This document shows positions 1-47,575 of a stretch of DNA of 47,575 nt, piece after piece. Below the pieces are notes generated by a model that saw only the letters and a program-made list of their open reading frames with translations, was not told the DNA's origin and searched no databases. Source of the DNA: Bacteroidales bacterium. Its GTDB lineage: Bacteria > Bacteroidota > Bacteroidia > Bacteroidales > VadinHA17. Each line of letters begins with the position of its first letter. Position 1 is the first letter of the stretch. The position numbers and the translations under genes were made by a program. The stretch spans positions 1 through 47,575 of the forward strand of contig JALOMO010000020.1 of assembly GCA_025455395.1 (NCBI GenBank). The letters are read 5' to 3'.

Positions 1-1109
1 AGAATATATATTACTATGGTTCCGGCAAGACGCAATACAACGGCACGCAGCCTACAAGGATTGCCAACCCGTCACTCAAGTGGGAAACTTCTGAGCAGAT
101 GGACCTCGGACTTGACATTGCCACTCTCAACAGCAGCCTGACCTTTACCTTGGATTATTATATTAAGACAACAAAGGACTGGCTTGTAACAGCACCTGTA
201 CCTGCGCTTGTTGGTAACTCGGCCCCGATAATCAACGGAGGGTCAGTCAGAAACTCTGGTCTTGAATTCGAGGTAGGTTACAGGAAGCAACTCGGAGATC
301 TGTTCCTCACAACATCTGTCAACGGAGCTTTTAACAATAACGAAGTTCTTGAGATCAGAAATGCAGAGCAGCGCCTCCAGGGTGGCAGCGGTGGCTTTGG
401 CCAGAGCGGTGTACTCTATGCTGAACCTGGCACTGCCATGGGTGTATTTTATGGTGTGAGAACTGACGGGATCTTCCAGACCCAGGCAGAGATAGACAAC
501 TATAAGAGCACCACAGGAGCTAAAATACAACCGAATGCAAAACCCGGTGACATAAAATTTGTTGATTTCAATGGCGACGGTACCATCAGCGATGCCGACA
601 GGGTGCAGATTGGTGCGCCATTCCCTGATTTCACCGGAGGGTTAAACCTAAATGCCGAGATGTACGGCTTTGATCTCAACCTTTTCCTTTATGCCGCGGT
701 AGGACAGGAGATATATGACGCAACAAGAAGGTATGACATGAATGGCACCAATTACCGTGCTGACTGGCTCAACAGATGGACTGGTGAGGGGACTTCCGAT
801 TATTACCCCAGGGTAACTTTTGTTGACAACAACCTGAACATGAAGACCGTAAGCGACTTCTTCATTAATGATGGCAGCTTTGTAAGACTCAGGAACATAA
901 CACTTGGGTATACTCTTCCCAAGAGTGTAACAAACGTCCTTAGAATAACAAGGCTTCGTGTCTATGTCTCATCTGAGAACCTGCTTACATTCACAAACTA
1001 CCAGGGCTTTGATCCGGAGATAGGTGGAGGGGTATTTGACAACGGCGTAGATCATGGTATCTATCCTCAGCCGCGTACATTCATGACCGGCATAAATGTT
1101 ACATTTTAA
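1..1109 (+). CDS. SusC/RagA-type TonB-dependent outer-membrane receptor, C-terminal part
   Basis: This is the end of an outer-membrane TonB-dependent transporter of the SusC family, which imports oligosaccharides together with a SusD lipoprotein. The open frame starts at base 3 and has no start codon inside the window, so the N-terminal domain, plug and early barrel lie upstream. About 368 residues are present. Typical SusC tail features are the NPSLKWE segment, the DFNGDG and FPDFTGGLN stretches, the SENLLTFTNYQGFDPE motif and a final NVTF with C-terminal phenylalanine. SusD follows 21 bp downstream. The flanking GH3, GH16 and GH30 genes suggest the substrate is a beta-glucan; that is inference. 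Confidence 0.93.
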   Translation, partial: NIYYYGSGKTQYNGTQPTRIANPSLKWETSEQMDLGLDIATLNSSLTFTLDYYIKTTKDWLVTAPVPALVGNSAPIINGGSVRNSGLEFEVGYRKQLGDLFLTTSVNGAFNNNEVLEIRNAEQRLQGGSGGFGQSGVLYAEPGTAMGVFYGVRTDGIFQTQAEIDNYKSTTGAKIQPNAKPGDIKFVDFNGDGTISDADRVQIGAPFPDFTGGLNLNAEMYGFDLNLFLYAAVGQEIYDATRRYDMNGTNYRADWLNRWTGEGTSDYYPRVTFVDNNLNMKTVSDFFINDGSFVRLRNITLGYTLPKSVTNVLRITRLRVYVSSENLLTFTNYQGFDPEIGGGVFDNGVDHGIYPQPRTFMTGINVTF

Positions 1110-1130
1110 CATCGCAAAATAAATTAAGCA

Positions 1131-2735
1131 ATGAAAAAGTCAATATTATACAGTCTCTTTCTGCTGACTCTCATGGTTTCGGCGGTCTCCTGTTCAGAGG
1201 AGTTCCTTCAGCTGGAGCCAATGACCGGGCAGACGGAAGCAAACTACTACAAAACTGAGGAGCAGGGTTTCCTCGCTGTCACTGCGGTGTATGATGCATA
1301 TGCTGTGCAGAACTGGCAGTTCGTACCAACAATGTCGGATATCTATTCCGATGATGCTTTCTGTGGCGGTTCAGACGCCTCTGACATGAGCCAGTGGCAG
1401 GATATGGAGTCATTTAAGATGGAACCTGAGAACAACTCCTCGTCTGACCTGTGGACCCGTTGTTATTCAGGCATTTATCGTGCAAATCTTTATCTGCAGA
1501 AACAGGATGGCATTGAATGGGAAACGGAAGGTCTCCAGGAGAGATTTGAGGCAGAGGTTAAATTTCTTCGTGCCTATTTCTACTGGGATCTGGTACGTCA
1601 CTACGGATGGGTGCCAATCATCACTGAGGTATTGCCTGATGTTGAGGATTACAAGAATGTAACTCAGAGCACTCCCGGTGAAGTCTTCACACTCATTGCC
1701 TCTGACCTGCTCGATGCAGTTGCCGGACTTCCAAAGGATATCGCTGCGTCTGAAAAGGGACGTATTTCGAAATACGCAGCCCAGGCTCTGATGGCTCGCA
1801 TTTACCTGTATCATACAGGAATGAGTGCCATTTCAGGACTTGGTCTCACCGCACAGCAATGGGGTGACGGAACAACAGTGATCAATAAGGGTTACATCCA
1901 GACAGCTCTCGATCAGGTCATTACCGACGGAAGATATACACTCGTGGCTGACTACGCTGACCTCTTTGACTGGGACAATCAGAATAACAGTGAGGCTGTG
2001 CTTGAAATACAATATTCAGATAAGGCCAAGTCTGGCGACTGGGGCGGATGGAACATCAATGGCAATTTCTCATCGGTTTGGCTTGGTGTACGTAATCCCG
2101 CCGGTGATGCAAATGTATATCCCGGATGGTCATTTTCAGTGCCAACATGGAGTCTGGCCAACGAGTTTGAATCAGGTGACCCGAGAAAGTACGCCACACT
2201 TTATGATGCCGAGGCAAACCTTACGAGCTACAACAGGGCCTTTATGAATACAGGTTATTTCAACAGGAAGTACATGGCCCGTGCCGATTACATTGGTTCG
2301 GGTGGTGAGCCAGCCCATAACTTTCCGCGTAATCATATGGATATCAGGTATGCAGATGTGCTGCTGATGGCTGCAGAGGTGTGGCTTGCGGATAATCCGA
2401 CAAAAGCTGCTGGTTATTTCAACCAGGTCAGGACCCGGGCCCTCGGTGCAGGTGCTGCAAAAGTTTCAATCACTCTGGATGACATCTATCACGAAAGACG
2501 TGTTGAATTCGGTGGTGAAGGCCTCAGGAAATGGGACCTGCTCAGAAGAGGACTCACATATGCCGAGCAGCAGATAAATGCCAGTTTCGTTGTTCCTTCA
2601 GGCATTCCAAACCCTGGAGACTTTGCCAACAGGGCATTCAAGGCTGACTCATGGGGAATGTTCCCGATCCCGGCAACTGAGATAAGGAATATGAATGCAG
2701 GTGTTCTCAAACAGATGGTTCCGGCTTATCTGTAA
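1131..2735 (+). CDS. SusD/RagB-family glycan-binding surface lipoprotein
   Basis: This 534-residue lipoprotein is expected to form the lid of the SusC transporter and bind the glycan at the cell surface. It has a lipoprotein signal peptide with cysteine about residue 21 (MVSAVSCSEEF). It also shows the SusD features EAEVKFLRAYFYWDLVRHYG, which is the conserved helical TPR-like region, and a C-terminal HERRVEFGGEGLRKWDLLRRG block. The length is usual for the family. It sits directly behind SusC and before the PKD protein, so one transcript is likely. Confidence 0.95.
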   Translation: MKKSILYSLFLLTLMVSAVSCSEEFLQLEPMTGQTEANYYKTEEQGFLAVTAVYDAYAVQNWQFVPTMSDIYSDDAFCGGSDASDMSQWQDMESFKMEPENNSSSDLWTRCYSGIYRANLYLQKQDGIEWETEGLQERFEAEVKFLRAYFYWDLVRHYGWVPIITEVLPDVEDYKNVTQSTPGEVFTLIASDLLDAVAGLPKDIAASEKGRISKYAAQALMARIYLYHTGMSAISGLGLTAQQWGDGTTVINKGYIQTALDQVITDGRYTLVADYADLFDWDNQNNSEAVLEIQYSDKAKSGDWGGWNINGNFSSVWLGVRNPAGDANVYPGWSFSVPTWSLANEFESGDPRKYATLYDAEANLTSYNRAFMNTGYFNRKYMARADYIGSGGEPAHNFPRNHMDIRYADVLLMAAEVWLADNPTKAAGYFNQVRTRALGAGAAKVSITLDDIYHERRVEFGGEGLRKWDLLRRGLTYAEQQINASFVVPSGIPNPGDFANRAFKADSWGMFPIPATEIRNMNAGVLKQMVPAYL

Positions 2736-2777
2736 AACAGGGACAGGTTCATTTATTAAAATGAATAAAACAAAAAC

Positions 2778-4541
2778 ATGATGAAAAACTTATTATATAA
2801 AACAAGTCTGACAGGCCTTATTGCGGTAATCTTACTCATGACAGCCTGCGAGCCTCAGATGAAGGACAAGCCTGACATTGGCCTGCCTCCGACTGCTGAT
2901 CAGCTCAACTTCTCAATCACTCCGGGGAGTGATGAATTCCATGTGATAATTACAAATACATCAACTGTTACCGGTATTCCTTCATGGGATTTCGGCAACG
3001 GTGTGAAGGGAACAGGACCCACAAATGAGGTCAAGTATTCTCTGGAAGGTGATTATGACATTACTATGACGTATGTTACGAAGGGTGGTACGGGTTCAAT
3101 CAAAAAAACCTACAACCAGCCCGTGACTGATTTTTCGATCTTCACAGACCCGGTATATGTTAATCTTACCGGAGGTGCCGCAGATGCTGACGGAAAAACG
3201 TGGGTTCTTGATGCCGGCCAGCAAGGGCATCTTGGCGTTGGTGATGCCAACGGTCTAGGCAACGGCCTCGAATGGTGGTCTGCTGCTCCTTATGTCAAAA
3301 GTGGTACCGGTGCTTATGATGATGAGCTTACATTTATTATGACTGATTTTGTCGTGAAATATGACAACAAAGGTGTAAGTTATGTCAAAGGTTACATGAA
3401 AGATGATCCAGCCCTTGCAACAATCTACACAAATCCAAGGCTGAACAAGGATGACTATGATGTTGATTATGTGACTCCTACAACCGGTAGTTGGGTCATA
3501 ACTCAGAAGAATGGCGGATACTATCTGACTATCAGCAGCGCCAGACCTATCCATCCCGGCCTTGATGTCGGAGCAAAGGGAAATGAGTACAGGATAGTGC
3601 AGGTTAGCGAAAACCTCCTAGAGCTTACATGCTACAGCGCTTATGAGAGCTGGACAATGTGGCATTACTACATGATACCCAAGGGTTATGTAAGACCCAC
3701 TATAACCTATACCGTCAATGCAACTGAAGGTACTGACAACGATGTAGCCTGCTCAATTACCAATTACTCCATTCCGGCCGGTCAGAGTGTTACCAATGTG
3801 ACGTGGAACTTTGGCGACGGAAGTGCAGAAGTAACCGGGGGTAAGGATGAAGTTGTTCATCATGTGTTTATGCGTAAGGGCACCTATACGGTGACTGCAA
3901 AACTGAATACGAGTATAGGTACACTGACAACCACAAAACCGGTCATCCTGGCAAATAACAACTCAGCTTACGTGGAGTTTCTCCTTGACATGATGATCAC
4001 TTATAATGATTTCAGTGAGGTGCAGGTATTCCCGGTACTGGGTCAGGACTGCTCGGTAACTGTTGTTGACAATCCATCAAAAATATATCCGAACAAGTCA
4101 ACTAAGGTTGCATACTACACAAAGACCAATAATGAGTGGGCTAATGCATACATGCAGCTCAATGCAGGTTACAGGTTCGACCTTAGGTTACAGCAGATTT
4201 TCAAGGTTATGGTATATGGCAAAGCTGGAGATAAGATACTGCTTAAGCTCGAGAATACGGATAAGGGAGGTAATGCATGGCAGACCGGAACCTATGATCT
4301 CATCTATACCATCAAGAAGGACAATACCTGGGAAGTTGCCGAATATAACTTCAATGGTGTCGGTGCCGGATGGGATTGGACGGGTGACATCTTTACATCC
4401 AATATTGTTGCAGATAGCAGGTTCAATCATGACTTTTACAACGTCGTCAGAATAATGTGCAATCCCGGTAACGCTATCGGAACACATTCATTCTATTTTG
4501 ATGAGCTTTCAGGCCCACATGTTGAAGGCATCCAAAAGTAA
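2778..4541 (+). CDS. PKD-domain surface lipoprotein, probable glycan-binding (SusE/F-position) protein
   Basis: This 587-residue lipoprotein has its lipobox cysteine about residue 24 (LLMTACEPQ). It shows two PKD-like beta-sandwich domains, about 43-112 (SWDFGNG) and 312-391 (VTWNFGDGSAEV). A middle region of unclear fold lies about 125-300. A C-terminal region of about 400-587 is rich in aromatic residues and looks like a carbohydrate-binding jelly roll. Its place after SusC/SusD is where SusE/F-like surface glycan-binding proteins are found, and PKD proteins are known in laminarin loci of marine Bacteroidota. No catalytic motif was recognised. ATG codons occur at 2778 and 2781, and either may be the start. 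A hairpin terminator follows. Confidence 0.8.
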   Translation: MMKNLLYKTSLTGLIAVILLMTACEPQMKDKPDIGLPPTADQLNFSITPGSDEFHVIITNTSTVTGIPSWDFGNGVKGTGPTNEVKYSLEGDYDITMTYVTKGGTGSIKKTYNQPVTDFSIFTDPVYVNLTGGAADADGKTWVLDAGQQGHLGVGDANGLGNGLEWWSAAPYVKSGTGAYDDELTFIMTDFVVKYDNKGVSYVKGYMKDDPALATIYTNPRLNKDDYDVDYVTPTTGSWVITQKNGGYYLTISSARPIHPGLDVGAKGNEYRIVQVSENLLELTCYSAYESWTMWHYYMIPKGYVRPTITYTVNATEGTDNDVACSITNYSIPAGQSVTNVTWNFGDGSAEVTGGKDEVVHHVFMRKGTYTVTAKLNTSIGTLTTTKPVILANNNSAYVEFLLDMMITYNDFSEVQVFPVLGQDCSVTVVDNPSKIYPNKSTKVAYYTKTNNEWANAYMQLNAGYRFDLRLQQIFKVMVYGKAGDKILLKLENTDKGGNAWQTGTYDLIYTIKKDNTWEVAEYNFNGVGAGWDWTGDIFTSNIVADSRFNHDFYNVVRIMCNPGNAIGTHSFYFDELSGPHVEGIQK

Positions 4542-4550
4542 TTGATTATC

Positions 4551-4587
4551 AGGGGTTGTCTGATATAATCAGGCAACCCCTCTTTTT
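4551..4587 (+). terminator. rho-independent terminator or attenuator inside the glycan locus
   Basis: Arm AGGGGTTG (4551-4558) pairs with CAACCCCT (4574-4581), extended inward by TCTGA/TCAGG, around a 5-nt loop, and is followed by CTTTTT. It lies between the PKD gene and the GH3 gene. It could lower expression of the enzyme genes relative to the SusC/SusD/PKD genes. Confidence 0.8.
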
Positions 4588-4612
4588 AAGTTTTACCTTT
4601 TAATTAAAAGCT

Positions 4613-6868
4613 ATGTTTATCAGAAAAAACATCTCTGTTGCTGTTGTATTTCTAGTATCTCTGGTACTGACATCATGCCAGACAGGGCAGCAGGATAGTG
4701 ATGAAGCAGTTACCAGGGCAAACCAGATGCTTGCCAGGATGACCCTTGAAGAGAAGATAGGTCAGATGTCTCAGCTTGACCCGGGATTTTTCGGTGGCGA
4801 GGAGCAACTGAAACAGGCAGTAAGGGACGGCAGGTGCGGCTCGCTGCTTAACTACTGGGGGGTTGAGAGGGTCAATGAGATACAGAGGATCGCAGTCAGT
4901 GAGAGCAGGCTTGGGATACCACTTATAATAGGGAGGGATGTCATTCACGGTTACCGGACAATATTTCCGATACCCCTCGGAATGGCAGCTTCCTGGAATC
5001 CTGAGATAGTAAAGGAAGCCTTCCGCATCTCAGCCGTTGAAGCGTCTTCACAGGGAATTAAGTGGACCTTTGCACCTATGCTTGATATAACCTGGGATCC
5101 CAGGTGGGGCAGGATAGCCGAAGGATGCGGCGAAGACCCGTTGCTTGCCTCAGCTATGGCACGAGCTATGGTCGAAGGTATACAGGGCGATGATCTGACA
5201 GATCCGACTGCCCTGGCAGCCTGTGCAAAGCATTATGTTGGCTATGGATTTGCTGAGGCAGGCAGAGATTACAATACGACCTACATTTCAGAACCGATCC
5301 TGAGAGATGTAGTCCTGAAACCGTTTAAAGCAGCAGCTGATGCAGGCGCTCTTACATTTATGTCTGCTTTCAACGATCTCAACGGTGTGCCTACATCAGG
5401 CAATGAATTCACACTGAAGCAGATTCTTCGTGATGAATGGGGATTTAAGGGTATGGTGGTCAGTGACTGGGCTTCAGTAACTGAAATGGTATTCCACGGT
5501 TATGCCGCTGATGATAAGGATGCAGCTGCAAAGGCAATTAATGCAGGTGTGGATATGGAGATGGCATCTTCATCATATTTTGATAACATAAAGAAGCTGC
5601 TTGAAGAAGAGAAGATTACTGAAGCACAGGTAGATGCCGCGGTAAGAAATATCCTGACGGTTAAATACCGGCTCGGTTTGTTTGATAATCCTTATGTTAA
5701 TCCTGAGGCTGAGAAAAAAATTCTTGACCCGTCATTTCTGGATCATGCCCGCAAAGTAGCCAGGCAGAGCACTGTTCTGTTGAAAAATGACGACCATGCA
5801 CTGCCGTTGTCTGAAAATATCGGCTCCGTAGCAGTTATAGGCCCCCTGGCTGATGCTCCGCGAGACCAGCTTGGCACATGGTGTTTTGACGGCCAGGGAG
5901 AGAACTCCGTAACACCCCTCAGGGCTGTCAGGGACCTGTTGGGCGAAAAGAGAGTGAATCATGTTGCCGGTCTTAAGTACAGTCGTGACAATAACCCTGA
6001 GCAGTTCAATGCTGCTCTAGCGGCTGCACGCAGATCAGATGCTATTCTCTATTTCGGCGGTGAGGAGTGGATACTTTCAGGAGAGGGGCAGAGCAGGGGT
6101 GAGATTGACCTCCCCGGAGCCCAGAGCGAACTCATCGAGGCACTGGCCGCCACCGGGAAGCCTCTTGTTGTGGTGATCATGGCCGGCCGTCCTCTGGCCA
6201 TCGGCAATGAGTTGCAGGATGCAGATGCTCTGCTCTATGCATGGCACGGTGGAACCATGGCCGGTCCGGCTCTCACAGACCTTATCTTTGGTAAAGAATC
6301 ACCTTCAGGTAAGCTGCCGGTAACATTTGTCAAGGGTTCGGGGCAGATACCATTCTATCACTACAGGAAAAATACCGGCAGACCTGCCAATGAAAAGGCC
6401 TGGACACCTTTTGACAGCATACCAACGGAGAATCCACAGGGTTCACTCGGCTACAAATCATTTCACCTTGATTACGGCTATACTCCTCTGCTACCGTTCG
6501 GATACGGCCTCAGCTACACAACATTTGACTACAGCGACCTCAATCTCTCCTCACAGGTGATGAGCACGTCCGGGTCAATCACTGTCAGGGCTAAGGTAAC
6601 AAACAGTGGCAGCATGGATGCCGAGGAAGTTGTCCAGTTATATATCCGTGACAGGGTTGGGAGCATCACACGTCCCATCAAGGAGTTGAAAGGATTCAAG
6701 CGAATAAGCATTAAAAAGGGTGAAACGGTTGAGGTAGAGTTTGTAATAAACTCAACAGATCTTGCATTTTTCAATGGAAAAGCGACGCTTACTGAACCCG
6801 GAGAGTTTGATGTATGGGTGGGACCCAACTCTGATGAAGGACTTCACAGGGATTTTATTATTGAATAA
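4613..6868 (+). CDS. bglX: Glycoside hydrolase family 3 beta-glucosidase, lipoprotein
   Basis: This enzyme removes terminal beta-linked glucose from oligosaccharides. The 751 residues match BglX-like GH3 enzymes. The signal peptide ends in a lipobox (LVLTSCQTG, Cys22), so it should be membrane-anchored in the periplasm or outer membrane. The N-terminal (alpha/beta)8 domain spans about 40-350, with AACAKHYVGYG and the nucleophile Asp285 in MVVSDWASV. The C-terminal GH3 domain spans about 385-630 (VLLKNDD, GEEWILSGEG, AWHGGTMAGPAL). A fibronectin-III-like domain lies about 660-735 (EEVVQLYIRD, IKELKGFKRI). It is 14 bp from the GH16 gene. In this locus it probably converts laminari-oligosaccharides to glucose. 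The gene symbol is by family similarity. Confidence 0.95.
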   Translation: MFIRKNISVAVVFLVSLVLTSCQTGQQDSDEAVTRANQMLARMTLEEKIGQMSQLDPGFFGGEEQLKQAVRDGRCGSLLNYWGVERVNEIQRIAVSESRLGIPLIIGRDVIHGYRTIFPIPLGMAASWNPEIVKEAFRISAVEASSQGIKWTFAPMLDITWDPRWGRIAEGCGEDPLLASAMARAMVEGIQGDDLTDPTALAACAKHYVGYGFAEAGRDYNTTYISEPILRDVVLKPFKAAADAGALTFMSAFNDLNGVPTSGNEFTLKQILRDEWGFKGMVVSDWASVTEMVFHGYAADDKDAAAKAINAGVDMEMASSSYFDNIKKLLEEEKITEAQVDAAVRNILTVKYRLGLFDNPYVNPEAEKKILDPSFLDHARKVARQSTVLLKNDDHALPLSENIGSVAVIGPLADAPRDQLGTWCFDGQGENSVTPLRAVRDLLGEKRVNHVAGLKYSRDNNPEQFNAALAAARRSDAILYFGGEEWILSGEGQSRGEIDLPGAQSELIEALAATGKPLVVVIMAGRPLAIGNELQDADALLYAWHGGTMAGPALTDLIFGKESPSGKLPVTFVKGSGQIPFYHYRKNTGRPANEKAWTPFDSIPTENPQGSLGYKSFHLDYGYTPLLPFGYGLSYTTFDYSDLNLSSQVMSTSGSITVRAKVTNSGSMDAEEVVQLYIRDRVGSITRPIKELKGFKRISIKKGETVEVEFVINSTDLAFFNGKATLTEPGEFDVWVGPNSDEGLHRDFIIE

Positions 6869-6882
6869 CTTTGCATAAAAAA

Positions 6883-7722
6883 ATGAAATATATGACTACT
6901 CTTATGTCATTTCTGCTTCTCGGAGTCATGTTAATACCGGGATGTGTCAAGGTAAAGGATTCGGATCCTCCTCCTGATAACCCCAATTCAGGAACCAAAA
7001 CCCTTGTCTGGAGTGATGAATTTGACTATAACGGCCTTCCATCAGGTACCAAGTGGAGTTATGACACAGCCGGAAATGAGTCCGGGTGGGGAAATAACGA
7101 ATCACAATTCTACACACAGGCAAGATCTAAAAATGTCGAGGTGAAAGATGGGTTTCTAACCATTACTGCGCACAAAGAGGATTACAAGGGATTTAAATAT
7201 ACCTCTGCCAGGCTTATAACCAAACAAAAGGGAGATTGGCTGTATGGCAGGATAGAGGTGCGTGCCAAACTACCGGATGGTCGCGGGATGTGGCCGGCAA
7301 TATGGATGCTTCCGACAGACTGGATTTACGGTAACTGGCCTAAAAGCGGAGAGATTGACATCATGGAGAATGTTGGATACGATCCATATGTCATAGTTGG
7401 TTCTGCACATACTGAAGCTTATAACCATACTATCGGGACACATAAGAACGGTACTACCACAATACCGACATGTTATTCCGATTTCCATGTGTATGCAGTT
7501 GAATGGGAAGCAAAGGAATTCAGGGTATATGTGGATGATATACATTATTTTACGTTCAGGAACGAAGGTACCGGGTACAAGGTATGGCCTTTTGACAAGA
7601 GATTCCATCTTCTTCTTAATGTTGCCGTCGGAGGTAATTGGGGAGGAGCACAGGGAATTGATGACTCTGTATTCCCACGCAAAATGGTTGTTGACTACGT
7701 AAGGGTCTATCAGAATAAATAG
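6883..7722 (+). CDS. Glycoside hydrolase family 16 endo-beta-1,3-glucanase (laminarinase-like) lipoprotein
   Basis: This is an endo-acting beta-glucanase expected to cut beta-1,3-glucan chains. The GH16 signature is GEIDIMENVG, with nucleophile Glu157, Asp159 and acid/base Glu162 counted from the chosen ATG. Other GH16 features are LVWSDEFDYNGLP near the start, RGMWPAIWMLP, and the closing MVVDYVRVYQNK. The signal peptide has a lipobox (LIPGCVKVK, Cys21). The frame opens at a TTG at 6871, but the ATG at 6883 gives a normal signal peptide and was chosen; ATG 6892 is also possible. The gene is 5 bp from the GH30 gene, in one operon. Confidence 0.95.
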   Translation: MKYMTTLMSFLLLGVMLIPGCVKVKDSDPPPDNPNSGTKTLVWSDEFDYNGLPSGTKWSYDTAGNESGWGNNESQFYTQARSKNVEVKDGFLTITAHKEDYKGFKYTSARLITKQKGDWLYGRIEVRAKLPDGRGMWPAIWMLPTDWIYGNWPKSGEIDIMENVGYDPYVIVGSAHTEAYNHTIGTHKNGTTTIPTCYSDFHVYAVEWEAKEFRVYVDDIHYFTFRNEGTGYKVWPFDKRFHLLLNVAVGGNWGGAQGIDDSVFPRKMVVDYVRVYQNK

Positions 7723-7727
7723 GTAAT

Positions 7728-9149
7728 ATGATCAAGATCGCCGGCGCCATTTTCATGATACTCCTCTCAGCCTGCAGGGGTGGAGATGAAAAAGAGCCAG
7801 ATCCGGACAACGGTACCGGGGCCAGGGTGGAGGCATGGATCACTTCGCCTGTGAAGAGCATATTATTCGAAAAATCAGCGGAAGACCTGATTTTTACAAG
7901 TACCATTAATGCTGATCCTACTATAGTTGTTGACACCACGGTCACATTTCAGACAATAGATGGCTTTGGCAACTGTCTCACCGGCGGGAGTGCAATAGTC
8001 CTGAACAGGATGTCGCAGGCTGACCGAACAGCCATTTTGACAGAGCTTTTCGGCACTGAGGGCAGCAATATTGGAATCAGTTATTTGCGGGTGAGCATCG
8101 GAGCCTCTGATCTGAGTGACAGGGTCTTTTCATACAATGATCTCGCTGAGGGTGAGACTGACCCTGGGATGACCCGATTCACCCTTGACCCTGACCGTGA
8201 TGACCTTATCCCGGTGCTGAAGGAGATACTTGCCATCAATCCTTCGATAAAGATTCTGGGTTCTCCCTGGTCAGCACCATTGTGGATGAAGACCAACAAC
8301 TCATCCGTGGGTGGCAGCCTTAAGCATGAGTGGTTCGCCGCCTATGCGAAATATTTTGTGAAGTACATACAGGGTATGAAGGCTGAAGGCATAACCATTG
8401 ATGCCATAACCATTCAGAATGAACCGCTACATCCGGGAAACAATCCGAGCATGTATATGACTGCATCAGACCAGGCACTCTTCATTAAACAGAGCCTTGG
8501 TCCGGCGTTTGCGGCAGCAGGGATAAATACAAAAATTATCATTTACGACCATAATGCTGACAGAACTGACTACCCTCTTGAAGTCCTGAATGACCCTGAT
8601 GCCAGAAAATATGTGGACGGTTCGGCTTTTCATCTTTACGGAGGGACGATAGGGGCTTTGTCATCAGTGCATAATGCCTTTCCTGACAAAAACCTCTATT
8701 TCACAGAACAGTGGGTAGGTGCCCCTGGTGACCTGTCCGAGGATATCAAGTGGCACGTGGAGAACCTGATTATAGGAGCAACACGGAACTGGTGCCGGAA
8801 TGTTATTGAATGGAATCTAGCCTCAGATCAGAATTATGACCCTCATACTGAAGGTGGTTGTGACAGATGTCTCGGAACGGTGACTGTCAACGGAAATATT
8901 GTTAAACGAAATCCCGCGTATTACATATTGGCTCATTCAGCTAAGTTTGTTAGACCCGGTTCGATGCGCGTTGACTCAAATACACCCGGCAATCTCCCGA
9001 ATGTTGCATTCAGAACGCCTGACGGCAAAAAGGTGCTTATTGTTTTAAATACATCCCCGGCAAAGAAGAATTTCAATATAAAGTTCAGGGGTAAGGGAGT
9101 ACAGGTTAGCCTTGATACAGGAGCTGTTGGCACTTACATCTGGCAATAA
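7728..9149 (+). CDS. Glycoside hydrolase family 30 glucanase, lipoprotein
   Basis: This 473-residue GH30 enzyme has a lipobox about Cys16 (MILLSACRGG). The (beta/alpha)8 domain starts near TIDGFGNCLTGG. It carries acid/base Glu232 in ITIQNEPLHPG and nucleophile Glu327 in YFTEQWVG. A beta-sandwich side domain ends the protein (KVLIVLNTSPAKKNFNIKF). GH30 members include beta-1,6-glucanases and glucosylceramidase-like enzymes. Together with GH16 and GH3, a role in removing beta-1,6 side branches of laminarin is likely but inferred. Only one base separates its stop from the convergent CotH gene. Confidence 0.93.
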   Translation: MIKIAGAIFMILLSACRGGDEKEPDPDNGTGARVEAWITSPVKSILFEKSAEDLIFTSTINADPTIVVDTTVTFQTIDGFGNCLTGGSAIVLNRMSQADRTAILTELFGTEGSNIGISYLRVSIGASDLSDRVFSYNDLAEGETDPGMTRFTLDPDRDDLIPVLKEILAINPSIKILGSPWSAPLWMKTNNSSVGGSLKHEWFAAYAKYFVKYIQGMKAEGITIDAITIQNEPLHPGNNPSMYMTASDQALFIKQSLGPAFAAAGINTKIIIYDHNADRTDYPLEVLNDPDARKYVDGSAFHLYGGTIGALSSVHNAFPDKNLYFTEQWVGAPGDLSEDIKWHVENLIIGATRNWCRNVIEWNLASDQNYDPHTEGGCDRCLGTVTVNGNIVKRNPAYYILAHSAKFVRPGSMRVDSNTPGNLPNVAFRTPDGKKVLIVLNTSPAKKNFNIKFRGKGVQVSLDTGAVGTYIWQ

Positions 9150-9150
9150 A

Positions 9151-11178
9151 TCAGTCCTTTACAAACTTATGAGTGCTGACTCCGGTGGCGGTGGTCACCC
9201 TGATGATATATGACCCACTGGCTAAGTGTCTTATATCCAGGTCATTATGCAGTATGTCACCGTTGATTGTCATGATCATTTTGCCCTGAATATCATAAAT
9301 TGAAATACTTAAGATATCTGCCTCTGTGCTGAAATATATTTTGTCAGTTGCAGGGTTGGGATAGATTGTGACATCACTTGCATATGCATGTTCTTCAACT
9401 GAAGTGATAACATCATTTGATGCTATCCAGCTTGATGCAATACTATTATCAAGGATCAGATCCTTAAGCTTCAGGTAGTAGCCGTTACCATCGGCATTTG
9501 GCCAGGGACTGACATCCGAATAAAGTACATAATCTATCACGTTGCCAAATGCGTCAGAAAGCACCAGGCTCTCGCTGCTGTTCGAAAGGTGTCGTGTAAA
9601 CTGACCAAAAGGAGCGAAGCCATACCTGCTCTGGAAAGCGGCGGTGTTGCTGGCGAGTATAACAGCCTGGAATGGCCCCAGAGTCGCATTTGCAGGAAAC
9701 TGATAGACCAGTCCTGTGCCGAGGAAATAAACACCGCTCAGGTTGACGGTAGTGTTGCTGTTGTTCCTTATCTCAAGGAATTCAAGGTCGTCATCGTCAG
9801 GGTACTGCGCCGTCGGAAGAGGATGATACATGATCTTTGTTATCACCAGTTTAGGCACGGGTACATCTGTGCAAGAAGAAAATGACCCTATGTTTGCTGT
9901 CATCCATGAGATACGGGCAGCGATGAATGATTTCATTGCGGTTACTCGCTGGGCATGTGTCCCGGTCTTGTTCCAGCGCTGGTATTCACGCGGTATTGCT
10001 TCGCTGATGCTGTCGGCATTAAGGTCAATGAATGCCTCGAGACTGGCCTGGTTAAGAGGCTGGCCGGGGGCAGTAAGCTCATTCCATCTTCTTGACAAGT
10101 AGCATCTGAATTGGGGATTGTAAAACAGATCACGCCAGAACCGTGATCCGTCATTGCCACCGTATTGGAATTGCCATACATTAGTTTTGCTCCTGTCAAG
10201 ACTCCACATGAAGAGATCGTTGCCATAGGTCAGGTCCAGGTCCCAAATAGGGCCTGCTCTCAGTTTCCCGTTCCTGTCCTTGTGAAAAAAGGTGCTGTAG
10301 GTGTAAGCATCGGCATTGGAGGCGAACTCATTGATCAGCATAAAGTCGATAAACGAGGGAATATCTATGATTGAAGGATAACCGTTCACTTCAGAGGCGT
10401 CCCCGTTCTTTGCAGCTGTCTCAAGCTTGAAGAACTCGCCCTTGATATAGTTTGTCTGCTGGCTTGTGACATCATCAGGATCAGGAAGGTCATGAATATA
10501 GTATACCGGATTATTAGTCCATGAGTACATGGTCCAGGCAATGGGGTCGCCGCCAGTTTGCTTGTCAGCTTTTGAGATATAACCTCCGGTGATAGCCGGG
10601 AATGTATTATCAGATTGGGTGATCTTGATGACGTCAACCCTGTTGTCATCAGACTTGATCTTCTCCTGCAGCATGTAAAGACCTTTGTAATCGTTGTTGA
10701 TAATGATCTCGCAATAGGAGGTTCTTGATGCATAATTACCAAGCTGCCTTGAAAGGTTATGACACAGGTAGTCACGCATCATTGCAGTGTCAAAAACCAT
10801 TCCTCCGAAGATCCAGTCGTTCTCCTCAGGCATCCCCAGAAGGCTGACATTATTATTGGTGACATCGTCAGCAAGGCGTGTTGTGAAGCCATAATTCTTT
10901 TTCGGGGAGACCTGTGACGAGGAGCCCCTTACTTCAATTCCTATGCGGCCATTGTAATCAAGGTAATCAGGATTGTTCTGGTCGGTGACATAGTTTCTCT
11001 GACCCGGTCCGCGGTAGATTATCTTCATCGTCGCCTTGACCTTTGGCTCATCAGGGATCGTAACTCCGCCGTCAGTATTAATGATGACAATAGGCAGGTT
11101 GCTGCTTGTAAGCGTCTGTGAGGCGACTGACAATCCTGTCAGAAAAAAGAGTACAACGGGTAGTAATAATATTCTCAT
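9151..11178 (-). CDS. Secreted CotH-kinase domain protein with lamin-tail domain and type IX sorting signal
   Basis: The protein has 675 residues from the chosen ATG at 11178, which opens a clear signal peptide (MRILLLPVVLFFLTGLSVAS). Upstream frame extension gives only an unlikely leader. The CotH kinase-like domain covers about 35-430, with YKGLYMLQEKIKSDD and the catalytic-type GPIWDLDLTYGN. A lamin-tail domain covers about 440-580 (VITKIMYHP, DLEFLEIRNNS). The C-terminal type A T9SS sorting domain begins about 604 (YPNPATDKIYFS) and ends in GSYIIRVTTATGVSTHKFVKD-type strands. CotH proteins are atypical protein kinases. The substrate here is unknown. Export by T9SS to the surface or medium is expected. 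Confidence 0.9.
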   Translation of the reverse strand: MRILLLPVVLFFLTGLSVASQTLTSSNLPIVIINTDGGVTIPDEPKVKATMKIIYRGPGQRNYVTDQNNPDYLDYNGRIGIEVRGSSSQVSPKKNYGFTTRLADDVTNNNVSLLGMPEENDWIFGGMVFDTAMMRDYLCHNLSRQLGNYASRTSYCEIIINNDYKGLYMLQEKIKSDDNRVDVIKITQSDNTFPAITGGYISKADKQTGGDPIAWTMYSWTNNPVYYIHDLPDPDDVTSQQTNYIKGEFFKLETAAKNGDASEVNGYPSIIDIPSFIDFMLINEFASNADAYTYSTFFHKDRNGKLRAGPIWDLDLTYGNDLFMWSLDRSKTNVWQFQYGGNDGSRFWRDLFYNPQFRCYLSRRWNELTAPGQPLNQASLEAFIDLNADSISEAIPREYQRWNKTGTHAQRVTAMKSFIAARISWMTANIGSFSSCTDVPVPKLVITKIMYHPLPTAQYPDDDDLEFLEIRNNSNTTVNLSGVYFLGTGLVYQFPANATLGPFQAVILASNTAAFQSRYGFAPFGQFTRHLSNSSESLVLSDAFGNVIDYVLYSDVSPWPNADGNGYYLKLKDLILDNSIASSWIASNDVITSVEEHAYASDVTIYPNPATDKIYFSTEADILSISIYDIQGKMIMTINGDILHNDLDIRHLASGSYIIRVTTATGVSTHKFVKD

Positions 11179-11199
11179 CCTTCGATCTGATGCCGGGTT

Positions 11200-11207
11200 C
11201 AAAGTTA
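11200..11207 (-). promoter_or_regulatory. candidate -7 element for the CotH gene
   Basis: Read on the minus strand this is TAACTTTG, a perfect match to the Bacteroidota -7 consensus TAnnTTTG, 22 bases upstream of the CotH ATG. No good -33 TTTG is seen at the usual spacing. The same spacer must hold the divergent thrB promoter; TATCTTTA at 11221-11228 on the plus strand is a weak candidate. Confidence 0.45.
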
Positions 11208-11260
11208 ATGTTTTATTATTTATCTTTAGCATTGCTGAATGTATCAAACCAGCCCGGTCA

Positions 11261-12190
11261 ATGAATAGGAGAGTAAGAGTAAAGGCACCTGCTACTGTTT
11301 CAAATCTGAACTGTGGATTTGATGTCATTGGCATGGCTATTAATGAGCCTTATGACATCGTCGATATTGAGCTGACAGATAATGGATTAATTGAGATAGC
11401 CGGGATAAGGGGATGTCAGAGCATCAGCAGGGATATTGATAAAAATGTTGCAGGAGCAGTGCTTAAAGCAATAATCTCAGCTACGGGAGTGAAGTGCGGC
11501 TTCAGAGTCATCATTGAAAAGGGAATTTTACCGGGAAGCGGAATCGGGTCAAGCGCAGCAAGCTCTGCCGCAACTGCTTTCGCAGCGAATATCCTTCTTG
11601 ACAATCGATTCACTCTTGCGGAGCTCGTTGCTTTTGCCATGGAGGGTGAAAGGCTTGCCTCAGGTTCGGCTCATGCGGATAATGTGGCGCCTGCAATTTA
11701 TGGAGGTATTACCCTTGTACGGAGCTATGAGCCTCTGGATATTATCCGGTTGAATATCCCTCCTGATCTCTGGAGCGTGGTGATTCACCCCCGGGCAGAG
11801 ATAAAGACCTCTGAGGCACGGAAGATACTTGACAAAGAGATACCGCTGTCAACCGCAGTAAGACAATGGGGTAATGTAGGAGGACTGGTTGCCGGTTTTT
11901 TTTCATCTGATTATGATCTTATAGGGCGGTCGCTGGTCGATTATGTTGCTGAGCCAAAGCGTTCAGCTCTCATCCCGGGGTTTGATATGCTCAGGAAGGC
12001 TGCCAATGAAGGAGGTGCGCTTGGATCAGGCATTTCAGGATCAGGACCTTCGGTCTTTGCTCTCTGCCGGGGAGAGGATACTGCCGGAGAGGTTCTGGTG
12101 AAGATGTCAGAGGTTATGAACTCTTCAGGGATAAGATTCAGCGGTTATTCTTCACCGGTGAACCATGAAGGAACAGTCAGATGCAATTAA
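11261..12190 (+). CDS. thrB: Homoserine kinase (GHMP kinase)
   Basis: Homoserine kinase phosphorylates L-homoserine with ATP to O-phospho-L-homoserine, the last step before threonine synthase. The 309 residues from ATG 11261 match the family. The start was chosen because MNRRVRVKAPATVSNLNCGFD is the typical ThrB beginning; the frame is open further upstream but lies inside the divergent CotH gene. The ATP-binding GHMP motif is GSGIGSSAASSAA, and the C-terminal GHMP motif is GSGISGSGPSVFAL. thrC follows 18 bp later. The usual third partner, thrA, is not in the window. Confidence 0.96.
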   Translation: MNRRVRVKAPATVSNLNCGFDVIGMAINEPYDIVDIELTDNGLIEIAGIRGCQSISRDIDKNVAGAVLKAIISATGVKCGFRVIIEKGILPGSGIGSSAASSAATAFAANILLDNRFTLAELVAFAMEGERLASGSAHADNVAPAIYGGITLVRSYEPLDIIRLNIPPDLWSVVIHPRAEIKTSEARKILDKEIPLSTAVRQWGNVGGLVAGFFSSDYDLIGRSLVDYVAEPKRSALIPGFDMLRKAANEGGALGSGISGSGPSVFALCRGEDTAGEVLVKMSEVMNSSGIRFSGYSSPVNHEGTVRCN

Positions 12191-12208
12191 TCGGTATGGA
12201 AAGGGAAA

Positions 12209-13513
12209 ATGCTTTACTACAACCTGAATAATAAAAAAGAGAGAGTAACATTTAGGGAAGCCGTAACCCGTGGAATATCTTCAGATATGGGCTTATTTAT
12301 GCCTGAAGAGATACCTTCGCCGGGGCCTGATTTTTTCAAAAAACTTCCTGAAATGGAACTCCCGGAGATAGCATTTACCATAGCGGGAATGTATATTGGA
12401 GATGAAATTCCTTACAGGATTCTTAAAACCATATGTGATGAGTCCTTCAATTTTCCTGTAGTGATTAAGAAAATCGGCCCCGGGAAGACAGTCCTGGAGC
12501 TCTTTCACGGTCCAACTGCAGCATTCAAGGATTTCGGGGCAAGGTTCATGTCAAGGTGCCTTGGTTATTTTACATCAGGCGATGACCGGAAAAGTGTTGT
12601 TCTGGTCGCAACATCAGGTGATACCGGAGGAGCTGTGGCAGACAGTTTTGCCGGTGTTGATGCAGTAGATGTAATTATACTATATCCCTCAGGCCGGATA
12701 AGTCCCCTGCAGGAGAACCAGCTCACAACACATGGAGGCAATATCACGGCACTTGAGATCACCGGTACCTTCGATGACTGTCAGCAGATGGTCAGGGAGA
12801 CTTTTACGAAACTGGATACACGGAACAGAATAAGACTCACCTCAGCCAACTCGATAAATATAGCTCGGCTGATACCTCAGAGCTTCTATTACTATTACGC
12901 CATGAGTCGCAGTGAGAGTACAGAACCTGTTCTATCAGTTCCCAGCGGTAACTTCGGTAACCTGTCAGCAGCCGTTATGGCTTGGAGATCAGGTCTTAAG
13001 GTGAAGCATTTCATTGCATCTACCAACGTTAACAGGGTTGTTCCGGAATATATCAGGACAGGGAAGTATTGTCCGGCGAATACTGTCATGACCATAGCAA
13101 ATGCCATGGATGTCGGGAATCCCGGTAACTTTGTCAGACTGGCACAACTATTTGATAATGACCATGGAAAGTTTATTTCAAAGATATCAGGCTACTGGTT
13201 TGATGATGACCGGATAAGAAATCATATATGGGACGAATATCAGAGGTCAGGATACATTCTTGATCCTCACGGGGCGGTGGCGAGCCTTGGACTGGAGAGT
13301 TACATCAGAGATCATCCGGGGGCACAGGGCATTTTTACTGCAACAGCACACCCGGCCAAGTTCAGCGAGGTAGTTGAGCCAGTTATTGGCGAAAGACTGA
13401 CTTTCCCAGCCAGTCTTGATCGTTTTCTCTCCGGGAAGAAATTGTCTGTACCTATGAACCCGGGATATCAATATCTCAAGGAATACCTCACAGAGCGATA
13501 TCATTTACAGTGA
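12209..13513 (+). CDS. thrC: Threonine synthase
   Basis: A PLP enzyme that turns O-phospho-L-homoserine into L-threonine and phosphate. Its length of 434 residues is normal for the short bacterial class. Visible features are the N-terminal REAVTRGISSDMGLFMPE block and PLP lysine Lys107 in FHGPTAAFKDFGARF. Others are VLVATSGDTGGAVADSF, the glycine-rich phosphate-binding region, and PSGNFGNLSAAVMA. The gene is co-directional with thrB and 18 bp behind it, so the two are probably cotranscribed. Confidence 0.97.
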   Translation: MLYYNLNNKKERVTFREAVTRGISSDMGLFMPEEIPSPGPDFFKKLPEMELPEIAFTIAGMYIGDEIPYRILKTICDESFNFPVVIKKIGPGKTVLELFHGPTAAFKDFGARFMSRCLGYFTSGDDRKSVVLVATSGDTGGAVADSFAGVDAVDVIILYPSGRISPLQENQLTTHGGNITALEITGTFDDCQQMVRETFTKLDTRNRIRLTSANSINIARLIPQSFYYYYAMSRSESTEPVLSVPSGNFGNLSAAVMAWRSGLKVKHFIASTNVNRVVPEYIRTGKYCPANTVMTIANAMDVGNPGNFVRLAQLFDNDHGKFISKISGYWFDDDRIRNHIWDEYQRSGYILDPHGAVASLGLESYIRDHPGAQGIFTATAHPAKFSEVVEPVIGERLTFPASLDRFLSGKKLSVPMNPGYQYLKEYLTERYHLQ

Positions 13514-13558
13514 AGTATATCTACAGAACCTGACGGATATTATTTCCGTTCAAAACAT

Positions 13559-14710
13559 ATGACTGCTGCAACACGCGAATTCCAGGTATTTGTAAAACCG
13601 GCAGGTGCCAGGTGCAACCTGAGCTGTCACTACTGCTATTACCTTGAGAAGAGCTCTCTTTCAAGTCAATCAGGCAGAGCCGTGATGAGCGATGAGGTGC
13701 TTGACATGTATATCAGGCAGCACCTTGAAGCGGCAGGCGGCAACGAAGCATTCTTTTCATGGCATGGAGGCGAGCCGATGACGGCGGGTCTTGCTTTCTA
13801 TAAAAAGGCAGTGGCACTTCAGAAGAGATACAGGCCTGACGATAAGGTAATTGTTAACGGGATACAGACAAATGCCACGCTGATAGATGAAGAGTGGGCC
13901 CAATTTTTTAAGCGGGAAAAATTCATTGCAGGAGTAAGCCTTGACGGTCCTGCAGTTTATCACGACAGCAACAGGAGGAGGCGCGATGATACCGGAACAT
14001 TTCCCGATGTTTTAAGAGGTATTGATCTCTTAAAAAGGCATGAAGTACCGTTTGAGATATTATGTGTGGTCAGCAGTGCAAATATTTCTCACCCGCTTGA
14101 GATCTATTCTTTCTTCAGAACCCTGGGGACAGAGTATATTACCTTCCTGCCGCTTGTTGAATTTATGCCATCAGAAAATAAGAAGGTCTCGGCACGAAGC
14201 GTCGAGCCGGTTGAGTTTGGCAATTTTCTGGCGGCAATCTTTGATGAGTGGATTGAGAATGATATAGGCAGGATTAAGGTACAGGTATTTGAGGAGGCGC
14301 TCCGCTCCGCTTTCGGACAGGATCATACGCTCTGCATCTTCAGGAAAAGATGCGGCGGAGTACCCGTTTTAGAGATGAACGGCAACTTTTACTCATGTGA
14401 TCATTATGTGAATGCAGCTCATCTTGTTGGAAATATCAGAGATGCTTCACTTTCTGAATTACTTGATCATCCTGACCAGTCAGCCTTCGGACAGCTTAAA
14501 TGGGATACGCTGCCACGCTACTGTCTTGAATGCGAGGTACTCGATATGTGCAATGGCGAATGCCCCAGGAACAGGTTTATTGAGACGCCGTCAGGTGAGC
14601 GGGGGTTGAATTATCTCTGTTCCGGATACAGATTTTTCTTCAACCACTGCAAACCATTCGTCGGGGAGGTTGCCAGGGTTTGGAGGCAACAACGCTATAC
14701 TTCTTTCTGA
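13559..14710 (+). CDS. Radical SAM/SPASM anaerobic sulfatase-maturating enzyme-like protein
   Basis: This radical-SAM enzyme is of the anSME type, which oxidises an active-site Cys or Ser of sulfatases to formylglycine without oxygen. The 383 residues have the CxxxCxxC cluster site at Cys19, Cys23 and Cys26 (CNLSCHYCYY). SPASM-type cysteines follow in RCGGVPVLEMNGNFYSCDHYV and in CLECEVLDMCNGECPRN. The GGEPM motif and the DGPAVYHD segment fit the anSME clade. It lies 45 bp after thrC, but no sulfatase gene is in the window, so it must act on a partner encoded elsewhere. Maturation of a different peptide cannot be excluded. Confidence 0.88.
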   Translation: MTAATREFQVFVKPAGARCNLSCHYCYYLEKSSLSSQSGRAVMSDEVLDMYIRQHLEAAGGNEAFFSWHGGEPMTAGLAFYKKAVALQKRYRPDDKVIVNGIQTNATLIDEEWAQFFKREKFIAGVSLDGPAVYHDSNRRRRDDTGTFPDVLRGIDLLKRHEVPFEILCVVSSANISHPLEIYSFFRTLGTEYITFLPLVEFMPSENKKVSARSVEPVEFGNFLAAIFDEWIENDIGRIKVQVFEEALRSAFGQDHTLCIFRKRCGGVPVLEMNGNFYSCDHYVNAAHLVGNIRDASLSELLDHPDQSAFGQLKWDTLPRYCLECEVLDMCNGECPRNRFIETPSGERGLNYLCSGYRFFFNHCKPFVGEVARVWRQQRYTSF

Positions 14711-14719
14711 GATAGAAGG

Positions 14720-15574
14720 TTAACCTCCCATCTTCTCCCTGAAGAATTTCACTGTCCGTCCCCAGGCAAGATCTGCTGCCTCCTTGTTATATCTGTCCGT
14801 ATTGGTGTCGTTGTTGAATCCGTGCTCAGTACCTTCGTAGATAAAGATCTGGTATTCAATGCCTGCCTTCTTCAGTGCCTCCTCAAATGCCGGGATGCCT
14901 GCATTGATTCTCTCGTCATTGCCTGCATAGTGTGCCATTACCGGGGCCTTGATTTTTGGAACGTCCTCAGGTGCGGGGGTCGATCCGTAATAGGGTGCTG
15001 CTGCATTGAGCTCAGGAGCGTTGACAGCAACCTGGTTGGTCATGGCTCCTCCCCAGCAGAAGCCTGTACATCCCACCATACCTGATGACCTCGGATGTGT
15101 CTTAAGGTATTTGACTGCCGCCACGAAGTTTTTGATAGTCTTATCACGGTCAAGCTGTCCGATCATTGTGCGACCCTTATCCATGTCCTCCGGGGTGCCT
15201 CCGAGAGGGGAGAGGGCATCGGGGGCTAGGGCAAGGAACCCCTCCTCTGCCATACGCCTGTTCACATCCTGTATGTGAGGCACCAGACCTCTGTTCTCGT
15301 GTATTACGATGACTGCCGGCAGCTTCTTTTTCCCTTTCGGTACAGAGAGATATGCTCGCATCTCACCTGTCTCGCCGGGATAGGTTATAAACTCATTTAC
15401 GAGTTCGGTAACATCACTTTCAACCGGTGAAGCATCAGCGCTGTTTTGTTCGGGAAAGACAAAAACAGCTGCAGCCGTTCCCCCGGTGATGATTGCCAGT
15501 TTCTTCATGAATTCGCGCCTGTCAACTTTCCCGGCACGAAAATCATCATACAATTCATTCATTTTTTCGCTCAT
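14720..15574 (-). CDS. TAT-exported dienelactone hydrolase family protein
   Basis: An alpha/beta hydrolase of the dienelactone hydrolase (carboxymethylenebutenolidase-like) family, 284 residues. The triad is visible: Cys in GCTGFCWGGA, Asp in YAGNDERINAG and His in GTEHGFNND. The N-terminus has a twin-arginine motif (DRREFMKKL) followed by a hydrophobic stretch, so folded export by TAT is expected. The frame opens at GTG 15580, but ATG 15574 (MSEKMNELYDDF) is the better start. It lies 38 bp behind the nucleotide-sugar dehydrogenase and probably shares its transcript. The natural substrate is unknown. The convergent anSME gene ends only 9 bp away. Confidence 0.88.
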   Translation of the reverse strand: MSEKMNELYDDFRAGKVDRREFMKKLAIITGGTAAAVFVFPEQNSADASPVESDVTELVNEFITYPGETGEMRAYLSVPKGKKKLPAVIVIHENRGLVPHIQDVNRRMAEEGFLALAPDALSPLGGTPEDMDKGRTMIGQLDRDKTIKNFVAAVKYLKTHPRSSGMVGCTGFCWGGAMTNQVAVNAPELNAAAPYYGSTPAPEDVPKIKAPVMAHYAGNDERINAGIPAFEEALKKAGIEYQIFIYEGTEHGFNNDTNTDRYNKEAADLAWGRTVKFFREKMGG

Positions 15575-15612
15575 GATCACTTCATTTTATTGAGTATTTA
15601 GCTTCTCTCTAT

Positions 15613-17247
15613 TCAGCCTTTTCTTGTCTCCTCCTTAATTCTCTGGATATGCCCGCGCCCCAGTCCTTTAACTTCGCATCCGAGCTGGAAATAGCGGCGT
15701 ATATTATCATCCGTGAGTATGCCAAAACAGTCTATTATGGCAGCCGGTTGACCGATTGTCTTTACAACAGTGTCAGGATCAAGGTCTTTGTAGGCCTCAT
15801 GTGGCACGGCAAGAATGACTGCTTCAGCGCCTTTCAGTGCAATGTCAAGATCCTGTTCAATGCGTATCTCCTTAAGCTTTTCCTGGTTGCGGAAGAACTG
15901 CGCCTTGCTCTGTCCCTCACCCGGATAGGAGTCTTGCTGTTCAAACTCCCACCAGTGCTCAACATAGGGATCGTGTACCCGTATCTCAGCACCCATCTCT
16001 GTCAGTTTACGTATTACTATTTCTGACCCGCTGTATCTGGTGTCGCCCACATCTTCACGGTAGGCTGCTCCCAGTACCAGAACGTCGGAGGCTGCAATGG
16101 GTTTTCCCATATTCCGCAGAGCATCACGGGTAAGCTGCCCCACATGAAGCCCCCGGGTGTCATTAATGTCAATGGCAATCGGGGTTATCCGGAAGATATC
16201 GTCCTCGAAACCAAGAATATGCTTGTAGGCCCATATTCCCAGGCCACCATCTTTGGGAAGGCAGTAACCTCCGATACCGGGACCGGGAAAGATCATGTTA
16301 CTGTGTGTGGGTCTTACCTTTATCGCCTTTATTACCTTGACAAGGTCAACGCCGTTACGCTCAGCAAAGAGGCTCCACTCATCGAGGAATGCCAGTATTG
16401 TTGCCCTGTAGCTGTTCTCAACGATCTTTGCGGTCTCCGACTCAATAGGTCTGTCCATTACTGTCAGCGGGAACTTCTTTGTATTCAGCACCTCATTGAG
16501 AAACTTTACCACCCGTTTTTTAGCCTCCTCGTTGATGCCACTGCAAACTCTCCAGAAATCACGTATGCTTGCAACATAATTTCTGCCGGGCATTACTCTC
16601 TCGTAGCTGTGTGCCAGAAGCGGGTCAGAGTCGATTCCGCGTTTTCTGAAGGCTTTCTTCATTATAGGATAGGCGACCTGCTCTGTGGTGCCGGGGGCAA
16701 CAGTGGTCTCAATGAGAACCAGGGCACCAGGCTGTATATGCTCTGCGATGACTGCCAGCGATGCCTCCAGGGCTGCCATATCAGTCTGTCCGGCCCTTAC
16801 ATTGCCGAGTTCCGCCTTGAGATAATCGAACTGTACGTCAACAACCACCACGTCAGCCAGCTTGAGTACAACATAGGTATATGTTGCCATAAGCGACTTC
16901 TTATCGTTTACGCAACGGGCTATCATCGGATCAACTTCCGGATCTTCAGCTTTTACCGGAGACACCCCCCGGTTCAGCAGAGGTATCTTCCAGAAACTGC
17001 GGGCACTGGGGCGCTGCATCCCGATGACAAACTTTGAAGGCCTGCCATTTTCATCAACTGTATCAGCCACAATGGCTGCCATAACTGCACCGACGAATCC
17101 CACACCCATGACAACAACTATCTCACGGTTCTTTGCCCGCTCTCCCTCCACTCGCTTCTTAATGCTTTCGAATTCAGCTTTATAATCCTCTGGATTTGGC
17201 AGGGCAAATTTCTCACCTGCCGGACTGATTGAATACTTCTCACTCAT
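15613..17247 (-). CDS. UDP-glucose/GDP-mannose dehydrogenase family nucleotide-sugar dehydrogenase
   Basis: This enzyme type makes a uronic acid from a nucleotide sugar by a two-step NAD-dependent oxidation, for polysaccharide or glycan synthesis. The Rossmann motif is VVVMGVGFVGAVMAA about residues 43-57. The middle domain has LVLIETTVAPGTTEQV. The catalytic cysteine is Cys329 in GGYCLPKDGG. The C-terminal UDP-binding domain contains VLGAAYREDVGDTRYSGS. At 544 residues it is about 100 longer than the common 430-450, with an N-terminal extension of about 40 residues and extra internal segments. Which sugar is oxidised cannot be told. No polysaccharide genes lie next to it. Confidence 0.88.
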   Translation of the reverse strand: MSEKYSISPAGEKFALPNPEDYKAEFESIKKRVEGERAKNREIVVVMGVGFVGAVMAAIVADTVDENGRPSKFVIGMQRPSARSFWKIPLLNRGVSPVKAEDPEVDPMIARCVNDKKSLMATYTYVVLKLADVVVVDVQFDYLKAELGNVRAGQTDMAALEASLAVIAEHIQPGALVLIETTVAPGTTEQVAYPIMKKAFRKRGIDSDPLLAHSYERVMPGRNYVASIRDFWRVCSGINEEAKKRVVKFLNEVLNTKKFPLTVMDRPIESETAKIVENSYRATILAFLDEWSLFAERNGVDLVKVIKAIKVRPTHSNMIFPGPGIGGYCLPKDGGLGIWAYKHILGFEDDIFRITPIAIDINDTRGLHVGQLTRDALRNMGKPIAASDVLVLGAAYREDVGDTRYSGSEIVIRKLTEMGAEIRVHDPYVEHWWEFEQQDSYPGEGQSKAQFFRNQEKLKEIRIEQDLDIALKGAEAVILAVPHEAYKDLDPDTVVKTIGQPAAIIDCFGILTDDNIRRYFQLGCEVKGLGRGHIQRIKEETRKG

Positions 17248-17267
17248 ACTGACTCATTCTTTTAACA

Positions 17268-17287
17268 TATGGTTTTTCGGAACCATA
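17268..17287. repeat. small hairpin in the 17248-17423 divergent spacer
   Basis: TATGGTT (17268-17274) pairs with AACCATA (17281-17287) around a 6-nt loop, about 20 bases upstream of the nucleotide-sugar dehydrogenase start. It could sit in the 5' leader of that gene. Its function is unknown. Confidence 0.3.
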
Positions 17288-17330
17288 AATCTACAAAAAG
17301 TTACGGCAATTCTTATCATGGAATGTTTAT

Positions 17331-17338
17331 TATCTTTG
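17331..17338 (+). promoter_or_regulatory. weak candidate -7 element upstream of the lipoprotein-receptor pair
   Basis: TATCTTTG matches TAnnTTTG and lies 85 bases before the ATG at 17424, but no TTTG is found 20 bases upstream. A second possibility is TATGTTTT at about 17390 with a TTG 21 bases upstream. Neither is strong. Confidence 0.3.
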
Positions 17339-17423
17339 GAGATGATCAGAGTTTTTAAACTGGTTGGATGAGTGCTTTTTTTACCTGTATGTTTTGTGTG
17401 AACTATTCTAAAAGACATCTCGT

Positions 17424-17834
17424 ATGAAGAATCTATTGTTACTGATAATCATGGCATTACTGGTATCATTATCAGCATGCAGCAAGGATGAGGGCTCGGA
17501 TCGCTTTGACCTGATTACAGCACATATATGGAAGAGCGACAGTCTTCTGGCTGATGGCGTCGATGCCAGCGGTCCCGGACAGATACTTGAAAAATTCAAA
17601 GGCGACATCCAGTTCAAAAAGGATGGCACTGGTTACTTTGGGCAGTATACCGGAACATGGAGGCTGACCAATAATGATGCTAACCTCGTGATTCAGTCCC
17701 CGGAGTTGGTCGCTGCTGTAACAAGCACCATTATTGAATTGACAGAGACATCACTAAAGGTAAAATTCAGTTATCCGAATCTGGTCAATCCTTCTGATCC
17801 CCTTGACATTAGAATGACTTTCAAGCCCAAGTAA
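17424..17834 (+). CDS. Lipocalin-like small lipoprotein
   Basis: A 136-residue protein with a lipoprotein signal peptide (LLVSLSACSKDE, Cys19). It continues with a short beta-rich region (HIWKSDSLLADG, GDIQFKKDGTGYFGQYTGTW) that resembles the lipocalin-like DUFs common in Bacteroidota. Its stop overlaps the start of the TonB-dependent receptor by one base (TAATG), so the two are translationally coupled. A role as a surface or periplasmic helper of that receptor is inferred only from position. Confidence 0.75.
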   Translation: MKNLLLLIIMALLVSLSACSKDEGSDRFDLITAHIWKSDSLLADGVDASGPGQILEKFKGDIQFKKDGTGYFGQYTGTWRLTNNDANLVIQSPELVAAVTSTIIELTETSLKVKFSYPNLVNPSDPLDIRMTFKPK

Positions 17835-20083
17835 TGAGGAAAGCCTTTCTTGCCCTTTCATTATTGATATTCCTTTTACCTGCCCTGCTCAATGCTCAAA
17901 GTATTGTCAAGGGAAGGGTCTTTGACCTGGGCAGTGGTGAATCGCTGCCGGGAGTATATGTACTATTTGGAAAAAGCACTGGTACAACCACTGATGAACA
18001 GGGATTCTATTCAATAACATGCGACAGCGGGCAGGTTAACATAACCTTTAAGTTTGTCGGCTACAAGACAGTTACTAAAACGGTTAACCTTTCCGGACAT
18101 TTGCCATTTGAACTGAATGCAGGCCTTGAGACCGATGCGCTGGCGATAGATCAGATAGTTGTCAGCGCTGACAGGATGGAACAGAAGGTCTCTGAACTGA
18201 CTGTCTCTATGGATGTTATCAGAAATGACTACCTGGAAAGAAGTCATATCAGCGATGCAAAGGAACTTATTACCAAGACACCCGGGATAGAGGTTCTTGA
18301 CGGGCAGGCTTCAATCAGGGGAGGTAGCGGATTCAGTTATGGCGTAGGCAGTCGCGTTCTGGCTCTTCTCGATGGCCTTCCGCTTATGTCTGCTGATGCC
18401 GGAGGCATAAAATGGAATTTTTTACCATTTGAGAATCTCTCTCAGGTTGAGATAATCAAGGGAGCCTCATCAGTGATGTATGGCAGCTCAGCCCTGAACG
18501 GAGTGATAAACTTCAGAACAGCAGATGCAACAAATATTCCTGTCACGACATTCTATGCCGAGGGAGGTATATTCGGCAAATCAGGAAACGAAGAGTGGGT
18601 CTGGTGGGATGAGCCACGGATGTTTACCAATATATCATTCTCTCACTTGCGGAAATCAGGCAATACCGACGTAGGTGTCGGTCTCAGCCTGAGTGCCGAC
18701 AACGGCTACAGGAAATATAACTTCGAGAATCTTGGAAGGTTAAACATAAGACTTAAGCACTACAGCAAAAAGTTTGAAGGCCTGAGGTACGGTGTCAACC
18801 TGGGTGGCGGCACTACATGGAAGGCAGACTTCATACTTTGGGAAGATGCAGAAAAGGGAGCCCTGAAACAGGACACATCCACGGTCGCAAAGCTTAGGGG
18901 CTACCTCTTAACAGTCGACCCCTTCCTTTCATACAATAAAACAAACCGTTTCAGGCATGATCTGAGAATACGCTTTCAGTCATCAGCAAACAGGTTTCCT
19001 GTCAGAACAAACAATGATGCAGGATATGTTTCACTCTACGGAGAATACCAGTTATGGTACAGGTTGTTCGGTTTTATGGATATCACTGCCGGTGTTTCGG
19101 AAACATGGAATAAGGTTATCTCAAATTTTTATGGTGATCATGACGGTCTTAACCTTGCAGGATTTGCGCAAATTGAGGTAAGACCTGTCGAAAGGCTGAA
19201 GGTAGTCGGCGGGTTGCGTATCGAACAAAATATCCTTGATGGTGAGAATGACAAGGTTGTTCCTGTCTTCAGGGCAGGGGTGAACTGGCAGGTTGCTGAT
19301 TTTACCTTCATCAGGGCCTCTTTCGGCCAGGGTTACCGCTATCCCTCAATAGCTGAGAAACATGCTGCAACGACCCTCGGCTCGGTAAAGGTATTTCCAA
19401 ATCCATTCATAGAAGCTGAGTCAGGATGGAGTTCTGAGATAGGCATCAAGCAGGGTTTAATGATTGGTTCGGTGAAAGGACAGGGTGATCTTTCTTTTTT
19501 CTTTTCGCAGAACAGCGACATGATAGAGTATCTTTTCGGAATATTTCCTGATCCCGTAACAGGAATTTCCGGATTGGGATTTCAGGCTTCCAATGTTGAA
19601 CAGTCAAGGGTCTACGGTACCGAAGCCGAAATGCTCCTTGGCAGGTCATTCGGAGCAATGGAGGCAACTCTTTCGGGTGGCTATACCTATATCTACCCGG
19701 TGGAATTCAATTCCTATACCCATCAGAATACGGACCTTTACCTGAAATACAGGAGGAAGCATACAGCTAAGCTTGGATTTTTTCTGACCCGCAAAAGGTT
19801 TGACGCAGGATTTGATTTGTATGCTAGGTCAAAGATTCTTAGGATTGATGATGTTTTTCTGCATCCTGATACGAGGGAACTTATACTTCCCGGATTCTAT
19901 GATTACTGGCAGACGCACAATACCGGGTATTTCGCGATGGATGTCAATGCCGGATACAGGCTGAACGGGACTCTGACGCTTTCAATTTCAGTCAAGAACA
20001 TCACCAACACTGAGTACATGGGTCGCCCGGGTGACATCCAGCCTCACCGTAATTTCAGTATCAGGCTCAGCGGGAAGTTCTGA
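17834..20083 (+). CDS. TonB-dependent outer-membrane receptor with N-terminal carboxypeptidase-like domain
   Basis: A 749-residue receptor. It has a signal peptide (MRKAFLALSLLIFLLPALLNA) and a carboxypeptidase-regulatory-like domain about 24-105 (VKGRVFDLGSGESLPGVYV). The plug is about 120-230 (ELITKTPGIEVLDG, SIRGGSGFSYG, EIIKGASSVMYGSSALNGVI). A 22-strand-type barrel ends with NFSIRLSGKF and a terminal Phe. Unlike SusC it has no SusD partner, and its plug resembles cobalamin/siderophore-type receptors. The substrate is not known. Position just before the cytochrome locus makes iron or haem import an attractive but unproved idea. Confidence 0.9.
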   Translation: MRKAFLALSLLIFLLPALLNAQSIVKGRVFDLGSGESLPGVYVLFGKSTGTTTDEQGFYSITCDSGQVNITFKFVGYKTVTKTVNLSGHLPFELNAGLETDALAIDQIVVSADRMEQKVSELTVSMDVIRNDYLERSHISDAKELITKTPGIEVLDGQASIRGGSGFSYGVGSRVLALLDGLPLMSADAGGIKWNFLPFENLSQVEIIKGASSVMYGSSALNGVINFRTADATNIPVTTFYAEGGIFGKSGNEEWVWWDEPRMFTNISFSHLRKSGNTDVGVGLSLSADNGYRKYNFENLGRLNIRLKHYSKKFEGLRYGVNLGGGTTWKADFILWEDAEKGALKQDTSTVAKLRGYLLTVDPFLSYNKTNRFRHDLRIRFQSSANRFPVRTNNDAGYVSLYGEYQLWYRLFGFMDITAGVSETWNKVISNFYGDHDGLNLAGFAQIEVRPVERLKVVGGLRIEQNILDGENDKVVPVFRAGVNWQVADFTFIRASFGQGYRYPSIAEKHAATTLGSVKVFPNPFIEAESGWSSEIGIKQGLMIGSVKGQGDLSFFFSQNSDMIEYLFGIFPDPVTGISGLGFQASNVEQSRVYGTEAEMLLGRSFGAMEATLSGGYTYIYPVEFNSYTHQNTDLYLKYRRKHTAKLGFFLTRKRFDAGFDLYARSKILRIDDVFLHPDTRELILPGFYDYWQTHNTGYFAMDVNAGYRLNGTLTLSISVKNITNTEYMGRPGDIQPHRNFSIRLSGKF

Positions 20084-20146
20084 ATTCTTTTCCTGCGTAT
20101 CAATAAAGAGGTTACTTTTGGGTAAATTGTTTTACCTCTAAGCACT

Positions 20147-20662
20147 ATGAAAAGATCACTTTCAGAAACACTCGTCAAATCCGGAAAAATAGCTGTCACA
20201 GCTTTATCAATAATAATCAGTGGTATCTCCTGCAATCAATCTCCTAAAGGGGCGAAGGAGGCGGCAACGAAGGACACTCTCATCTCAACTCCGGGCAGGG
20301 AGACTGTTATGAGATCTGCCGATACTGCCACAGCACCAATTAAACCAGAAGATACAGAACAGCAGAAGCTTAAAGGACGGTGGATGAGGTCCGATGGCGA
20401 TTATATCATTGAAGTATTCGAAGTCTCAGGAGATGGTACACTTAAAGCCGGATATTATAATCCCACAAGCATTAATGTTGAAAAAGGGGAGTGGATTATC
20501 CAGGAAGAGAAGCTCTTCATGCAGGTCATACTTCGTGATGTGAACTATCCCGGCTCAACCTATACCCTGCAGTATGTGCCTGAAGATGACGCTCTCACCG
20601 GTAATTATTTCCAGGCGGTGGAGGGTATCAACTATGATGTATTATTTACCCGGAAGAAGTGA
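20147..20662 (+). CDS. Small lipoprotein of unknown function at the head of the cytochrome locus
   Basis: 171 residues. The signal peptide leads to a probable lipobox (IIISGISCNQS, Cys29). A low-complexity linker about 33-75 rich in Thr, Ala, Lys and Glu follows. The last 95 residues form a compact, probably beta-rich domain (GRWMRSDGDYIIEVF, DVNYPGSTYTLQY, GNYFQAVEGINYDVLF). No named domain was recognised with confidence. It stands 84 bp before the cytochrome-b-like gene on the same strand, so it may belong to the electron-transfer locus as a periplasmic accessory. Confidence 0.7.
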   Translation: MKRSLSETLVKSGKIAVTALSIIISGISCNQSPKGAKEAATKDTLISTPGRETVMRSADTATAPIKPEDTEQQKLKGRWMRSDGDYIIEVFEVSGDGTLKAGYYNPTSINVEKGEWIIQEEKLFMQVILRDVNYPGSTYTLQYVPEDDALTGNYFQAVEGINYDVLFTRKK

Positions 20663-20746
20663 ATTTATCATGAGTATCACTGATTTTCCGTAATCGTTTA
20701 TTGAGAAAAACATTATCTTACAGATATCTTCTCCGAATCAGATCAG

Positions 20747-21616
20747 ATGTCCAGAACTGTTCACAGAATATATCTCGGCCTGATGGTAATAACAGTAGGC
20801 GTCACCTTTGTCCTGCTTGCTGTCAATGGTGCAGAGTATTATCTTACCACCATTGAGGAAAGGGTATACCATGATGATCATGCTGTTCTTAAACCGAGCG
20901 GCATTACCGGTCATGGCATAGGGATATTCGGTTCTCTCTTCATGGTTGTTGGCGTTGGCTCATACATGGCAAGAAAGCGATACAGGTTCATGGCGCGCAT
21001 GGGCTTATTGAAGCATTGGCTTGAGTTTCACATTTTTCTCTGTACCCTCGGTCCCCTGCTGGTCCTCTTTCATACTGCATTTAAGTTCGGGGGGCTTGTT
21101 GCCGTAAGTTTCTGGAGTATGGTAGCGGTCTTTCTGAGTGGCATTGCAGGCAGATTCATATACCTCCAGATACCGCGTACTATTGAGGGCAGAGAGCTAA
21201 GCCTCAATGAAGTGAGAGCAATGAAGGGTAACCTGGCAGACCAGATAAAAACATCATACGATTTTGATGATGACAGCTATCACAGAATAATTGAAACAGT
21301 AAAACTAAACAGAGCTTCATCTTCCAGGGGAATCTTTGCCGGGTTATTAACACACTATTTTGAAGACAGAAGATCTGTCTTGTCTGTAAAGGAGATATTA
21401 AAAAGAAAAAAAATGCCTTCTTCTGATAACAGGGAAATTATTGCCCTTGTCAGAAAGGATATAAGACTCAGCAGGAGAATTGCAAGGTTGGACAAGATGA
21501 AGGAATTATTCGGATACTGGCATGTTGCCCACCTGCCATTTGCCCTTGTGATGCTTATAATAATGGTTATTCATATAGGTGTAACCCTGCTTTTTGGATA
21601 CAGATGGATCTTCTAG
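20747..21616 (+). CDS. Integral membrane protein with cytochrome-b-like paired histidines
   Basis: 289 residues with predicted membrane spans about 8-26, 54-73, 90-112, 115-140 and 260-283. Histidines lie as in dihaem cytochromes b: His95 and His109 are 14 residues apart in one span, and His262 and His276 are 14 apart in the last. His56 and His90 are further candidates. The loop about 145-255 is charged and probably cytoplasmic. No named family was recognised. The stop is one base from the start of the Fe-S/FAD oxidoreductase gene, so the two products probably act together, moving electrons between a cytoplasmic flavoprotein or quinone and the periplasm. Confidence 0.75.
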   Translation: MSRTVHRIYLGLMVITVGVTFVLLAVNGAEYYLTTIEERVYHDDHAVLKPSGITGHGIGIFGSLFMVVGVGSYMARKRYRFMARMGLLKHWLEFHIFLCTLGPLLVLFHTAFKFGGLVAVSFWSMVAVFLSGIAGRFIYLQIPRTIEGRELSLNEVRAMKGNLADQIKTSYDFDDDSYHRIIETVKLNRASSSRGIFAGLLTHYFEDRRSVLSVKEILKRKKMPSSDNREIIALVRKDIRLSRRIARLDKMKELFGYWHVAHLPFALVMLIIMVIHIGVTLLFGYRWIF

Positions 21617-21617
21617 A

Positions 21618-22949
21618 ATGAGCCTGCAAATTGAAAGCATATTGATTTACTCACTCGCGGCGCTGCTTTGTATTGCAGTTGTTGCTGTCTATATTTTCAA
21701 AAAAAGGAGAGAGTCAAGGATCGTTGACGGGAAGATAATGAAAGCGAAGGAGGAGGGAATGCATGAGCCTGTATCGCTTCATCCGTATGTAGACGTAAAC
21801 ACATGCATCCAGACCGGCGCATGTGTCGCAGCCTGTCCTGAAAAGGATATCCTCGGGATAAGAAACGGTAAGGCAACGATTATAAATGCATCGCAGTGCA
21901 TAGGACATGGAGCCTGTTTTCATGCATGTCCTACCGAAGCCATAACCCTCCGGATAGGAACGGAGAAGAGGGGAGTGGATCTGCCTCACGTAAACCAGAC
22001 TTTTGAGACTAATGTCCCGGGAATTTATATAGCCGGGGAACTGGGAGGGATGGGACTCATAAGAAATGCCGTTGAACAGGGCAGACAGGCGGTTGAAAAC
22101 ATTGCCAGGGTACTAAACAGGAATCATGATGCTTCATATGATCTAATAATAGTAGGTGCAGGGCCTGCCGGAATATCGGGTGCGCTGGCTGCAAAAAAAA
22201 TGGGGATGCATTTTTTGCTGCTGGAACAGGATACTCTCGGAGGGACGGTCTTTACCTATCCGCGAAGGAAAATAGTGATGACTTCGCCGATGGATCTGCC
22301 CTTGTACGGTAGGATAAGACTTTATGAAACAAGTAAGGCGGAACTGCTGGAGTTATGGCAGACAGTTCTCAGAAAAAATGAAATATCAGTGACTGAGAAT
22401 ACAAAGGTTGACTCAGTGACATCTGAGGGAACTCTTTTCAGGGTTAAAAGTGCTGGAGGTGATTCATTTACCTCCGCCAGTGTACTTCTTGCAACAGGAC
22501 GCAGAGGTACGCCCCGTAAACTAAATATCCCCGGCGAAGGGAAGGAGAAGGTGGCCTACAGGCTGCTGGAGCCGGAGGATATAGCAGGGAACAACATCAT
22601 AGTCGTCGGCGGTGGTGATTCTGCTGTTGAGTCCGCAATTTTACTTTCTGATCATAACAATGTAATACTCTCATACAGGGGAGAGGCCTTCAATCGTATC
22701 AAGCCGGGAAACAGCGAGACCCTGAAAAAAGCAATGCAGGAAGGCAAGTTGGATGTAAGACTGAGGAGTAACCTGATTTCTATTGCTGATAAGGAGGTTG
22801 AGATGACCGTTGAAGGTGCGTCTGAACAGGTAAAAGTTATGAATGACCTGGTCTATATCTTTGCAGGTGGAGAGCTTCCTTCCCAGTTTCTGGAGAAGGC
22901 AGGAATAAGCATTACAAGAAAGTTTGGGGAAACGGTAATGAAGCACTAA
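21618..22949 (+). CDS. Membrane-anchored Fe-S/FAD pyridine-nucleotide-disulfide-type oxidoreductase
   Basis: 443 residues from ATG 21618; the frame is open to 21594 but that overlaps the upstream gene. Order of parts: one N-terminal membrane span about 7-27, and a ferredoxin-like region about 57-110. A thioredoxin-reductase-like FAD/NAD(P) module follows from about 176 (LIIVGAGPAGISGA, then IIVVGGGDSAVESA, then VYIFAGGELPS). The Fe-S region has Cys63, Cys69, Cys73 (CIQTGACVAACP) and Cys94, Cys100, Cys104 (CIGHGACFHACP). Both lack the usual second cysteine, replaced by Thr66 and His97. There is no CxxC redox pair in the FAD part. It probably exchanges electrons with NAD(P)H and passes them to the adjacent cytochrome-b-like protein. 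Confidence 0.85.
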   Translation: MSLQIESILIYSLAALLCIAVVAVYIFKKRRESRIVDGKIMKAKEEGMHEPVSLHPYVDVNTCIQTGACVAACPEKDILGIRNGKATIINASQCIGHGACFHACPTEAITLRIGTEKRGVDLPHVNQTFETNVPGIYIAGELGGMGLIRNAVEQGRQAVENIARVLNRNHDASYDLIIVGAGPAGISGALAAKKMGMHFLLLEQDTLGGTVFTYPRRKIVMTSPMDLPLYGRIRLYETSKAELLELWQTVLRKNEISVTENTKVDSVTSEGTLFRVKSAGGDSFTSASVLLATGRRGTPRKLNIPGEGKEKVAYRLLEPEDIAGNNIIVVGGGDSAVESAILLSDHNNVILSYRGEAFNRIKPGNSETLKKAMQEGKLDVRLRSNLISIADKEVEMTVEGASEQVKVMNDLVYIFAGGELPSQFLEKAGISITRKFGETVMKH

Positions 22950-22954
22950 CTTTG
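22923..22954 (+). promoter_or_regulatory. Bacteroidota-type promoter for the multihaem cytochrome genes
   Basis: TTTG at 22923-22926 is followed after exactly 20 nt by TAACTTTG at 22947-22954, matching both halves of the Bacteroidota housekeeping promoter. It is embedded in the end of the FAD oxidoreductase gene; the TAA of the -7 element is that gene's stop codon. Transcription would start about 22960, some 60 bases before the first cytochrome ATG. Confidence 0.65.
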
Positions 22955-23019
22955 ATCATATTATTATCCTTCGGCAATAGATTCGTTTCCAGGGACGTTT
23001 ATCAATAAATCTGGTTTGA

Positions 23020-24618
23020 ATGCACAAGGCCACGGTTAAAATTATTGTCCTTTTTATTCTGTCTCTGTTCCATGGAGTGAGGCTTGAGGCACAGCTCTCT
23101 CCCGGAGACCTATCGGACCCTCACGCACATCTTGAAGGCATTTCCAACTGCACCCAGTGCCATGAGCTTGGAAATAAGGTTTCTGATGCCAGATGCCTGG
23201 CATGTCACACTGAGATAAAAACAAGAATATCAGCCGGCAAGGGGTATCACTCTTCAGCCGCGGTGAAGGGGAAGGCATGCTTCACCTGCCACAGTGAACA
23301 TAACGGGAAGAGCTTCAACCTCATTAGGTTGGATATAAGTAGTTTTGAACACTCTGCAACAGGATATACCCTATCCGGTTCACATGCGGTGCAGGAATGC
23401 TCATCATGTCATAAAAGATCCAATATAGCTGATCCGAAGATAAAGTCGAAGAAGAGAACTTACCTTGGCCTTGGTACCGCATGTCTGACATGTCATACCG
23501 ATTACCACCAGCAAACGCTCTCCTCTGCCTGCCTCGATTGCCACGGTTACGATAAATTTGTTCCGGCTACAAAATTTGATCATTCAACTGCAAAGTTCAG
23601 GCTCATCGGAAGCCACAAGAATGTTGAATGTATTAAATGTCACAAAAAGGTAACTGTAAGCGGCAAAGTCTTCCAGGAATTCAGGGGTGTCCTTTTCAGC
23701 AATTGTACTAACTGTCATTCAGACCCGCATAACAATCAGTTCGGGCAAAACTGTCGTCAGTGTCATACCGAAATTTCATTCCTTTCAGTTAAAGGGGGAA
23801 CCTCCGGGTTTGACCATAATAAAACAGCCTTCAGACTTGAAGGGATGCACCAGGCATTAGGATGCAAAGAGTGTCACAAAGGAAAAACCACAGATCCTCT
23901 CGCTCATAACAGATGCACAGATTGTCACACCGACTACCACAAGGGCCAGTTTGTTAAAAACGGGAAGCAGCCTGATTGCGCGGAGTGCCATACAGTTAAG
24001 GGATTCAGCCAGTTCAACTACACCGTTTCTCAGCATAATACAGGGCCGTTCCCGCTAAGAGGGTCACATGTCGCAACACCTTGTTTTGAGTGCCACAGGA
24101 AGCAGGAAAAGTGGAGCTTCAGAGGAATAGGAATAAGGTGTTCCGATTGTCATGTTGATGTTCACCGTGATATCATCCAGTCGAAATACTATGCTGATGC
24201 AGGGTGCAGCTCATGTCATTCTGAGAACAGATGGTCAGAGGTAACGTTTGACCATGCAAAGACAGGGTATACCCTGACTGGTGCACATTCCCGCCAGGTA
24301 TGCAGGGCTTGCCATTTCAGACCTGCCCCAGTCGGGGTGATAATGCAGAAGTTTGCAGGTCTGCAGGCTGACTGCGCTGCATGTCATACTGATAACCATT
24401 ACAGGCAGTTTGAAAAGAACGGGAGAACAAACTGCAGTGACTGTCATGGCACGGAGAACTGGAAGGCTTCAGAATTTGATCACAACCGCACGGGTTTCAA
24501 ACTCGACGGAAAACATGCGACAGTGCCCTGTGCCTCCTGTCATAAACCTCAAAAGGAGGGATCAACGGTATATATCAGATATAAAATTCCAGACTACAAA
24601 TGCGAATCCTGTCATTAG
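23020..24618 (+). CDS. 20-haem c-type cytochrome
   Basis: 532 residues with a Sec signal peptide (MHKATVKIIVLFILSLFHGVRLEA) and 20 CXXCH haem-attachment motifs. They run from CTQCH near residue 44 to CESCH, which are the last five residues. No lipobox is seen, so a soluble periplasmic or outer-membrane-associated protein is likely. A repeat recurs at least five times: a FDH start, then F/Y-x-L-x-G-x-H, then CxxCH (for example KFRLIGSH before CIKCH). This suggests growth by duplication of a two-haem unit. It is expected to act as an electron wire. Its end overlaps the next cytochrome gene by 19 bp. The exact terminal electron acceptor is unknown. Confidence 0.93.
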   Translation: MHKATVKIIVLFILSLFHGVRLEAQLSPGDLSDPHAHLEGISNCTQCHELGNKVSDARCLACHTEIKTRISAGKGYHSSAAVKGKACFTCHSEHNGKSFNLIRLDISSFEHSATGYTLSGSHAVQECSSCHKRSNIADPKIKSKKRTYLGLGTACLTCHTDYHQQTLSSACLDCHGYDKFVPATKFDHSTAKFRLIGSHKNVECIKCHKKVTVSGKVFQEFRGVLFSNCTNCHSDPHNNQFGQNCRQCHTEISFLSVKGGTSGFDHNKTAFRLEGMHQALGCKECHKGKTTDPLAHNRCTDCHTDYHKGQFVKNGKQPDCAECHTVKGFSQFNYTVSQHNTGPFPLRGSHVATPCFECHRKQEKWSFRGIGIRCSDCHVDVHRDIIQSKYYADAGCSSCHSENRWSEVTFDHAKTGYTLTGAHSRQVCRACHFRPAPVGVIMQKFAGLQADCAACHTDNHYRQFEKNGRTNCSDCHGTENWKASEFDHNRTGFKLDGKHATVPCASCHKPQKEGSTVYIRYKIPDYKCESCH

Positions 24619-25625
24619 TGTTGATCTGCAGCATCTTTCTCTTTTTCAGGCAGAAAGAAAGTCATCCGCATGGAGAGGATTTCAGGTTGAGCTGCGACTT
24701 ATGCCACAGTCCTGAAGGGTGGCATCTTGATACGAGCATTTATTCTTTTAATCATGATAAGACGAAGCTGCCGCTGACCGGTCAGCATACACAACTTGGA
24801 TGCAGGCTGTGTCATCCTACTCTTGTCTTTACTGATGCAAATACAGAATGCAATGACTGCCATACTGATATACATCAGTCAACCGTCGGGCAGGATTGTT
24901 CAAGATGTCATACGACCTTCTCATGGCTTGTGACCAGCATCACAGAAATTCACCAGATGAGCCGTTTTCCTCTCTTCGGAGCTCATCGCACTGCTGACTG
25001 CATTGACTGTCATCTGTCAGAAAGCCTTGTGCGCTTTGATGTCTTAGGGATTAACTGCATAGATTGTCATCGCGGTGATTACCAGGCAACGACTGATCCT
25101 GCACATGCTGAGGCCGGCTTTTCCGAGGACTGCACTGCATGCCACCCTGTCAATGCCCTGAGCTGGGATGGCGCAGGATTCATTCACAGCTTCTTCCCGC
25201 TCACGGAGGGCCATTCGGTTCCTGCCTGTAATGATTGTCACACTGCAGGAAGCTATGCCGGGCTCAGTTCTGATTGCTATTCGTGCCATCAGGCTGACTA
25301 TACTGCCACAACTAACCCCGTTCATTCAACAATGGGATTCCCGACAACATGCAACACGTGCCATACACTTGCCCCCGGATGGAGCCCGGCAAGATTCACG
25401 GAACATGACAGTCAGTCATTCCCCATCTATTCCGGGAATCATAAAGGTGCATGGTCTTCTTGTGCTGAATGCCATCCGAATCCAGCAAACTACTCACAAT
25501 TCACATGCCTGAGTTGTCATGAACATAATAAAACTGACATGGACAGCGAGCACAGAGGTGAAGACGGTTACTCATATGACAGTGCAGCATGTCTTGACTG
25601 TCACCCCAGGGGTGATGCGGATTAA
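24600..25625 (+). CDS. 13-haem c-type cytochrome
   Basis: 341 residues. A short signal peptide (MRILSLVLICSIFLFF) is followed by 13 CXXCH motifs, from CDLCH to CLDCH, which lies ten residues before the end (PRGDAD tail). The N-terminal part has the same two-haem repeat as the 20-haem protein (FNHDKTKLPLTGQH). The later part has a second repeat type (DYQATTDPAHAEAGF and DYTATTNPVHSTMGF, each leading to CxxCH). The start lies inside the upstream gene in another frame, which suggests translational coupling. Together the two proteins would hold 33 haems. It is probably the electron partner of the upstream cytochrome near the outer membrane. Confidence 0.92.
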   Translation: MRILSLVLICSIFLFFRQKESHPHGEDFRLSCDLCHSPEGWHLDTSIYSFNHDKTKLPLTGQHTQLGCRLCHPTLVFTDANTECNDCHTDIHQSTVGQDCSRCHTTFSWLVTSITEIHQMSRFPLFGAHRTADCIDCHLSESLVRFDVLGINCIDCHRGDYQATTDPAHAEAGFSEDCTACHPVNALSWDGAGFIHSFFPLTEGHSVPACNDCHTAGSYAGLSSDCYSCHQADYTATTNPVHSTMGFPTTCNTCHTLAPGWSPARFTEHDSQSFPIYSGNHKGAWSSCAECHPNPANYSQFTCLSCHEHNKTDMDSEHRGEDGYSYDSAACLDCHPRGDAD

Positions 25626-25652
25626 ATTAGAAAAAAGGAGAAAGGAGCAAGG

Positions 25653-25718
25653 AGGTTAAGGTTAAGGTTAAGGTTAAGGTTAAGGTTGAGGTTGAGGTTG
25701 AGGTTAAGGTTAAGGTTG
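25653..25718. repeat. (AGGTTR)11 hexanucleotide tandem array
   Basis: Eleven contiguous copies of AGGTTA or AGGTTG: five A-type, three G-type, two A-type and one G-type. The array is 66 bp long and starts 28 bp after the 13-haem cytochrome stop codon. Such arrays change length by slippage. Confidence 0.95.
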
Positions 25719-25742
25719 AGGGGTGATGTAAAATTGTTATTT

Positions 25743-25786
25743 CTCCTCCTGAGTCAGGAGGAGTACCCCGATCCGCCAGTTGGCGG
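25743..25786. repeat. REP-like double hairpin
   Basis: CTCCTCCTGA (25743-25752) pairs perfectly with TCAGGAGGAG (25754-25763) around one base. Just after it CCGCCA (25773-25778) pairs with TGGCGG (25781-25786). The flanking C- and G-runs extend the second stem. It looks like a dispersed intergenic palindromic repeat and not a terminator, because no T-run follows. Confidence 0.7.
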
Positions 25787-25840
25787 AAGGGGGGAGGTGG
25801 TATGTTTTCGGCTAGATTGAAGTGAGAGAATGTTTCATGA

Positions 25841-25942
25841 TGAAACAATAAAACAATGAAACAATGAAACAATGAAACCTTGAAACTATCAGACTTTCAG
25901 ACATTTGACCTTCAGACTTATGACCTTCAGACCTTCAGACAT
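25841..25942 (+). repeat. compound 8-bp-period array upstream of the beta-barrel gene
   Basis: Six TGAAACNN-type octamers (25841-25888, one as TAAAACAA) are followed by TCAGACNT octamers with shorter TTGACCT and ATGACCT units (25889-25942). The array ends 8 bases before the ATG at 25951. A near-identical arrangement precedes the MocA-like gene at 38133. Confidence 0.9.
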
Positions 25943-25950
25943 ATAATCCA

Positions 25951-27555
25951 ATGAGAATACTATCCTCCATATTGATAATCACCATGCTGGGCACCACATT
26001 AAATGCCCAGCCAGGAGTGGTTGAACGGGTGGGAAAGGTTTCTTTTATAAGCTCTCAGAATATCTATGTTAAATTCAAATCGGCAGAAGGAATAAATATC
26101 GGTGATACACTTTATATCCCCACTGGAGATGCGCTTTCTCCGGCACTTGTTGTTAATGGCTTGTCATCAGTCTCCTGTCTCTGCAGCTCAATTACCGGGC
26201 ATTTATTTGCGATAGATCATATAGTTATTGCCCGTATAATTGGTGATAGGGCAGATGGTGGTGCAAATGTGGTGGTTCCTGTGGAAAAAGTGGATGACCA
26301 ACCCGTCATGGCGGCAGACACCGTTACCGTAAACAGGAAGGTTGATCACAAACAAAAAGTACGGGGGACAATCTCGGTAAATTCCTATACTGCTTTTTCA
26401 GATACTGACAACCCAGTTTCACAACGCTTCAGATATACGTTATCACTGAATGTCCCGGCGATAGGGGGATCCGGATTTTCTTTTGAGACACACACATCAT
26501 TTAATCACAGACAGGGAGAATGGGATGTTGTGAAGGATAACATTTTCAGTGCTCTTAAAATATATAATCTCTCCGTCAGATACGATTTCAACAAATCAAC
26601 CCGGATCACAATAGGTAGAAAAATAAATCCCATGATCTCAAGTATGGGCGCTATTGACGGCATTCAGTTTGAGAAAAACATCAGGAATTTCTCTTTCGGT
26701 GTTATTGCCGGTTCAAGACCGGACTTTACAGATTACGGCTTTAATTTATCTCTCTTTCAATATGGTGCATGGCTCGGTTATTCAACGAAGAGCAATGGAA
26801 AATCAAGCCAGAGTTCGCTAGCCTATATTGAACAGACAAATGACTTTAAAACAGACAGGAGGTTTCTCTATTTTCAGCACTCAAACAGTCTTATAAGAAA
26901 TCTTAATCTGTTTACCTCTGCTGAGGTTGATCTCTTCATGATCGAGAACGGGGCACCGGTTACAACACTTGATCTTACCGGATTATATTTGTCGCTTTCA
27001 TACAGACTGTCAGGAAAAATTTCAATAACCGGTGCATATGATGCAAGGAAGAATGTTGTCTACTATGAAACATATAAGTCATTCACTGACAGGATACTGG
27101 AAGAGGAGATGAGACAGGGATACAGGCTGAATGGCAGCTGGCGGATCAACCCTAAGATGGCTACAGGTATACAGGCAGGATACCGGTTCCTGAAGAGTGA
27201 TCCTGTACCCACAAAAAGCATAAGTGGATATTATACTTACAACGACATTCCATTACTGAGATTGACTGCAACATTATCAGGATCTTATTTGATGACAAGC
27301 CATTCTGATCTGGTAATCGGAGGTATTGATCTGAGTAAGGATTTTTCGGGTGGCAGGTTCCGGTCAGGGATTGGTTACAGTTACGTAATGAACAGCCTGA
27401 CAGAAGGCAACATCAGTTTTGTGCAGCATATGGGAGAGTTCAATTTTGCATGGTATATTCTCGAAAAGCTATCCCTTGCTCTCAACTATGAGGGTACATT
27501 TGAGTCTGTTAACGCATTTAATACTCTGTACATTCAGCTCAGACAAAGATTCTGA
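25951..27555 (+). CDS. Predicted outer-membrane beta-barrel protein of the cytochrome locus
   Basis: 534 residues. A signal peptide (MRILSSILIITMLGTTLNAQ) precedes a short N-terminal domain about 22-95 (VERVGKVSFISSQNIYVKF) with a Cys-x-Cys (SCLCS). From about 125 on, alternating amphipathic strands with aromatic girdles follow, with tight turns as in beta-barrels (TRITIGRKINPMISSMG, NLFTSAEVDLFMIENG). The chain ends in LYIQLRQRF, a C-terminal Phe expected for outer-membrane insertion. No named family was recognised. Position after 20- and 13-haem cytochromes suggests an analogue of MtrB/PioB-type porins that house a cytochrome, but that is inference. Its start lies directly behind an 8-bp repeat array. 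Confidence 0.75.
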   Translation: MRILSSILIITMLGTTLNAQPGVVERVGKVSFISSQNIYVKFKSAEGINIGDTLYIPTGDALSPALVVNGLSSVSCLCSSITGHLFAIDHIVIARIIGDRADGGANVVVPVEKVDDQPVMAADTVTVNRKVDHKQKVRGTISVNSYTAFSDTDNPVSQRFRYTLSLNVPAIGGSGFSFETHTSFNHRQGEWDVVKDNIFSALKIYNLSVRYDFNKSTRITIGRKINPMISSMGAIDGIQFEKNIRNFSFGVIAGSRPDFTDYGFNLSLFQYGAWLGYSTKSNGKSSQSSLAYIEQTNDFKTDRRFLYFQHSNSLIRNLNLFTSAEVDLFMIENGAPVTTLDLTGLYLSLSYRLSGKISITGAYDARKNVVYYETYKSFTDRILEEEMRQGYRLNGSWRINPKMATGIQAGYRFLKSDPVPTKSISGYYTYNDIPLLRLTATLSGSYLMTSHSDLVIGGIDLSKDFSGGRFRSGIGYSYVMNSLTEGNISFVQHMGEFNFAWYILEKLSLALNYEGTFESVNAFNTLYIQLRQRF

Positions 27556-27579
27556 CCGGTCTACACTGTAGGATAAAGA

Positions 27580-29892
27580 TTAGTTCTTTCCGGCTGCTGC
27601 TATGGCATTTTTGACCTCCTGCAGATGCAGGTAATTTTCATGACTGTAATTGAACTGCAGATCGCGGCTTCTTTCAAGGAGTCGCAAAGCTTCCTGAAGG
27701 TTTCCCTGCTTATATAATCCCCATCCTTTACAATCCAGAAATAACCCTTCATAGCTCGGCACTAATTCCAGTGCTTCATCTATCATCTCCAGGCCTTCCG
27801 AAACATTCTTGTCTTTATCTATCAAATGATACGCTAGGTAATAATATCTGAAACCATTATCAGGATCAAGGCTGACAGCCTTGCGAAATGACTCTTCTGC
27901 TTCATCATACATGTTTGCCTGTGCATATGCCCGACCAAGATTTATTGCAAGAGTTGCCTCGGACCATAAGTTATCCTTATATATAGTTCTGTATTTATCA
28001 AGATAGGCATTGGCTTTCACTGAATCACCAATAGAAAGGTAGAGTATTGCCTGCCTGAATGTAAGCGTGGATTCGACAGGGAAATCTTTTTCAGCTTCAA
28101 TGTATATTTTCTCCTCCTTCTTATATTGCCCGGTATTGTGATAAGCGTATCCAAGCTCGGTGTAGTTAAATATCCACCAGGGTTTTATTTTAAGCTTCTT
28201 ATAGATTTTAAGTGCCTGCTCAAATTCAGGTATTGCCTTGTCATACTGCTGCAGGGTACTATACCTCAATCCTATATCATAATAAGTTCCTGGAAACTGA
28301 TCATCAATCTCCAGGAATTGCTTCAGGTATTTAATCTCTTCCATGGGTGTTTCATAGAAGAAAGAATTGTTTTTATAAGTAAGGATCTTAAGGCGTAATG
28401 GCATAGTCTCAACCTTTTTGAAGGCGATGTCATTCCACCTTCTCGCTTCCTCATACAATCCCTGGTTTGTACAGGCTACTGAGAGCATCAATGCCATGTG
28501 TGTATAATTTGAGTCGAGAGTCAGTGCCTGTTCGAACATTTTTATGGCAGTGAAAAAGTCTCTTTTGCTTCTGGCATTTTCCCCCTGTACATAACACCTG
28601 TAGGCCTCAGGAGAGGTTGTTGTCGGCAGGTGCTGCAGATAGGGTGGCAGTTCTCCTATAAGTTTTGACAAAACAAGAAAATCCATCACCATGCCTGAGA
28701 TTGAATCGATCACATATAACATCTCTTCAGAAGGGCCTTCAAGCTGAAAAGATTTAATTACCTCATCTGTTTTTGACTTGACTAACTGTGCATTTAATCG
28801 TGCCAGGTCTCCGGCTTTACTGATGCTCCCGGAGATGAAGATGTCGGCATCCAGTTTCTGAGATATTATACTCGCAAGCGATGGCAATACTGAGGCGTAA
28901 TTTGATGCATTGTCAGTCTTCAGCAGCCTGTTGATTGTTTCCTTATGTCTGACAATCAGGTCTGACGAGTTCGAAAGGGCTGTAATTAAATTATCCTGAA
29001 TTCCATCCTGCCATATATTCCAGAGAGTATCATTGGTCATATTTTGAAATGGCATTACAGCAACTGATATCCTGTCTCCGGCAGGAATAAAACCTTTAAT
29101 CCGTTCATTTGAGAATAAATCTGTAAACAATATTATCGCTGAAATGACAAGTGCCAGAAAACCTGTTGTCCCGTAAATGAGGTATTTCCTGCCAGATTTT
29201 GAAGATTTCAGATAGTGTGAAATACTTTTTTCCCCGATGATACCTCTAAGACTTTTACCTGGTTGCAGACTTTCTTCCTTAATATCAGGACCAGTTATCA
29301 GCCCTGATATGATTTCCTGTACAGCAAGGGCTACTTTGTTTATCTGGTCACGATAGATAGTATGCTTCAGATTATCGTGAGGATTATCTTCAACTGATCT
29401 CAGAGGTCTGTTGACGCCGGCTGATTTGTAAATAAACTCTATGCCTCTCAGTACGCCTCCAAGGATTGATTCGCACAAATTGATGTCGGTTGTTTCAAGA
29501 TCATGAATGCGGATCGGTAAAACCCTGCCTGAAATATTGCCATTTGGCAGCTTGACTTTCAATCCCAGCCGGTCATTTGAGGCCATCGAGACAAAGGCTT
29601 TGAATTCATGCTCCCAGGCGAAGGACCTGGGATCACAATATGTTCTTGAGAGAATTGGGATAAAGACAAGGCATTTGAGCTTTTCATTAAGCGATGCCTC
29701 AACATCATGCGTCTCAAGAAGCCCGTCATGCGGGTTTGTGTCGAAGTATACGCTTATCTCATCCTTGAATGTGGCTTCAAGTTCCGATTTAAGATTTTCG
29801 ACAAATTCCGTTACCCAGCCGTCATGTTTATTATCCTTCTGGCGGTAGCTGATGAAGATATCATAATTGTACCCTTCAATAATGCTTGCCAT
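27580..29892 (-). CDS. TIR domain - transmembrane - TolB-like - TPR protein
   Basis: 770 residues. The N-terminal TIR domain spans about 8-150 (YDIFISYRQKDNKHDGWV), with a putative catalytic-type Glu94/Glu96 in SFAWEHEFKAF. One membrane span lies about 237-258 (GFLALVISAIILF). A TolB/FlgO-like domain spans about 275-410 (ISVAVMPFQNMTNDTLWNIW). At least seven TPR-like repeats span about 430-760 (YYDIGLRYSTLQQYDKAIPE and others). TIR domains can bind or hydrolyse NAD. TolB-plus-TPR tails occur in bacterial signalling proteins such as some adenylate cyclases. Here TIR takes the effector place. No defence partner lies beside it. It has its own promoter, at 29916-29947. Confidence 0.85.
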   Translation of the reverse strand: MASIIEGYNYDIFISYRQKDNKHDGWVTEFVENLKSELEATFKDEISVYFDTNPHDGLLETHDVEASLNEKLKCLVFIPILSRTYCDPRSFAWEHEFKAFVSMASNDRLGLKVKLPNGNISGRVLPIRIHDLETTDINLCESILGGVLRGIEFIYKSAGVNRPLRSVEDNPHDNLKHTIYRDQINKVALAVQEIISGLITGPDIKEESLQPGKSLRGIIGEKSISHYLKSSKSGRKYLIYGTTGFLALVISAIILFTDLFSNERIKGFIPAGDRISVAVMPFQNMTNDTLWNIWQDGIQDNLITALSNSSDLIVRHKETINRLLKTDNASNYASVLPSLASIISQKLDADIFISGSISKAGDLARLNAQLVKSKTDEVIKSFQLEGPSEEMLYVIDSISGMVMDFLVLSKLIGELPPYLQHLPTTTSPEAYRCYVQGENARSKRDFFTAIKMFEQALTLDSNYTHMALMLSVACTNQGLYEEARRWNDIAFKKVETMPLRLKILTYKNNSFFYETPMEEIKYLKQFLEIDDQFPGTYYDIGLRYSTLQQYDKAIPEFEQALKIYKKLKIKPWWIFNYTELGYAYHNTGQYKKEEKIYIEAEKDFPVESTLTFRQAILYLSIGDSVKANAYLDKYRTIYKDNLWSEATLAINLGRAYAQANMYDEAEESFRKAVSLDPDNGFRYYYLAYHLIDKDKNVSEGLEMIDEALELVPSYEGLFLDCKGWGLYKQGNLQEALRLLERSRDLQFNYSHENYLHLQEVKNAIAAAGKN

Positions 29893-29915
29893 AGGCTGTT
29901 AGTTTATTTCACTTT

Positions 29916-29947
29916 CAAATTTAGGCTATCCCGGAGCTAAAAGCAAA
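29916..29947 (-). promoter_or_regulatory. Bacteroidota-type promoter of the TIR-TPR gene
   Basis: On the minus strand TTTG (29947-29944) is followed after exactly 20 nt by TAAATTTG (29923-29916), both perfect consensus matches. The ATG at 29892 lies 23 bases downstream of the -7 element, giving a very short leader. Confidence 0.7.
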
Positions 29948-30037
29948 AAAATCATACGTTTAGAAAATCTTTTATCCACGACAAGCACTTCTTTAAATTT
30001 TCGCTTACTTCATGCTGGCTTATAATCGTTAGATCTC

Positions 30038-30991
30038 ATGAAGTACACAAAACTTGGAGCAAGAGGGCCTGTAATATCAACAGTTGGCTTTGGTGCGTGG
30101 GGCATCAGCGGACGCGACTGGGGCAGGACGGATGATGACAGTTCACGCAGAGCCATCCATGCAGCCATCGATGCAGGGGTGACATTCATCGATACTGCAG
30201 ATGTATATGGCTTCGGCCACTCAGAGGAGCTTATAAGACAGGTGCTTGCCGAACGCCCCGACAGAGACAAAATTATCATTGCAACCAAGGCCGGGAACAA
30301 TTTCTATCCTTATTTAGGACAGGATCATGTAATCACTCCTGCAAACAATGATTATTCGGTAAAACACCTTGAGTTTGCAGCCGAGCAGAGCCTTAAACGG
30401 CTCAATCTGGAGACTCTTGATATACTGCAACTACACAGCCCCGGACTGGATATCCTGGAGCGCGATGAACCCTGGCTGGCACTTGAAAAGCTTAAGAGAG
30501 ACGGGAAGATTAAACATGCCGGATGGAGCGTTCTCTCATTTGGGGAGACAGCCCAGGCACACATACTTGACAGGCATCACGATCTCCTTGACGTAATCCA
30601 GGTCAGGTACAATCTTCTTGAACGGCAGGCTGAAGATGTGCTCCTGCCAATGGCGCTGAGGTACGGTACCGGAGTGATAGTGCGCATACCGTTACTTTTC
30701 GGATTGCTGTCCGGCAAATTTAACAGGACCACCATTTTTGGCGAGAATGATCACCGGCGAAGCAACCTCTCACCTGAGAAACTGTCAGCTTACCTTAATG
30801 AACTTGAAGCCTATAAGCCGGTTTTCGAAAAATACAGCAGTTATTCAATGACCCAGATATCACTGCGGTTCTGTATATCACACCCTGCCTGTCATGTCGT
30901 TATCCCGGGTGGAAAAACAGGTGATCAGGTTGAAGAGAATGTTGTTGCTTCAGACCTAAACTTCATTGACTTTAAACAATTTGCAAAGTAA
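30038..30991 (+). CDS. Aldo/keto reductase
   Basis: A 317-residue NADPH-dependent (beta/alpha)8 oxidoreductase. Catalytic features are the Asp and Tyr in IDTADVYGFGHSEE, Lys in IIATKAGNN and the LQLHSPG segment. The C-terminal cofactor site is HPACHVVIPGGKTGDQVEENV. The full family length is present. It is divergent from the TIR-TPR gene, across a 145-bp spacer. The substrate is unknown; related members reduce sugars, aldehydes or ketones. Confidence 0.93.
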   Translation: MKYTKLGARGPVISTVGFGAWGISGRDWGRTDDDSSRRAIHAAIDAGVTFIDTADVYGFGHSEELIRQVLAERPDRDKIIIATKAGNNFYPYLGQDHVITPANNDYSVKHLEFAAEQSLKRLNLETLDILQLHSPGLDILERDEPWLALEKLKRDGKIKHAGWSVLSFGETAQAHILDRHHDLLDVIQVRYNLLERQAEDVLLPMALRYGTGVIVRIPLLFGLLSGKFNRTTIFGENDHRRSNLSPEKLSAYLNELEAYKPVFEKYSSYSMTQISLRFCISHPACHVVIPGGKTGDQVEENVVASDLNFIDFKQFAK

Positions 30992-31029
30992 TTTGTCATT
31001 CATTATGCATATTGGTTAAAGAGATACAC

Positions 31030-32130
31030 ATGAAGAACATGAAAAAACTGGCCCTTCTCGTTATCATCAGCCTTTATGGTATAAATTCCTTTTCGGAAAG
31101 TCTGTACAAGGCAACTAATGATACAATTAATGACGGGCCCTATATCTTCTATGTAAATGATACTCTTTACGCACTGACTGTTGAGAATAGTGTAATAGTC
31201 AATTACCTGCTTACACCGGTGAACTATTCATCCCTTCAACCGGAACTAGGTTTAACATGCAGTTACAAAGACCTTGTCAGGGTTTTCTCTGAAAAGACAG
31301 ATTATCGTCAGAATTTTAAAAAAGCAGACAGCATTATTGCTATCAGCGATGTGCATGGACAGTATGGCATTTATATAGATCAGTTAACTGCCAATGGTGT
31401 GATAGATGAGAACCTCAACTGGAAATTTGGCCGCGGACATTTAGTGTTACTTGGTGATGCTTTTGACAGGGGGAGCATGGTTACTGAAATTCTCTGGCAT
31501 CTTTACGGCCTGGAGAAACAGGCTAAGAAAGCAGGAGGGATGGTTCATGTGATGTTAGGAAATCACGAAAGCATGGTTCTCAGCGGAGATATGAGATACC
31601 TTAATGAAAAGTACAGTAAAGTAGAAGAGCTGACTGGCACTCCATTGTACAACTTATATTCTGAAAGTTCTGTCCTCGGGAAATGGCTACGAAACAAACC
31701 GGTTATGGTTACTATAAACGACATCCTGTTTGTCCATGCAGGCCTGTCAATAGAAATGGCTCGGAGGCAATTGAAAATCAAGGATGTCAACGAAATATTT
31801 TCCGGCAAAATCATCGGGCAGTACGATGAATCAATTTATGCTGATGAAAAGATTGATTTCCTGGCCAGCGATGAGGGTCCATTGTGGTACCGGGGATATT
31901 TTGTGGATGGGGCAATCAGTGAAAGCCAGCTGGATTCCATATTGCTTTTTTACGATGTGAATCACATAGTGGTAGGACACACGACCCAGAAGGAGATAAG
32001 ACCTCTTTTCAATGGCAAGATCACAGGAATTGATTCAGGGATAGTTAACGGGCAGCCCGGAGAAGTACTGTTGTATAAGAAGGGCACTTTCTACCGTGGT
32101 TCCATCAAGGGTAAAAGAAGCCGACTCTAG
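31030..32130 (+). CDS. Secreted calcineurin-like (PPP) metallophosphatase
   Basis: 366 residues from ATG 31030; the frame opens at TTG 31012, but the ATG gives a proper signal peptide (MKNMKKLALLVIISLYGINSFS). Metal-binding motifs of PPP phosphatases are complete: ISDVHGQYG, LLGDAFDRG, MLGNHES, FVHAGLS and VVGHTTQ. This order resembles the Shewanella-like phosphatase group of bacterial PPP enzymes. It probably acts as a periplasmic phosphoprotein or phosphoester phosphatase. It follows the aldo/keto reductase by 38 bp on the same strand. Confidence 0.9.
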   Translation: MKNMKKLALLVIISLYGINSFSESLYKATNDTINDGPYIFYVNDTLYALTVENSVIVNYLLTPVNYSSLQPELGLTCSYKDLVRVFSEKTDYRQNFKKADSIIAISDVHGQYGIYIDQLTANGVIDENLNWKFGRGHLVLLGDAFDRGSMVTEILWHLYGLEKQAKKAGGMVHVMLGNHESMVLSGDMRYLNEKYSKVEELTGTPLYNLYSESSVLGKWLRNKPVMVTINDILFVHAGLSIEMARRQLKIKDVNEIFSGKIIGQYDESIYADEKIDFLASDEGPLWYRGYFVDGAISESQLDSILLFYDVNHIVVGHTTQKEIRPLFNGKITGIDSGIVNGQPGEVLLYKKGTFYRGSIKGKRSRL

Positions 32131-32178
32131 AAATCAATTCTTTCACCCTTGCAGGGCTCCTGTCACCTCGCCATAACC

Positions 32179-32262
32179 ACCCCCGGCGTGAGCCGGGGGT
32201 TATTCACATGTCGTCACTTCGTGACGATGCTCCTGCGGAGCTTTCAGCACCTGCCGGTGCTG
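32179..32262. repeat. cluster of four consecutive perfect hairpins
   Basis: The stems are ACCCCCGGC/GCCGGGGGT with a GTGA loop (32179-32200), TCGTCAC/GTGACGA with a TTC loop (32211-32227), GCTCC/GGAGC with a TGC loop (32229-32241) and CAGCACC/GGTGCTG with a TGCC loop (32245-32262). All are perfect with short loops. They resemble REP-like palindromes scattered in Bacteroidota genomes. None has a following T-run. Confidence 0.85.
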
Positions 32263-32301
32263 TTTAGTGACATTATAATTATCTGCAAAATGACATCCCA
32301 T

Positions 32302-32505
32302 AAGGGCGACATGAGAATAACCGAGAGTGGAGCCACCAGAGGATAAGGCCTCCATCAACGTGAGAACCCGAGAGCGGCAAGGATATCTATCAACCTCTCT
32401 CTACAGCCTGATGGCCATCGACCCTATGACCGCAGCTACAGCCCGCAAGGGCGACAGGTGAATAACCGCGGGTGGAATCCGTCAGATGACGGATGGAACC
32501 CGTGG
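32302..32505. repeat. diverged direct repeat with nested hairpin
   Basis: The 30-bp segments at 32302-32331 and 32447-32476 both start with AAGGGCGACA, share GAATAACCG and end with GTGGA; they differ at 4 of 30 positions. The second copy runs into a stem of CCGCGGGT (32466-32473) with ACCCGTGG (32498-32505) enclosing ATCCGTCA/TGACGGAT (32477-32494). GGGGCGACAC recurs at about 32543. It looks like remnants of an intergenic repeat family. Confidence 0.7.
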
Positions 32506-32590
32506 TAGGAAGTCGATCCCCCATCATATCCCCGAGCCCCGGAGGGGCGACACTACTCATTACATGTCGTGAATTTGGAACGGATTACTC

Positions 32591-33856
32591 TTATTCAATC
32601 ATTCCGGCAGCCATGGTTTCGTTGGTTGCCTCATCAATAATGATAAGGCTGCCGGTAATCCTGTTCTTTATGTAAGGGTCATAAAAAATTGGCCTGGAGG
32701 TCCTGATGCTGATGTTTGCTATGTCATTCATTTTCAGACTCTCTGTTGAAGCTTCCTTTTCCAGTGTGTCGATATTCATCCTGTAATTTATCGACCTGAT
32801 TATACACGAAGTCTCATGAGTGTTGTTTCTGACCAGGTATCTTGCCCCTGGTCTGAGCGGCCTCTCGTTGAACCAGCAAAGCATCATCATGATATCCTGA
32901 CCTGACAATGGCATTTCTCCTTCTCCTGCAATCAAATCGCCCCTGCTGATATCAATCTGATCTTCAAGCGTTAGCGTGACTGATTCTCCTGTCGCTGCAA
33001 TGTCGATACTTTTCTCGAAGACAGTTATGCTCTGTATCTTTGATTTCAGCAACGAAGGCAGGACAGTGATCTCATCACCGGGCTTAAACGATCCTCCGGC
33101 AACTCTGCCGGCATAACCCCTGTAATCGTGATATTCTTCAGACTGCGGGAGGACGACAGTCTGAACTGGCAAGCGGGCTGCTGAATTCAGGAAGTCATGT
33201 TTAATATCTATAGTTTCTATAAGTTTTAGGAATGTCATTCCGGTATACCAACTCATGTTTATGGAAGGGTCAACGACATTATCACCATACTTGGCGCTTA
33301 TTGGAATATAGTGAGCATCCTCTATACCCAGTTTCCTGACAAGCAGTTCAAGTTCTGCCCTGATGGTCAGGAAGCGGTTTTCATCGAAACTGACCATGTC
33401 CATCTTGTTAATGCAGAACACAATGTGGTTTATTCGCAGCAATGATGAGATATAGGTATGCCTTACTGTCTGTTCCACAACGCCTTTTCTGGCATCAATA
33501 AGAATAACAGCGAGGTTGGCTGTGCTGGCTCCGGTCACCATGTTCCGGGTATACTGGATATGTCCGGGAGTATCGGCAATGATGAACTTTCTTGCAGGAG
33601 TGGCGAAGTAGCGGTAAGCAACGTCAATGGTAATACCCTGCTCTCTCTCTGCCCTGAGTCCGTCTGTCAGAAGTGAAAGGTCAACCTCCTCCCTCCCGAG
33701 CCTTTTACTTGACTCCCTGATATGATCCATCTGGTCCTCGAAGATTGACTTACTATCGTAGAGCAGCCTTCCTATGAGAGTACTCTTGCCATCATCAACA
33801 CTACCTGCTGTGGTGAAGCGCAGGAGGCTTTTATTATTGTTTCCGTTATTATTCAT
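32591..33856 (-). CDS. cysN: Sulfate adenylyltransferase subunit 1 (GTPase)
   Basis: CysN is the GTPase subunit of ATP sulfurylase, which with CysD makes adenosine 5'-phosphosulfate from sulfate and ATP. 421 residues from ATG 33856; a TTG at 33871 is a less likely start. G motifs are GSVDDGKSTLIGR, the DTPGHIQYTRNM switch region and NKMDMV. EF-Tu-like beta-barrel domains follow. No C-terminal APS-kinase (CysC) fusion is present, as expected if an APS reductase is used. It is last in the minus-strand operon with cysD, cysH and DUF2061. Confidence 0.96.
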   Translation of the reverse strand: MNNNGNNNKSLLRFTTAGSVDDGKSTLIGRLLYDSKSIFEDQMDHIRESSKRLGREEVDLSLLTDGLRAEREQGITIDVAYRYFATPARKFIIADTPGHIQYTRNMVTGASTANLAVILIDARKGVVEQTVRHTYISSLLRINHIVFCINKMDMVSFDENRFLTIRAELELLVRKLGIEDAHYIPISAKYGDNVVDPSINMSWYTGMTFLKLIETIDIKHDFLNSAARLPVQTVVLPQSEEYHDYRGYAGRVAGGSFKPGDEITVLPSLLKSKIQSITVFEKSIDIAATGESVTLTLEDQIDISRGDLIAGEGEMPLSGQDIMMMLCWFNERPLRPGARYLVRNNTHETSCIIRSINYRMNIDTLEKEASTESLKMNDIANISIRTSRPIFYDPYIKNRITGSLIIIDEATNETMAAGMIE

Positions 33857-33905
33857 CCTGATTATTTTCAAAAACGATCAGCTTGCTAATTTCAGCAGGC
33901 TGTGA

Positions 33906-34820
33906 CTAAAAATAGCCCACCTTTTTCCGGTCTTCCATTGCAGCTTCCGATCTCCTGTCGTCATATCGGCCTCCTCTCTCAGTCACCCTTGTGGCGGCAA
34001 TCTCAGAAATTACCTGCTCGAGTGTGTTGGCCTCCGACAATGAGACACCAGTGCATGTAATGTCACCTATGGTACGGCAGCGGACATCTGCTTCAAACAC
34101 TTCTTCTGTTGGCTTCAGCTGCATAAATGGGGCCCAGGCCAGATAGACATCATTTCTCTTAAAAACCAGTCTCCTGTGAGAGTAGTAAAGTGAAGGAAGC
34201 TTAATCTTCTCATTGAGTATATATTGCCATACATCCAGTTCTGTCCAGTTGCTTATCGGAAAGACCCTGAAATGTTCTCCGACGTTCTTTCTTCCATTGA
34301 AAATATTCCATAATTCGGGTCTCTGGTTTTTAGGGTCCCAGTGGCCAAACTCATTCCTGTGGGAGAAGAAACGCTCCTTGGCCCTTGCTTTTTCCTCATC
34401 ACGTCGTCCTCCACCGATAGCCACATCGATATTAAGTTCCTCAATTGCATCGAGTAGCGTTACTGACTGAGCCTTGTTTCGACTTGCATTTATTCCCTTC
34501 TCTTCGGAGACACGTCCGTCGTCGATTGAATCCTGGACATATCTTACCAGCAACTCAACATTCAGTTCCCTGGCCAGGTCATCCCTGAAAGTAATGGTCT
34601 CCTCAAAGTTGTGGCCGGTATCAATATGCAACAGGCTGAATGGCATTCGTGCCGGCCAGAAGGCTTTCTTGGCAAGATGAACAAGCACTATTGAATCCTT
34701 CCCTCCTGAAAAAAGAATAACCTTCTTTTCAAACTGGGCGGCTACCTCACGCATGACGAAGATCGCCTCATCTTCTAATTCCTTGAGATGCTCATTATTT
34801 ATCTGCAATGCACTTTTCAT
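33906..34820 (-). CDS. cysD: Sulfate adenylyltransferase subunit 2
   Basis: CysD is the catalytic subunit of ATP sulfurylase. It has 304 residues, the usual length. The PP-loop motif is VILFSGGKDSIVLVHLA. Other typical blocks are LHIDTGHNFEET, GGGRRDEEKARAKER and FPISNWTELDVWQYI, and the C-terminus ends MEDRKKVGYF. It lies 49 bp ahead of cysN and 16 bp behind cysH. Confidence 0.97.
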   Translation of the reverse strand: MKSALQINNEHLKELEDEAIFVMREVAAQFEKKVILFSGGKDSIVLVHLAKKAFWPARMPFSLLHIDTGHNFEETITFRDDLARELNVELLVRYVQDSIDDGRVSEEKGINASRNKAQSVTLLDAIEELNIDVAIGGGRRDEEKARAKERFFSHRNEFGHWDPKNQRPELWNIFNGRKNVGEHFRVFPISNWTELDVWQYILNEKIKLPSLYYSHRRLVFKRNDVYLAWAPFMQLKPTEEVFEADVRCRTIGDITCTGVSLSEANTLEQVISEIAATRVTERGGRYDDRRSEAAMEDRKKVGYF

Positions 34821-34836
34821 TATTAAATTTTGAGTT

Positions 34837-35532
34837 TTATTTGAGATGTAACCCGCACTCTTTCTGGTTGCCCGATTCCCACCACCACCTTCCTGCGCGA
34901 AAGTCTTCTCCGGGACTCACTGCCCGTGTGCAGGGTTCACATCCGATACTTATATAACCTTTGTCTACTAACGCGTTAACAGGAACATTGTTCTTTTCAA
35001 GGTAGTCATTGACATCCTGCAATGTCCAGTTGAACAGAGGAAGGTATTTATAAAGCTTTTTATTTTCATCGTATTCAAGCCAGTCAAGATTGCTCCGGTC
35101 TGGTGACTGATCGGCCCTTATGCCTGATATCCAGCATGACTTGCCTTCAAGGGCCCTTCCAAGTGGAACAACTTTCCTGATCCGGCAGCACTCAAGCCTG
35201 TTTTCTTTTGAATGATAGAAACTGTAAGGGCCTTTTTCAGTGACCATCTTTTCCACATCATCACGGTCAGGGAAATAGACGCCTATTTTTTTGTTGTATT
35301 TTTTTATTGTTTCGGAGAAGACCTTGTATGTTTCAGGGAAGAGTCTTCCGGTATCAAGGGTGACAACCTCAATGGGTATATCGTGTGCAAAGATTGCATG
35401 TGTTATCACCTGGTCCTCGACTCCGAAACTGGTGGTAAATACTGTCTTCCCCGGGAATAGTGATGCCAGGTATCTCAGGGAATCTTCCAGCGACAGTGAT
35501 CTGAGGCTATTGCTCAGCTCTTTCAATTCCAT
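34837..35532 (-). CDS. cysH: Adenylylsulfate (APS) reductase, 4Fe-4S type
   Basis: This enzyme reduces activated sulfate to sulfite. 231 residues. The iron-sulfur cysteines of the APS-using class are present: Cys115-Cys116 in RLECCRIRK and Cys198/Cys201 in IGCEPCTRAV. The catalytic cysteine lies in KECGLHLK near the C-terminus. That fits the missing CysC kinase in the operon. The TTSFGVEDQ and LDTGRLFPETY motifs bind the nucleotide. Its start overlaps the end of the DUF2061 gene by 26 bp, so translation is probably coupled. Confidence 0.94.
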   Translation of the reverse strand: MELKELSNSLRSLSLEDSLRYLASLFPGKTVFTTSFGVEDQVITHAIFAHDIPIEVVTLDTGRLFPETYKVFSETIKKYNKKIGVYFPDRDDVEKMVTEKGPYSFYHSKENRLECCRIRKVVPLGRALEGKSCWISGIRADQSPDRSNLDWLEYDENKKLYKYLPLFNWTLQDVNDYLEKNNVPVNALVDKGYISIGCEPCTRAVSPGEDFRAGRWWWESGNQKECGLHLK

Positions 35533-35833
35533 ATTGCTTTCTTTTCGGTATAAAGGGAAGGTTTATCTTTAACCGGTGAATATGTGCCCAGAGCCTCTCA
35601 TGAAAATAATAGAGCACTGTCTTTGTTATCACCTCGGCACTCCCTATTGATATTGCCACGGTAAGATGTCCGGTAATGATATAGCTGATGACCATGGTAT
35701 CAATGGTTCCTACAACCCTCCATGATATTGCTTTTATAACGCTCTTGATGGGTTTATCGGCACGGTCGCTGACCTCTATTGCTCCTTTTTCAGGACTTTT
35801 GTTTTCAGGTTTGCTTATCAGTACATCCAGCAT
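35507..35833 (-). CDS. DUF2061 small membrane protein of the sulfate-assimilation operon
   Basis: 108 residues. The DUF2061 core is visible as KAISWRVVGTIDTMVISYIITGH followed by a second hydrophobic segment (AISIGSAEVITKTVLYYFHERLW). This gives two membrane-associated helices, and a basic C-terminal tail follows. DUF2061 genes are often found next to sulfate-activation genes, sometimes fused to them. The function is not established. It is first in the operon, ahead of cysH-cysD-cysN, which supports a link to sulfate uptake or reduction. Confidence 0.88.
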   Translation of the reverse strand: MLDVLISKPENKSPEKGAIEVSDRADKPIKSVIKAISWRVVGTIDTMVISYIITGHLTVAISIGSAEVITKTVLYYFHERLWAHIHRLKINLPFIPKRKQYGIERAEQ

Positions 35834-35965
35834 ATAGTAGCATTTCTATTCAGGTCAAAAATAGGCCTGTGATAATTATGAACGGGCAGTAAATAAGTGG
35901 TAAATGGATAGGTATAAGTGCATATATCACGGTAAGTAAAAATCTATAGTTGAGTGACAAAACTC

Positions 35966-35996
35966 TTGACCTTGGCCTTTTAATGGCATAACTTTG
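35966..35996 (+). promoter_or_regulatory. Bacteroidota-type promoter for the 55-residue membrane protein
   Basis: TTG (35966-35968, in CTTGAC) is followed after 20 nt by a perfect TAACTTTG (35989-35996). The predicted transcript starts about 36003 and the ATG is at 36058. The rest of the 35834-36057 spacer shows nothing else clear; no strong promoter for the minus-strand cys operon was found in it. Confidence 0.7.
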
Positions 35997-36057
35997 TTCA
36001 GGATGATGGATATTGATAGCAGATTAAGCTTAAGTTAACCATATTAAGGAACAGACT

Positions 36058-36225
36058 ATGAGACTGGCACAGATAGCACTTTTTATTCTCGGAGCAGCTT
36101 CATTGATTGCCTCTGCTTTTGGACTTGGGAAAGACTATGGAGAGACCTTTTACAATGCTGGTATCGCCATACTGTTCATCGATATTGTGTTTATACAGTT
36201 GTTCCGAACTGCAAAGCGTCAGTAG
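36058..36225 (+). CDS. Small two-helix membrane protein (55 residues)
   Basis: A 55-codon frame starting MRLAQIALFILGAASLIASA and ending FIQLFRTAKRQ. It has two hydrophobic helices of about 18 residues (4-21 and 32-49) joined by a short polar loop (GLGKDYGETFY) and a basic C-terminal tail, the usual shape of small inner-membrane proteins. A good promoter (35966-35996) and a purine-rich AAGGAACAG stretch about 36047-36055 precede it. It is too short for many gene finders. The family is not recognised. Confidence 0.65.
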   Translation: MRLAQIALFILGAASLIASAFGLGKDYGETFYNAGIAILFIDIVFIQLFRTAKRQ

Positions 36226-36253
36226 AATTGCAGGAGGGAAGAAATGCAAGGAA

Positions 36254-36300
36254 CGGGATTGTCCCGACGCTCGCTGCGCTCGGTCGGGACGGACCCTCTC
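36254..36300. repeat. 47-bp repeat, copy 1
   Basis: It begins CGGGATTGTCCCGAC and ends GTCGGGACGGACCCTCTC. GTCCCGAC pairs with GTCGGGAC across a CTCGCTGCGCTCG centre, so the repeat folds into a hairpin. Copy 2 is at 36384-36430, with 3 differences in 47 positions. Confidence 0.9.
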
Positions 36301-36383
36301 ATCCTGAGGGGGCTGAGCGTATAGAAACAGTCCGGTGGACTGTTTTAGCGAAGAGCCAGATTGCAGGGAAGGAGGATAACCGA

Positions 36384-36430
36384 CGGGATTGTCCCGACAC
36401 TCGCTACGCTCAGTCGGGACGGACCCTCTC
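36384..36430. repeat. 47-bp repeat, copy 2
   Basis: Same as the copy 130 bp upstream except for three G-to-A changes in the central part. The hairpin arms GTCCCGAC/GTCGGGAC are fully kept. Confidence 0.9.
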
Positions 36431-36543
36431 CTCCACGGGATACCAGACCAAGTAATGCAAAACCATTGCTGCTGCGCAGCAAATGGTTTATGTTTTCCTT
36501 CACTCTTATGAAAACAAGTTTTCAACGAGTTCCGGAAAACAAT

Positions 36544-36569
36544 AAACCCGATGATTTCTCATCGGGTTT
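36544..36569 (-). terminator. hairpin terminator of the tRNA-Asp transcript
   Basis: AAACCCGATGA (36544-36554) pairs perfectly with TCATCGGGTTT (36559-36569) around TTTC, 11 bp downstream of the tRNA on the minus strand. Runs of T and A flank the stem on both sides, so it could work in both directions. Confidence 0.75.
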
Positions 36570-36580
36570 TGCATTTCTTG

Positions 36581-36655
36581 CGGTGCGGACGGGACTCGAA
36601 CCCGCGACCCTCGGCGTGACAGGCCGATATTCTAACCAAACTGAACTACCGCACC
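36581..36655 (-). tRNA. tRNA-Asp (GTC)
   Basis: On the minus strand the acceptor arm GGTGCGG pairs with CCGCACC. The D stem is GTTC/GAAT. The anticodon stem TCGGC/GCCGA carries loop CTGTCAC with anticodon GTC. The T stem is GCGGG/CCCGT with TTCGAGT. The discriminator is G, and CCA is not encoded. It is 75 nt long with all arms intact. Confidence 0.97.
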
Positions 36656-36665
36656 AAAAGCGATG

Positions 36666-36673
36666 CAAAATTA
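36666..36673 (-). promoter_or_regulatory. -7 element of the tRNA-Asp promoter
   Basis: TAATTTTG on the minus strand, a perfect TAnnTTTG match ending 10 bases before the mature tRNA 5' end. No TTTG is seen at the usual -33 spacing. Confidence 0.55.
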
Positions 36674-36723
36674 CTCTATTTTTCCATTTATATCATTCTG
36701 CCTCCCCCGCACCCAAAGTTTTA

Positions 36724-36731
36724 TATATTTG
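36724..36731 (+). promoter_or_regulatory. candidate -7 element for the xdhC-like gene
   Basis: TATATTTG matches TAnnTTTG, 70 bases before the ATG at 36802. The -33 half is poor. Confidence 0.4.
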
Positions 36732-36801
36732 TCTTAACACGACTTTTTAACCGATTGTAAAACAAAAACTCAATACCTGAAAACAGCCGTTACTGAAAAC
36801 G

Positions 36802-37860
36802 ATGAAGAATATCTACCTCCAGCTTGCACAATACGCCCAGCAAGTTACCGGACCAGTACTTGCAACAGTTACCGGTACACGGGGCTCCACACCACAAAAG
36901 CCCGGTAGCACAGCTCTCTTTGGAAACGGCAGGTTGCTGGCCGGAACCGTCGGTGGTGGCTTTGTCGAAAACAAGGTCTGGGAACAGGCGCTCAAGTGCT
37001 CCGCCAACGGCGAATCGTCATGGATGCACTTCTCACTTGACAATGACATCACAAGGAAAGAGGAGGCTATCTGCGGTGGATCAATCTCTATCCTGATAGA
37101 TGCCAGCCCTTTTAAACACATTGAAGTCTTCAAGGAAATAGGGGAGAGCCTCTCTGCCGGAATACATGGTGTGCTTGTAACGATCATAAGCCTTCTTAAT
37201 GAGCAGGAAGTTACAATAGTCCGGAAATGGGTCCCTGCCGGATCACCTGTCGATACACTTGAAGCTTACAATGGTGATCTGCCAAAGAAGCTTGTAGAAA
37301 TACTGAAAAACCCGGGATATTCATCTTTCAGGCAGGTTGAACTAAAATCTGAACGATCGGAGAGAGCCTCAGTAGCACTTCTTGAGCCTATATACCCTCT
37401 TCCCCGACTGATCATAGCAGGGGCCGGACATATCGGTAAAGCACTCTCTCATCTGGGGAGACTGCTCGATTTTGAGGTTACTGTACTGGATGACCGCAGA
37501 GAGTATGCAAATGCCGAAAACCTGCCTGACGCTGATCACATCATTGTCAGAAACATAGGAGAAGTGATGAGTAAACTTCGGAAGGATAGAAATACTTATA
37601 TTGTGATTGTTACGAGAGGACATGATGATGATGCGGCAGCCCTTAGACCTTGTATAGAAACCGGAGCAGCCTACGTCGGGATGATTGGCAGCAAACCTAA
37701 GGTGGCAAAGATGCGACAGGAATTTATCGCAAGAAAGTGGGCCACGGAGGAACAGTGGCAAAAGATTTACACACCGGTCGGACTTGACATAGGGTCAAAA
37801 ACGGTTGAAGAAATTGCAGTCAGTATTGCAGCACAGCTCGTTCAGGTGCGGAATAGTTAG
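36802..37860 (+). CDS. XdhC/CoxI-family molybdenum-hydroxylase maturation factor
   Basis: XdhC-type proteins bind the molybdenum cofactor and help insert its sulfurated form into xanthine-dehydrogenase-like enzymes. 352 residues. The N-terminal XdhC/CoxI domain has VTGTRGSTPQKPGSTALF and GTVGGGFVENKVWEQAL. The C-terminal Rossmann domain begins about 200 (LIIAGAGHIGKALSHLG, VTVLDDRREYANAENLP) and has AYVGMIGSKPKV. It is followed by a MocA-like transferase and a two-subunit Mo hydroxylase on the same strand, so the four genes form one functional group. Confidence 0.93.
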   Translation: MKNIYLQLAQYAQQVTGPVLATVTGTRGSTPQKPGSTALFGNGRLLAGTVGGGFVENKVWEQALKCSANGESSWMHFSLDNDITRKEEAICGGSISILIDASPFKHIEVFKEIGESLSAGIHGVLVTIISLLNEQEVTIVRKWVPAGSPVDTLEAYNGDLPKKLVEILKNPGYSSFRQVELKSERSERASVALLEPIYPLPRLIIAGAGHIGKALSHLGRLLDFEVTVLDDRREYANAENLPDADHIIVRNIGEVMSKLRKDRNTYIVIVTRGHDDDAAALRPCIETGAAYVGMIGSKPKVAKMRQEFIARKWATEEQWQKIYTPVGLDIGSKTVEEIAVSIAAQLVQVRNS

Positions 37861-38132
37861 CAGGGAGCAGGGGCATGAGGCAAGGAGCGAGGGGCACAGG
37901 GTGCAGAGATATGAGATGTGAGATGTGAGTTATGAGATGTGAGATATGGGGAGTTCGAAGGGGTAATCGGTAATCAGTATTCGGTAAGCGGTGTTATCAG
38001 GTTTTGCGGTTATGCAGTTTTTAGTTATCGGTTATAGTGGAACTTTGAAACTCTGAAACTCTGAAACATTGAAACCTTGAAACAATATGACCTTCAGACC
38101 TTCAGACCTTCAGACCTTCAGACTTTAAGACC
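37861..38132. repeat. low-complexity spacer ending in a compound 8-bp-period array
   Basis: Purine-rich start (37861-37908), then ATGAGATGTGAG-type 7-8-bp repeats (37909-37950), GGTAATC-type repeats (about 37962-37992), then five TGAAACNN octamers (38046-38085), a TATGACCT unit (38086-38093) and four TCAGACYT octamers (38094-38125). TAAGACC then abuts the ATG at 38133. The same octamer order is found at 25841-25942. No gene is seen here. Confidence 0.9.
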
Positions 38133-38726
38133 ATGACTGATATATGGGGAATAGTGCTTGCCGCGGGTGAGTCGAAGAGAATGGGCTCACCTAAGATGAC
38201 CCTGCCTTTCAGGGGCAAGACAATTGTTGAAACGGTTTTAGAGAATCTTCTGGCATCAAAGATTAAAAAGTGTATTGTCGTTCTCGGTGCAAACCGCCAT
38301 GAAGTTTTATCTTTGACAGGAAAGTACCCGGTTGTGAACTGTTATAATACGAATTATAAAGAAGGTATGCTCTCATCAGTAAAATGCGGATTTGATCATC
38401 TGCCTGCTGAATTCGGGGCAGCGCTTGTGGTGCTTGGTGATCAGCCTATGATTGAAACGGAGGTGATTAATCTTGTGATTGAAACATACATTAATTCTGA
38501 CAAAGGCATTGTTGTTCCGGTCCACAATGGAAAGAGAGGCCACCCGCTTCTCATTGACAGGAGGTACAGGGAAGAAATATCCGGCCTGGCGGGCCCGGAT
38601 GGACTAAAAGGGCTGTTGGTAAATCACCCTGAGGATATACTGGAGGTAGAGACCGGTCACATTTCAGTGCTGAAAGATATTGATACTCAGGAGGAATATT
38701 TCAATGAACTAAACCAGACTATATAG
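38133..38726 (+). CDS. MocA/MobA-like molybdenum-cofactor nucleotidyltransferase
   Basis: A 197-residue NTP transferase. MocA-type enzymes attach CMP to molybdopterin for xanthine-dehydrogenase-family proteins. The nucleotide motif is VLAAGESKRMGSPKMTLPFRG, followed by VVLGANRHEV, VVLGDQPMIE and KRGHPLLIDRRY. The stop codon is 2 bp before the 2Fe-2S subunit gene. Cytidylyl rather than guanylyl transfer is inferred from the Mo hydroxylase genes beside it. No classical ribosome-binding sequence lies before the ATG; an 8-bp repeat array runs up to it. Confidence 0.9.
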   Translation: MTDIWGIVLAAGESKRMGSPKMTLPFRGKTIVETVLENLLASKIKKCIVVLGANRHEVLSLTGKYPVVNCYNTNYKEGMLSSVKCGFDHLPAEFGAALVVLGDQPMIETEVINLVIETYINSDKGIVVPVHNGKRGHPLLIDRRYREEISGLAGPDGLKGLLVNHPEDILEVETGHISVLKDIDTQEEYFNELNQTI

Positions 38727-38728
38727 AC

Positions 38729-39205
38729 ATGGAGGAGAAAATCATCTTTAAACTGAACAACAAAAAGACCGAGCTGGTTACTGACCCCACCCAGATGCTA
38801 TTATGGGTCCTGAGGAACCATTTCGGCCTTACAGGCACAAAATATGGTTGCGGCATCGGTTTCTGCGGTGCATGTACTGTCCTGATCGATGACGAGCCTG
38901 TCAGGTCTTGCATGATACCCGTCAGCGATGTGGCAGGTAAAAACGTGGTGACAATTGAAGGGCTGGAGAAGAAAGGCAAGCTTCACCCGGTTCAGCAGGC
39001 TTTTATTGATCATGACGCCCTTCAGTGCGGATACTGCACTCCGGGTATGATTGTCACGGCTGTCGGCATGCTAAAGAAGAATCCTTCAGCTACCCGGCAG
39101 GAGATAGTTGCAGGACTGGAAGATAACCTCTGCAGGTGCGGAGCACATATGCGCATCATAGATGCGGTTGAGGATGCATCAAAAGCCATGAAAGGAGGGA
39201 AGTAG
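38729..39205 (+). CDS. Two-[2Fe-2S] small subunit of a xanthine-dehydrogenase-family enzyme
   Basis: 158 residues, the normal length for CoxS/IorA-type subunits. The plant-type cluster site is Cys41, Cys46, Cys49 and Cys61 (GCGIGFCGACTV with VRSC). The second cluster uses QCGYCTPGM and LCRCGAH near the C-terminus. It passes electrons from the molybdenum site of the partner subunit. The gene is packed between the MocA-like gene (2 bp) and the large subunit (2 bp). No signal peptide is visible, so it may be carried out with its partner. Confidence 0.95.
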   Translation: MEEKIIFKLNNKKTELVTDPTQMLLWVLRNHFGLTGTKYGCGIGFCGACTVLIDDEPVRSCMIPVSDVAGKNVVTIEGLEKKGKLHPVQQAFIDHDALQCGYCTPGMIVTAVGMLKKNPSATRQEIVAGLEDNLCRCGAHMRIIDAVEDASKAMKGGK

Positions 39206-39207
39206 CC

Positions 39208-41331
39208 ATGAAAAAGATTTCAGTATCATCCGGAATAAGAAGGAGGAACTTCATCAAGCTGTTCGGCGGAGGCATCTTCGTTTTTTTCCAGCCATGGAAC
39301 GTGCTTGACCTTATGGCTTTGCCTGCAGATCAGGCAAGATCACTCACGAAAGACTACAATGCCTTCCTTCAGATTGCTGAAGACGGCACCGTAAGCTGTT
39401 TTACAGGCAAGATTGAGATGGGACAGGGTATCATCACCTCCCTGCCGCAGATGATGGCTGAGGAACTGAATATACCCATCGCGAAGGTGAAGATGATAAT
39501 GGGAGATACGGAACTGTGTCCTTATGATGCGGGTACCTGGGGTTCTCTCACCACAAGGGCATTTGGTCCGAACATGAGGGCAGCTGCCGCCGAGGCCCGC
39601 GCAGTGCTCGTTGAAATGGCATCGGTACGACTCGGTGTCCCGGCATCACAGCTTGAAGTAAGAGACGGAGTGGTGGTTGATATAAAGAACAGTGCTAAAA
39701 GTATAACCTATGCTGAACTCGCAAAGGGACAGAAGCTTGAGAAATATCTCGATCCGAAACCTCTGCCGGAAGATTATACTCAATACACATATGTTGGTAA
39801 GCCGCTGATGCACAGTGACTCTTATGAAAAGGTGACAGGCAGGGCCAAATACACCGGTGACCTCACACTTCCCGGAATGGTTCATGCAAGGATTCTCAGG
39901 CCTCCGTCACACGGGGCAAAACTTGAGTCAGTCGATGTCTCAGGTGCAGAAAAGATTGAAGGTGTCACGGTAGTGCGTGAAGGTGATTTCATAGCTGTGA
40001 TAAGCGAGAATCGCGACAAGGCTGACCTGGCAATAGTGCAGATCAGGGCTGACTATGCATTCAATGAGATGAAGGTCAATGATAAGACAGTATATGACTT
40101 CATAAACAAGGGAGAATTCAGAACCAATGTCGTCAGAACGTCAGGTGACATTGAAGCAGCAAAGCTGCAATGTGAAAAGGTATTTGAAAGTGAATACCAC
40201 GATCCTTACCTTGCCCATGCGCCTATTGAGACGCACACTGCCCTGGCCCGCTTTGAAGGTGACAAGGTCACAGTATGGGCATCAACCCAGTCTCCCTTTG
40301 GCTTGCAGGATGCTATTGTCAGGGAGTTGGGCATGACCCGTGAAAATGTACGTGTCATTACTCCTTTTGTAGGTGGTGGCTTTGGCGGCAAGGCAGCATA
40401 CCAGCAGGGCGTTGAAGCAGCAAAGCTTGCCAGGCTGACTGGAAAACCGGTGATGCTGGCCTGGACACGTGACGAGGAGTTCTTTTATGACACTTTTCAT
40501 GCTGTTTCGGTAGTGAAGGTAAGATCGGGGATTGACAAAGCCGGGTCGATTCAGATGTGGGATTACCATGTCTATCTTGCAGGTACAAGAGGAGCGGAGA
40601 CAATTTATGATGTTCCCAATGCCAGGACAACCAGCTATGGAGAGAACAGGGCTGCATACAGGGTTCATCCCTTTGCTACCGGTCCATGGAGGGCACCGAA
40701 CAACAACACAAACACCTTTGCCAGGGAGACGCAGATTGATATCATGGCTGCGGCAGCAGGCATTGATCCGCTTGAGTTCAGGCTGAAGAACCTGAAGGAT
40801 GAGAAGATGATAGCCTGTCTCAGGTCTGCCGCGGACAAGTTTGGATATACACCTTCAAAAGGGCCGTCGGGAAGAGGTATCGGAATAGCGTGCGGGACTG
40901 ACGCCGGCACCTGGGTGGCTGAGATTGCAGAGGTGGAGGTTGACATTTCTACCGGTAAGGTAAAGGTCAGGAGGGTGGTCTGTTCGCAGGATATGGGTCT
41001 GTGTGTGAACCCCCAGGGGGCACTCATACAGATGGAGGGTTGCATCACAATGGCACTGGGATATACCCTCACCGAGGAGCTGAAGTATGAAGGCGGCAAT
41101 ATCGCTGACAGGAACTTTGATACTTACCAGATACCCAGGTTCTCATGGTTACCTAAGATAGAATGTGTAATCCTTGACAGGAAGGATCAGCCTCCGCAGG
41201 GTGGTGGCGAGCCGGCAATCATAGCTGTTGGTGCCGCCGTGGGAAATGCAATATTCGATGCCACAGGTGCACGGATGTACAGGGTGCCGTTTACGCCGGA
41301 ACGGGTTTACAATGCATTGAAAATGTTATAA
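39208..41331 (+). CDS. TAT-exported molybdopterin-binding large subunit, isoquinoline-1-oxidoreductase/aldehyde-oxidase type
   Basis: 707 residues. The N-terminus has a twin-arginine signal (GIRRRNFIKLFGGG), placing the enzyme in the periplasm. Mo-pterin-binding blocks include the KIEMGQGIITSLPQM segment, GTWGSLTTRAFG, FVGGGFGGKAAYQQG and the GPWRAPNNNTNTF region. The catalytic base glutamate is in QGGGEPAIIAVGAAVG near the C-terminus. The order of domains fits a single large subunit similar to IorB. No FAD subunit gene is present, as in the two-subunit periplasmic members that give electrons to cytochromes. The substrate (aldehyde, purine or N-heterocycle) is unknown. Confidence 0.93.
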   Translation: MKKISVSSGIRRRNFIKLFGGGIFVFFQPWNVLDLMALPADQARSLTKDYNAFLQIAEDGTVSCFTGKIEMGQGIITSLPQMMAEELNIPIAKVKMIMGDTELCPYDAGTWGSLTTRAFGPNMRAAAAEARAVLVEMASVRLGVPASQLEVRDGVVVDIKNSAKSITYAELAKGQKLEKYLDPKPLPEDYTQYTYVGKPLMHSDSYEKVTGRAKYTGDLTLPGMVHARILRPPSHGAKLESVDVSGAEKIEGVTVVREGDFIAVISENRDKADLAIVQIRADYAFNEMKVNDKTVYDFINKGEFRTNVVRTSGDIEAAKLQCEKVFESEYHDPYLAHAPIETHTALARFEGDKVTVWASTQSPFGLQDAIVRELGMTRENVRVITPFVGGGFGGKAAYQQGVEAAKLARLTGKPVMLAWTRDEEFFYDTFHAVSVVKVRSGIDKAGSIQMWDYHVYLAGTRGAETIYDVPNARTTSYGENRAAYRVHPFATGPWRAPNNNTNTFARETQIDIMAAAAGIDPLEFRLKNLKDEKMIACLRSAADKFGYTPSKGPSGRGIGIACGTDAGTWVAEIAEVEVDISTGKVKVRRVVCSQDMGLCVNPQGALIQMEGCITMALGYTLTEELKYEGGNIADRNFDTYQIPRFSWLPKIECVILDRKDQPPQGGGEPAIIAVGAAVGNAIFDATGARMYRVPFTPERVYNALKML

Positions 41332-41336
41332 AAAAT

Positions 41337-41364
41337 GTAGAGACGTTGCATGCAACGTCTCTAC
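41337..41364. repeat. perfect 28-bp palindrome
   Basis: GTAGAGACGTTGCA (41337-41350) is directly followed by its exact reverse complement TGCAACGTCTCTAC (41351-41364), with no loop bases. It lies 5 bp after the large-subunit stop. It may be a two-way terminator or a dispersed repeat. Confidence 0.95.
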
Positions 41365-41370
41365 AGGTAA

Positions 41371-41391
41371 CGACGCCCAGTTTGGGCGTCG
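41371..41391. terminator. second hairpin between convergent genes
   Basis: CGACGCCCA (41371-41379) pairs with TGGGCGTCG (41383-41391) around GTT. With the preceding palindrome it fills the 75-bp gap between the convergent Mo-hydroxylase and SusD genes. Termination of both transcripts is likely, although no strong T-run is present. Confidence 0.55.
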
Positions 41392-41406
41392 CTAAACGGT
41401 TTTACA

Positions 41407-42849
41407 TCATTTTGTATACCACTCGTTCTGCACCAGCAGGTCATTGACCTCCATCTCTCTGAATGGGATGGGAAGTATCAGGTTACCTGCATTATACGGG
41501 TAGCTGCCTATATTCACCTTCCATCTCTTCAGGTCATGAAGCCTGTGACCTTCCCAGCAAAGCTCGAAGTAACGCTCATCCCTTATCTGCTGCCTTGTAA
41601 CGGGACCGGTATAGAGAGGAGCATTGGCTCTTGCACGGATGGTATTGATATCCTGTGTGGGCGTTCTCGGTCCGATATCTGCACCCGGATCCTCGAAGTT
41701 GGCCTCAGCCCTTATCAGGTACATCTCAGCCAGCCTGATGAGCGGGATATTGGCATAATAGTCACCCCACTTTGCAGTGTTGATACCACCGTTATTTATT
41801 ATTGTACCTACACCCTTGTAATACATCATGGTAATATTGTCTATAGTATAGGACTCTTCCGTATCCTCCTGAAACATACCACGCAGGTCTGCAGGGTTAA
41901 ACCTGTCTAAGAATACCTGCTGGATTTCATAATCACCCCTTCCCATACCGTTGAGAGAGGCGTACATGACTGTAAGCCATGATGTGTTGGAAGCAACATT
42001 GTTCTGAAACGAAAAAATATCTTCAGGTGAATTTGAGGTATTGTTGAATGCCTGAAGAGGGTGTCCGACGAGAGCAAATGGGCCGTTCTGAATGACATAA
42101 TTTGCCTCAGTGGCTGCTGCAGAATACTGGCCTGTCTGCAGGTATACCCGCGCCAGAACAGCCCTTGCAGTCCAACTTGTTGCATATACATCATTTGCAG
42201 GGGGCAGGAGGTCACGTGCTGCAGTAAGGTCTTCAATCACCTGGGCGTAGCACTGTGCTACAGTGTTTCTCGCAACATTCACCGCATCAGCCACATCCTT
42301 TGTTGGGTTAAGCATGATAGGGACTCCAAGCTGACTGTTAGCCTGTCCGGGTTCATAGGGTAATCCGAATAATCTAATCATCTCAAAGAGCACCCATCCT
42401 CTCAGAAAACGTGCTTCCCCTTCGATTCTGGATTTATCCTCATCATCAAGGATGGCAAGGGTCTCTTCATCAAGGAGAGTGTTGCAGATATTTATCAACT
42501 GATAAGCATCAATCCACGTAGTTTCCACATAGGCGTTTGTTGTTGTCGCCTCTTTGTCCTCGAATTCGCGTGGCTCTTCATAAGTGCCGATGAAGATCAT
42601 GTCGCCGGTGGTAGCATAAAGCTCACTGAATTCGTTGAATTGTGAGCCAAAAAGGTTGGCACTGCGAGCCTTCAGATAGGCACCGACAAGAGTTGCCTGG
42701 ACATTGTCCGGAGTGGTAAGTGCCGCCTCGGCATCAATAGACTGCTTAGGCTTGATGTCAAGCTTCTCACTGCATGAGAAGAGGAACATCATAAAGGGCA
42801 CCAGCAGTAACCATGTTTTATTTCTTGTTATCATATTTTTCATGACCAT
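41407..42849 (-). CDS. SusD/RagB-family surface lipoprotein (second pair)
   Basis: 480 residues. The lipoprotein signal ends FLFSCSEKLDIKPKQS (Cys26 from ATG 42849; ATG 42843 is equally possible). SusD motifs are GEARFLRGWVLFEMIRLFG, RIARAVLARVYLQTGQ-type TPR helices (here ARAVLARVYLQTGQYSAAA) and the closing RYFELCWEGHRLHDLKRWK. It lies 12 bp behind its SusC partner. No enzyme gene follows, so the nutrient is unknown. Confidence 0.95.
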   Translation of the reverse strand: MVMKNMITRNKTWLLLVPFMMFLFSCSEKLDIKPKQSIDAEAALTTPDNVQATLVGAYLKARSANLFGSQFNEFSELYATTGDMIFIGTYEEPREFEDKEATTTNAYVETTWIDAYQLINICNTLLDEETLAILDDEDKSRIEGEARFLRGWVLFEMIRLFGLPYEPGQANSQLGVPIMLNPTKDVADAVNVARNTVAQCYAQVIEDLTAARDLLPPANDVYATSWTARAVLARVYLQTGQYSAAATEANYVIQNGPFALVGHPLQAFNNTSNSPEDIFSFQNNVASNTSWLTVMYASLNGMGRGDYEIQQVFLDRFNPADLRGMFQEDTEESYTIDNITMMYYKGVGTIINNGGINTAKWGDYYANIPLIRLAEMYLIRAEANFEDPGADIGPRTPTQDINTIRARANAPLYTGPVTRQQIRDERYFELCWEGHRLHDLKRWKVNIGSYPYNAGNLILPIPFREMEVNDLLVQNEWYTK

Positions 42850-42861
42850 AGTTCTTTAAGG

Positions 42862-45800
42862 TTAGAATGAGAGGTTAATACCAAGGGTATAAGTTCTGGC
42901 CTGAGGTGCCGTATAGAAGTCATATCCCTGGATGATGTTGGTGTTCTGTGTTGTACGGCCCGTACCTGTATAGTTTACTTCGGGGTCCCATCCCTTGTAG
43001 TTGGTAAAGGTGTAGAGGTTCTGAACACCGATGTATAATCTAAGTGAAGACATTTTCATTTTACTCACAAGTGAAACTGGCAGATTATATCCAAGGTTTA
43101 TACTTCTCAACCTGAAGTAAGATGCATCTGAGAGGTACCTGCTTGAAACTTTGCTTCCGTTGCCATCGCCGAGGCGCGCCTGGGGCACATCGGTTATATC
43201 ACCCGGATTCTGCCACCTGTTCATCTGATCAACGGTCTGATTGTCAAACCAGTCAGCATTGGCAGACTGATAGCGCCCCCCGCCGTTATAAACCATATTA
43301 CCGTACACAAAGCTTGTAAGTACGTTGAGATCAAAACCCTTATACTGAAAGTAGTTGTTAAAGCCTCCTGTGAAGTCAGGATTGGGTGAGCCAACTATCT
43401 GCGGTTCAGCAAGATTAAAATTGTTGGTTGTCTCATTATTATCGGGCCCAAGGTAATACAATGCGTCCCCATTATCGGGATCAACCCCCGCATACTTGAC
43501 TATTTTGAAGACGCCTATAGGCTGACCTTCAATGACGTAGTTTAGACCGTTTGGTGTTATTTCCGGGCCATTGATATTTATGATGGTATTTTGATTGAAT
43601 GCCATGTTATAATCCATTGTCCAGATAAACTCACCGGTGAGGATGTTTGCATGTAATGCTAATTCCACCCCTTTGTTTTCAAGCTCCCCTACATTGCTCC
43701 ACACTCCTGTGAAGCCAGATGTTGCCGGCAGGGTACGGTAGAGGAGAAGGTCTGTTGTTTTCTTCTGATAGTAATCGACCTCGCCGGTTATTCTGTTGTT
43801 AAAGAAACCGAAATCGACTCCGATATCCATCTGCGCGGTTGTCTCCCAACCCAGTTCGCGGCTCTGCAGCTGTGTAGCCTCCAGGCCGTTTCTACCTGCG
43901 TAGTTTACACCCGTGTAAAGTGCCAGGTGGGCATAATCAGGGATACCTGAATTACCTGTCAATCCATAGCTGGCTCTCAGCTTAAGGTAGCTAAGCACAT
44001 TTTCAATGCCTGCCATAAAATCTTCCTGGGTAATGATCCATCCGGCCGATGCGGCGGGGAAGAACCCGTAACGGTTGTCGATACCGAACCTTGATGAGCC
44101 GTCCATACGACCGCTGAGCGTGAAGAAGTACTTCTCATTGATCTTGTAGTTTGCGCGAGCGAAATATGAGAGGAACGAGGTTGCATCTTCCCAGCTTGAA
44201 AAGTCGGTGGCCTCTGCAGCATTTTCTATGTTCGTGAAATCATCTGTTGGAAATCCCTTACCAAAAATGTTTGATCCGGTGGAATTGGCCTGCTGAAAAG
44301 ACATGCCTCCCACAAGGTTAATGTGATGAACGCCAAATGCCTTGATGTAGGTAAGGTAGTTTTCCCAGTTGTAATTGATGACCCTGACTGACCGGTTCTG
44401 TGCCTCACCGGCAGGACCTGCACCAATAGTTTTTCGTCCAAAGAAATTTTTCTCCCTGAGATCATAAATGTCTGTCCCGAACTCGCTCTTGAAAGCGAGA
44501 TCCTTGAAAATGTTATAAGTAGCATTAAGGTTTGCCAGTGACCTGAAGGAGGTCTGGTTATTTGAACCGTCTCTGAGTGATATCAGACCATTGTAATAAA
44601 TGGTGTTCGTATTCAGTTCACCTGTCTCCGGATCATATACCGTTGTCAGCGGTGACTGTGCAACCAGCTGCAGGGGTGTGGCGTAGGCGTTGTCATTTTC
44701 TACCCTTTCCATCTCTGTCCTGATGATGTTCATCTGAACGCCGAAGCTTAGCTTCTCTGTTGCTTTCTGTTCAAGGTTTAACCTGGCGCTGAGCTTGTTC
44801 ATGGTGTTGCCCCGAAGTATGCCTTTGGTATCATCATAGGTGACACCTGTGTAGAAGGTTGTATTACCGGTTCCTCCGCTGGCTGAAAGGTTTATCCTGT
44901 TGATAGATCCTTTCTGGAAGGCTTCTGCCTGCCAGTCGGTGTTATGGCCGTCATCCCATTGCGGGCCGACAAAGTACTCCCAGAACTCATCCCTGGGCAT
45001 CCAGCCCCATACTAAACCGTCTTCATCAGAAACATTATCCATTGCCTCATTAAACAGTTCGAGATACTGGTCTGCGTCAAGCCATTCCATCAGTCTGCTT
45101 GGCTCGCTCACACCTGTAGTATATTGAAGGTCAAACTTGGTTGCTCCGCTCTTGCCTCTTTTGGTCTGGATAATAACAACGCCGTTGGAAGCTCTTGAAC
45201 CGTAAATGGCAGCTGCTGAAGCATCTTTCAGTATCTGTATAGACTCTACATCAGTCATTGCCAGGTCAGCCAGCGGGCTGGTAGGCTGGTTGTCATCGTT
45301 GGAGAGACTTTGGGTGGTGATAGGTACACCATCAACGACGTAAAGAGGCTGGTTATTTGCTGATACCGATGATGATCCCCTGATCCTCATCTTTACAGTC
45401 TCACCCAGCTTACCGCTTGCCTGCTCAATAAACACACCTGATGTTTTTCCCTGTATTGCAGACTCGAAGCTGACAGTGGGCATCTCCGCTATCCCCTTAG
45501 TCTCGACCTTGGTGATTGAGCCGGTGAGTTCCCTCTTGATGGCTGATCCATATCCGACGACAATCACCTCGTCAAGCCCGATATCATCTGCTTCCATAGC
45601 GACGTTTATCACATCGTCAGTACCAACTGTAACCTGTTGTGATTTCATGCCGATGAATCTGAAGACGAGAGTAGCCCCTGGTGCTGCACTGATTGTGTAT
45701 TTCCCATCCAGGTCAGTGGCAGTACCTGTTGAGGTGCCCTCCACCAGTACGGTTGCCCCGATGACCGGGGTACCATCTGTCTTGTCTGTGATCACTCCTG

Positions 45801-45876
45801 TAATGGTCTTCTGCTGTCCGAAGAGAGTGAATACCATAAAGCAGGAGATCATACTAGTTAGAAGTAGTTTTCTCAT
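42862..45876 (-). CDS. SusC/RagA-family TonB-dependent outer-membrane transporter (second pair)
   Basis: A full-length 1004-residue SusC protein. The signal peptide (MRKLLLTSMISCFMVFTLFG) precedes a carboxypeptidase-like domain about 24-105 (TGVITDKTDGTPVIGATV). The plug is about 115-240 (VIVVGYG box, QGKTSGVFIEQASG, IQILKDASAAAIYGSRASNG). The large barrel ends YTLGINLSF. It works with the SusD gene 12 bp downstream to import an oligosaccharide or peptide. No sigma/anti-sigma or hybrid-sensor regulator is in the window, and no strong consensus promoter was found in the 140-bp upstream spacer. Confidence 0.96.
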   Translation of the reverse strand: MRKLLLTSMISCFMVFTLFGQQKTITGVITDKTDGTPVIGATVLVEGTSTGTATDLDGKYTISAAPGATLVFRFIGMKSQQVTVGTDDVINVAMEADDIGLDEVIVVGYGSAIKRELTGSITKVETKGIAEMPTVSFESAIQGKTSGVFIEQASGKLGETVKMRIRGSSSVSANNQPLYVVDGVPITTQSLSNDDNQPTSPLADLAMTDVESIQILKDASAAAIYGSRASNGVVIIQTKRGKSGATKFDLQYTTGVSEPSRLMEWLDADQYLELFNEAMDNVSDEDGLVWGWMPRDEFWEYFVGPQWDDGHNTDWQAEAFQKGSINRINLSASGGTGNTTFYTGVTYDDTKGILRGNTMNKLSARLNLEQKATEKLSFGVQMNIIRTEMERVENDNAYATPLQLVAQSPLTTVYDPETGELNTNTIYYNGLISLRDGSNNQTSFRSLANLNATYNIFKDLAFKSEFGTDIYDLREKNFFGRKTIGAGPAGEAQNRSVRVINYNWENYLTYIKAFGVHHINLVGGMSFQQANSTGSNIFGKGFPTDDFTNIENAAEATDFSSWEDATSFLSYFARANYKINEKYFFTLSGRMDGSSRFGIDNRYGFFPAASAGWIITQEDFMAGIENVLSYLKLRASYGLTGNSGIPDYAHLALYTGVNYAGRNGLEATQLQSRELGWETTAQMDIGVDFGFFNNRITGEVDYYQKKTTDLLLYRTLPATSGFTGVWSNVGELENKGVELALHANILTGEFIWTMDYNMAFNQNTIININGPEITPNGLNYVIEGQPIGVFKIVKYAGVDPDNGDALYYLGPDNNETTNNFNLAEPQIVGSPNPDFTGGFNNYFQYKGFDLNVLTSFVYGNMVYNGGGRYQSANADWFDNQTVDQMNRWQNPGDITDVPQARLGDGNGSKVSSRYLSDASYFRLRSINLGYNLPVSLVSKMKMSSLRLYIGVQNLYTFTNYKGWDPEVNYTGTGRTTQNTNIIQGYDFYTAPQARTYTLGINLSF

Positions 45877-46016
45877 GTTTTAGTTTGTTTGAGTTTAAAA
45901 TGAACGTTAATGCCATATAAAGACCGGAAAATATCTGTTGTGCCGCATTTAAACCATGAAAAAAATCACTAAAGGCCGATAAAATGGCACTTATTAACTC
46001 AATATTAACATATTCA

Positions 46017-46583
46017 CTAAAGAACCGACCTGAAAAAACTAAAATTTACGTTGCCGTAATTTCGATGTTCCGAAAATGCGGGATGGCTGCTGAAATCAAA
46101 TGATTTTGGGTGTTCAAGGATAAAGACACTTTCCTTGTGCACTGCTGCTGATGAGAGTACCATGTCAGGAATCTCCGTGAGCCAGGGAAGGGCAAAGGGT
46201 GGGTCGGCAAAAATAATGTCATATTGTTTATGACATATTTTCAGCCAGTTACGTACATCAATTCGATGCACTCGGGCGGATTTGATGCCCAGAGTACGAA
46301 ATGATCCGTTAATAAATTCACAATGGCGCCTGTCAGTTTCTACCAGGTCGATATCTCTGCAGCCCCTGGATGCCAGCTCATAACTTATGGCACCGGTACC
46401 TGCAAAGAGGTCAAGAAAGGTAACATTATTGAAATCATACCTGTTATCAAGTATATTCAGCAGGCTCTCCCGGGCAAAGTCAGTTGTCGGACGGGCCCTG
46501 AAACTGGCGGGTGGATCGATGCGTCTCCCTTTAAACTCTCCTCCTATTATTCGCACGATGCAGCGGTAAAAAGATTGAGCCAT
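46017..46583 (-). CDS. rsmD: 16S rRNA (guanine(966)-N2)-methyltransferase
   Basis: RsmD methylates G966 of 16S rRNA during 30S assembly. 188 residues. The SAM motif is VTFLDLFAGTGAISYELASRG and the catalytic motif is IIFADPPFALP. The usual RsmD beginning RIIGGEFKGRRI is preceded here by nine residues if the ATG at 46583 is used, with a 37-bp overlap with the upstream gene. A GTG at 46556 (VRIIGGEFKGRR) would give a standard length and a 10-bp overlap and is a good alternative start. Confidence 0.95.
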   Translation of the reverse strand: MAQSFYRCIVRIIGGEFKGRRIDPPASFRARPTTDFARESLLNILDNRYDFNNVTFLDLFAGTGAISYELASRGCRDIDLVETDRRHCEFINGSFRTLGIKSARVHRIDVRNWLKICHKQYDIIFADPPFALPWLTEIPDMVLSSAAVHKESVFILEHPKSFDFSSHPAFSEHRNYGNVNFSFFRSVL

Positions 46584-47404
46584 CTGTGACGGGCTATTTC
46601 ATGCATGACATAGCTGAACCCATGTCTTATCATAGGTGAGGCGAACTTAACATTCTCTGCAAAGTTCAATATGGCCAGGTGTGCTTCACTATATGGTTCA
46701 ACAGAGCCGCTGAGGTGAATTGTCTCATCCCTTTTTACGCCCCGGCTCTCAAGTACATTAAAAAGATAATAACCTGCATCTGATGCATCGGGACAGACAA
46801 AGCTGTTGCAATAGGCCAGGCTCCTTTTTTCAGCAATAATTATCGTGATGAAGCTTTTTTCATAATGAAGATGAATATACCGGTCTTCTGAAGAGCGGCA
46901 GGCGGTTGAGATATGCTGTAGTAAAGGCTTTGTCTGGTGCCATAGAATAATGCCTGGCCAACAAGAAGATGTTGCCTCTTCCACTCCTCTTTCCGGAGCG
47001 AAAAGCACCATAGCTCCAGGAAAAGGAAGGTTGTTGGCTGTTATTTTCGAATCCGGTGCAGTGCTGTGACTGAAACGAAAATAATCGTCACGGAGCGACG
47101 GATCAAAGACCGCCGAGGGTACAAGTGTGAAATGCGGGGAAGGCGCTATGATATAAACCTTTCGGTAATGTTTCCTCAGAAAATCATCCGATCTTATAAT
47201 TTCAGCATGGGTTCTTTGCCCGTTACCTTCGGGAAGGGCAAGCGGATAATGTCTCAGAAGAACATATTTCCCGCGAAGAAGATCAAGAACAGCCATTGAT
47301 AGTCCCTCTTCGGAGAGTTCAAGGCTGAGATCGTAATTTTCGGTCGCGTTTATGTCAAGGGTCTCGTCGAAGAGCTCCATAGAATGTATCTGCGACTGAG
47401 TCAT
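46547..47404 (-). CDS. DUF3822 family protein
   Basis: 285 residues, matching the DUF3822 family that is restricted to Bacteroidota and often sits directly upstream of rsmD. Visible blocks are YDLSLELSEEGLSMAVLDLL near the N-terminus, IIAPSPHFTLVPSAVFD in the middle and ILNFAENVKFASPMI near the end. No signal peptide or membrane span is present. The biochemical role is unknown. The start overlaps the stop of the upstream gene as TGATG, and its end overlaps rsmD, so the three genes form a tightly coupled operon. Confidence 0.85.
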   Translation of the reverse strand: MTQSQIHSMELFDETLDINATENYDLSLELSEEGLSMAVLDLLRGKYVLLRHYPLALPEGNGQRTHAEIIRSDDFLRKHYRKVYIIAPSPHFTLVPSAVFDPSLRDDYFRFSHSTAPDSKITANNLPFPGAMVLFAPERGVEEATSSCWPGIILWHQTKPLLQHISTACRSSEDRYIHLHYEKSFITIIIAEKRSLAYCNSFVCPDASDAGYYLFNVLESRGVKRDETIHLSGSVEPYSEAHLAILNFAENVKFASPMIRHGFSYVMHEIARHRWLNLFTAASCE

Positions 47405-47575
47405 CAGTCCTCCCAGTTCCCTGCATTATTGTTGGGGACCTTCACATCACCCACCTTCATGCCCGGGAAGCCGGTGGTCTTAAGTCTCTGCTCGTTATAA
47501 TTGACAACAAGCTGGCGGTTAAGGTCATGCAGGAAGACGTCGTTAAGAACATATGCCTCAAAAACATTCACAAGT
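47404..47575 (-). CDS. C-terminal fragment of an unrecognised protein upstream of DUF3822
   Basis: The last 56 codons of a minus-strand gene that continues past the window edge. The readable tail includes LNDVFLHDLNRQLVVNYNEQ and ends VPNNNAGNWED. The stop codon overlaps the DUF3822 start by one base (TGATG), which supports it as a real coding end. The fragment is too short for a family call. Confidence 0.7.
   Translation of the reverse strand, partial: LVNVFEAYVLNDVFLHDLNRQLVVNYNEQRLKTTGFPGMKVGDVKVPNNNAGNWED

Follow-up and report, generated by a model that had tools for sequence, protein, structure and literature searches.

Outer-membrane barrels are paired with multihaem cytochromes in MtrCAB, MtoAB and PioAB, as they are at the locus described here. 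The Geobacter c7 polymers (3ov0 and 3oue, which we take to be GSU1996) are wires of three-haem units, and the haems of a c7 domain are spaced 24/14/35. Ignavibacteria are a class placed by GTDB in Bacteroidota. OmbB-type and MtrB-type porin-cytochrome conduits have been reported in that class, found there with Geobacter and Shewanella porin models (PMC7399161), and are likened to our locus by description. In PCC3, the inner-membrane protein is described as having ~300 aa, five transmembrane (TM) segments, two WX3HX13H motifs and an SGXXG motif (He et al. 2017, PMC5566968); periplasmic cytochromes are predicted to carry 21, 24 or 27 haems, and extracellular ones 10-35 in Gallionellaceae and up to 85 elsewhere (PMC5566968, PMC10734462). 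PCC4 likewise has a porin, multihaem cytochromes and an inner-membrane protein with the same motifs; He et al. assign the PCC3 and PCC4 inner-membrane proteins to different families, and for PCC4 also list further redox proteins, among them an Fe-S protein of Subgroup II (PMC5566968).

The locus lies in a stretch of 47,575 nucleotides from a Bacteroidales bacterium (the window). An earlier note on this DNA had read six neighbouring genes as an electron conduit from cytoplasm to surface. The ORF check recovered all six on the + strand where they had been placed, and the details held: the translations of the adjoining cytochromes contain 20 + 13 = 33 CXXCH motifs, the membrane protein has two pairs of histidines 14 residues apart (H95/H109 and H262/H276), a single base separates its stop, ending at 21616, from the reductase ATG at 21618, and the barrel protein ends in Phe. 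For the reductase we preferred this start (443 aa) over a longer TTG ORF from 21594. The C20 and C13 genes overlap by 19 bases. A promoter/terminator scan found terminator-like sites at chance level (6 vs 6.9 expected) and 24 promoter-like sites vs 13.7 expected.

Table 1. Features of the locus, in window coordinates.
Feature	Position	Strand	Description
TonB receptor gene	17834-20083	same as module	upstream
Small predicted lipoprotein	20147-20662	+	outside the conserved module
cytb	20747-21616	+	predicted 5-TM di-haem b-type membrane protein
reductase	21618-22949	+	TM-anchored Fe-S/FAD protein, 443 aa
C20	23020-24618	+	20-haem c-type cytochrome
C13	24600-25625	+	13-haem c-type cytochrome
C13-barrel gap	25626-25950		partly short tandem repeats: AGGTTA x11.5, ATGAAACA x5.9, TCAGACCT x6.8
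barrel	25951-27555	+	outer-membrane beta-barrel

The cytb product is a putative di-haem b-type membrane protein. WX3HX13H occurs in TM3 (W91-H95-H109) and again in TM5 (W258-H262-H276), with SGXXG on TM4 at residues 131-135 (helices judged by eye), and W91, H95, H109, S131, G132, G135, W258, H262 and H276 are invariant in 28 aligned sequences. Among 116 non-redundant cytb ORFs, 111 have both WX3HX13H motifs and SGXXG, and the remaining 5 have one motif and SGXXG. The protein matched nothing in Pfam or NCBIfam at E 0.01 and found no relative among PDB sequences (best E 0.5). Five pattern matches on viral contigs proved unrelated to it.

These features, five helices by eye included, are those of the PCC3 inner-membrane protein, and as in PCC3 a porin-type barrel adjoins. 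By analogy with the published PCC3 description, the locus would thus be a PCC3-like system to which a flavoprotein of the NAD(P)H type, apparently circularly permuted, has been added, and the earlier remark that no named system is known with exactly this set is partly wrong, since PCC3 and PCC4 share the inner-membrane motifs, the porin and the multihaem cytochromes (He et al. 2017). The wires are also alike, being built from repeats with about 26 residues per haem (PMC5566968, PMC10734462). Both cytochromes are giant here, at 20 and 13 haems; of the two in PCC3, one is predicted to be periplasmic and one extracellular. The differences are that the PCC3 passages in these two papers name no flavoprotein, that PCC3 porins are predicted to have up to 42 strands vs 22 here, that PCC3 hosts are mostly Proteobacteria, whereas our module is found in Bacteroidota, and that the PCC3 extracellular haem numbers given (10 to 16, 18, 26, 28 and others) depart from the 7+3n series described below. 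The three periplasmic cytochromes of PCC4, with 4, 5 and 10 haems, include no giant wire, unlike those with 20 and 13 here.

Five of the six genes (cytb, reductase, C20, a cytochrome of 7+3n haems, and barrel) are a conserved module. The reductase and the barrel each occur in 30 of 295 genomes of the order and coincide in 29, so that the barrel is co-conserved with the module in relatives, a point on which the earlier note had left its own reading vulnerable. All five genes share a strand at 25 of the 32 order-level loci, at 51 of 80 genome_contigs loci (which share some genomes with the order-level set) and at 17 of 20 loci elsewhere in the phylum. Our ORF caller is crude. It keeps the longest reading frames from ATG, GTG or TTG, with a minimum of 70 aa, and gives up a true gene where a longer antisense ORF covers it; as a result, many proteins are extended at the start, a number of genes escape it, and broken genes are reported in fragments. 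When re-checked, almost every exception to synteny turned out to be a locus cut by the end of a sequence stretch or a b gene missed by this caller; the b gene is present in L069 (288 aa), L155 (289 aa) and L198 (a 290-aa ORF at the place searched), and the reductase match of L129 falls on a 442-aa ORF. In L145 some 14 kb interrupt the module.

The lipoprotein, to which an accessory role had been ascribed from its position, does not belong to this module, nor does the TonB receptor: neither is conserved beside it. The lipoprotein has a weak lipobox (GISC, by eye) and no Pfam or NCBIfam match, and precedes the module in one of 32 order-level loci (L014, same genus; one of the 27 with an upstream gene, 5 having none) and in none of the 80 genome_contigs loci (9 without one). 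Here and in two loci of the same genus, L014 and L016, a TonB receptor gene stands upstream in the orientation of the module; in the rest of the 32 order-level loci, the four genes upstream include no relative of that TonB gene on the module strand.

The b protein was found in 7 of 60 close relatives, own genome counted, and the module is therefore dispensable. A plasmid of Emticicia oligotrophica carries all five genes and a CcsA cytochrome c assembly gene, and on the four distant plasmid relatives examined (Alteromonas, Spirosoma, Bradyrhizobium and Methylophaga) the reductase is annotated as 2Fe-2S or FAD/NAD(P)-binding and the b gene follows directly. Besides E. oligotrophica, isolates with the module are Prolixibacter denitrificans (with a 16-haem wire), Maribellus luteus, Mangrovibacterium lignilyticum and Phaeodactylibacter xiamenensis; some of these isolates are aerobes.

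What is new here is a first cytochrome of near-constant haem number beside a second that grows by threes. C20, which has a signal peptide (by eye), contains 20 CXXCH where 2000 shuffles of the same residues gave a mean of 0.24 and a maximum of 4, and 108 of 121 complete ORFs of its kind have 20 or 23 haems. It matched Cytochrome_C7 in Pfam (E 1.2e-24) and, among PDB sequences, the c7 polymer 3ov0_A (E 4.9e-11) and 6r2q_A (E 2.2e-4; presumably MtrA). It is not a decahaem MtrA/DmsE protein, matching the DmsE family in part only, at 35.8 bits against a cut-off of 192.2.

C13 has 13 CXXCH between residues 32 and 331 (shuffles: mean 0.17, maximum 3, n = 2000), spaced 36-16-16-34-19-25 in a seven-haem head, then 32-16-25 and 37-15-28, that is, a head and two three-haem modules (7+3n, n=2). 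The rule is obeyed by 98 of 108 complete ORFs of the second cytochrome when CX3CH and CX4CH are counted as haem sites, a choice made after 42-residue gaps were noticed, and by 86 of 108 with CXXCH alone. A standard head is present in 99 ORFs, 91 of which follow the rule (80 with CXXCH alone); among the 9 others, 7 fit arithmetically, including at least one gene piece (L119) and two with a different head (L195 and L196). Ten ORFs deviate, of which five are probably pieces of broken genes (two in L082, two in L071 beside masked letters, and one in L119), the others having 12 haems (L018, L073 and L135), 30 (L095) and 9 (L201). Two more ORFs, of 94 and 73 haems, were completed after this count and also fit, and the range across relatives is 13 to 94. 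The spacing order, near 25/32/16, differs from that of c7 domains, and the variable cytochrome did not match 3ov0 at E 0.01. Inspection by eye showed neither a lipobox nor a surface-sorting domain that would explain its passage beyond the barrel. The apo model of C13 is too poor for placement or fold search (pLDDT 64.4).

The earlier note had allowed that the barrel might prove too narrow for haem proteins. The AlphaFold2 model (mean pLDDT 82.0, pTM 0.61) speaks against this, predicting an N-terminal beta domain (23-97) followed by 22 strands (138-533). The 50 Foldseek matches listed of 315 at E up to 0.001 were outer-membrane barrels with TM-scores by query of at most 0.43, and MtrB was not seen among those 50, so that the match means a large outer-membrane barrel and no more. 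At E 0.01 the protein fell into no Pfam or NCBIfam family (Pfam includes an MtrB_PioB model), and it had no relative among PDB sequences (best E 0.11), and hence does not join the barrel family of MtrAB, MtoAB and PioAB; MtrB has 28 strands according to He et al. (PMC5566968). Covariation with the barrel (partial r) was 0.46 for the seven-haem head, 0.42 for C20 and 0.17 for the C-terminal end of the variable cytochrome, with 0.41 between head and C20; head-barrel is slightly above every other pair in a weak test, barely exceeding the C20 pairs and run without an unrelated control gene.

Of the five proteins, the reductase varies least (mean distance 0.39 vs 0.49-0.64 for the others). It matched Pyr_redox_3 (E 1.6e-43) and Fer4_10 (E 4.2e-10) in Pfam and consists of one N-terminal TM anchor, a ferredoxin-like part with two three-cysteine sites and an FAD/NAD(P) domain that is apparently circularly permuted, its second FAD-binding stretch standing in front (residues 113-172). 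The nearest solved FAD/NAD(P) domains are those of the YpdA/Bdr bacillithiol-disulfide reductases (7a7b and 7a76; E 1.6e-38), a resemblance that would suggest NADPH specificity. It is not a YpdA, however, matching TIGR04018 in part at 156.7 bits (cut-off 339.9) and differing in the permuted order, the Fe-S part and the anchor. A disulfide-reductase role is ruled out by its seven cysteines, one in the TM segment and six in the Fe-S part; the cysteine of the YpdA GPCG motif is replaced by Ala here, so that no disulfide chemistry is expected. The permuted flavoprotein, its three-cysteine sites and the 7+3n rule were absent from the earlier note.

We consider it fairly probable that the module is a trans-envelope conduit, fed with NAD(P)H from the cytoplasm and running outward. 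The earlier conduit reading survives in part, carried by the five-gene synteny, the co-occurrence of barrel and reductase and the 22-strand model, and shorn of the lipoprotein. NAD(P)H would give hydride to the flavoprotein, which would hand single electrons to the di-haem b protein by way of two Fe-S sites; in the b protein, haems held by H95/H262 on the inner side and H109/H276 on the outer would carry them across the inner membrane. C20 is the probable wire spanning the periplasm: being near-constant in length beside a partner of 13 to 94 haems, it alone of the two suits a fixed gap. At the barrel the 7+3n cytochrome would take over, with its constant head lodged inside or next to the barrel and the 3n-haem tail directed toward or beyond the cell surface and a presumed terminal acceptor. 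Electrons leaving by such a chain would run down the membrane potential and conserve no energy. More tentatively, and with the balance against it, the second cytochrome may be a length-tunable, NAD(P)H-powered haem wire in a single polypeptide, whose head plugs the 22-strand barrel and whose protruding tail is lengthened or shortened, over that range, by duplication or deletion of three-haem modules, the rest of the machine unaltered.

It is unlikely, in our estimate, that the same conduit is coupled to the quinone pool or runs inward, taking up electrons from Fe(II), Fe(0) or humics, with the flavoprotein as a branch reducing NAD(P)+ or a side acceptor. Two haem-copper oxidase genes in the host genome would suit such a scheme, but the strong conservation of the reductase is unlike that of a side branch, and inward flow to NAD(P)+ would have to run uphill and counter to the membrane potential. 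For PCC3 and PCC4, He et al. (2017, PMC5566968) proposed coupling to quinones and a donor of electrons outside the cell, and P. denitrificans, which has the locus, is described as corroding Fe(0) in a nitrate-dependent way, although the cause of corrosion named in its paper is nitrite. Improbable, to a greater degree, is a system confined to the periplasm, in which the cytochromes serve as an electron store or supply a periplasmic reductase, with the barrel as an ordinary porin: neither cytochrome has a visible surface anchor (by eye), and a long haem chain could act as a capacitor, an idea also in PMC10734462, but the barrel adjoins and co-occurs with the module, the 12 widest similarity groups among 730 neighbour ORFs include no CXXCH protein (a count of haem proteins only), and a 94-haem chain, if extended, would far exceed the width of the periplasm. 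An assimilatory ferric reductase at the surface, helping the adjacent TonB receptor to take up iron, is very improbable, even with the HX13H pattern, which in b proteins of this kind He et al. (PMC5566968) liken to ferric reductases, as that neighbour is shared with L014 and L016 alone of the order-level loci and 33 to over 100 haems would be a costly outlay for an iron-saving system.

If the conduit reading is true, Bacteroidota, a phylum seldom tied to surface electron transfer, would have a conserved conduit of their own, and the flavoprotein suggests NAD(P)H, not quinols, as its electron source. The 7+3n series amounts to a natural experiment in the effect of wire length on electron transfer, and the presence of the module in named isolates makes it experimentally testable now. 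Were the wire indeed tunable, its length would be an evolvable setting matched to habitat.

Haem motifs were counted in the complete ORFs of 134 loci, with identical C-terminal ends collapsed to one. Among 121 ORFs of the first cytochrome (C20), 87 carry 20 haems, 21 carry 23, four carry 19 and one carries 25, the other eight being shorter pieces. The second cytochrome (the wire) opens with a head of seven haems at near-constant spacing (36-16-16-34-19-25), followed by a repeating three-haem module of approximately 73-80 residues. Its haem number equals 7+3n in 98 of 108 complete ORFs when CX3CH and CX4CH are included (86 with CXXCH alone) and in 91 of the 99 with a standard head; chance alone would give a third, though relatives are not independent. 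Fitting standard-head wires bear 13, 16, 19, 22, 25, 28, 31, 34, 37, 40, 43, 46, 52, 55, 61, 64, 67, 70 or 82 haems; that of the window, with 13, lies at the short end. Two wires completed later and used as a test, L140 (94 haems) and L145 (73), both obey the rule. Tandem repeats at the DNA level, of 219 (71% matches) and 444 bases (69%) in L142 and of 429 bases (89%) in L097, point to wire growth by duplication. The 82-haem wire belongs to the isolate Phaeodactylibacter xiamenensis and the 94-haem wire to a Saprospiraceae MAG. In 2017 the largest such protein on record was said to have 85 haem sites, and a larger one, from a Borg, has reportedly been described since; what is new about these wires is therefore not their size.

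The barrel, which the earlier note had joined to the cytochromes, is indeed co-conserved with the module. Among 295 genomes of the order, the reductase (E ≤1e-30, five candidates scored per genome) was matched in 30, at 58% identity or more, and the barrel (profile search, E ≤1e-10) in 30, with 29 common to both; G231 has the reductase without the barrel (on short contigs) and G104 the reverse. The b protein, a predicted di-haem membrane protein, occurs in 7 of 60 close relatives, its own genome counted, and is therefore patchy even within the genus. Neighbourhoods were compared in three sets with some genomes in common: 32 loci at order level, loci of the best 80 of 454 relatives in genome_contigs, and 20 phylum loci drawn from the 43 genomes with the b protein among 395. 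The five genes share a single strand in 25, 51 and 17 of these, respectively. On re-examination, six of the seven order-level exceptions are cut by the end of the stretch and L069 does carry the b gene; 28 of the 29 genome_contigs exceptions extend to 450 bases or less from where the available stretch stops; and of the three phylum exceptions, L198 proves to carry the b gene, L204 is truncated, and in L200 the second cytochrome (25 haems) scored best as C20. L140, cut by the flank taken, has a complete module in its genome, with the barrel adjoining the wire. In L145 about 14 kb separate cytb, reductase and C20 from the wire, and the barrel is on that contig too. The lower number of exceptions and the two fitting wires (L140 and L145) are in favour of the module. 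In several phylum loci the reductase comes last, after cytb, C20, C13 and barrel, or cytb is followed by a TPR gene.

Among accessory genes, 730 neighbour ORFs were clustered by similarity. The widest group was a putative lipoprotein of ~245 aa behind the barrel (27 loci), which in Emticicia matches Pfam GW (E 1.4e-6); next came an upstream protein resembling the cytochrome c assembly factors CcsA/ResB (13 loci; L018, L144 and L205 tested with Pfam) and a TPR protein (11 loci). None of the three adjoins the window's module. Its genome has a single CcsA match, on a different contig, two haem-copper oxidase matches and, elsewhere, three more cytochrome c3-like matches. The Emticicia oligotrophica plasmid pEMTOL02 carries the five genes (23 + 40 haems) together with CcsA. 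In one group of four loci, C20 and the wire are separated by a gene of 487-512 aa predicted to be lipoprotein-like.

Coordinates of the b gene, accessory genes and side observations
Feature	Sequence	Position
cytb (b protein)	window	20747-21616
~245-aa putative lipoprotein, 3' of barrel	L095	17002-17736
same	L114	18379-19122
same	L132	15577-16317
same	L139	15951-16694
same	L205	20713-21483
487-512-aa lipoprotein-like gene	L130	13021-14559
same	L134	3616-5079
same	L135	12981-14444
same	L143	10499-11965
Cytochrome c3-like match (L001)	G000	C128:34314
Cytochrome c3-like match (L002)	G000	C190:3397
Cytochrome c3-like match (L004)	G000	C85:15557
Short tandem repeats, first gap	window	25653-25940
Short tandem repeats, second gap	window	37906-38132
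CotH-like protein	window	9151-11334

In the window, all six ORFs described earlier are genuine and in the order given, and the haem-motif counts, residue spacings and one-base gap between cytb and reductase were all right. ATG 21618 is the best choice of reductase start. The cytochrome genes overlap by 19 bases, and the 325-base gap from C13 to the barrel contains short tandem repeats. Such repeats (AGGTTA, ATGAAACA, GACCTTCA-like and others) occupy two intergenic gaps, the GACCTTCA-like 8-base unit being present in both. The host probably has type IX secretion, since a CotH-like protein carries the corresponding tail.

The b protein matched no Pfam or NCBIfam family. Its invariant residues match the account that He et al. 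(2017; PMC5566968) give of the inner-membrane protein of the predicted porin-cytochrome conduits PCC3 and PCC4: a WX3HX13H motif on each of helices 3 and 5, and SGXXG on helix 4, a set interpreted as binding two b haems in the manner of ferric reductases. Beyond the four putative ligands, H56 and H259 are also invariant, possibly to bind a third haem or a quinone. A tblastn search of plasmids gave 20 records, Emticicia at 52% identity and the other 19 at 22-26%. Five neighbourhoods were examined; each of the four distant ones has, immediately upstream of the b gene, a reductase annotated as 2Fe-2S or FAD/NAD(P)-binding, and three have a cytochrome gene immediately downstream (Spirosoma, an unnamed gene). 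This arrangement suggests that a soluble donor feeds the b protein through exchangeable reductases.

The closest PDB relative of the reductase's FAD/NAD(P) part is YpdA/Bdr. Residues 113-172, ahead of this part, match a stretch that in other such enzymes is the second to bind FAD and lies behind the NAD(P) domain. FAD/NAD(P) oxidoreductases made up 32 of 38 rows in a search with these residues (best E 0.011, single rows weak), and the consistent place of the match argues for a circular permutation. Both ferredoxin sites lack their second cysteine. Of 122 non-redundant ORFs, 120 fit the search pattern for these sites (misfits: L136 and L150). In those 120 the position holds His throughout at the second site, and Thr (59), Ser (53) or Cys (8) at the first, suggesting a 3Fe-4S cluster or an unusual ligand.

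In the barrel model (mean pLDDT 82.0, pTM 0.61), residues 23-97 form a small beta domain at the N-terminus and residues 99-132 a linker of low confidence, and the 22 long strands run from residue 138 on; the Foldseek matches listed were outer-membrane barrels, with low TM-scores. The 22-strand barrels of TonB receptors enclose an entire plug domain, so a cytochrome could fit, and the modelled barrel, at 22 strands, is not narrow.

PCC3 is the nearest known kind. There were earlier hints of conduits in the phylum: passages in He et al. (2019; PMC6344600) name 'a number of Bacteroidetes' as having putative novel PCCs, without giving detail; a 2021 anode study (PMC8258643) describes one Bacteroidetes MAG in which six cytochrome genes are clustered with a single barrel; and PMC7399161 includes OmbB- and MtrB-like conduits in Ignavibacteria. 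In the papers listed by literature searches, titles and abstract openings mentioned neither a 7+3n rule nor this set of genes in Bacteroidota.

The constant length of C20 suits it to a gap of constant width, and it would bridge the periplasm; the wire, whose length varies sevenfold, does not suit such a gap, and most of it should therefore be found at the barrel or beyond it. For PCC3, the Gallionellaceae survey (PMC10734462) makes the same periplasmic/outer division, its modelled wires being long and mostly linear. Covariation over 65 loci (partial r: head-barrel 0.46, C20-barrel 0.42, head-C20 0.41, C-terminal end-barrel 0.17) agrees weakly with a head placed at the barrel. The proposed outward direction is argued from energetics. 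The module probably works by passing electrons from NAD(P)H through FAD, Fe-S and two b haems to C20, from which the wire, located at the barrel, would deliver them to an acceptor outside the cell.
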